DNA of 36,247 nt from Methanobrevibacter sp. (GTDB lineage Archaea; Methanobacteriota; Methanobacteria; Methanobacteriales; Methanobacteriaceae), in contig NZ_JAFUHT010000048.1 of the NCBI RefSeq assembly GCF_017468685.1, positions 1-36,247 on the forward strand, given 5' to 3'. The notes beneath the pieces were generated by a model that saw nothing but the letters and a program-made list of their open reading frames with translations, did not search any database and was not told the DNA's origin. Position 1 is the first letter of the stretch. Each line of letters starts with the position of its first letter. Below are positions 1-36,247 of this stretch, one piece after another. Both the position numbers and the translations under genes were made by a program.

Positions 1-44
1 AACTCGGAAGAGTTCCAAGAAAAGTTAAATGGGTTAAAGAATGA
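1..44 (+). CDS. rpl24e: Ribosomal protein L24e, C-terminal end only
   Basis: Only the last 13 residues are in the window, read in the frame that starts at base 3: [13 protein letters not shown] then TGA at 42-44. A basic tail of this kind is typical of archaeal L24e, a zinc-ribbon protein of the large subunit. The stop overlaps the ndk start in an ATGA arrangement, so the two are probably translationally coupled. An L24e gene just upstream of ndk and aIF5B is the usual order in Methanobacteriales. The identification rests on a short tail plus context. Confidence 0.75.
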   Translation, partial: LGRVPRKVKWVKE

Positions 45-493
45 TTCAAAAAAGTTTTGTAATGATGAAACCAGACGCTGTTCAAAGACGTCTTATGGGT
101 AAAATATTATCCCGTTTTGAAGAAAAAGGTCTTCAAATCGTCGCATGTAAATTAATTCAAATTGATGAAGATTTAGCAAAAACTCATTATGGAGAACACG
201 CTGAAAAACCATTTTTCCCAAGTTTAGTTGAATACATTACTTCTTCACCATCCCTTGCTATGGTTATTCAAGGAGAAGAAGCAATCACTACTATTAGAAA
301 AATCGTTGGTGCAACCAATCCTTTAGAAGCAGATCTTGGAACTATTAGAGGAGACTTTGGTATGGATACCGGTAGAAACATTATTCATGCTTCAGATGCT
401 CCTGAATCTGCAGAAAGAGAAATTGGTCTTTTCTTTAATGAAGATGAAATTTGTGATTACAAAATCATTGATAATGATTTAATTTATGAATAA
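41..493 (+). CDS. ndk: Nucleoside diphosphate kinase
   Basis: This enzyme transfers the gamma phosphate of ATP to other nucleoside diphosphates through a phosphohistidine and so balances cytosolic NTP pools. The protein is 150 residues, the normal Ndk length. The N-terminal FVMMKPDAV motif (Lys10) and the active-site segment RNIIHASDA with the catalytic His at residue 116 are intact. The ATG overlaps the TGA of the upstream L24e gene, and aIF5B follows after 38 bases, so it sits inside the translation operon. Nothing is unusual. Confidence 0.97.
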
Positions 494-531
494 ATTTAGA
501 GTTTAAAAATTTTATTATTAAAGAAGATATT

Positions 532-2322
532 ATGAAAATCAGATCCCCAATTGTATCAGTTTTAGGACATGTAGACCATGGAAAAACTACATTATTAGAT
601 TATATTAGAGGAAGTACTATTGCTGATAAAGAAGCAGGTGGTATTACACAACATATTGGTGCTACAGAGATACCAAATGATACTATTGAAGAAATCTGTG
701 GGAATTTTATATCAAAATTAACTATCAAAGATTTAATCCCAGGATTATTCTTTATTGATACTCCTGGTCACGCTGCATTCACTAGTTTAAGAAAACGTGG
801 TGGTGCATTAGCTGATTTAGCTGTTTTAATTGTTGATATAAATGATGGTTTTAAACCACAAACATTTGAAGCATTAAATATTCTTAAAATGTATAGAACT
901 CCTTTCATTGTTGTTGCAAATAAAATCGACATGATTTTCGGTTGGGAGACACATGAAGGTGCTTCTTTTAAAGAATCTTTTACACAACAGGCTCCAAGTG
1001 TGCAACAAGCTTTGGATACTAAAGTGTATGAAATTGTAGGTACTCTTCACAAGGAAGGGTTCCAATCTGAAAGATTTGATAGAATAAGTAACTTTGCTTC
1101 ACAAATTAGTATTATTCCGATTAGTGCTAGGTCTGGTGAAGGAATTATTGAAGTTCTAGCAATGCTTTTAGGACTTGCTCAGGAATATTTAACAGAACAG
1201 CTTGAAATTAATGAAGATGCTCCTGCTAAAGGTACAGTATTAGAGATTAAGGAAGAAATTGGATTAGGTCTAACTATTGATAGTATTATTTACGATGGTG
1301 TTTTGCGAACTAATGATGAAATCGCTTTAATGACTTCTTCAAATGAAGTTTTAACAACTAAAATAAGATCTATTTTAAGACCACTTCCGCTTGAAGAAAT
1401 GAGAGATTCTAAAAAGAAATTCCAGAAATTCGATGAAGTTGTTGCAGCTGCAGGTATTAAGATAGCTGCTCCTAATTTAGATGATGTCGTTTCCGGTTCA
1501 CCACTTAGAGTTTTAAATGATGAAGAGGATGTGGAAGAGGAAATCTTAAAAGAAATTGAAGATATTACTATTAGTACTGAAGATGAAGGTATTTTAGTTA
1601 AAGCAGACACATTAGGTTCTCTTGAAGCAATTGTTAAATTACTCAGAGAATTGGAAATTCCTATTCGTGAAGCAGACATTGGTGATGTAAATCGTAGAGA
1701 TATTATTAATTCATCAATTGCTTTAAATGAAAATGATGCTCATGGAGCTATCATTGCTTTCAATGTTAATGTCAATCCTAATTCTCAAGATGATTTGGAT
1801 AATTCTGATGTTAAATTATTCAAAGGTGACGTAATCTATCAGATTATTGAAGATTATGAAGCATGGATTGATGAAATGGAACAAGCTAAGAAAAAAGCAT
1901 TTTATGATGCTATAATTAAACCGGCTAAATTTATGTCTTTACCTAAATTAGTTTTCCGTCAAAGTAAACCTGCTATCATTGGTATTGAATCTATTAGTGG
2001 TACAGTTAAACAAGGACAAACATTAATCAATAAAAATGGCGAATATGTAGGTGTTATAGCAAGTATGGAAGATAAAGGTGAAACATTACCTTCAATCCCT
2101 AGAGGTCAAAGGGTTGCTATGGCTATTAAAGATGCTATTGTAGGTAAACATTTTGATGAAGGTGATGAATTATATGTTGATGTTCCAGAAAAACACTATA
2201 AATTCATTGAAAGAGAATTTAAAGACAAATTAACTGAAGATGAATTTGAAACTTTATATGAGTTTGTTGAAATTAAACGTAAACAAGATCCAGATTGGGG
2301 TAAATTTGGTCTTTTTGAATAA
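532..2322 (+). CDS. infB: Translation initiation factor aIF5B
   Basis: aIF5B is the archaeal and eukaryal IF2 homologue, a GTPase that promotes subunit joining. The 596-residue length is typical of the archaeal form, which lacks the long eukaryotic N-terminus. The GTPase motifs are complete: P-loop GHVDHGKT at 12-19, DTPGH at 76-80 and NKID at 130-133. Domain II begins near residue 230 and the C-terminal half carries domains III and IV. It lies between ndk and rps6e in the same direction. No intein or insertion is seen. Confidence 0.97.
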
Positions 2323-2357
2323 TAAATTTATAGTTATAAAAATTATGGAGGAATACC

Positions 2358-2741
2358 ATGGCATTCAAAATTGTTGTGTCTCAAAAAGCTGAAACTCATC
2401 AAATTGAAGTCGATGATACTAAAGCACTTAACGGATTAGTCATCGGTGATGAATTTGATGGTACTATTGTTGGTTTAGATGGTTACACTTTAAAAATCAC
2501 TGGTGGTAGTGACAAAAACGGTTTCACCATGAAAAAAGATGTTTCAGGTACCAGAAGAATCAAAAGTTTATTAACTGGTGGTATCGGTTATCATCCTAAA
2601 GCAGATGGTGTTAAAAGAAGAAAAACTGTAAGAGGAAACACTATTGCTGATGATATTGTACAAATCAACACTGTAGTTACTGAAGCTGGAAGCAAATCAA
2701 TAGCTGAAATTCTTGGTGCTGGTGAAGAAGAGGAAGAATAG
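2358..2741 (+). CDS. rps6e: Ribosomal protein S6e
   Basis: This is a small-subunit ribosomal protein shared by archaea and eukaryotes. The 127-residue product starts MAFKIVVSQK and contains the LTGGIGYHPKADGVKRRKTVRGN segment region (residues 74-96) that marks S6e, followed by an acidic GAGEEEEE tail. A good site, GGAGG at 2347-2351, precedes the ATG by six bases. It is in line with the aIF5B gene (35-base gap) and aIF2-gamma (58-base T-rich gap). Confidence 0.97.
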   Translation: MAFKIVVSQKAETHQIEVDDTKALNGLVIGDEFDGTIVGLDGYTLKITGGSDKNGFTMKKDVSGTRRIKSLLTGGIGYHPKADGVKRRKTVRGNTIADDIVQINTVVTEAGSKSIAEILGAGEEEEE

Positions 2742-2799
2742 TTTTACTATTTTTCTTATTTACTTTATATTGAATTAAATTTAAAAAAGGTGGTTATCT

Positions 2800-4014
2800 G
2801 TGAACGTACAGTCAGATGTTAACATAGGTTTGGTTGGTCATGTAGACCATGGTAAGACTACTCTTACTAAAGCATTATCAGGTGTATGGACTGATACTCA
2901 CAGTGAAGAAACAAAAAGAGGTATTTCAATTCGTTTAGGTTATGCAGACATTGAATTTAGAAAATGTCCTGAATGTGAAGAACCTGAATGTTACACTACT
3001 TCTCTAAAATGTGAAAACTGTGGAAGCGAAACTGAATTAATCAGAAAAGTATCTTTTGTTGATGCTCCAGGTCACGAAACTCTTATGGCAACTATGTTAT
3101 CTGGTGCTGCAATTATGGATGGTGCAGTGTTAGTAATTGCTGCAAATGAGTCTTGTCCACAACCACAAACTAAAGAACATCTTATGGCACTTGATGTTAT
3201 TGGTGTTAAAGATTTTATCGTAGTTCAAAATAAAATTGATATTGTATCAAAAGAAAGAGCTATTGAAAGTTATAATGAAATTAAGGAATTTGTTAAAGGT
3301 ACTTGTGCTGAAGATGCTTTAATCATTCCAGTATCTGCTCAACAAGGCGCAAATATGGATATATTAATTGAAGCAATGCTTAAGCAAATTCAACCTCCTG
3401 AAAGGAATGTTGATGATTCTGCTTTAATGCATGTTGCAAGATCATTTGATATTAATAAACCAGGTTCTGGCGCTGATAAAATCAAAGGTGGAGTTATTGG
3501 AGGTACATTAGTTCAAGGTACTTTCAAACTTGGTGATACTATTGAAATTAGACCTGGCCCTACTAATAATGGAAAAAGAGTTACTTTAAAATCTGAAATT
3601 ATTGGTCTTGAGGCTAATGGTAAACAAGTTGAGGAAATAGGTCCTGGTGGACTTGTTGGTATTGCAACTAAATTGGATCCATCTTTAACTAAATCAGATT
3701 CATTATCTGGAACTGTTGCAGGTGAAGAATCCACATTACCTGAAGTATTAGATTCTTTCACTATGGAAGCTAATTTACTTGACCGTGTTGTTGGTACTAA
3801 AGAAGAACGTGAAGTTGCTCCAATTAAAATTAAAGAACCATTAATGATTAATTGTGGTACTACAACAACTATTGGTGTTGTCACTTCTGCAAAGAAAAAT
3901 GATGTTGATGTCACTCTTAAATTGCCTGTTTGTGCAAGTCCAGGTGATAGGGTTGCTTTAAGTCGTAGAGTAGGTGCTCGTTGGAGATTAATTGGTTACG
4001 GTATTATTAAGTAG
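2800..4014 (+). CDS. eif2g: Translation initiation factor aIF2 gamma subunit
   Basis: This is the GTP-binding core of the aIF2 heterotrimer that delivers initiator Met-tRNA to the small subunit. The 404-residue protein has the P-loop GHVDHGKT at 13-20, a zinc knuckle formed by Cys56, Cys59, Cys71 and Cys74, DAPGH at 88-92 and NKID at 144-147. Length and motifs match archaeal aIF2-gamma, which resembles EF-Tu and SelB. A GTG start is used, with GGTGG at 2789-2793 as the likely ribosome binding site. The PIN-domain gene follows after 9 bases. Confidence 0.97.
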
Positions 4015-4023
4015 AGGTAAATA

Positions 4024-4416
4024 ATGAACTCTAAAGAAGTTGTGATTGATACCAATTTTTTTATGGTTCCTTTTCAGTTCAATGTGGATATAATCACTGA
4101 ACTTGAAAATAAATTACCTTCTTATAAATTAATTACTCCAAGCTTTGTTATCAATGAATTGAAGGGTTTAAAAAGAAATAATAAAGGAAAAGTAAGGTTG
4201 AATGCGAATTTAGCCTTAAAATTAGCTAATTCTTCAAAAGTTGAAATAAAGGATATTTCATTACTTGAAAACGAAACTGTGGATGATGCGTTACTTAGAG
4301 TTTCAGAAGTTTTAGCTACGAATGATATTGAATTAAAAAATCGTGCAAAAGATAAAGGAATTACAGTTGTGTATTTAAGGCAAAAAAAATATATTGCTGT
4401 TGAAGGTAAAATATAA
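4024..4416 (+). CDS. PIN-domain protein, Fcf1/Utp24 or VapC9 type
   Basis: The 130-residue protein is a single PIN domain. The N-terminal VVIDTNFF strand carries the first acidic metal ligand (Asp9), ITPSFVINELKGL supplies a conserved Glu near residue 49, and ATNDIELKNRAKDKG near residue 100 supplies the later acidic pair. Archaeal Fcf1/Utp24-like PIN proteins lie in just this place between aIF2-gamma and Rpo7 genes, and the eukaryotic relatives cleave pre-rRNA. A role in rRNA or mRNA processing is therefore likelier than a toxin role, and no antitoxin gene is adjacent. The function is inferred from family and context. Confidence 0.85.
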   Translation: MNSKEVVIDTNFFMVPFQFNVDIITELENKLPSYKLITPSFVINELKGLKRNNKGKVRLNANLALKLANSSKVEIKDISLLENETVDDALLRVSEVLATNDIELKNRAKDKGITVVYLRQKKYIAVEGKI

Positions 4417-4452
4417 TATTAATTAAACTTATTAAAAAAATGAGGGATTATT

Positions 4453-5031
4453 TTGTATTATAAAACAAAAATTGAGGATACTGTAAGAATACCACCTTAC
4501 AGATTTGAAAGTCCTCTTGAAGAAGTTGCTATTAAGACTTTAAACGAAACTTATGAGGGTCGTTTAGATAAAAAACTTGGTTTACTTATTTGTGTTAATG
4601 CAATAGATGATATTAGCGAAGGAAGACTCATTATGGGTGATGGAGCTTCTTATCATAATGTTGTGTTCGAAGCAATTTTCTTTAAACCAGAACAACATGA
4701 AATCTTTGATGGTGAAGTAATTGATATTGTGGATTACGGTGCTTTTGTTAGAATTGGACCTATGGATGGTTTAATTCACGTTTCTCAAGTTACTGATGAT
4801 TATATTAATTATGATGCTAAAAGAGGTGCTTTAATATCAAAAGAATCTAACAAAACTTTAGATGAAGGAGATTTAGTTAGAGCTAGAGCTGTTAGTGTTT
4901 CTATTAAAGATGAATCTACTAATAACATTGATAATAACAGGAATTCTAAAATTCCACTTACAATGAGACAAAATAACTTAGGTAGATTCGAATGGATTGA
5001 GGAAGCTAAACAAAAAAGTAAGAAGGTTTAA
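4453..5031 (+). CDS. rpo7: RNA polymerase subunit Rpo7 (RpoE')
   Basis: Rpo7 forms the stalk of archaeal RNA polymerase with Rpo4 and binds the emerging transcript. The 192-residue protein has the N-terminal tip domain ([18 protein letters not shown]) and an S1 RNA-binding domain from about residue 82 ([20 protein letters not shown]). The start is TTG; an alternative ATG is absent from the first 60 codons. The ribosome binding site GAGGG is at 4442-4446. The spt4 gene starts two bases after its stop, so the two are co-translated. Confidence 0.96.
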
Positions 5032-5033
5032 GA

Positions 5034-5210
5034 ATGAAAGCTTGTACTGTTTGTAAAATGATTTCAAGTAAAGATCATTGTCCTAGTTGCGGAAACCCAA
5101 CTTCTGATAACTGGAGTGGTCTTTTGATTATAACTGATCCTGAAGAGTCTAAAATAGCTCGTGAATTAAATATTGAAATTCCAGGCGAATATTGTTTAAG
5201 AGTAAGGTAG
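5034..5210 (+). CDS. spt4: Transcription elongation factor Spt4 (RpoE'')
   Basis: This 58-residue protein starts MKACTVCKM and has four zinc-ligand cysteines in two pairs, Cys4/Cys7 and Cys16/Cys19 (CPSCG). It ends GEYCLRVR. Spt4 pairs with Spt5 (NusG-like) to keep RNA polymerase processive. Size, the CxxC pairs, and position directly after Rpo7 all fit archaeal Spt4. The ATG lies two bases past the rpo7 stop codon. Confidence 0.95.
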   Translation: MKACTVCKMISSKDHCPSCGNPTSDNWSGLLIITDPEESKIARELNIEIPGEYCLRVR

Positions 5211-5219
5211 AGTGTTATT

Positions 5220-5735
5220 GTGTTACGTTTAGATGCAGAATTAAATAAAGATATAATAACTGAGCTTAAAAAGCCGTTAGGTAAATTATATCCTAACTTT
5301 GAAGATGCAATTGAAGACATTAAATCTTCTGAGTTCTTAATTTCTGTTGGTGATGCAACTTTTGCTAATCTTACTAAATACAAATTATATCCTAATATCG
5401 GTATAATAGATAATCTAATTCAAAGAAAAAATCATACTCATGAAATTATACGCGCAAATCATATTTTGAAAGCTGATAATCCTGCGGGTACTATTACTGA
5501 TGATCTATGGGAAACCATAGGCGAAGCTCTTGAATTATCTAGCAATGGCGAATGTTATGTAATTGAAGTGGCTGGGGAAGAAGATCTTGCAGTTCTTCCT
5601 TGCATCTTAATGGTAAATCCAGAAACTACCATTTTATATGGTCAACCTAACGAAGGATTAGTACTTTTAAAAGCTGGTGATTTAAAAAATAAAGCTCAAA
5701 AGCTTATTGACGGATTTATTGAAATAAATGAATGA
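5220..5735 (+). CDS. GTP-dependent dephospho-CoA kinase (DUF359 family)
   Basis: The 171-residue protein matches the archaeal DUF359 family, shown in Thermococcus to phosphorylate dephospho-CoA with GTP as the last step of coenzyme A synthesis. Visible family features are LISVGDATFANL near residue 40, YPNIGIIDNLIQRK near residue 56, the NPAGTIT segment near residue 85 and IEVAGEEDLAVLPCIL near residue 117. It uses a GTG start nine bases after the spt4 stop. Its place among transcription and ribosomal genes is common in methanogens and says little about its role. Confidence 0.9.
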   Translation: MLRLDAELNKDIITELKKPLGKLYPNFEDAIEDIKSSEFLISVGDATFANLTKYKLYPNIGIIDNLIQRKNHTHEIIRANHILKADNPAGTITDDLWETIGEALELSSNGECYVIEVAGEEDLAVLPCILMVNPETTILYGQPNEGLVLLKAGDLKNKAQKLIDGFIEINE

Positions 5736-5744
5736 GGTTTTATT

Positions 5745-6065
5745 ATGGAAATTGAATTTATTGAAGAAAAAGAAAATAAATTATTTAATAGAAAAGAAAT
5801 TAAATTTTACGTAGATTATGATGGAGAAGCAACTCCTAAAGTATTAGACATCAAGTCTAAATTAGTTGCTTTATTAAATACTAAAAAAGAATTAATTGTT
5901 GTTGACAACGTTCAACCACACTACGGTGAACCTAAAGCATTAGGTTATGCTAAAGTTTACGATACTGCAGAAGATTTAGCTTACATCGAAACTGAACATG
6001 TAATTGCTAAAAATGCAGAACCTGAAGAAGAAGCTAGCGAAGAAGACGCTGAAGCAGAAGAATAA
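5745..6065 (+). CDS. rps24e: Ribosomal protein S24e
   Basis: The 106-residue protein begins MEIEFIEEKENKLFNRKEI and contains the conserved S24e stretch around residues 60-72 (GEPKALGYAKVYD). The tail is strongly acidic (EEEASEEDAEAEE). It belongs to the small ribosomal subunit. It is nine bases after the dephospho-CoA kinase gene and ten bases before rps27ae, so it is in the same operon. Confidence 0.95.
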   Translation: MEIEFIEEKENKLFNRKEIKFYVDYDGEATPKVLDIKSKLVALLNTKKELIVVDNVQPHYGEPKALGYAKVYDTAEDLAYIETEHVIAKNAEPEEEASEEDAEAEE

Positions 6066-6075
6066 GGTGATTTGA

Positions 6076-6228
6076 ATGGTAAAAAAATCTGATTTATACG
6101 AAGTAGATGGAGACAAAATTGTAAGAAAAAACCAAATTTGTCCTCGTTGTGGTGAAGGTGTATTCATGGCTGACCATGGTGACAGAGTTGCTTGTGGTAA
6201 ATGCGGATACACTGAAATGAAAAAATAG
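6076..6228 (+). CDS. rps27ae: Ribosomal protein S27ae
   Basis: A 50-residue zinc-ribbon ribosomal protein with Cys22/Cys25 (CPRCG) and Cys40/Cys43 (CGKCGYTE). The ATG at 6076 follows the site AGGTGA at 6065-6070. It is the archaeal homologue of the S27 part of the eukaryotic ubiquitin-S27a fusion; no ubiquitin-like part is present here. It closes the operon, and its TAG stop lies inside a hairpin followed by a T-run. Confidence 0.96.
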
Positions 6229-6255
6229 ATTTCTTAATCTATATTTCTTTTTTTT
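6225..6255 (+). terminator. Hairpin plus T-run ending the ribosomal operon
   Basis: ATAGATT (6225-6231), a TCTT loop and AATCTAT (6236-6242) form a perfect 7-bp stem that contains the rps27ae stop codon. An eight-T run follows at 6248-6255. Archaeal RNA polymerase terminates on T-runs; the hairpin may add stability or termination strength. Confidence 0.7.
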
Positions 6256-6302
6256 ATTTAATTTTAACTTTAATTTTTAATCATTTTTAAGAAGGGATTT
6301 TC

Positions 6303-7724
6303 TTGGATAATATTAGAAATGGTCGTTTTAAAACTGGAATGACTGATGAAGCTGCTATTTATACTTCATCACTTGAAGCTGATAAACTTCTTTTTGAAGC
6401 AGATATTAAAACTAATTTTGCTCACACTTCAATGTTAAAACATGAAGGGATTATTGATGAAGAGATTGCAGATAATATATTATGTGCACTTGACTCTTTA
6501 AAAGAGGAAGGCTATGAAGCATTAGTTTTTGACCCGTCTGTTGAGGATGTTCACATGGCTATTGAAAATTATGTAACTTCCAAAATAGGTCCTGAAGCTG
6601 GTTTTATGCACACTGCCAAGTCACGTAATGATCAGGTTGCCTGTGATGTTAGATTGGTTTTAAGGCAGAAAATTACTGAAATTCAGATTGGAATTTTGGA
6701 ATTTATTGAAGGTATAAATGAAATGGCCGGAGAACATTTGGAAGATGTATTCATCGGTTTTACTCACTTGCAACATGCTCAACCAATTACAATTGCTCAT
6801 CATTTAATGGCGCATGTACAGGCACTTAAAAGGGATTATGAACGTTTTGAAGACACTTATAAACGTGTTAATTTAAACCCGTTAGGTTCTGCTGCTATGG
6901 CGACTACCAGTTTTCCAATCAATAGACAGTTAACTACTGATTTGCTTGGCTTTGATGCATATCTGGAAAACTCCATGGATGGTGTTTCAGCAAGAGATTT
7001 CATATCTGAAGCAGTATTTGATATGGTTTGTCTTTGTACTACATTATCTAAAATCTGTGAAGAGTTAGTGTTGTGGAGTACTTATGAATTTGGAGTCATT
7101 GAAATGGCGGATGAATATTCATCAACTTCTTCTATTATGCCTCAAAAGAAAAATCCTGATGTTGCTGAACTTGCAAGAGGTAAATGTGCAATTGTTAATG
7201 GTGAATTGGTCACTATTTTAACAATCTTAAAAGCAATTGCTTACACTTATAATAGGGATTTGCAAGAAATCACTCCTCATTTATGGAATTCAATTAAAGT
7301 TACTCAGGATACATTATCTATTGTGACTAAAATGTTGTTGTCTGTTGAATTTAAAGTTGACAGATGTGCAGAGCTTGCTGGTAAAAACTTTGCAACTGCA
7401 ACAGACCTTGCTGACATTATGGTTCGTGAAAAACAAGTTCCATTCAGAACTGCTCATAAAATTGTTGGAAGAATTGTTAACGAAGCGACCGCTAATGAAA
7501 TGGCTGAGGAGGACATTACCTCAAAATTCATTGATGACATTGCAGTGGAGTTAGGTTTTGATGAGTTGAATTTGGCTGATGATTTGATTCAAAAAGCTTT
7601 AAATCCTCGTGAAAATGTTAGAATAAGAGCTGTTCCAGGTGGTCCTGCACCGGAAATGGTTGAAATCGCAAGAGATAATATCAAAGATTTCTTAAATGAA
7701 GAATTCGAGAAAAAGGGAATTTAA
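6303..7724 (+). CDS. argH: Argininosuccinate lyase
   Basis: ArgH splits argininosuccinate into arginine and fumarate, the last step of arginine synthesis. The 473-residue protein has the fumarase/aspartase superfamily signature [11 protein letters not shown] at 276-286, the catalytic-His region THLQHAQP at 154-161, and SRNDQV at 107-112. A TTG start is used with AAGGGA at 6292-6297 upstream. It is a separate unit: a terminator precedes it and a hairpin with T-run overlaps its stop codon. No other arg gene is nearby. Confidence 0.97.
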
Positions 7725-7742
7725 TTATTCCTATATTTTTTT
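7715..7742 (+). terminator. Hairpin plus T-run at the argH stop
   Basis: GGAAT (7716-7720) and ATTCC (7727-7731) pair across a six-base loop that contains the argH TAA. A G-T closing pair flanks the stem and a T7 run follows at 7736-7742. It has the same layout as the S27ae terminator. Confidence 0.6.
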
Positions 7743-7755
7743 AAGTTTTTCGGAT

Positions 7756-7782
7756 GTTTAGGTATACCTAAACTTTATATAC
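7756..7782 (+). promoter_or_regulatory. 18-bp palindromic operator fused to a TATA box, no gene downstream
   Basis: GTTTAGGTATACCTAAAC at 7756-7773 is a perfect palindrome. It resembles DtxR/MntR-type metal boxes, which have TTAGG/CCTAA arms. It abuts a TATA-like TTTATATAC at 7774-7782, covering the place where TFB would bind, so a bound regulator would be expected to repress. Transcription would begin near 7803 and run right. No convincing protein gene follows on this strand before the convergent zinc-ribbon gene. The regulator assignment is inference from similarity. Confidence 0.6.
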
Positions 7783-7802
7783 TTTTATGAACAAATTATT
7801 AT

Positions 7803-7940
7803 TGTGGATGTAATCTTTTGATTATTGAAGCATGATAGTTGAACGGAGATATTTATAGAAAACTTATTAATTGTTCCTCAATGAATTCAATAAGTAAAGC
7901 TCAGCTTCTATTTATATCTCCCAACAACAATCATAATAAG
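7803..7940 (+). ncRNA. Candidate structured non-coding RNA
   Basis: The predicted transcript from the palindromic promoter could fold strongly. A small 5' hairpin TAATC-TTTT-GATTA lies at 7811-7824. A long outer stem pairs 7845-7860 with 7906-7921 (14 of 16 pairs, with two adjacent T-T mismatches). Inside it, ACTTATT (7862-7868) pairs perfectly with AATAAGT (7889-7895), and ATTG (7870-7873) pairs with CAAT (7879-7882) over a TTCCT loop. Open frames across it are short and unlike known proteins. Both ends are guesses: the start from the TATA box and the end from a weak T-rich stretch. It could also be a relic regulatory region of a lost gene. Confidence 0.4.
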
Positions 7941-7965
7941 TCTAATTTTCTAAAAAAAATAAATA

Positions 7966-8151
7966 TTATTCAGAATCTTCATGTTTTTGAGATTCTAAAT
8001 AGTTTTCATGAATTTCATCAGCCAAATCCTGGTTTCCTTCAATAATTGGTCCGGTATAGTCACAGTCATAGCAAACCCACTGGGACCAATTCTGTGGAAT
8101 AATCCATTTAACATTTCTAGATCCGCATCTTGGACAAATTTTATGCATCAT
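7966..8151 (-). CDS. Small zinc-ribbon protein
   Basis: The 61-residue product has two CxxC pairs, CPRCG near residue 7 and CYDCD near residue 28, making one treble-clef or ribbon zinc site. The N-terminal half (KWIIPQNWSQWVCYDC) is aromatic-rich and the C-terminal half is acidic and helical. It lies 41 bases downstream of the KH/PP-loop gene in the same direction. A TATA-like AATTATAACTT about 25 bases upstream and no clear ribosome binding site suggest a leaderless start, so either of two adjacent ATGs could be used. A T8 run just past its stop (minus strand, 7957-7950) is a likely terminator. The function is unknown. Confidence 0.8.
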   Translation of the reverse strand: MMHKICPRCGSRNVKWIIPQNWSQWVCYDCDYTGPIIEGNQDLADEIHENYLESQKHEDSE

Positions 8152-8192
8152 AATAGTTACTTTTGGATAAGTTATAATTAAAGTTTTGGTAA

Positions 8193-9206
8193 CTATTTGG
8201 TTTTGTAGAAACTCCAGATTAAATCAAGTGCTTCGCCGGGTTCAAGTGCACCTGAACGTGTTTCCCTAAGTATTCTCTGTATGGAAAATTTCTTCATATG
8301 AGGGAATTTTCTGTGAACCTCATATAATAGTGGACAGCCAAATCCTTTAAATGTGCTTAAATTATAGTTTTTGATTAAGGATTTTATCTCTTGTTTGCCA
8401 ACACTTAAACTTGCCGGCAGGTTCAATCGATATAATGAATCTTCCTGTAAATTTATGCATTGACTACCGGTTGCAAGCATATCACCAAAGATAATTATAG
8501 GTATTTCATTATCTTTTGCATATTGCTTAACCAGGTTGCCCGTATTTTTAGAGCATCTGCCACACGGATGAACATTTCCTGAGAATGCTTCAGAGACAAC
8601 CTCAGAATAATCTGTTCCAATGTATTCATGTTTAACATCTAATGATTCAGTAACAATTTTAATATTCTTTTTAAATTGATTAGGCAAAATTATTGTTCCA
8701 GGATCAATTGTAACTGCAATTGGATTGAATCCTAATTTTTTAGCTAAAATTAGTGAAAAACTGCTGTCAACACCACCAGATAATGCTACAACTGCTTCAA
8801 TTTTTTTAGATTCATTATATTCATGCTCTTTAAAATAATTGTCAAAATTAAAACTATAAATATTATCCAATTTATAATCAATTGTTTTTTCAAGATTTTT
8901 TAGTCCCACTAGGTTTAAATCAAGATTACTGATTGTTTTTTTAGAAAGTTTTAGTTTATAATTCTTGTTTAAAAAATCTCCATAAGATTCGACATGTATA
9001 CTGTCTAAGCCTAACTTTTCTCTGAGTTTTCCAACAACCCATCCTCCTTTACCTATGATTGCTGATTTATCAGGACGGTCTTCTGTAATGATCCATAGTT
9101 CGTTATTTTTAAAGTAGATTTCTTCAATGAAGATATTTACTTTGTCATGTCCGATTTCTTCACGTATTGTGTTAATTTCTTTTAATAGGAATTCTTTAGA
9201 ATACAT
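8193..9206 (-). CDS. KH-domain PP-loop ATPase, candidate RNA thiolation or modification enzyme
   Basis: The 337-residue protein joins two recognisable parts. Residues 1-75 look like a KH RNA-binding domain with the GxxG loop IIGKGGWVVGKL at 50-61. Residues 135-330 are a PP-loop adenylating ATPase with SGGVDS at 143-148, HPCGRC (Cys215, Cys218) and further cysteines near 250 and 293. Enzymes of the PP-loop group with CxxC pairs (TtuA/NcsA, TtcA) thiolate tRNA bases, and the fused KH domain suggests an RNA substrate. The substrate is not known to me. A TATA-like AATAATATAAC about 20 bases upstream and no ribosome binding site suggest leaderless translation. Confidence 0.85.
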   Translation of the reverse strand: MYSKEFLLKEINTIREEIGHDKVNIFIEEIYFKNNELWIITEDRPDKSAIIGKGGWVVGKLREKLGLDSIHVESYGDFLNKNYKLKLSKKTISNLDLNLVGLKNLEKTIDYKLDNIYSFNFDNYFKEHEYNESKKIEAVVALSGGVDSSFSLILAKKLGFNPIAVTIDPGTIILPNQFKKNIKIVTESLDVKHEYIGTDYSEVVSEAFSGNVHPCGRCSKNTGNLVKQYAKDNEIPIIIFGDMLATGSQCINLQEDSLYRLNLPASLSVGKQEIKSLIKNYNLSTFKGFGCPLLYEVHRKFPHMKKFSIQRILRETRSGALEPGEALDLIWSFYKTK

Positions 9207-9276
9207 TTATATCAAGTGTTATATTATTCTTTGATTTAATTAAAGCTTTGTAAAAAAAGTAAGTGGTGATGTAATA

Positions 9277-9720
9277 TTATTCTTCAACTAATTTGAAAAG
9301 TAGTCTTTTAAGAAGTCTGATTTCATCTTCGCTAAAATTTGAAGTGGCTTCAATTTCCCAACTGTGTATTATTTCAATCAGTTCATCTGTTTTTTCAATG
9401 CCTTTTTCGGTTATTTCCACTATTTTTTTGCGTCTGTTGCTTGGATCTTCTCGTCTGGTGATGTATCCACAATCTTCGAATTTTCTTAAAAGTTTAGCAG
9501 TATAACCTTCGCTGACTTTAAATAATTCAACCAAGTCTTTTTGTGTAGGTTTGTCGTTGAATCTAATCCTTACTAAAAATGGAAATTCTGTTCTTGTAAT
9601 ATTTTCATCGTTGAATGTTTCATTAAGGTATTTTCCGAAATTTGAAACCATTTCTTCAACATAATGGTAAATAAAAATGTTTTCTGCATTGTCTTTTTGA
9701 AATTGGCTTGGTAATGTCAT
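9277..9720 (-). CDS. MarR-family transcriptional regulator
   Basis: The 147-residue protein has the MarR winged-helix fold: a dimerisation helix (residues 15-40), a helix-turn-helix around 56-82 (TQKDLVELFKVSEGYTAKLL) and the wing RREDPSNRRKKIVEIT near 97-112. Such proteins usually repress neighbouring genes and release DNA on binding small aromatic or oxidising ligands. It diverges from the first aldo/keto reductase gene across 105 bases, so those genes are its likely targets. Its promoter appears leaderless, with the TATA-like AATATTTATAATT about 20 bases from the ATG. Confidence 0.92.
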   Translation of the reverse strand: MTLPSQFQKDNAENIFIYHYVEEMVSNFGKYLNETFNDENITRTEFPFLVRIRFNDKPTQKDLVELFKVSEGYTAKLLRKFEDCGYITRREDPSNRRKKIVEITEKGIEKTDELIEIIHSWEIEATSNFSEDEIRLLKRLLFKLVEE

Positions 9721-9783
9721 GGTAAATAATTTATTGTTTTAATTATAAATATTTTTATTAGATAACTCTTTCATTAGGAAAGA

Positions 9784-9792
9784 TTTATATAA
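9784..9792 (+). promoter_or_regulatory. TATA box of the aldo/keto reductase gene
   Basis: TTTATATAA lies about 35 bases upstream of the ATG at 9826. GAGGTGAT at 9814-9821 is the ribosome binding site. The AATATT-TAAAAT-AATATT inverted repeat at 9791-9808 directly after the TATA box is a possible operator for the divergent MarR protein. Confidence 0.55.
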
Positions 9793-9825
9793 TATTTAAA
9801 ATAATATTCTAATTGAGGTGATAAA

Positions 9826-10671
9826 ATGGAATATGTAAAATTATCAAATGATGTGGAAATTCCACAATTAGGATTCGGTGTATTTCAAATACCTCCGGAA
9901 GAAACAAAAGATGTAGTAAAAAAAGCAATAGAAGTAGGATACAGACACTTTGATACTGCACAAGCATATTTCAATGAATCAGAAATCGGTGAAGCAATAA
10001 AAGAATCCGGAATTGCAAGAGAAGAATTGTTCATAACAACCAAAGTATGGGTTGATTCATATGGATATGAAGAAACCAAAAAAGCATTTCAGGAATCTCT
10101 AGATAAATTACAAACTGATTACATTGATTTATACTTATTGCATCAATGTATGGGTGATGTATACTCAACCTGGAGAGCACTGGAAGATTTATATGATGAA
10201 GGAAAAATCAAGGCAATAGGAGTATGCAACTTCACACAAGGAAGATTTGCAGACCTGTCCCTACATTCAAGAATTCCACCAATGGTAAATCAAATTGAAG
10301 TAAATCCATTCTATCAACAGGAAGGAACAGTTGAATTCCATGCAAAATATAATGCAGCAGTTGAAGCATGGGGACCACTTGCAGAAGGAAAGGACGGAAT
10401 ATTCACAAACCCAATTTTAGTGGGAATCGGTGAAAAATATGATAAATCCGCAGCACAGGTAATATTGAGATGGTTAATCCAAAGGGGAATAATTGTATTT
10501 CCAAAATCAACCAAAGAATCCAGAATGATTGAAAATGCAGATCTGTTTGATTTTGAATTGTCTGATGAAGATATGGAAAAAATCAAAGAGTTAGAAACTG
10601 GTGTTCCAATAGTTGAAGTTGACAATCCAAACTTCGTTGAATTTGTAGCATCAATGAGCACCCAACAATAG
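9826..10671 (+). CDS. Aldo/keto reductase
   Basis: The 281-residue protein is an NADPH-type aldo/keto reductase barrel. The catalytic tetrad is intact: Asp43 and Tyr48 in DTAQAYFNE, Lys73 in TTKVW and His106 in LLHQ. The coenzyme end is seen as PKSTKESRMIEN near residue 228. Length is normal for the 2,5-diketogluconate-reductase-like group. Its substrate is unknown. It is the first of three reductase genes next to a MarR regulator, and is closed by its own hairpin terminator. Confidence 0.95.
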   Translation: MEYVKLSNDVEIPQLGFGVFQIPPEETKDVVKKAIEVGYRHFDTAQAYFNESEIGEAIKESGIAREELFITTKVWVDSYGYEETKKAFQESLDKLQTDYIDLYLLHQCMGDVYSTWRALEDLYDEGKIKAIGVCNFTQGRFADLSLHSRIPPMVNQIEVNPFYQQEGTVEFHAKYNAAVEAWGPLAEGKDGIFTNPILVGIGEKYDKSAAQVILRWLIQRGIIVFPKSTKESRMIENADLFDFELSDEDMEKIKELETGVPIVEVDNPNFVEFVASMSTQQ

Positions 10672-10702
10672 GATATTTTTTCAAATATCCATTACTTTTT
10701 TT
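10671..10702 (+). terminator. Perfect 8-bp hairpin plus T7 at the reductase stop
   Basis: GGATATTT (10671-10678) pairs with AAATATCC (10683-10690) over a TTTC loop. The stem starts at the last base of the TAG stop. A T7 run follows at 10696-10702. This separates the first reductase from the next gene, which has its own TATA box. Confidence 0.75.
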
Positions 10703-10710
10703 AATTTTAA

Positions 10711-10719
10711 ATTATATAC
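10711..10719 (+). promoter_or_regulatory. TATA box of the iron-sulfur aldo/keto reductase gene
   Basis: ATTATATAC lies about 35 bases upstream of the ATG at 10750 and just after the preceding terminator. GAGGG at 10739-10743 is the ribosome binding site, six bases from that ATG and only three from the in-frame TTG at 10747. Confidence 0.55.
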
Positions 10720-10749
10720 TATTTCTATAATAATTTTTGAGGGAATTTG

Positions 10750-11898
10750 ATGGAATATAGGACATTAGGTAAAACTGGAATAAAAGTATCTGAAATTGCA
10801 TTTGGTGCTGAATTTCTAGTTCAAAGACCATATGAAGATACAGAAGAACTAATCAAAGCATGTGAAGAAAATGGCATCAACTTTGTAGACTGCTGGATGA
10901 GTGAACCGGATGTGCGCTCACATCTGGGTCGTGCAATAAAGGACAATCGTGAAAATTGGGTAATACAGGGCCACATCGGATCAACCTGGCAGAATGAACA
11001 ATACGTCAGAACACGTGATATGGATAAGGTCATACCTGCATTTGAAGATTTTATGGAAAGATTCCAGATAGATACACTTGACTTTGGTATGATTCACTAT
11101 GTTGACCAAATCGAGGATTATGATGAAATAATGAACGGTCCCTTTATCGAATATGTCCGTAAACTGAAAGAAGACGGAACAATCGCTCATATCGGTTTAA
11201 GCACACACAATCCTGACATCGGACTTTTAGCGGCAAAAAACCCTGAAATCGAACTGCTAATGTTTTCAATAAACCCTGCATATGACATGTTCGGATCCAT
11301 GCCTGATATAGAAGAGTACAGAAAAGAAGATGCCTATGATGATTCCATGTTTGGTTTAAATCCTCAAAGAGCAGAAATTTATGAATTATGTGAAAAAAAT
11401 GGAACAGCATTAACAGTAATGAAAGGATTTGCAGGTGGAAACTTGCTGTCAGATGAAACTTCACCATTTGGAGTGGCTTTAACACCAATTCAATGTATAC
11501 ATTATTGCCTGGAGCAAAAAGGAGTATCAAGCATATTTGTCGGTGTTAAAACTCCAGAAGAATTGATGGAATCCTTAAAATACTGTGATGCAAGTGAAGC
11601 CGAAAAGGATTATGCAGAAACTTTAAAGAATGCACCAAAACACTCATTTGAAGGACAATGCACATATTGTGGACATTGTCAGCCATGTACTTCTGAAATA
11701 GACATTGCAATGGTGAACAAATTGTTTGATTTGGCTAAAAACCATGATGAAGTACCAGCAAGCGTACAGGAACACTATAATAATTTAAAATACAATGCAA
11801 CTGACTGCATAGCATGCGGTGACTGCGAACCGCGCTGCCCATTCAATGTTCATATAGTTGACGTAATGCTGGATGCACAGGACTTATTCGGATTTTAG
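10750..11898 (+). CDS. Aldo/keto reductase-like protein with C-terminal iron-sulfur domain
   Basis: The 382-residue protein fuses an aldo/keto reductase barrel (residues 1-280) to a ferredoxin-like tail. The tail has CTYCGHCQPC near residue 304 and CIACGDCEPRCP near residue 354; the second is a classic [4Fe-4S] motif and the first has shorter spacing. The barrel keeps a His in DFGMIHYVDQ. The usual DTAxxYG segment instead reads VDCWMSEPD, and the usual TKV strand reads IQGHIG, so the catalytic Tyr and Lys appear lost. Electron transfer or a ferredoxin-linked reaction is plausible. An in-frame TTG three bases upstream of the ATG is possible, but spacing to GAGGG favours the ATG. Confidence 0.9.
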   Translation: MEYRTLGKTGIKVSEIAFGAEFLVQRPYEDTEELIKACEENGINFVDCWMSEPDVRSHLGRAIKDNRENWVIQGHIGSTWQNEQYVRTRDMDKVIPAFEDFMERFQIDTLDFGMIHYVDQIEDYDEIMNGPFIEYVRKLKEDGTIAHIGLSTHNPDIGLLAAKNPEIELLMFSINPAYDMFGSMPDIEEYRKEDAYDDSMFGLNPQRAEIYELCEKNGTALTVMKGFAGGNLLSDETSPFGVALTPIQCIHYCLEQKGVSSIFVGVKTPEELMESLKYCDASEAEKDYAETLKNAPKHSFEGQCTYCGHCQPCTSEIDIAMVNKLFDLAKNHDEVPASVQEHYNNLKYNATDCIACGDCEPRCPFNVHIVDVMLDAQDLFGF

Positions 11899-11906
11899 GT
11901 GATATG

Positions 11907-12767
11907 ATGCAATACTTGACATTAAACAATGGAGTAAAAATGCCAATTTTAGGATTTGGAGTATATCAAATCCCACAGGAAGAAACAAAACAAGCAGTAC
12001 TTGATGCAATTGATGCAGGATACAGATCAATTGACACTGCACAAAGCTACTTTAATGAAAAGCAAGTTGGTGAAGCAATTGCTGAATGTGGAGTTCCACG
12101 TGAAGAATTATTCATTACAACAAAAGTATGGATTGAAAACTATGGATATGACAAATGCAAAGCATCAGTTTTAGAATCCCTTGAAAAATTGGGACTGGAT
12201 TACATTGACTTGGTATTGTTGCACCAGCCATTTTCAGATTACTATGGAGCTTACAGGGCACTTGAAGACTTGTACGAAGAAGGAATTATAAAAGCAATTG
12301 GTGTTTCTAACTTCTATCCTGACAGGTTAACTGACATCTGCTTATTTGAGCGTAAGGTTATTCCTGCAGTCAACCAAGTTGAAACCAATCCATTCAATGC
12401 CCAATATTCTGCACAGGCAAACATGGAGAAAAATGGAGTTCAAATCGCAGCATGGGCACCGTTCGGAGAAGGAATGCAGGGAATGTTCACCAATGAAACA
12501 CTGGTTAAAATAGGTGAAAAACATGGAAAAACTGCAGCACAAGTAATATTGAGATGGTTAATTGACAGAAGCGTAATTGTCTTGTGCAAATCAACTCACA
12601 AAGAAAGAATGGAAGAAAACATTGATGTATTTGACTTCGCATTGGATGAGGAAGACATGCTGGAAATAATGAAATTGGATAAATCAGAAAGCATGTTCTT
12701 TGACCATGCCGACCCGGAAATGGTCGAATGGTTTGATGAAATGATTGAAGTTAGGAAAAATCAGTAA
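11907..12767 (+). CDS. Aldo/keto reductase
   Basis: The third reductase of the cluster has 286 residues and is close to the first in sequence and length. The tetrad is complete: Asp43 and Tyr48 in DTAQSYFNE, Lys73 in TTKVW and His106 in LLHQ. Two ATG codons are adjacent at 11904 and 11907. GGTG at 11898-11901 is five bases from the second, which also matches the start of the sister protein. Eight bases separate it from the iron-sulfur reductase stop, so these two are co-transcribed. A hairpin with T-run lies about 20 bases past its stop. Confidence 0.94.
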   Translation: MQYLTLNNGVKMPILGFGVYQIPQEETKQAVLDAIDAGYRSIDTAQSYFNEKQVGEAIAECGVPREELFITTKVWIENYGYDKCKASVLESLEKLGLDYIDLVLLHQPFSDYYGAYRALEDLYEEGIIKAIGVSNFYPDRLTDICLFERKVIPAVNQVETNPFNAQYSAQANMEKNGVQIAAWAPFGEGMQGMFTNETLVKIGEKHGKTAAQVILRWLIDRSVIVLCKSTHKERMEENIDVFDFALDEEDMLEIMKLDKSESMFFDHADPEMVEWFDEMIEVRKNQ

Positions 12768-12788
12768 AGAGCTGATTTGAAACAGAAG

Positions 12789-12814
12789 GAATGGTGATTC
12801 ATCATTTCTTTTTT
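12789..12814 (+). terminator. Hairpin plus T6 after the reductase genes
   Basis: AATGGTG (12790-12796) pairs with CATCATT (12800-12806) over an ATT loop, with one G-T wobble inside. A TCTTTTTT stretch follows. It separates the reductase pair from the sulfhydrylase gene, which has its own TATA box. Confidence 0.65.
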
Positions 12815-12823
12815 AATATTAAA

Positions 12824-12832
12824 TTTAATATA
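12824..12832 (+). promoter_or_regulatory. TATA box of the sulfhydrylase gene
   Basis: TTTAATATA lies about 26 bases upstream of the ATG at 12854. That spacing puts the transcript start at or just before the initiation codon, and no ribosome binding site is visible, so a leaderless mRNA is likely. Confidence 0.5.
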
Positions 12833-12853
12833 CTATTTTTTACATATAGTCAT

Positions 12854-14149
12854 ATGATTATTATGGCGTATGAAATTAAAAACAAAAAGAACATATCAAC
12901 AATTGGAGTGCATGCTGGCCAAGAAGAAGTTGATGAAACCGGCTCAAGAGTTACTCCAATCTATCAGACAACATCTTATGTATTTGACACTCCTGAACAG
13001 GCTGCAAATAGATTTGCACTTAAGGAAGGAGGAAACATTTATACAAGATTGACAAACCCTACAACTGAAGCCTTTGAAAAAAGAATGGCTGCAATTGAAG
13101 GTGGAACTGCAGCTTATGCTACTGCTTCCGGAATGTCTGCTATTTTTTATACAATCATCAACCTGACACAGGTTGGAGACAATATCGTTTCAGCAGATAA
13201 CCTATATGGCGGAACTTATGAACTGTTTGAAAACACATTGGAGGAATTGGGTCGTAGTGTAACATTTGTCGATTCACAGTCTCCAGAGGAGTTTGAAGCA
13301 GCAATTGATGAGAAAACTCGTGCTATTTATGTGGAGTCAATTGGTAATCCGAAATTGGATATTCCTGATTTTGACAGAATCTCTGAAATCGCCCATTCAC
13401 ATGGAATTCCTTTAATTGCAGACAATACTGTTGGTATTGGTTCTGTAAGGCCATTTGACCATGGGGCAGATATAATTTCTTCATCTGCAACAAAATATAT
13501 TGGTGGTCATGGTACTACTCTCGGCGGAATCATCATTGAAAAGGGTGATTTTGACTGGATGAACGGCAAATTTCCAACATTATCTGAACCTGATGCTACA
13601 TATAACGGTCTTGTTTTTGCCGAAACTTTTGGTGAAGCTGCATTTACTACAAGAATTCGTGCAGTTATTGGAAGAGATACCGGTGCAGTGCCTTCTCCAT
13701 TCGGATCATTTTTACTTTTACAAGGTTTGGAAACTCTTGGTTTGAGAATTGAAAGACATGCTTCAAATGCAATGGCAGTTGCTGAGTTTTTAGAGGCACA
13801 TCCTAAAGTAGCTTGGGTAACATATTCCGGCCTTGAATCCTCACCAAACCATGAAGTGGCTAAAAAATATGCTGAAAAAGGTTATGGTGGAATTGTTTCA
13901 TTTGGACTTAAGGCAGGTTATGATGGAGCTTTAAAATTCATTGAAAATGTTGAATTATTATCATTTTTAGCTAATATCGGTGATGCAAAATCTCTTGTTG
14001 TGCATCCTGCATCTACTACTCATTCTCAATTAACTGAAGAACAACAGTTATCCACTGGTGTAACACCAGATTTAATCAGATTCTCTGTAGGAATTGAGGA
14101 TATTGAAGATATTTTAGCTGATGTAAGTCAGGCTTTAGATAAAATTTAA
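12854..14149 (+). CDS. O-acetylhomoserine sulfhydrylase-like PLP enzyme (Cys/Met metabolism family)
   Basis: This is a member of the cystathionine gamma-synthase/O-acetylhomoserine sulfhydrylase family. Counting from the ATG at 12863, Lys211 in SSSATKYIGGH is the likely PLP lysine. Also visible are YTRLTNPT near residue 60, the ATASGMSA cofactor loop near 86, and SLVVHPASTTHSQL near the C-terminus. It would make homocysteine or cysteine by sulfhydrylation. The in-frame opening extends upstream to 12791, but that stretch crosses the TATA box. Start codons at 12854 and 12863 are both possible; the promoter position favours a leaderless start at 12854. Confidence 0.9.
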   Translation: MIIMAYEIKNKKNISTIGVHAGQEEVDETGSRVTPIYQTTSYVFDTPEQAANRFALKEGGNIYTRLTNPTTEAFEKRMAAIEGGTAAYATASGMSAIFYTIINLTQVGDNIVSADNLYGGTYELFENTLEELGRSVTFVDSQSPEEFEAAIDEKTRAIYVESIGNPKLDIPDFDRISEIAHSHGIPLIADNTVGIGSVRPFDHGADIISSSATKYIGGHGTTLGGIIIEKGDFDWMNGKFPTLSEPDATYNGLVFAETFGEAAFTTRIRAVIGRDTGAVPSPFGSFLLLQGLETLGLRIERHASNAMAVAEFLEAHPKVAWVTYSGLESSPNHEVAKKYAEKGYGGIVSFGLKAGYDGALKFIENVELLSFLANIGDAKSLVVHPASTTHSQLTEEQQLSTGVTPDLIRFSVGIEDIEDILADVSQALDKI

Positions 14150-14221
14150 TTATTTTATCTAATTTTTTAATTAAAAAGTTTTTTAACTTTTAAAATTAAA
14201 TATAATATTATTGGTGATATG

Positions 14222-14704
14222 ATGGATTTTGATGAAAGACGTATCGACTTAGTTAAGACTTCTATTAAAAATGTGAACTCCGGTCAGAAAATTATTTCTA
14301 AAGTATTGGATAATAAAATTCATGTGCACTGGCCAAAAGAGGATGAGTATTTGGGAAATGAATCTATTTATGATCATTTAACCTGTGATGATGCTAACTG
14401 GTCTTATGTAGAAGGTGAAGAGGTTCTTGTTGAACGCGAAATAGCTGGAGATGGACAGATATCTAGTAAAAATGCCGATGATGTTGAAACTGAAGAGGTT
14501 AAAGTCTTAAAAATTAAGGTTAACACAGGTCTTGATGAAAATCCATTAATTGATTTAGCATTAAATCATCCCGAATCACACGTTAGAATTGCAGCTATTA
14601 AAAAACTCGGTAATGTTCAGGTTTTATCAAGTATCATTGTAAATGATGAGGATAAACAAGTGAAAAAAGCCAGTTTGAATAGATTAGAAGAATTATATAT
14701 TTAA
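14222..14704 (+). CDS. Uncharacterised protein with a C-terminal HEAT-like repeat
   Basis: The 160-residue product starts MDFDERRIDL. The middle (residues 45-95) is acidic and probably irregular. Residues 105-160 (NPLIDLALNHPESHVRIAAIKKL and the following helix pair) resemble a HEAT-type repeat, a protein-binding scaffold. An upstream ATG at 14219 is adjacent, but GGTG at 14213-14216 is better spaced from 14222. A TATA-like AAATATAATATT is about 20 bases upstream. I do not recognise the family. Confidence 0.75.
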   Translation: MDFDERRIDLVKTSIKNVNSGQKIISKVLDNKIHVHWPKEDEYLGNESIYDHLTCDDANWSYVEGEEVLVEREIAGDGQISSKNADDVETEEVKVLKIKVNTGLDENPLIDLALNHPESHVRIAAIKKLGNVQVLSSIIVNDEDKQVKKASLNRLEELYI

Positions 14705-14711
14705 TATAATA

Positions 14712-15041
14712 TTATTTTCTTTCGTGAAGTTTATCCAATATTTCTAATTGGTATGCTTTGATTTTAGAATCATCAGTGACGGTTAATAATTCATCAAAAC
14801 ATGTTAATGAGTCTTCTAGTTTGTTCATCATTCTTAAAATGAGAGCTTTATTAAAAAGTGAATAATAATATGTATTTTCAATCTCTAAACACCGGTCAAA
14901 ACATTGAATCGCTTTTTCATATTCATCAAAGATAACTAATATGCAGCCTTTCTGATTAATGGCATCAATTTCTTCTTTATCATTTTCCAGGATTTGATTA
15001 ATTATTTTTAATGATTGCTCTGGATTTTCTTCAATTAGCAA
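14712..15041 (-). CDS. Small TPR-repeat protein, start uncertain
   Basis: The 109-residue product is made of about three TPR helix pairs (IDAINQKGCILVIFDEYEKA, YYYSLFNKALILRMMNKLED), a fold that binds other proteins. It converges with the HEAT-like gene, seven bases apart. The only start in range is TTG at 15041. The frame stays open upstream to 15098 without an ATG, and no ribosome binding site is visible. The left end of a dead insertion sequence begins 90 bases upstream, so a 5' truncation is possible. Confidence 0.6.
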   Translation of the reverse strand: MLIEENPEQSLKIINQILENDKEEIDAINQKGCILVIFDEYEKAIQCFDRCLEIENTYYYSLFNKALILRMMNKLEDSLTCFDELLTVTDDSKIKAYQLEILDKLHERK

Positions 15042-15130
15042 TAGTCTTAAGCTTTTTAATTTTAATGGTTTACTTTTGAATTCCTTAATTTTGGAATTTT
15101 AATTTTTAACTCATGATGTAAAATTACTTT

Positions 15131-15147
15131 AGGGGTCTGAATTTTTT
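15131..15147 (+). repeat. Left terminal inverted repeat of the insertion sequence
   Basis: AGGGGTCTGAATTTTTT matches the inverted right end with a single mismatch at the third base. The transposase stop codon lies inside this repeat. Confidence 0.8.
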
Positions 15148-16214
15148 AGTTTTCTGAAAGTTGTTGTATGGCTGTTTTTGAGTTGAATCCTTGTGCTATG
15201 ATTAGTGCTCCTAAAACTACATTTAAATATACAGTTTTTTCTACTGATTTTGGTGTATATTTGTGTATTTCTCTTAAATTTAGTCCTTGTTTGAGTAATT
15301 TGAAGAAATCTTCTATTTTTCCTCGAATTGGTTTGAATTTTTGCCAATTATATAGTCTTTTGAATAATTCGTGTTTAAGTTGTTGTAGAATTGTTTTTCT
15401 GCTAATATTTTCTTTGTTTTCTTAAATATTTGTAATGGGTAGGATAATTGGTCATTGAGCTTTGTTCTTTTGAAATTGTCTTTTGGAAAAATGAAAGGGA
15501 CAATTTTATATTTGCTAATTCCTAATTGGTAGTTTTTATAACTGTAATATCCTTTTGTCAAAGATTAATATGTATCCTTTTTTGATAATTCGTCTTTTTT
15601 GTAGATTTTCCATAATTTCATCGTAAAGTTTTGCATCGTTTGGCGCTCCAGAATGGATTAAAATAGAAACTGGGTTCATACTATCGTAATCAATGATAAC
15701 TGTGCTTCAAATCCTATATAAAATCCTTTAGAGGATGAATATCTCCATTTTAAATTTAAAGTTTTGAGATGTTCTTTTGTCTTTTTATTTCGGTTGAAAT
15801 TAAAATCTAAGTCGATTGGTGTTGCATCAACAATGAAAGTCTTTTTTCCTCTTCTTTTTACCCTATTTTGATGGTTTAATATTCTGTTTAATGCTTTTAA
15901 AAGTTTTTCAGGGTCTTGAAGTGAAAGATTTTTGTAAATTTGATTTACTGTTAAAATTTCTGAAATTTTAAAGTAATTTTGAAGTTTTTTTTAGATTCAA
16001 GTTCATTTAAAATGAATGGAATGTCTAATCCAAAGAACATGCTGATAAATATGATTTTAAATGTTATTATTTGTTTATTTATGTTTTTAAATCCACAGGA
16101 TGCTAAAATTTCAGAAGATTTTCTAGAATCCATAATTTTAAATATTTCTTTCAACAAAGTATAATTTGGGTCTTTAATATCTAAATTTAACCTGTGTTTA
16201 ATTTTTATCGCCAA
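15146..16214 (-). pseudogene. DDE transposase, frameshifted remnant
   Basis: Reading the minus strand with frame changes gives a nearly complete transposase. It runs from MAIKIKHRLNLDIKDP (ATG at 16214) to a C-terminus ending QQLSEN with TAA at 15148-15146. The catalytic residues are still visible: VDATPID (about 15823-15803), FDKGYYS (about 15556) and GKIEDFF (about 15316). At least four frame changes are needed: near 15985 in an A8 run, near 15693, near 15558 in an AAAA run, and near 15385. The gene cannot make a functional protein as written. Two of the four changes sit in homopolymers, so assembly error is a partial alternative. Confidence 0.85.
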
Positions 16215-16363
16215 ATAAATATATGTAACACATATTACTTAAATTTAACGATATTATTGTACCTATTTTTAAAATTAATAATTATTCAATTGTATTTTTA
16301 CAAACTAAAAAAATCATCATCGCAAAATATAAAAATAAGGAAAATTAGAAAGAATTTTCATCA

Positions 16364-16380
16364 AAAAAATTCAGACCTCT
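16364..16380 (-). repeat. Right terminal inverted repeat of the insertion sequence
   Basis: AAAAAATTCAGACCTCT is the inverted partner of 15131-15147. The 150 bases between it and the transposase start are AT-rich and hold no gene. Confidence 0.8.
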
Positions 16381-16460
16381 ATATTATTTTTTTATAAGGT
16401 TTATTGTGAAAACTTTAATAGTCATAAACTAAATTATATAATATGGGAGAAAATAATTAC

Positions 16461-17018
16461 ATGGATACTGGAAGGCTTGAAGCATTCTACGATGCAATAA
16501 TTGCAATTATTGTTACTGTTTTGGTTTTGGAATTGCCTCAACCTGCAACAGCCACTCTTGCATCAATGTGGGCTATTAAAACTTCTTATTTTGCTTATCT
16601 TTTAAGTTTTTTAGTCTGTGCAAACCTGTGGCAGTATCATCATCTGATTTATCAGAATGTTGAAAAAATAGATACTAAAATTATCTGGCTGAACATTCTT
16701 TTAATGTTTGTATTTTCATTGATTCCATATTTGACTATTTTTGCAGCGGATTATCCGAATTCATTGCTCACTCAATCATTATACGGTTTGGATTTCATAA
16801 TTGTTGATATAATTTTATATATTATGGCCAAATCATTAGTTAGACTCAATTCGGATCAGGAATACTTAAAGGATGCATTGAACGTTAAAAATGCATTGTA
16901 CATTCCTTTTGCAATTTTCATTGTAGGATTCATCATCGCATTTTTAGGATATCCTATAGCCATAAGTATTTGCTGCTTGATTACAATTGTTCGGTCTATA
17001 ATTCTTTCATTGAAATAA
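16461..17018 (+). CDS. TMEM175-family (DUF1211) potassium channel homologue
   Basis: The 185-residue protein has about six membrane segments and begins MDTGRLEAFYDAIIAIIVTV. That matches the RxxxFSDG opening of prokaryotic TMEM175 K+ channels, here with Tyr in place of Ser. The family forms tetrameric K+-permeable channels with a hydrophobic gate. An upstream in-frame ATG at 16443 lies inside the TATA region (AAATTATATAAT, 16432-16443). The ATG at 16461 is 24 bases from the TATA centre, which fits a leaderless start and homologue N-termini. The next gene, also membrane-bound, follows after 47 bases. Confidence 0.88.
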   Translation: MDTGRLEAFYDAIIAIIVTVLVLELPQPATATLASMWAIKTSYFAYLLSFLVCANLWQYHHLIYQNVEKIDTKIIWLNILLMFVFSLIPYLTIFAADYPNSLLTQSLYGLDFIIVDIILYIMAKSLVRLNSDQEYLKDALNVKNALYIPFAIFIVGFIIAFLGYPIAISICCLITIVRSIILSLK

Positions 17019-17065
17019 GAAAAATTAAATAAAATGAACTATTAACTTTAATTAGGTGAATAAAA

Positions 17066-17845
17066 GTGAATATGGTTGCACTATCTGGTGTTGAATTAGT
17101 TATTGAATTAGTTATATTTTTTCTTTTAGTGGGAATTGGTATATTTGTAGTTAAAATAATGAAGAATTCTGATAATAAATTTCTAAATCCCACTGAATAC
17201 CTTCCATTAGAAGAAATACAATCAATTAAACAGGGTTATTTTCTGATAATGATGGGATTGTGTTTTGTTGTTGTATTATACTCACTTTCATTTAATAGTT
17301 CTGATTTAGTGTATTTTGCGATATTTGACATTATCATTTCATTGTATGTTGTGATTACAATAGATAAAACTTCAAACTGGCACAAATTACTGATATTTCT
17401 TTTGGTTCCTTTTGGTTCTTTAACATTTTTGGTGTATGGATATACATTAGTAAGTTATCTTGATTTAATTCATATTCCAGTATTTTTATATCTGATCAAG
17501 TATTATTATGATGGTTTTAAAATATATACTGAGAATAACAGTTTGGGAATTACTATTGTTTTGCTGTTTGTAATCATATTCGTCAGTTTCTTTGTAACAA
17601 TTCTAGTTGAAAGTGTTAATCCTTTGGATTCTCTTGTAATGGTTTCCAATGCATTTACAAGTAATGGTTATGCAGTTTTAGGACATTCAATTCCTGGAAA
17701 AGTAAACAGTTTATTCCTGGTATGGTCAGGGTATCTGATATCAGGTGTAGGTACGGCCACATTAACCGTAGCTTTGTTAACCAGATATTATAATAAAAAA
17801 TTCGAAAGACTGGAAGAGTTAATAAAAAAGAATAATGAGAATTAA
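17066..17845 (+). CDS. Membrane protein with a potassium-channel-like pore loop
   Basis: The 259-residue protein has several hydrophobic segments (about 9-31, 57-77, 81-99, 105-147 and 164-185). Near the C-terminus a re-entrant loop is followed by a last helix: NPLDSLVMVSNAFTSNGYAV, then FLVWSGYLISGVGTATLTVALL. This resembles the pore helix, filter and inner helix of K+ channels and of TrkH/KtrB transporters. The filter reads TSNGYA instead of TVGYGD. The charged tail KKFERLEELIKK may be a coiled coil. A GTG start follows AGGTGA at 17054-17059; an ATG lies two codons later. Its stop overlaps the convergent flavodoxin gene by four bases. Confidence 0.7.
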   Translation: MNMVALSGVELVIELVIFFLLVGIGIFVVKIMKNSDNKFLNPTEYLPLEEIQSIKQGYFLIMMGLCFVVVLYSLSFNSSDLVYFAIFDIIISLYVVITIDKTSNWHKLLIFLLVPFGSLTFLVYGYTLVSYLDLIHIPVFLYLIKYYYDGFKIYTENNSLGITIVLLFVIIFVSFFVTILVESVNPLDSLVMVSNAFTSNGYAVLGHSIPGKVNSLFLVWSGYLISGVGTATLTVALLTRYYNKKFERLEELIKKNNEN

Positions 17846-18249
17846 CTGATTATTCTTTTTGCAAATTCCTGAGCATCTCTTAAATCATCATCATTCGGTC
17901 TTCCTCTATGGACGATTTTAAATGCTCCTCTGCAGTGGAATTCTTCTTCACTCATTTTAATTCCTTTTGCTTCAACTTCTTTTTTAACTTGTCCGTAAGT
18001 GGATTCGATTAGGGCAGCTGATGAGAAATTAACAACTTCTCCAACATTGACGTTGATGTTGGCAATGAAATCTTTTATTTTGGAGTCGATTCCAGCTGCA
18101 TAAATTGCACTTCCTAAAAATAGGATGTCGATATCTTCTGTTAATGGTTCATCTACTGTTTTTGCTTCGACATTGATTGCAGAGCCGATTGCTTCTGCAA
18201 GTTTTTTGGTATGTCCGGTTTTTGTGTAGTATCTAATTGCAATTTTCAT
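17842..18249 (-). CDS. Flavodoxin-like protein
   Basis: The 135-residue protein starts MKIAIRYYTKTGHTKKLAEA; the TKTGHTKK segment is the FMN-phosphate loop of flavodoxins. FLGSAIYAAGID near residue 48 matches the second flavin loop. It would carry electrons between redox enzymes using FMN. It lies 45 bases downstream of the UPF0173 gene on the same strand and has its own TATA-like GTATATATAATG about 30 bases upstream. Confidence 0.88.
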   Translation of the reverse strand: MKIAIRYYTKTGHTKKLAEAIGSAINVEAKTVDEPLTEDIDILFLGSAIYAAGIDSKIKDFIANINVNVGEVVNFSSAALIESTYGQVKKEVEAKGIKMSEEEFHCRGAFKIVHRGRPNDDDLRDAQEFAKRIIS

Positions 18250-18294
18250 TTAAACACCTTAATTAAATTTTAACTTTTCATTATATATACTTTG

Positions 18295-18984
18295 TTAAAA
18301 TTCAAGTGTTTCCATTACTTTTGGCAATAATGTTTCGGAATTTTTAACCAATTTTTTAAATTGTTCACCATCCTGTGCAATTGACGGAAATGAATTGTAG
18401 TGCATAGGTATTACGAATTTCGGATTAATCCATTCAGCGGCAATTGAGGCTTCATGAGGATCCATCGTAAATATATTACCTATTGGTAAAAGTGCAATAT
18501 CCGGTTTATAGACTTCTCCGATTACAAATTTCATATCGCTAAACAATCCTGTATCTCCGGCATGAAAAACTTTCAAATTATTATCAAAAGTAAATAGAAA
18601 GCTTCCTGGATTTCCGGCATAAGGCAAATCAATTTTAAAATCAAGGCTTGAGGAATGTTTGGCATCAAGCATTCTGATTTCAATATCTTCAATTTTGATT
18701 GAGGCACCACAGTTGATTCCTATTGCATTGATGCCTTCTTTTTGAAGATGAATGGAAATTTCATAGTTTGCAATTACTACCAAATTGGGATTGTTTTTTG
18801 CTATTTCAATGACATCTCCAAAATGATCTGCATGTCCATGGGTAATGCAGACCACATCTGGATGCACATCACTTACCTTTAAAGGACATGCAGGATTTGC
18901 CTGAATGAACGGATCAACAATAATATTTAAACCATTGTCTGATTGCAGTTCAAAAGCAGAATGTCCTAACCACCTAAGTTTCAT
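18295..18984 (-). CDS. UPF0173 metal-dependent hydrolase (metallo-beta-lactamase fold)
   Basis: The 229-residue protein carries the metallo-beta-lactamase motif THGHADHFGD near residue 48, FHAGDTGLF near 140 and PMHYNSFP near 198, which supply the two-metal site. Family members related to UlaG and UPF0173 hydrolyse unknown, possibly phosphorylated or lactone substrates. Its ATG overlaps the TGA of the FrnE-like gene by four bases, indicating translational coupling with that thiol oxidoreductase. Specific chemistry is unknown. Confidence 0.92.
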   Translation of the reverse strand: MKLRWLGHSAFELQSDNGLNIIVDPFIQANPACPLKVSDVHPDVVCITHGHADHFGDVIEIAKNNPNLVVIANYEISIHLQKEGINAIGINCGASIKIEDIEIRMLDAKHSSSLDFKIDLPYAGNPGSFLFTFDNNLKVFHAGDTGLFSDMKFVIGEVYKPDIALLPIGNIFTMDPHEASIAAEWINPKFVIPMHYNSFPSIAQDGEQFKKLVKNSETLLPKVMETLEF

Positions 18985-19670
18985 ATTTTACAGACTCCGT
19001 CAGCACAGTTATCAGTATCCTTATCATCATCCACTTCATTTTCTGATACAATCTGGCTTAAGACACTTTTAAAATCCTCATAGGACAATGCTCCTGGAAT
19101 GGAATATTTACCATCAAAAAGATAAAATGGCACGGCATGAACTCCTCCATTAAATGCAATATCCTCATCCTGCTGGACTTGAGTGTCATACAAGTCACTT
19201 TCAAGCACTTCTTTAATGTCGTCTTCTTTAAGCCCGGCCTTAACACCGGTTTTCATCAATACATCAAAATCGGCCAATTTCAGGTTTTCTACAAAATATG
19301 CATCAAATAACAATGTAGCCAAATCACTTGCAATTTCAGGGTGTCTGTCTTCAGCCAATTTCATCAGTCTGTGTGCATCACGGGTGTTTGTATAGAGTGT
19401 TGTTTCATACTTGAAATCTATTCCCTCATCAATTCCCAAACTGGAAATCTGTGATACTTGCTTTTTAGCATCATCAATGGATAAACCATATTTGAGTGCA
19501 AATCTCTCAACTGTTGTGGACTCAACATCTTTCGGTGCATTTTGATCAAGCTCAAAAGCCCTGATGTTAAATTCAACATCCAAATTCAAATCTTTTATGG
19601 CTCTTTTCAGTCGTGTATTTCCAATATAGCAGTACGGACATGCAAAGTCGCTCCAATATGTGATTTTCAT
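18981..19670 (-). CDS. DsbA-family oxidoreductase, FrnE-like
   Basis: The 229-residue protein begins MKITYWSDFACPYCYIGNTR, a thioredoxin-fold DsbA/FrnE start with the redox pair Cys11/Cys14. GVHAVPFYLFDGKYSIPGA near residue 180 is the cis-Pro loop. An extra C-terminal tail has two cysteines (DNCADGVCKI), as FrnE proteins often do. FrnE acts in the cytosol as a disulfide isomerase and in oxidative defence. A longer in-frame start exists upstream, but GAGGT at 19679-19683 fits the ATG at 19670. The gene diverges from an HxlR regulator. Confidence 0.92.
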   Translation of the reverse strand: MKITYWSDFACPYCYIGNTRLKRAIKDLNLDVEFNIRAFELDQNAPKDVESTTVERFALKYGLSIDDAKKQVSQISSLGIDEGIDFKYETTLYTNTRDAHRLMKLAEDRHPEIASDLATLLFDAYFVENLKLADFDVLMKTGVKAGLKEDDIKEVLESDLYDTQVQQDEDIAFNGGVHAVPFYLFDGKYSIPGALSYEDFKSVLSQIVSENEVDDDKDTDNCADGVCKI

Positions 19671-19720
19671 ATTTATTACCTCAACAAAATATATAAAATA
19701 TTTGACTAATAAATAGATAA

Positions 19721-19736
19721 GTAACTCATAAATTAC
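19721..19736. promoter_or_regulatory. Imperfect palindrome between frnE-like and hxlR-like genes
   Basis: GTAACTCATAAATTAC has GTAA/TTAC arms and matches its own complement at 12 of 16 positions. It lies 13 bases upstream of the HxlR start and beside the FrnE-side TATA (TTTTATATATTTT, minus strand, about 19701-19689). It could be the HxlR operator controlling both directions. This is inference. Confidence 0.4.
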
Positions 19737-19748
19737 CTGGCTGATACT

Positions 19749-20123
19749 ATGGTTGAGAATAATATATGTCCAATCGGAAACACTCTTGATGTATTTAATC
19801 GAAAATGGATTTTCTGCATAATGTCCAATATCTATAATGGTAAAACCCATTTCAATGAGTTCAAACAGATGAATCCGACAATAAGCAATCATGTGCTTGC
19901 TCAAACTTTAAAATATATGGAAGAACAAGACATGGTTGTAAAAACAGTCATTGATGAGGTTCACAACAAAACAGAATATTCATTAACTGAAAAGGGTTTG
20001 AAGACAAATAAGATATTATATGAGATAACTTCCTATTTTTTCAATGAATTGGATGATACTCGAAGTGAGAATGAAAAAGAGAATCTTCTGGCGGAATATC
20101 GTGAAGTTTACGGTATCAGGTAA
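19749..20123 (+). CDS. HxlR-family transcriptional regulator
   Basis: The 124-residue winged-helix protein begins MVENNICPIGNTLDVFNRKW. HxlR proteins have this opening, and Cys7 is the residue that senses electrophiles or oxidants in several members. The helix-turn-helix is around FNEFKQMNPTISNHVLAQTL (residues 37-56) and the wing is near NKTEYSLTEKG. It diverges from the FrnE/UPF0173/flavodoxin genes and precedes an Old Yellow Enzyme gene by 50 bases, so it probably controls a thiol or electrophile response. Confidence 0.93.
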   Translation: MVENNICPIGNTLDVFNRKWIFCIMSNIYNGKTHFNEFKQMNPTISNHVLAQTLKYMEEQDMVVKTVIDEVHNKTEYSLTEKGLKTNKILYEITSYFFNELDDTRSENEKENLLAEYREVYGIR

Positions 20124-20173
20124 GTTTAAAATTACTTATTTCTTTTTATACTATTTTTAACTAATTAATTTTC

Positions 20174-21166
20174 ATGAAAACAATTTTTGATCAATGCAAA
20201 TTAGGGGATTTAACACTTAAAAGTCGTATTATAAGGACCGGTTTGTGGGAATCTCAGCAAAATGACTTGAATGCAATATATGAAAGATATGAAAAGATTG
20301 CTTCAAGCGGTGTTGGACTTATAACTTCGGAATTATACTCCATTTATCCAAAAGACAAATTTGTGGAACACTCATTTAGAATGGATAATTTGAACTTCAT
20401 GACAATGGCTTCTAAAATCGCTGAAATATGTCACAGCTATGATGTTCCCATTCTGGGTCAGGTGGAATTCATAAAATTCAATCGTGGAATTGATTTGGAC
20501 ATTTCAGTCAATGACCTGACTATTGAAGACATCAGAAAAATCCAATCGGATATTATTGAAGCTGCCCAAAAATTAAAGGTAGCAGGTTTTGATGGAATAC
20601 AGTTGTCAGTGGGAAACAATTTCTTTTTGTCAAAATTCATCAATCCATACTATAACCAGCGTGAAGATGATTATGGTGGAAACGTGTTCAACCGCATGAG
20701 ATTGGTTCTGGAACTGGTAAAGGTGATGAAGGATAATCTGGGCATGCATATTTCCGTTAAGGTCAATACATTTGATGAGCGAAAGGACGGTTTTGATTCA
20801 GCTGAAAGTCTTGAAGCATGCAGGCTGCTTGAAAAAGTTGGTGTAGATTCACTGCAGGTAACAAGGCCACTGTCTCCACTGTATTTCACTAAGAAATTGT
20901 CCAGTGAAGATGAACTGCTTGAATACACAAACAAACTGATTAAATCAGTTGATGTTCCAGTTATTGTTGGTGGAGGATTCAGTGACATGAATCATATGAA
21001 TGAATTGATCAACGGTACTAATATTGAGTATATGTCAATGTACAGGCCGTTTGTGGCGCAAAGAGACTTTTTGGTTGATTGGAAACGTAATGGTGAAGGC
21101 AAGTCAAGATGTCTGATGTGCAATAACTGTTACAGGACCAAGAAAAGCAATTGTTATCATTTTTAA
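20174..21166 (+). CDS. NADH:flavin oxidoreductase, Old Yellow Enzyme family
   Basis: The 330-residue protein is a single FMN-binding barrel. DGIQLSVGNNFFLSKFINPY (near residue 140) and the RED-YGG-N-R segment that follows are typical of the family, as is the late PVIVGGGF strand near residue 261. The C-terminus has CLMCNNCYRTKKSNC, a cysteine cluster seen in the iron-sulfur branch of the family. These enzymes reduce activated alkenes. It follows an HxlR regulator on the same strand and probably belongs to the same redox response. Confidence 0.92.
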   Translation: MKTIFDQCKLGDLTLKSRIIRTGLWESQQNDLNAIYERYEKIASSGVGLITSELYSIYPKDKFVEHSFRMDNLNFMTMASKIAEICHSYDVPILGQVEFIKFNRGIDLDISVNDLTIEDIRKIQSDIIEAAQKLKVAGFDGIQLSVGNNFFLSKFINPYYNQREDDYGGNVFNRMRLVLELVKVMKDNLGMHISVKVNTFDERKDGFDSAESLEACRLLEKVGVDSLQVTRPLSPLYFTKKLSSEDELLEYTNKLIKSVDVPVIVGGGFSDMNHMNELINGTNIEYMSMYRPFVAQRDFLVDWKRNGEGKSRCLMCNNCYRTKKSNCYHF

Positions 21167-21226
21167 TTTGTTAATTTTATTAATAATACTTTATTTTCTA
21201 TTTATTTTTATTTTTAATAAAAAGTT

Positions 21227-21865
21227 TTGTCTGATAATGCTGTTGGAATGATAGCAGGGAATGCATTGTTGATGAATTATTTTCTTGATGATGATTATTC
21301 AAAAAAGTCATACACTGAAATTCAGAATATAATTGGTGAAAAATTCAAATATAAACGAGTTGAAAAAATTCAAAAAGAAGTTTTTGATGTATTTTCAATT
21401 GATAAAGAATTTGTTAAAGAAATATTGAAAAACCCTATCACTAATGAATTTCAAACATTAATATTAAAAAATATTGTTAAAACTAGATTGAATACTGCTA
21501 TTCTCCTTATGGGGTTTGAAGATAATAATGCTAAAATCAGTGAAATTGGTGATGGAGGAATTGAGGATTATAATCAAATTAATTTCAATACAATAGGCTC
21601 TGGTTCAATTCAAGCACAAAATACATTATTATTCCAACATCATTCTAGGCAGGATGACTTAAAAACAAAATTGTATAATGTTTTTAAAGCTAAAAAGAAT
21701 GCGGAAGTAATGCAAGGTGTCGGTAAAGAAACTGATATTGGATACTTAACTCAGGATGGAGTTAGAATGCTTGATGAGAAAAGTATTAATATTCTTGATG
21801 AGATATATAATATTGAATTGAATTGTGGTAAAAAACACCATATGCTTGATGAGTTAAATATTTAA
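21227..21865 (+). pseudogene. N-terminally truncated Ntn-hydrolase (proteasome-beta/HslV-like) protein
   Basis: The 212-residue frame opens with SDNAVGMIAGNALLMNYFLDD, which matches the third strand and first helix of HslV or proteasome beta subunits (compare the KVIAGFAGG segment of HslV). Later ILLMGFEDNNAKISEIG, FNTIGSGSIQAQNTLL and MQGVGKETDIGYL match the central and C-terminal strands. The first 40 or so residues of such proteins, which hold the nucleophile Thr1 and Lys33, are missing. The 60 bases upstream are AT-rich and non-coding. The only start is TTG with no ribosome binding site. The family call is mine from motif similarity. Confidence 0.6.
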
Positions 21866-21883
21866 TATTCCGAGGTGGTTTTA

Positions 21884-22033
21884 ATGTATGAAGAAGAATT
21901 TGATGAATTAAAATTTAATGTAAATCGGGGAAGAGATGCATTTATTGAACAAGTTTTAAATGTTATTGATGTTGTTTCTGATAGTGAAAAAAAAGGAAAT
22001 ATCAGATTTACTAGATATTTAACCTTTTTTTAA
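21884..22033 (+). CDS. Small uncharacterised protein
   Basis: A 49-residue frame starts MYEEEFDELKFNVNRGRDAF with a strong site, GAGGTGG at 21872-21878. It is 18 bases after the truncated Ntn-hydrolase and probably once formed an operon with it. The last ten codons follow an A8 run. Dropping one A gives a different ending, SEKKEISDLLDI then stop, which looks more natural, so a recent frameshift or sequencing error is possible. Function unknown. Confidence 0.5.
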   Translation: MYEEEFDELKFNVNRGRDAFIEQVLNVIDVVSDSEKKGNIRFTRYLTFF

Positions 22034-22103
22034 TCATTATCAATTAATTGATTTGTGAACATATTATACGTTAAACTGATTTAAACCAACCATTTTTTTT
22101 AAT

Positions 22104-23465
22104 ATGAATGAAAACCTCGACTTAATCACTGGAAATCCAAGAAAAGCCATTAACAAATTGGCTTTTCCAACAATATTTTCAATGCTTCTGATGTTTTTGA
22201 ACAATCTCATTGACAGCTTTTGGGTTTCAGGATTGAATGCTGATGCTTTGGCTGCACTTGGATTTATCTCTCCGTTGTATCTGGTTATAATAGGTCTTGG
22301 CAATGGTGTAGGTGCCGGTGCGAACTCACTGATTTCAAGGTATGTTGGAGCCCAACGTTTTGAAGATGCAAATAATGCAGTTATGCACTCAATAATTTTA
22401 ACACTTGTCGTGTCTGTAATAGTTTTAATAGTAGGTATTTTCTTTTTTGATGATTTAATTGTTTTGCTTGGTGCATCAAGTGTTAGCACATATTGCCTAA
22501 GTTATGGTCAAATTATATTTTTGTTGAATATTGTTTTTCTCTTACCTAATGTAACTGCAAGTATCTTCAGGGCTGAAGGTGATGTGGCTCGTGCAACCAA
22601 TCCGTTGATGTTTACCGCCATTTTAAATATGATAATTGATCCGATATTCATATACTCATTGGATTTGGGGATTTTTGGAGCGGGGCTTGCAACAGTGATT
22701 GCATCATTTGTAGGATATGTCTGGATGCTATACTGGATTTTTGTCAAAAAAGATACTTTTTTCAAGTTTGAATTTAGCTTTTACAGGCGAAAATTAAAAA
22801 TATATAAGAAAATAATGGTTGTTTCACTTCCTGCAGCAACAGAAGAGATAATATTTGCTCTTGTTGCAATTATTTTAAACTTTTTAATCATGTCAACTGC
22901 TGGAGTTTCAGAAGTGGCTTCATTTACGATTGCATGGAGGTTCATATCAATTGCATTCCTGCCATGTATGGCGATTGGAATTGCAACAATAACCGTATCA
23001 GGTGTGGCATACGGAGCCCGCAGCTGGGAAAACTTCAATGAGACAATCAAATATGCTACACTACTGAGTCTGGCAGTTACGGTTATTATTTGTGCAATAT
23101 TTTTTGTTTTTGCATATCCAATTTGTGAGATTTTCAATTTTCAGGCAGGTGATTTGTCATTAGTGGACAGGTCTGCTCAAATATTGCAGATTATGGTATT
23201 TTATAATGTTTTAATTCCGTTTGGGGCAACAGCAGCATATACCTATCAGGGTGTAGGTTCGGGATTTAAATCTTTAGGATTGACAGTTTTAAGGGAACTC
23301 GTTTTAAGTATGCTTTTTGCATATCTGATGGGAATAATATTGAATATGGGTGTTTTTGGAGTATACTTAGGTGCAATAATTGGAATGAATCTGGGCTCTG
23401 TTATAGGTTTTGTGTGCATTTGGGTATTTAATATCAAATTCAAAAAGGTGATTCTTCAAAAATAG
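22104..23465 (+). CDS. MATE-family multidrug/sodium antiporter
   Basis: The 453-residue protein is an integral membrane protein with twelve predicted helices in two similar halves. The opening NPRKAINKLAFPTIFSMLLM and the NLIDSFWVSGLNADALAALG segment are typical of MATE exporters of the archaeal/DinF-NorM type. These expel drugs or metabolites in exchange for H+ or Na+. A TATA-like CATATTATAC at 22058-22067 lies about 40 bases upstream. The TPR gene follows after 56 bases. Confidence 0.95.
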   Translation: MNENLDLITGNPRKAINKLAFPTIFSMLLMFLNNLIDSFWVSGLNADALAALGFISPLYLVIIGLGNGVGAGANSLISRYVGAQRFEDANNAVMHSIILTLVVSVIVLIVGIFFFDDLIVLLGASSVSTYCLSYGQIIFLLNIVFLLPNVTASIFRAEGDVARATNPLMFTAILNMIIDPIFIYSLDLGIFGAGLATVIASFVGYVWMLYWIFVKKDTFFKFEFSFYRRKLKIYKKIMVVSLPAATEEIIFALVAIILNFLIMSTAGVSEVASFTIAWRFISIAFLPCMAIGIATITVSGVAYGARSWENFNETIKYATLLSLAVTVIICAIFFVFAYPICEIFNFQAGDLSLVDRSAQILQIMVFYNVLIPFGATAAYTYQGVGSGFKSLGLTVLRELVLSMLFAYLMGIILNMGVFGVYLGAIIGMNLGSVIGFVCIWVFNIKFKKVILQK

Positions 23466-23521
23466 AAATCTTTTTAATTACTTCGTATATATTATTAAAT
23501 AATATTTTTTCAGGTGATATT

Positions 23522-24319
23522 ATGAAAGAATCAAAAGATGAGCAAGACATTAAAATCAATAAAAGAAGCACTGATAAGGTATTTTTTGAATCAACATTAT
23601 TGCAGCAAATATCTGATGGTATTGATTTTATAAGGGATGAAAGCCGTGAAATTTTAAGGGAAATTGACCTCAGAGGACTTGATGAGGTTGACATTGAAGA
23701 AATAGGTCAAAAGGCATATAATCAAATTTCAGACATTGCCGATGAGATGTCACAGCTTAAATCAGATTTTATCAATGATGAAGATTTTCCAGAATCTATT
23801 AAAGAATCCTCCAAGAATTTCAAGGCTGCATTAAATCGTGATGAAGACTATGTAAGAAGAGCTCAAAGAAGATTGGACAGGACAAATTCAAATGAGTTTG
23901 TCGACAATATCCGTTCTAATGTTAGAGTCATTGAACTTTGTGACAATGCAATTGCAGTTAACTCATCCAATGCTGAAGCATACTATCTTAAAGGTCGTGC
24001 ATTGGTTAACTTGGATAAGTATCCTGAAGCTATTGAAGAGTATATCAATTCTCTGGCTGTTAAAGATGATATTAAAGTATGGATTGCAATCGCTAATGCA
24101 AATACTCTCAATGAGGACTATGCAGATGCCATAAATGTTTATGATTCAGTGTTACAAAGAGATGAAAATTCATTTGATGCGGTTAAAGGAAAAGCACTTG
24201 CATACTATTCATGTGGTGATTATAAAAAAGCTGATGAGGAATTTAAAAAAGCTTCCGAATTGGATTCATTGGATGATTCCTCTAAAAAAATATGGGGTGA
24301 ATGTCTGGAATACATTTAA
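23522..24319 (+). CDS. TPR-repeat protein with helical N-terminal region
   Basis: The 265-residue protein has a charged, probably coiled N-terminal half (residues 1-135) of unknown fold. About three TPR repeats then follow, from residue 145 (AEAYYLKGRALVNLDKYPEA) to 255. TPRs bind partner proteins. AGGTGAT at 23513-23519 precedes the ATG. Its stop overlaps the end of the convergent ABC exporter gene by four bases. A partner cannot be inferred. Confidence 0.85.
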   Translation: MKESKDEQDIKINKRSTDKVFFESTLLQQISDGIDFIRDESREILREIDLRGLDEVDIEEIGQKAYNQISDIADEMSQLKSDFINDEDFPESIKESSKNFKAALNRDEDYVRRAQRRLDRTNSNEFVDNIRSNVRVIELCDNAIAVNSSNAEAYYLKGRALVNLDKYPEAIEEYINSLAVKDDIKVWIAIANANTLNEDYADAINVYDSVLQRDENSFDAVKGKALAYYSCGDYKKADEEFKKASELDSLDDSSKKIWGECLEYI

Positions 24320-26121
24320 AGAATGTTTTCTTTTGACTGATTGTTCAGTGTATTGTAGTAGTATCCTTTAAGGGCAAGCAATTCTTCATGAGTTCCTTGC
24401 TCTATAATCTCACCATTTTCAATAACGATGATTCTGTCAGCATTTCTGATTGTTGACAGCCTGTGTGCAATGATAAAACTGGTTTTACCTTCCATAAGTT
24501 TGTCCATAGCTTTTTGTATTAATTTTTCTGTTCTTGTATCAACGCTTGATGTGGCTTCATCCAAAATAAGAACTTCTTTTTTAGATAAAATTGTTCTGGC
24601 AATTGTTAGGAGCTGTTTTTGACCGTGAGAAATATTATCTGTATCTTCATTCAATTTGCTTGAATATCCATCGGATAATTGTCTTATGAAATTGTCTGCA
24701 TAAACCTGACTTGATGCATCAATTATCTCTTCATCTGTAGCATCCAGCTTTCCATATCTGATATTGCTTGAAATGGTATCTGAAAATAGCCATGAATCCT
24801 GTAAAACCATTCCAATCAGTGATCTTAAGCTGTTTTTATCAAACTCTTCAATGTCGGTTCCGTCAATTTTTATCGAACCTGAGTCAATGTCGTAAAATCT
24901 CATGAGCAGTTTGACGATTGTGGTTTTTCCTGCACCGGTTTCACCAACAATCGCTACCTTTTGACCTTTTTTAACATCAAATGAGAGGTTTTTGATGATT
25001 TTTTCATTTGGAGTGTATGAAAAACTCACATTTTCAAATGTAATTCCCTCTCTGATTTGTGTAATCTTATTGTCTGAAGGGTTTTCCTCATCGTTATAAT
25101 TTAAAAACTCAAAGATACGCTCACTTGCAGCCATTGCAGTTTGTATCTGGTTCATGACTCTTGTAATCTGTTGTATTGGTCTTGTAAAACTTTGTGTGTA
25201 TTGGAAAAATGCTAAAATATCTCCAACAGCAATCACTCTTTGAAGAACAAATACTGCACCTAAAACCGCAACAACAACATATGTAAAGTTTGAAATAAAG
25301 TTCATTAAAGGGCCGTTTAGGCTTGAGTAGAATTGTGATTTCCATTCATGGACAAACCAGTTTTCATTGTCACTTTCAAACTTGTCCATTGAAATGTCTT
25401 CCTGATTGAATGCACGTATTATGTCATGGCCTGTGAATGTCTCTTCAATCTGACCGTTAAGGGAGCCTTTGAACTCAAGTTGCCTTAGGAAATACTTCTG
25501 TGAGAATTTTGTCATGAGGCTTATGAGTATAAATGCAATTGGAATAAGTATGATAGTGGCTAAAGTCATCCAGATATTGATTGAAAGCATCATGATGAAT
25601 ACTCCAACCAATGTAATTATTGCTGTTGTCAGCTGGATGAATGATTGTGTTATACCGTTTTGAAGTGAATCGACATCATTGGTAACTCTTGAAAGAATAT
25701 CTCCCCTTTTGTTTTCCTCGACCTTGTCCATCGGCAAATGCAGAATCTTTTCAATTAGTCTTTCTCTTAAGTCATAGCTTATTTTGGTAGTTACATAAAT
25801 TAGAAATATGCTTTGAAGATAGGAAAATACTGAGCTTATGACATACAGAACGACTACAATTATCAAAAGATTAATCAGGCTAGCAAAATCAATTGTACCG
25901 GTATGGTGGATGATTCTGTTTGTTCCATCAAATATTAAAGTGGTTGCCTGACCAATAAGCAACGGTGCAATTATCGTAAATACTGTGGAGATTACAGCAC
26001 AAATCATTGTCGCTATAAGCTTCCATTTATGATCTTTAAGTAATGTCAATATGTTTTTAATGGCCTTCTTGTTATCAACTGGCTTTTCTGGAGGATTTCT
26101 TCTCAATGGCCTTGGACTCAT
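24316..26121 (-). CDS. ABC exporter half-transporter, catalytically normal partner
   Basis: The 601-residue protein has a six-helix exporter membrane domain (residues 30-330) followed by an ATPase domain. The Walker A is GETGAGKTT near residue 395, the Walker B EVLILDEATSSVD keeps the catalytic Glu, and the switch IIAHRLSTI keeps His. The signature motif reads ISHGQ instead of LSGGQ. Since signature and Walker motifs pair across the dimer, this fits an asymmetric heterodimer such as TM287/288 or BmrCD. Its start overlaps the upstream ABC gene stop by four bases. The substrate is unknown; lipid or drug export is common. Confidence 0.95.
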   Translation of the reverse strand: MSPRPLRRNPPEKPVDNKKAIKNILTLLKDHKWKLIATMICAVISTVFTIIAPLLIGQATTLIFDGTNRIIHHTGTIDFASLINLLIIVVVLYVISSVFSYLQSIFLIYVTTKISYDLRERLIEKILHLPMDKVEENKRGDILSRVTNDVDSLQNGITQSFIQLTTAIITLVGVFIMMLSINIWMTLATIILIPIAFILISLMTKFSQKYFLRQLEFKGSLNGQIEETFTGHDIIRAFNQEDISMDKFESDNENWFVHEWKSQFYSSLNGPLMNFISNFTYVVVAVLGAVFVLQRVIAVGDILAFFQYTQSFTRPIQQITRVMNQIQTAMAASERIFEFLNYNDEENPSDNKITQIREGITFENVSFSYTPNEKIIKNLSFDVKKGQKVAIVGETGAGKTTIVKLLMRFYDIDSGSIKIDGTDIEEFDKNSLRSLIGMVLQDSWLFSDTISSNIRYGKLDATDEEIIDASSQVYADNFIRQLSDGYSSKLNEDTDNISHGQKQLLTIARTILSKKEVLILDEATSSVDTRTEKLIQKAMDKLMEGKTSFIIAHRLSTIRNADRIIVIENGEIIEQGTHEELLALKGYYYNTLNNQSKENIL

Positions 26122-27824
26122 AACAATGCCTCCATATAGTCAATTTGAATATTTACTATTTCTCTGTAAATGGAACAGCTTTCAAGAAGCTTGTCATGTG
26201 TTCCTCTATCGATAATTTCTCCATTGTCGATTACAAGAATTTCATCAGCATCCATTATTGTTGAAATTCTCTGGGAAACGATTAAAATTGATGAATCTTT
26301 CAAATCATTTAAATTGTCTTTAATTTTTCTTTCAGTATTCATATCGAGTGCTGAAAAGCAGTCATCAAAGAGATAAAAATCATGATGGCCTATAATTGCT
26401 CTTGCTATTGACAGGCGCTGCTTTTGACCGCCTGAATAATTGGATCCACCCTGGGTAACCTCTTCTGCTAAGTCACCAACAAAATCGACCTGTGCAATTT
26501 TTAATGCCCTTTCGATTTCGCTGTCACTTGCATCATTTTTACCTATTTGCATATTTGATTTTATGTCGCCCTGAAATAGAATTGCCTTTTGGGGAGTGAA
26601 GCTTATCCTGTCTCTTAAAGTTTTCAGATTGAAATTTTTGATATTTTCATTGTCAATCAGAATTTCACCAGATGTTGGATCTTGAAGACGTGGAATCAAA
26701 TTAAGAATTGTTGATTTTCCACTTCCGGTTCCTCCAATGATTGCAGTTGTTTTACCGGGTTTCAGGCTAAAGCTGATGTCCTTTAAGGTTTCTTTTTCAC
26801 TTCCAGGATATTTGTATGAAACATTTTTAAATTCTATTGTTGGATTTTTTGAAATTTCGGTTATTTCACCATCATTAATTGTAATTTCAGTGTTTAATAC
26901 TTCGCTGATACGTCTTCCGGAAACTAAAAATCTTGGAAGCATGATGAAAAATCCTCCAATCATTAAAAATGAAGTAACGATTTGAGTTGCATATTGGATA
27001 AATGCAATTATGTCTCCTGTTAAAATTCCATTGTTTATTGCATCATATGCACCAAAGTAAAGTATCAAAACAACCATCAAATTCATGATTAATGTCATTA
27101 ATGGAAGCATGATGAGTATAGTTTTAAATACATAAATATTAACATCATAGAAGTCTTTATTAACTTTTCTGAACTTGTTTTCCTCAAAATCCTGTCTGAC
27201 AAATGCCTTGATAACAGGGATTCCCATCAATATTTCCCTTGCAGTCTTATTGATTCTGTCAATAATTTCCTGTGTGATTTTAAAGTAAGGAAGAACTCTC
27301 ACCATAATGACCACTAACAGAACTATGACAGCAATGAAATTGACCAGAATAATCCATGATAAATCGGTTTGAAGCTCAAATACTTTAATGATACTTCCGA
27401 TTCCTAAAAGTGGTGCAAAAATAAGTGTTGTGAAAATAAAGCCCAAAACTCCTTGTAGCTGATTCACGTCATTTGTTGTTCTTGTAATTAGGGATGAGCG
27501 TGAAATTTCATTCAGTTCATGATTTGAAAATTTTAAAACTTTTCTATAGATGATTTTTCTTAAATCCTTTGCATAGCCGGAAGATACTCTGCTTGAAAAA
27601 TAGGAAACGCCTACTGTGGCCAATGCGGATACTGCAACCATCATAAGCATGACTGAACCGGTATCTATGATAAACTGAAAATTGGTATTTTGAATACCGA
27701 TATTTACTATATCTGCTGTGTATTGAGGCAAGGTTAAATCACAGTAAACCTGAATAAGAAGAAAAATGAAAATAAATAAGATTAAATGAATCTTATTTTG
27801 CATTGGCTTTAATAATTTTTTCAT
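26118..27824 (-). CDS. ABC exporter half-transporter, degenerate-site partner
   Basis: The 568-residue protein has the same exporter layout. Walker A is GGTGSGKST near residue 362 and the signature YSGGQ is canonical. The Walker B end reads FDDCFSALD, with Asp where the catalytic Glu should be, and the switch reads VSQRISTI, with Gln instead of His. One ATP site of the heterodimer is therefore inactive, as in characterised asymmetric exporters. It is 27 bases downstream of a DUF169 gene and overlaps the next ABC gene, so the three form one operon. Confidence 0.95.
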   Translation of the reverse strand: MKKLLKPMQNKIHLILFIFIFLLIQVYCDLTLPQYTADIVNIGIQNTNFQFIIDTGSVMLMMVAVSALATVGVSYFSSRVSSGYAKDLRKIIYRKVLKFSNHELNEISRSSLITRTTNDVNQLQGVLGFIFTTLIFAPLLGIGSIIKVFELQTDLSWIILVNFIAVIVLLVVIMVRVLPYFKITQEIIDRINKTAREILMGIPVIKAFVRQDFEENKFRKVNKDFYDVNIYVFKTILIMLPLMTLIMNLMVVLILYFGAYDAINNGILTGDIIAFIQYATQIVTSFLMIGGFFIMLPRFLVSGRRISEVLNTEITINDGEITEISKNPTIEFKNVSYKYPGSEKETLKDISFSLKPGKTTAIIGGTGSGKSTILNLIPRLQDPTSGEILIDNENIKNFNLKTLRDRISFTPQKAILFQGDIKSNMQIGKNDASDSEIERALKIAQVDFVGDLAEEVTQGGSNYSGGQKQRLSIARAIIGHHDFYLFDDCFSALDMNTERKIKDNLNDLKDSSILIVSQRISTIMDADEILVIDNGEIIDRGTHDKLLESCSIYREIVNIQIDYMEALL

Positions 27825-27851
27825 AATTGCCTATAATATATATTATTATTT

Positions 27852-28646
27852 TCAGATAAACTTTTCCAACAGGTGTGACTGCAGGACACTTTTGTGACTT
27901 AGCTCCTCCAATTTCAAAAACAGTTTCCATGGCATTGCTAAGGTCAGGTAATCGTCAGGTATGAAATGCTTCATTTTTCGACGGCCTGCAAAATCAATCG
28001 GTCCAAGAACAGGTTTCGGGTCATCGCTTTCACTTTCTCTAAAAACAAAACACCCTATTGCCTGACAGGCTGATGCCTGTGGGGTTAGAATATAATTGTC
28101 ATTGATTCTGAATGATGAATTGATTTGGATTAATGCTGTCAACTCGATAGGGTTGACAGTGAAAATCACAGATTCCGGAATCTCATCATCCTTTAAATCT
28201 TCCAATCCCTTAAAAATTACGAATTTGTCATCATCATAAACAGGTCGATTCTGAATGCATTCCTTTGCAGTCTCAAAATCGGAATAGATTCTCTCACCTT
28301 CGACAAACATTTTTTGGGAATGTTTAGGCATGAAATTAATCTTGCTTTGATATGATTCACTATCTGGAGCGGATTCAACACCGCATGAGAGAAATGTTGC
28401 CTGAAAATCCATCATTTCCTCATTTTTAAAACCGCTTCCCCATCCGAAAGCCACTGGCAGACCTCCGCATGTGACTTTGTCCTTTGAAAAGCAGCTGACT
28501 GTTCTTTTGGCTATTGTCTGTGCAATGAAACTCATTACGCATCCTCCTTTTTTAGGTCCAATTGCATTTTCAGGTTCTTTTTCACTTTTAAGCAGTACTA
28601 TTGGTGGATATTTCATGTTAAGTTTTTCTGAAATGTTGCTTTGCAT
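27852..28646 (-). CDS. DUF169-family protein
   Basis: The 264-residue protein matches DUF169, a prokaryotic family of unknown function that is frequent in methanogens. The family look comes from the opening KYPPIVLLKSEKEPENA, several cysteines (KGGCVMS, VSCFSKDKVTCGGLPV) and late PQASACQAIGC and the FAGRRKMKHFIPDDYLTLA segment. The cysteine content suggests a metal or cluster site, but that is inference. A GAGGTAG site precedes the ATG. It is the first gene of the operon with the two ABC exporter genes. Confidence 0.88.
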   Translation of the reverse strand: MQSNISEKLNMKYPPIVLLKSEKEPENAIGPKKGGCVMSFIAQTIAKRTVSCFSKDKVTCGGLPVAFGWGSGFKNEEMMDFQATFLSCGVESAPDSESYQSKINFMPKHSQKMFVEGERIYSDFETAKECIQNRPVYDDDKFVIFKGLEDLKDDEIPESVIFTVNPIELTALIQINSSFRINDNYILTPQASACQAIGCFVFRESESDDPKPVLGPIDFAGRRKMKHFIPDDYLTLAMPWKLFLKLEELSHKSVLQSHLLEKFI

Positions 28647-28841
28647 ATTAACTACCTCTAAGTTTATATTTTAATTTTGATTTTAATATATTTTTTTAAA
28701 ATATTGCACTTTAGTAATTCATTAATTTAAAAAATCCGAACAATTGAACAAATTTTAGAATAATATATTATATTATTGTTTATTTTTTACAATTAATTTT
28801 ATATCTGAAAATATCTAAAAATATTTCAAAAAACTATAACA

Positions 28842-28849
28842 TTTATATA
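28842..28849 (+). promoter_or_regulatory. TATA box of the DUF1002 gene
   Basis: TTTATATA is preceded by an A-rich stretch and sits about 53 bases before the ATG, giving a leader of about 20 bases with GAGGTG at 28882-28887. The rest of the 248-base gap (28647-28894) is very AT-rich; I see no gene in it. Confidence 0.6.
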
Positions 28850-28894
28850 CTAGTTCGGCTAATTTAAAATAGGAATTCAGTGAGGTGAAAAATT

Positions 28895-29755
28895 ATGCGT
28901 AAAATAGGTATAGTAATAATGGCATTGATCCTTGTTGGCATGTTACTTCCAACCGGATTTGCAACCGATTCCAATCTTGTAATAACATATGGTGAGACAA
29001 CTAATGCAAACAGCGATTATAAATCAATTGTTGATTCATTTTTTGTCAGTCAAGCAAATGTTGATTTAAACAATGTAAACTCAAAAGTAATTACTGCTGA
29101 TCAGGTAAATCAAGTTTCAAGCTCAATTACAGGTAAAACTTACTCATCAAATCAAATATTGTCTTCAGCACTTCTTGATTTAAATGACAATGATAATCTT
29201 GAGGTAAGTGTGGACAAATCAAAAATCACAACAATTACTGGAGACATGTACATTTCTGCTTTAAAATCTGCAGGAATTACCAGTGGACACGTATATGTGA
29301 CAAGCCCAGTATCTGCAACTGGAGAATCAGCTCTTGCAGGTATCATGAATGCTTATGAACAAATAACTGATGTTGAAATTCCAGAAAATGTAAAAGAGGC
29401 CGCAAATGATGAAATCTACACTCAGGCTGAAATCGTTGAAAATTCAGGTGTAGATGCGAATGACTTGTCTGACTTGGTAAGCCAAGTTAAAGAGGAAGTA
29501 TCAAAAGACAATGTAACAGACCATGACACAATTGTAAACATTATTAACAATTATGTCCAAAACAACAATATTAACATTACAAATGTTGATATCGAAAACC
29601 TGGCAGACACCATTGAACAAGTGCAAAATGTTCAGGGGGATGTCAACTACTATAAAGATCAAGTTAGTGGTTTTTTAAATGACGGTAATTCAACAGGTGG
29701 ATTTTCACTTGACGGATTATTAAACTGGGTTAAATCATTCGTTGGTGGAATCTAA
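28895..29755 (+). CDS. Secreted DUF1002 protein
   Basis: The 286-residue protein has a clear signal peptide (RKIGIVIMALILVGMLLPT, cleavage likely after GFA near residue 23). The body matches DUF1002, a secreted family of unknown function found mainly in Firmicutes and gut methanogens. The typical pattern includes KTYSSNQILSSALLDL and a VYVTSPV-SATGESALAGIMNAYE region near residues 134-155. It has no C-terminal anchor. The promoter and ribosome binding site are strong, and a stop-codon hairpin terminator follows, so it is a single-gene unit. Confidence 0.85.
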   Translation: MRKIGIVIMALILVGMLLPTGFATDSNLVITYGETTNANSDYKSIVDSFFVSQANVDLNNVNSKVITADQVNQVSSSITGKTYSSNQILSSALLDLNDNDNLEVSVDKSKITTITGDMYISALKSAGITSGHVYVTSPVSATGESALAGIMNAYEQITDVEIPENVKEAANDEIYTQAEIVENSGVDANDLSDLVSQVKEEVSKDNVTDHDTIVNIINNYVQNNNINITNVDIENLADTIEQVQNVQGDVNYYKDQVSGFLNDGNSTGGFSLDGLLNWVKSFVGGI

Positions 29756-29774
29756 TTCCACTTTTTCTTTTTTT
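29745..29774 (+). terminator. Hairpin over the DUF1002 stop codon plus T-runs
   Basis: GTGGAA (29745-29750) pairs with TTCCAC (29756-29761) over a five-base loop that contains the TAA stop. T5 and T7 runs follow at 29762-29774. Confidence 0.75.
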
Positions 29775-29857
29775 CATTAACATTATATATGGTTAAAGAA
29801 ATAACTTTATATGATTTAAATATATTACACTTCTTAATATAATTGAGGTGAAAATCA

Positions 29858-30718
29858 TTGAAGTATATTAAAAACCTTTTTAAAATTTCAATTGTATTTT
29901 TATTTTTGATAGTCTGTTTGGGGTCAATTTATGCTTCTGACAATAGTCAGACTGACTTGAATGATGTTTCTGATGATGATTTTGACTTGGTGGAAGTAGA
30001 TGATGACTTTGAAGATGAAGAGTTGAATGCTGATTCTCAGGATGACTCTGATGATGACTCTGATGAGGATTGGGATGATGACCTTGATGATGAGGCTATA
30101 ACTGATGATGTTGAAGACAATGAATCAGATTATACATACTCAGACTTTGATCATCTTAAAGTTAAAATTACTTATTATCTGGACAGATATGGAAACTGCT
30201 CTGAGCATAATTGGACAGAAAGTGAAGAATTCTTAAACGAATATCAGATATATCTAATTAATCCTTCAAATTATACTTTAAATGAAAGCAGTGAAGGTTA
30301 TCAGACATATCTTAAGATTTATGATTCAATTACATCAACATTTGGAGATTATAACTTAACACAAAACGAGACAGCATATCTGAAATTCATGGTGATATTC
30401 TATCTGAACCATTATGGAAATGTCAGTGCAAATTACACTTGGAATGAAAGTGAAAGCTTTGCAAATTACACTTTACCTTCATATCTTTTAGGAGCAATAT
30501 TTAAACCTATTGCAGGAGGTAATGCTTCAGATATAGATTATTATCGCTATTCAAATTGGATTAGTCCATTTATTCTATCACTTGATAATTCCACTGATAT
30601 CAATAATGCAACAGCTATAAATAATCAGGCAAGTGCTGAAGTTCCTGACTCATGGGATTTTAATCTGATTATCTTTTTAATAGTGGTATGTATCATTGTT
30701 TTATTTTTGATTTTGTAA
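29858..30718 (+). CDS. Acidic, sequon-rich membrane-anchored surface protein
   Basis: The 286-residue protein has a signal peptide (residues 5-28), an Asp/Glu-rich linker (about 30-95) and a C-terminal membrane helix (about 263-285) with no cytoplasmic tail. The middle has two imperfect repeats around YYLDRYGNCSEHNWTESEEF (about residue 107) and the YLNHYGNVSANYTWNESESF segment (about 182). More than ten N-glycosylation sequons (NCS, NWT, NYT, NES, NLT) lie outside the anchor. It is probably an exposed, glycosylated envelope protein. The start is TTG with GAGGTG at 29845-29850. I do not recognise the family. Confidence 0.75.
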   Translation: MKYIKNLFKISIVFLFLIVCLGSIYASDNSQTDLNDVSDDDFDLVEVDDDFEDEELNADSQDDSDDDSDEDWDDDLDDEAITDDVEDNESDYTYSDFDHLKVKITYYLDRYGNCSEHNWTESEEFLNEYQIYLINPSNYTLNESSEGYQTYLKIYDSITSTFGDYNLTQNETAYLKFMVIFYLNHYGNVSANYTWNESESFANYTLPSYLLGAIFKPIAGGNASDIDYYRYSNWISPFILSLDNSTDINNATAINNQASAEVPDSWDFNLIIFLIVVCIIVLFLIL

Positions 30719-30748
30719 TTTCTTTTTGAAATTACCTTCTTTTTTTTT
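30715..30748 (+). terminator. Perfect 8-bp hairpin over the stop codon plus T9
   Basis: GTAATTTC (30715-30722) pairs with GAAATTAC (30728-30735) over a T5 loop. The stem contains the TAA stop at 30716-30718. A T9 run follows at 30740-30748. Confidence 0.75.
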
Positions 30749-30846
30749 AATGGAATTGAATTATTGACCATTTAATATATATACTAATAAACAACATAAA
30801 TAAAATCATTAACTAATTAAATTTAATTAAATAAAGGTTTGATAAT

Positions 30847-31656
30847 ATGGTTAGATTTTCACAAACTCTTGATGATAAACAATCAAAAAATAGAGAAAAA
30901 TACTATGAAGAAGACTACCGTTTGTATTCTAGAGAACCTCAGCCAGCACCTAGACCAGTTTATCGTCAAAGTGAAGTAACACCAAGACAGGATAATTTCT
31001 ACACTCAACCTCAAAGACAGGAACCTGCAGAAATTATTTATGAAAGACCTCAAATAGAACGTGAATCAATTAAGCCTGATTACTCAAAACCGGAATTAAA
31101 CTTCCCTAAAGATCAAAACATCCAGTTTGGTGTTGAATATTCTCCAAATTCAAAACCTCCTGTTATTGGAAAAAATTATACTATACGTTCAAATTCAATA
31201 ATATATAATGATGTGGTTATTGGGGACAATTTCAGAACAGGACACAATGTGGTAATCCGTGAAAATACCAACATTGGTGATGATGTGTTGATAGGAACCA
31301 ATACTGTTATTGAAGGGGATGTAATCATTGGAAATGATGTCAGTATTCAATCTAATGTGTATATTCCGACTAATTCTGTAATTGAAGATAATGTATTTAT
31401 CGGACCTTGCGCTTGTTTTACAAATGATAAATATCCTGTGAGAATCAACTATGAACTTCAGGGACCTAAAGTTAGACGTGGAGCTTCAATTGGTGGTAAC
31501 ACTACATTCTTATCAAATGTTGAAGTTGGAGAAGGTTCAATTGTAGCGGCCGGAGCTATTGTGATTCATTCAGTACCTCCATTTTACCTGGCAATTGGAA
31601 CACCTGCACGTATCAAGCCACTTCCGGATCACTTAAAAGTTCCTAATAGGTTCTGA
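30847..31656 (+). CDS. Left-handed beta-helix acyltransferase with proline-rich N-terminal extension
   Basis: Residues 1-95 are charged and proline/glutamine-rich ([25 protein letters not shown]) and look disordered. Residues 100-250 are hexapeptide repeats ([31 protein letters not shown]) forming a left-handed beta-helix. [11 protein letters not shown] near residue 197 and [11 protein letters not shown] near the end are typical of WbpD/WlbB/FdtC-type N-acetyltransferases acting on nucleotide-linked amino sugars. A role in surface polysaccharide or glycoprotein sugar synthesis is likely. Usual family members lack the N-terminal extension. Confidence 0.85.
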
Positions 31657-31694
31657 TTGGTTACCAAAAGATTATATACTAAGGAGATTAAATT

Positions 31695-31856
31695 ATGGCT
31701 CAATACAAATGTAAAATTTGTGGATACATTTTTGACGAAGATGATATTGAAGAAGGTTTAAATATTCCTGCCGGAACCAAGTTTGAAGACTTGCCTGCTT
31801 CATTCAAATGTCCAAAATGTAGGATGGCAAAAGCTATGTTTGAAAAAATAGATTAG
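31695..31856 (+). CDS. Rubredoxin
   Basis: A 53-residue protein with the two rubredoxin cysteine pairs, CKICGY at 6-11 and CPKC at 39-42, and the intervening loop ending PAGTKFEDLPASFKCP. It should bind one iron and carry single electrons in the cytosol, often to peroxide- or oxygen-reducing proteins. Arg replaces the usual Gly after the second CxxC. AAGGAGAT at 31681-31688 is the ribosome binding site. It is the first and the only full-length member of a tandem trio. Confidence 0.9.
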   Translation: MAQYKCKICGYIFDEDDIEEGLNIPAGTKFEDLPASFKCPKCRMAKAMFEKID

Positions 31857-31872
31857 TTTTATATATTACTAA

Positions 31873-31882
31873 CATATATAAT
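31873..31882 (+). promoter_or_regulatory. TATA box ahead of the miniature rubredoxin genes
   Basis: CATATATAAT lies about 50 bases upstream of the ATG at 31924, and AAGGAGAT at 31908-31915 is the ribosome binding site. The two small genes can thus be transcribed separately from the first rubredoxin. Confidence 0.5.
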
Positions 31883-31923
31883 ACTTATTATAACTTAAAA
31901 ATTTTTTAAGGAGATTGTTAATT

Positions 31924-32043
31924 ATGGCAAAATTTAAATGTAAATTATGCGGATACGTAACTGAAGAATTTGAAGAACTTCCAGAAGACTACAAATGTCC
32001 AATGTGTGGCGCAACCGCTGACATGTTTGAAAAAGTAGAATAA
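31924..32043 (+). CDS. Miniature rubredoxin-like protein
   Basis: A 39-residue protein, MAKFKCKLCGYVTEEFEELP followed by EDYKCPMCGATADMFEKVE. It keeps both CxxCG pairs (Cys6/Cys9 and Cys25/Cys28) but lacks about 14 residues of the rubredoxin loop between them. The site should still bind iron or zinc. The length is well below the 52-54 residues of normal rubredoxins. The third gene follows 12 bases later. Confidence 0.85.
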   Translation: MAKFKCKLCGYVTEEFEELPEDYKCPMCGATADMFEKVE

Positions 32044-32055
32044 GGTTGTTTAAAA

Positions 32056-32166
32056 ATGGCTTACGTTTGCAAAGTATGTGGTTTCGTTTTAGAAGAAGAC
32101 GAATTGCCAGAAGATTACGTATGCCCAGTTTGTGGCGTACCTGCAGCAAATTTCGAAGAACAATAA
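32056..32166 (+). CDS. Miniature rubredoxin-like protein
   Basis: A 36-residue protein, MAYVCKVCGFVLEEDELPED then YVCPVCGVPAANFEEQ. It is a clear paralogue of the preceding gene, with Cys5/Cys8 and Cys23/Cys26. AGGTTG at 32043-32048 precedes the ATG, so translation is likely coupled with the upstream copy. The gene converges with the IMPACT/YigZ gene. Confidence 0.83.
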   Translation: MAYVCKVCGFVLEEDELPEDYVCPVCGVPAANFEEQ

Positions 32167-32177
32167 GTTCTTCACTT

Positions 32178-32777
32178 TTAAATTTTTTCTAAAAACTGTT
32201 TATTTTTAAGGTTTACACTAATTTTTCCGGAATATTTCTCGAATATCTTTTCAATATCTCGATTGTCTTTTGATACCACTTGATAATGTACCTTATCTGA
32301 ATATTCTTTGTCAATGGCTTCAAGTGAATTGTTTCTAACTTCCATATCGGTTATTTTAATATCGCAGTATTCAAAGACAAGTTCATAAACATCATATTCT
32401 TCAATCTCAACAATATCAGCTTCTCCAATTGCTTCCATAACTGATTTTGAATATGCGCGTACCAGTCCACCAGCACCAAGTTTGATTCCACCAAAGTATC
32501 TTGTAACGATGGCAGTTATGTTGTGAAGCTCATTTTTTCTTAAAACGTTAATCATTGGTTTGCCTGCAGTTCCACCAGGTTCGCCATCATCATCAAAACC
32601 CTCTCCGTCTCCAACAATATATGCTGTGCAATTATGAGTTGCATCACTATACTTCTGATTTAACTTTTGAATAATCTCCTTTGATTCTTTTTTATTTTTA
32701 GTTGGATAAAGAGAACATATGAACTGTGATTTTTTAACATTAATTTCAATTTGCACTGGTTTTTTAATAGTTTTCAT
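32178..32777 (-). CDS. IMPACT/YigZ-family (UPF0029) protein
   Basis: The 199-residue protein has the N-terminal UPF0029 domain: KKSQFICSL near residue 16, DDDGEPGGTAGKPM near 64 and ITAIVTRYFGGIKLGAGGLVRAYS near 87. A smaller DUF1949-like C-terminal domain follows. The eukaryotic homologue IMPACT binds Gcn1 and modulates translation under starvation; the bacterial role is unclear. An in-frame ATG at 32810 would add 11 residues, but family members start near MKTIKKPV, so 32777 is preferred with moderate confidence. Confidence 0.9.
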   Translation of the reverse strand: MKTIKKPVQIEINVKKSQFICSLYPTKNKKESKEIIQKLNQKYSDATHNCTAYIVGDGEGFDDDGEPGGTAGKPMINVLRKNELHNITAIVTRYFGGIKLGAGGLVRAYSKSVMEAIGEADIVEIEEYDVYELVFEYCDIKITDMEVRNNSLEAIDKEYSDKVHYQVVSKDNRDIEKIFEKYSGKISVNLKNKQFLEKI

Positions 32778-32842
32778 GATATCAATATATTTATATATTT
32801 TATCAAACATATTAACTTTAATAAATTTTATAAGGTGTTAAT

Positions 32843-33343
32843 TTGGCAAGTAGATCAGCTACAGTTTTGGTTATTTTTATAGTTGCAGTTTTAGCATTTT
32901 GTCTTGCAAGCGTTTTTGCATCTATGACTGGACCAATATCAATTTTACCTAATGAAACTGAATCTGGAGGAATATTGGATAATCTTTCAGCTATTACAGA
33001 TGATGATTCAATTGGTAGTGATAGCTATAATTATCAAGATTATGATGATTATTCAAGTGATGATTCTTCATCAGATGACAGTAGTGATTCACAAGTTGAA
33101 ACAACTGTTGATTCATCTTCAAGTAGTGGCAGTTCTTCTAGTGGTGGTTCTAGCTCTTCTGGAGGTAGTTCTTCAGGTGGTAGTTCTTCTGGAAGCGGAT
33201 CTGGTTCATCCAGTGGTGATTCTAGCTCTTCTGGAGGTAGTTCTTCAGGCGGTAGTTCTTCTGGAAGTGGATCTAGTTCTTCTAGTGGTGGCTCTGGTTC
33301 TTCTGAATCTACTTCCGAAGTTGAAACAACCGTCGCTGAATAA
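32843..33343 (+). CDS. Ser/Gly-rich secreted or membrane-anchored protein
   Basis: The 166-residue product has an N-terminal hydrophobic segment (residues 6-26) that could be a signal anchor. An acidic linker follows, then about 65 residues of almost pure Ser and Gly (about 92-156), flanked by two copies of VETTV. The Ser/Gly region is probably an extended, possibly O-glycosylated stalk on the cell surface. A TTG start follows AAGGTG at 32832-32837. The DNA under the stalk is a tandem repeat. I do not recognise a family. Confidence 0.75.
   Translation: MASRSATVLVIFIVAVLAFCLASVFASMTGPISILPNETESGGILDNLSAITDDDSIGSDSYNYQDYDDYSSDDSSSDDSSDSQVETTVDSSSSSGSSSSGGSSSSGGSSSGGSSSGSGSGSSSGDSSSSGGSSSGGSSSGSGSSSSSGGSGSSESTSEVETTVAE
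33149..33292 (+). repeat. Two tandem copies of a 72-bp repeat
   Basis: Positions 33149-33220 and 33221-33292 are near-identical and both begin TCTAGCTCTTCTGGAGGTAG; they differ by single-base changes only. Each copy encodes 24 residues of Ser/Gly stalk. The unit length is a multiple of three, so copy-number change would alter stalk length without a frameshift. Confidence 0.85.
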
Positions 33344-33360
33344 CTACTTTTTCTTTTTTT

Positions 33361-34053
33361 TTAGAAATCTAATAATTTTTCAACATCAAATATTACAGAG
33401 TTAATTGCTAAGTTAAACAAGCGATTTCCGTATTCTTCATCAACATAAACGCCGTTTTCTTCAACATCCTTTGCACCTTCTTCGATGTTTGGATCGTCTT
33501 CACGGGCTTGTTTGAATCCATGTAGGCCTACTTCTTCATATTCATCAACATTTGCCTGATTAACAACTTCATCATCGTTAACAATACCTAAGACTTTTGC
33601 CATTGACAATTCGCCGCTTCCCCCATGTGGGCCTTCTGATGAGATTACTTTGTTGTTGAATGTAATGGATAAACCGGTTTTATCTTCAATGTCCCATAAT
33701 TCTGCCATTAATGGAATATTTCCTCCGTGGGCATTTACAATAACAACCTTTTCAATATCCAAAAATTTTTTAGCCTGATTGAGAGTACTTATGACATTTT
33801 CTTTTAACACGTCAAGAGAAACATGAACTCCATGGTCAATTGTGTCCAGCTCGTAAGCTGGAAATATGATTCCTAAAAATTTGGCTCCTGTTAAGAGGGA
33901 TGATTGAAAGGCAATGTGAGCTCCAATTTTGGCATCGGTATCAATAGGCAATGCCGGGCCATGATTTTCCAAGTGTGATCCCAGTGCTATAATTCCAACT
34001 TTGTGAACTCCAGGGTTTCTAATATTTCCTGCCCTATATCTTAATTCTGCCAT
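33361..34053 (-). CDS. arfB: FAPy deformylase ArfB (F420/riboflavin pathway), creatininase family
   Basis: ArfB removes formate from the formylamino pyrimidine made from GTP by ArfA, an early step shared by archaeal riboflavin and F420 synthesis. The 230-residue protein has the creatininase metal site SHLENHGPALPIDTDAKIGA near residue 26 and VNAHGGN near 106, followed by GPHGGSGELSMAK near 139. The frame is open further upstream, but GGTGAT at 34056-34061 and homologue length favour ATG at 34053. The PUA gene stop is ten bases away, so the two are co-transcribed. Confidence 0.9.
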   Translation of the reverse strand: MAELRYRAGNIRNPGVHKVGIIALGSHLENHGPALPIDTDAKIGAHIAFQSSLLTGAKFLGIIFPAYELDTIDHGVHVSLDVLKENVISTLNQAKKFLDIEKVVIVNAHGGNIPLMAELWDIEDKTGLSITFNNKVISSEGPHGGSGELSMAKVLGIVNDDEVVNQANVDEYEEVGLHGFKQAREDDPNIEEGAKDVEENGVYVDEEYGNRLFNLAINSVIFDVEKLLDF

Positions 34054-34063
34054 AACATCACCA

Positions 34064-34546
34064 TCATATTTCAAAGTTCCAGATGTCGTCGCCAACATAG
34101 TGTTTGGTTTCAACAGCTTTTCCAGAATCATTCGCAACCATTTCTTCGCCACTGATTAAACTTATGCCTATTGCTAACGGTTTTCCATGAGTTTCATCAA
34201 TGATTAATACGATGTCTCCAGGTTCAACGCCTTGTGATGCTGCAACGATTCCAGGACTCATGATGTCTGCACCATTGCTTACAAATCTGATGGCTCCCAT
34301 ATCAACAGTAACTGTTTTGGCTTCAATATCTGTTTTGAGGGCTGCTTTAAGTGTAGGGAATGGTTTATCATCAATAATTATTATGTAAGGTTCGCCATCC
34401 ACTAAAATGAATGAATTAGGTTCAGCTTCAAGTATTTCAACATTCTTTTTTCCTTGAAGTAAGTCTCCATATTCTCCTAATTCCGCTTTTATTTCTTTAA
34501 TTTTCTTTTTTTTCAAGAAATTTCTTTTTTTAACTTTAATTGCCAT
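34064..34546 (-). CDS. PUA-domain RNA-binding protein
   Basis: The 160-residue protein has a basic lysine-rich N-terminus (KVKKRNFLKKKKIKEIKAEL) and a PUA domain from about residue 75: VTVDMGAIRFVSNGADIMSP, then GDIVLIIDETHGKPLAIGIS near 126. It resembles the archaeal MCT-1-like group, whose eukaryotic relatives act in translation re-initiation and rRNA handling. The specific RNA is unknown. It lies just upstream of arfB on the same strand. Confidence 0.88.
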   Translation of the reverse strand: MAIKVKKRNFLKKKKIKEIKAELGEYGDLLQGKKNVEILEAEPNSFILVDGEPYIIIIDDKPFPTLKAALKTDIEAKTVTVDMGAIRFVSNGADIMSPGIVAASQGVEPGDIVLIIDETHGKPLAIGISLISGEEMVANDSGKAVETKHYVGDDIWNFEI

Positions 34547-34598
34547 GATATCCCATTTTATGTTATTGAATAATATTTGGTGTTTTAAATAAATAAAT

Positions 34599-35090
34599 CT
34601 ATTTGTTCATGATTGAATATTCATTATTTCTAGAAAATACATATCTAAAATCAATTTCTTCACCAAAATCTGCAATTATCAGAGGAGGGTCTTTAATTGC
34701 ATATTTTGTTATGCTGCTTGCATTGTTGTTGCTTAGTTTGGTTATTGAATAATTGATTATTTCTAATTCTTTTTGACTGAATTTTGTGTTTGGTATGATA
34801 ATTGGATAATATTTGTGAATTATTCTGTTGTAATAGGGTTCTTTTCTAAAAAACAGGTAATTTTTAGATATCAGTTCCTGACTTATTTCTCTAAAATGTA
34901 GAGGTTTTATTCCTCTTTTTGATTTGATGTATGTTTCATTCGTTAATAATTCCCCGTACAATTCATAATGGTTAAAATCAATAAAATATAATAGACTACA
35001 AAGCACAGTTTTTCCAAAACTTGGTTTGGTGCTTGTCTGGGATAATATGTATAGGATCAGGTCGATATATTTTTCACGTTTAAATCTCAT
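34599..35090 (-). CDS. Panacea-domain (DUF4065/SocA-like) protein without a visible toxin partner
   Basis: The 163-residue protein matches the Panacea fold: a helical opening (YIDLILYILSQTSTKPSFGK) and then LLYFIDFNHYELYGELLTNE, which corresponds to the LLYxxDFxHYxxxG pattern of DUF4065. TYIKSKRGIKP corresponds to the following TYIxxxxGPVP, and NNNASSITKYAIKDPPLI is late in the chain. Panacea domains neutralise many unrelated toxins. Here no toxin-like ORF lies on either side. An in-frame GTG at 35099 could add three residues. A TATA-like AATTATATCC lies at 35140-35131. A TATA/leader without ribosome binding site suggests a leaderless or weakly translated mRNA. Confidence 0.7.
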   Translation of the reverse strand: MRFKREKYIDLILYILSQTSTKPSFGKTVLCSLLYFIDFNHYELYGELLTNETYIKSKRGIKPLHFREISQELISKNYLFFRKEPYYNRIIHKYYPIIIPNTKFSQKELEIINYSITKLSNNNASSITKYAIKDPPLIIADFGEEIDFRYVFSRNNEYSIMNK

Positions 35091-35215
35091 GAATCTCACA
35101 GTGATGGTTCGGTGGAAATATTTTTGTATGGGATATAATTTAACTATAGTGTGAGAGCATTTGAAAAGTAATTTTTAGGTTAATAATAAAATAAATGTTG
35201 ATTTTTTTCGATTTT

Positions 35216-35243
35216 TTACCTAAAATAAGGTAACATTTATATA
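35216..35243 (+). promoter_or_regulatory. lsm-rpl37e promoter with adjacent inverted repeat
   Basis: TTACCT-AAAATA-AGGTAA at 35216-35233 is a perfect 6-bp inverted repeat just upstream of the TATA-like TTATATA at 35237-35243. It would overlap the TFB recognition site. A related half-site, TTAGGTTAA, lies at 35175-35183. Transcription would start near 35268, leaving a leader of about 115 bases. The rest of the 284-base gap (35100-35383) shows no gene. Confidence 0.5.
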
Positions 35244-35321
35244 CTAGATAATTTATATTTAATAGTATTAGTTTTAATTAGGTTTTGTCTTATCTTAACT
35301 TGATTATATTATGTCTAATAA

Positions 35322-35338
35322 TGAGTATCAAATACTCA
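35322..35338 (+). other. Perfect 7-bp hairpin in the lsm leader
   Basis: TGAGTAT (35322-35328) pairs with ATACTCA (35332-35338) over a CAA loop, 36 bases before the ribosome binding site GGTGAT at 35374-35379. It could be a protein-binding or stability element in the long leader. Confidence 0.45.
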
Positions 35339-35374
35339 ATTCATACTAAAAAACTAAAATTTGTAATAATATAA

Positions 35375-35614
<240 letters not shown>

Positions 35615-35671
35615 GTATTATTCAATACTTTTCTAGATTATATTTTTACGATAGCTTAAGGAGGTGTATCA

Positions 35672-35860
35672 ATGTCAAAGGGAACTCCATCAATGGGTAA
35701 AAAGAATAAAAAGACCCATATTAGATGCAGAAGATGTGGTAAAAACACTTATCACATACGTAAAAAAGTTTGTGCTTCTTGCGGATTTGGTAAATCCAAA
35801 AAACTCAGAAGATACAGCTGGCAAAATAAAAAACCAACTACCAGACAAAGATTAGTATAG
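35672..35860 (+). CDS. rpl37e: Ribosomal protein L37e
   Basis: The 62-residue basic zinc-finger protein begins [20 protein letters not shown]. It has Cys19/Cys22 (CRRCG) and Cys34/Cys37 (CASCGFGK). L37e is part of the large subunit and is normally encoded next to lsm in archaea. AAGGAGGTG at 35659-35667 is a strong ribosome binding site. Two inverted repeats lie at its 3' end. Confidence 0.97.
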
Positions 35861-35865
35861 TTGGT
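35833..35865 (+). other. Inverted repeat spanning the rpl37e stop codon
   Basis: ACCAACTA (35833-35840) pairs perfectly with TAGTTGGT (35858-35865), whose first three bases are the TAG stop. The 17-base loop is coding. It is separate from the downstream terminator hairpin. Confidence 0.5.
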
Positions 35866-35872
35866 AAAATCC

Positions 35873-35912
35873 GAAAGATTATTCCATAATCTTTCTTCAA
35901 ACTACTTTTTTT
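35873..35912 (+). terminator. Perfect 10-bp hairpin and T7 after rpl37e
   Basis: GAAAGATTAT (35873-35882) pairs with ATAATCTTTC (35886-35895) over a TCC loop, followed by a T7 run at 35906-35912. This is the strongest simple hairpin in the window and probably ends the lsm-rpl37e transcript. Confidence 0.8.
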
Positions 35913-36032
35913 AGTAACTTTTTGATTACTGCTTAATTTATATACTACTTTTTTTAAATAATTCTATTAAGTTATGTATAACTATAGTTTTTCTCGAAAA
36001 GTTTATACCATATAACTGACAAAATAAGATTC

Positions 36033-36247
36033 ATGGTTGAACGAAATAAAAAAATTGCAGATCATCTTGCATTGGATGAAATACACTCCGTGATGAAAGA
36101 ATATATGGATTCTTATGACATGTATCGAAAATTACTAGTCATAAGTATGGTGTATCAGGGTGAAACGATTTCTAAAGCTTCAGATTATGTTCATACGACC
36201 AGAAAAACTGGAGAACGCTGGGTGAAAAATTACAATGAAAAAGGATT
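36033..36247 (+). CDS. IS630-like transposase, N-terminal part, cut by window edge
   Basis: The visible 71 residues start MVERNKKIADHLALDEIHSV and contain a helix-turn-helix, VYQGETISKASDYVHTTRKT then GERWVKNYNEKG. This matches the DNA-binding N-terminus of IS630-family transposases, which reads LLEGxSxxEVAxxLxVSRRTVxRWxKRYxEEG. The catalytic part would lie beyond 36247, so completeness cannot be judged. A TATA-like TTTATATAC at 35938-35946 and a small AACTATAGTT palindrome at 35980-35989 lie upstream; the element end was not identified. Confidence 0.65.
   Translation, partial: MVERNKKIADHLALDEIHSVMKEYMDSYDMYRKLLVISMVYQGETISKASDYVHTTRKTGERWVKNYNEKG

Follow-up and report, generated by a model that had tools for sequence, protein, structure and literature searches.

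The 36,247-nucleotide stretch of Methanobrevibacter sp. DNA analyzed here (the window) contains, at positions 7803-7940 of the plus strand, what is probably a stand-alone gene for a noncoding RNA (family A) that is repressed by a DtxR-family regulator, made at low iron, and most likely acting in trans. The gene as a whole was recognized by folding, homologue searches and covariation.

The minimum free energy (MFE) of 7803-7940 is -33.3 kcal/mol, compared to -19.5 +/- 3.4 kcal/mol for 200 dinucleotide shuffles (z = -4.05), and none of the 200 shuffles matched the native value; thus, the nested, multi-part fold proposed in a preliminary description of this DNA is beyond chance. The same architecture was obtained for 47 of 47 homologues when folded singly (median z = -4.0, every z < -2). 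The outer stem (7845-7860 with 7906-7921) and the 7-bp stem (7862-7868 with 7889-7895) proposed in that description are found in the MFE fold exactly where they had been placed. The 5' hairpin is present as well, with its limits shifted (stem of 7810-7815 with 7820-7825, versus 7811-7824 as first given), and the fold contains an additional outer helix absent from the earlier description (7832-7836 with 7930-7934, and 7838-7841 with 7925-7928). Generic hairpins are frequent in AT-rich DNA, which would speak for the fold being a chance or mobile hairpin; the probability of this is negligible, given z of about -4 in all species, covariation, the single copy and the fixed site.

Compensatory changes in related genomes, a check suggested in the preliminary description, were detected in both alignments that were used. 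For 36 homologues aligned by sequence only, pairing was observed in 89.3% of cells (35-46% in slid controls), both-side changes in 30 of 42 pairs, and a covariation score of 0.242 (0.145 for shuffles, and not above 0.080 for slid versions), where the cell counts represent sequences and not independent events, and where the double-changed pairs are spread over nearly all helices. The model alignment gave 94.0% paired cells, 33 of 41 pairs changed on both sides and a score of 0.315, values that are fitted and hence biased upward. The structure is under selection, and represents a conserved, independent noncoding structure. G-U pairs outnumber A-C mismatches by 110 to 25 in the homologues, which points to the plus strand as the RNA; the position of the TATA box, on the side of the operator that faces the RNA, also favors the plus strand.

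The RNA comprises four helices, all on the plus strand. The 5' hairpin P1 (7803-7831; 7804-7805 with 7830-7831 in addition to the stem given above) has a purine-rich internal loop and is supported by the fold and by covariation, with 98% of cells paired and both-side changes in six of eight pairs (sequence-only alignment). The long outer stem P2 (7832-7934), supported by the fold and both alignments, consists of the additional outer helix and of 7845-7852 with 7914-7921; its changes are mostly compensatory, i.e. the sequence is free and the pairing is kept. P3 (7855-7911; AUAGAA 7855-7860 with UUCUAU 7906-7911) shows compensatory variants in the homologues, from UAGAA/UUCUA to UAGGA/UCCUA, UGGAA/UUCCA and others. 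Likewise, P4 (7862-7895; ACUUAUU 7862-7868 with AAUAAGU 7889-7895) has 97.8% of cells paired (sequence-only alignment), and the homologues carry ACCUA/UAGGU, ACCAA/UUGGU and ACUUG/CAAGU besides ACUUA/UAAGU. P4 is capped by the apical loop AAUUGUUCCUCAAUGAAUUC (7869-7888), for which homologue comparison and unpaired probability (0.87-1.0 for CCUCAA) point to an exposed, anti-Shine-Dalgarno-like CCUC; the UUCCUCA apical loop is confined to long forms of the RNA, and short forms carry other loops.

P3 and P4 lie on either side of the invariant GCUCAGCU (7899-7906), whose positions 7899-7905 form an asymmetric bulge (or a mini-hairpin of 2-3 bp), with U7906 opening P3. As revealed by comparison of the loci, these eight bases are without change in all 46 tabulated loci and in one further locus (L280). 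In the window, the bulge may be closed as a GC-UCA-GC mini-hairpin, as judged by thermodynamics. Readings of the bulge as a T-loop, a kink-turn or a BHB motif were rejected because the defining bases are missing. An Rfam scan had also been suggested; when run with Rfam 15, 7803-7940 gave no match to a known family at the gathering threshold, and only minus-strand matches, all at chance level, at E <= 5.

A small protein encoded here, with the fold as an incidental feature, is very improbable: an open frame of 68 amino acids (7839-8045) is found in the window, whereas across the 47 loci the longest frame has anywhere between 6 and 68 codons, with varying start and frame, and no conserved reading frame is shared across these loci, as expected from the earlier statement that no protein fits. 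Moreover, the length changes in loops and linkers are not divisible by three, and the substitutions are compensatory for pairing. A coding or mobile-element origin, which the preliminary description had named as a finding that would speak against an RNA gene, is rejected by the lack of a conserved frame in the 47 loci, the single copy and the fixed synteny.

The element is present in 48 of the 67 genomes of the genus (species-level; metagenome-assembled genomes [MAGs] titled Methanobrevibacter sp.), and never in more than one copy per genome; one of the 48 carriers (G019) is identical to the genome of the window. A BLAST-type search of the 67 genomes with 7740-7960 gave many full-length matches, mostly starting at the palindrome. 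When 151 genomes of the order were searched with a first covariance model (ten sequences), 39 carried the element, every one in this genus, and a second model (35 sequences) detected 44 genomes in the genus; four carriers (G004, G005, G017 and G035) were added by reading the loci. At E <= 0.001, model matches in the 151 genomes were confined to this genus; one match in another genus (G120, E = 0.04) was discarded, as it was without operator-plus-TATA. A pattern scan of named genomes gave mostly unrelated chance matches, with at least five Methanobrevibacter MAGs among the matches listed; the public carriers among these are Methanobrevibacter sp. MAGs, several of them from rumen or rectum. The gene is missing from about one third of the genus and is thus not essential genus-wide. 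Among 17 genomes without a model match for which the neighbor gene was found, G004 has a diverged copy, and in the remaining 16 neither operator nor core was detected at the site.

The gene order argH - RNA - (zinc ribbon) - PP-loop ATPase is kept in 42 of 46 loci, and with short distances, which would be in agreement with a cis-acting element, i.e. an argH 3' UTR or an RNA antisense to a convergent gene (zinc ribbon or PP-loop ATPase). We consider this reading unlikely, since the RNA has its own operator and TATA box. In three loci (L026, L030 and L031) the PP-loop ATPase gene is located upstream and argH on the far side, and the RNA is kept together with its own promoter; that the promoter is kept despite swapped flanking genes argues for the RNA being a stand-alone gene. 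In 18 of 46 loci, a few of which have little flank, no zinc-ribbon gene was detected, and empty sites exist, with argH followed directly by the zinc-ribbon gene in several genomes without the RNA. The swapped flanks, missing zinc ribbon and empty sites argue against a role as argH 3' UTR, riboswitch or cis-antisense RNA; the gene that follows runs towards the RNA from the opposite strand, unlike the arrangement of a riboswitch or cis-leader. The PP-loop ATPase in the window (8193-9206, minus strand) has a CxxC motif, is distant from the TtuA, MnmA and LarE models, and is possibly a sulfur-transfer enzyme.

The promoter contains a palindromic DtxR-type operator, TTTAGGTATACCTAAA (7757-7772), which is conserved across loci and enriched in the genome, and a TATA box, TTTATATA (7774-7781, plus strand), one base 3' of the operator. 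The operator box TTTAGGNNNNCCTAAA is exact in all 46 tabulated loci and differs at its last base in the 47th (L280); a TTTAWATA-like box is found in nearly all homologues, one to three bases after TTTAGGNNNNCCTAAA. Because the operator abuts the TATA box, binding of a repressor would mask the BRE/TATA region; from the TATA spacing, transcription is expected to start near 7799-7804. The covariance model spans only 7798-7940 and the operator lies outside it, so that the operator and TATA box carried by all genomes found by the model only (G003, G038, G043, G046, G047 and G065) are an independent check. By its sequence, the predicted RNA is a candidate member of the metal-repressor-controlled class of small RNAs, with an operator at the promoter in all loci.

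The TTTAGGNNNNCCTAAA box has 15 exact sites in the genome of the window, in comparison to none for a reversed control, and 2-18 sites in each of the 67 genomes of the genus, in comparison to 0-6 for the reversed pattern. A double box, i.e. two operators directly upstream, precedes the iron-uptake gene feoB in G052 (L241:1608 ff., reverse strand, G052:C96), and a one-mismatch box is located about 107 bases before feoB (identified by NCBIfam) in the genome of the window; another one-mismatch box lies ahead of the only Fe_dep_repr_C (DtxR-family) gene of this genome (L224). The box also precedes a heavy-metal P-type ATPase operon and ABC transporters. The metal control of the RNA that had been proposed earlier is thereby supported indirectly, through a box common to feoB and the DtxR gene. 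In NCBIfam, the DtxR-family regulator scores best against models of MntR and DtxR, with every score falling far short of the cut-off. A joint rise of DtxR and FeoB has been described in Methanococcus voltae, where the authors inferred that Fe(II) limitation was sensed (PMC8516115); this co-rise and the box at feoB and the DtxR gene make iron the likely signal, with manganese as the alternative.

At least two noncoding transcripts unrelated to family A share its promoter type. Family B, with the same operator and TATA box, is found at L185:1501-1705 (G000:C83:34778 ff.), and further at L038, L039, L040, L045, L046, L048, L233-L236, L238, L240 and L242; it forms a hairpin ACUCUUAAUUGAGG...CCUCAAUUAAGAGU whose loop contains the highly conserved AUAUAACUUUUCAACCUCAAUUAU, including an anti-Shine-Dalgarno-like CCUC, and has UUCUUCUGUC and a run of T downstream. 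Family C consists of hairpin-array transcripts in four copies in the genome of the window (L171, minus strand, G000:C8:8495-8580; L178:1501 and 1803, G000:C50; L182:1501, G000:C75), in which a pair of operators is spaced by about 70 bases, the one preceding the TATA box and the other forming a hairpin in the transcribed leader; the loops contain CUGCC, CUCC and CUCCUCC. Directly 3' of the family C array in L182 lies a gene for a MarR-type regulator (L182:1821-2267, G000:C75) with an iron-dependent-repressor-like DNA-binding domain (PF01325, 4e-7). The operator is also found ahead of genes for a small protein and a heavy-metal P-type ATPase (L176:1501-3016, G000:C45), a pair that we take to be reminiscent of the ferrosome genes FezA/FezB.

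We infer that the family A gene is transcribed, that its metal is iron, and that its product is a regulatory sRNA. At sufficient iron, a metal-loaded DtxR-family repressor would cover the BRE/TATA region and the gene would be silent; when iron is scarce, the gene would be freed from repression and the RNA made together with FeoB. The RNA, of about 135-140 nt, would combine the 5' hairpin with a long, imperfect stem that carries the GCUCAGCU bulge, would offer this bulge, plus the CCUC apical loop in long forms, to a partner RNA or protein, and would act in trans in an iron-limitation (iron-sparing) response.

Candidate targets were searched for in the genome of the window. AGCTGAGC, the complement of the invariant bulge, has eight sites, of which one is the RNA itself and one a tRNA, with none at a start codon; similarly, AGCUGAGC has eight sites, none of them close to a start codon, and the 9-mer RAGCTGAGC has two sites besides the RNA, both coding, and thus no translation-start target. 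For the apical loop, TTGAGGAA before ATG gave 78 sites, mostly inside coding regions and none persuasive. As the only universal element is a bulge without a start-region target in this genome, binding to a protein or to a structured RNA has to be taken seriously as an alternative to base pairing: the RNA, still under iron control, might be a structured decoy or scaffold that binds a protein or small ligand via the GCUCAGCU bulge, which we regard as possible, if somewhat doubtful. Within the RNA only the bulge is invariant, with covarying helices on either side of it, and the 8-mer is identical to the 5' half of the D-arm of a tRNA of the same genome, a weak lead to tRNA-binding proteins. On the other hand, a GC-rich 7-mer that never changes although the genome is AT-rich also fits a pairing seed, and the bulge search covered full complement sites. 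A base-pairing, iron-sparing role like that of FsrA, IsrR or MrsI is plausible, given that CCUC is exposed in the long forms much as C-rich motifs are in FsrA and IsrR.

MrsI (ncRv11846) of Mycobacterium is an IdeR-controlled, highly structured iron-sparing RNA of about 100 nt near an IdeR site (PMC11188477), and is thus alike in being a structured RNA near the binding site of a DtxR-family iron repressor; it is, however, bacterial, with other sequence and fold, and targets bfrA and fprA, whereas the promoter of the window RNA is archaeal. FsrA (Bacillus) and IsrR (Staphylococcus) are, as proposed for the window RNA, iron-repressed sRNAs in AT-rich genomes, and base-pair with Shine-Dalgarno sequences through C-rich motifs that are single-stranded (PMC9410917). 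The CCUC apical loop of the window RNA resembles these motifs, but FsrA and IsrR are bacterial and Fur-controlled, and the C-rich loop of the window RNA is not universal, its invariant part being the GCUCAGCU bulge. RyhB and PrrF are similarly freed by a repressor at low iron, but are bacterial and Fur- and Hfq-dependent, and no sequence or structural relation to the window RNA was detected. Among methanogens, sRNA154 and sRNA162 of Methanosarcina mazei are regulatory sRNAs (PMC3177094, PMC3510493) of another genus, with sRNA154 in nitrogen control and not in metal control. Among the bacterial iron regulators covered in a 2022 review, DtxR is given without an sRNA (PMC9294342), and searches of the open-access literature turned up no iron-responsive RNA described for a methanogen. 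As a class, metal-repressed sRNAs are known from bacteria; as far as the literature was searched, there is no description of this RNA family, of its archaeal DtxR control or of the invariant bulge.

The Fe-S enzymes of methanogens demand much iron. If true, this reading would make the family A RNA the first candidate for iron-responsive regulation by an RNA in a methanogen, and a covariation-supported RNA with a DtxR-type operator in 48 genomes would provide a testable entry to post-transcriptional iron control. We tentatively suggest, as one conceivable reading, that gut methanogens use a DtxR-controlled set of noncoding RNAs with at least three unrelated folds, in which the GCUCAGCU bulge of family A would bind a protein or RNA in a manner for which the bacterial iron sRNAs offer no known parallel. 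The archaea concerned are the methane makers of animal guts.
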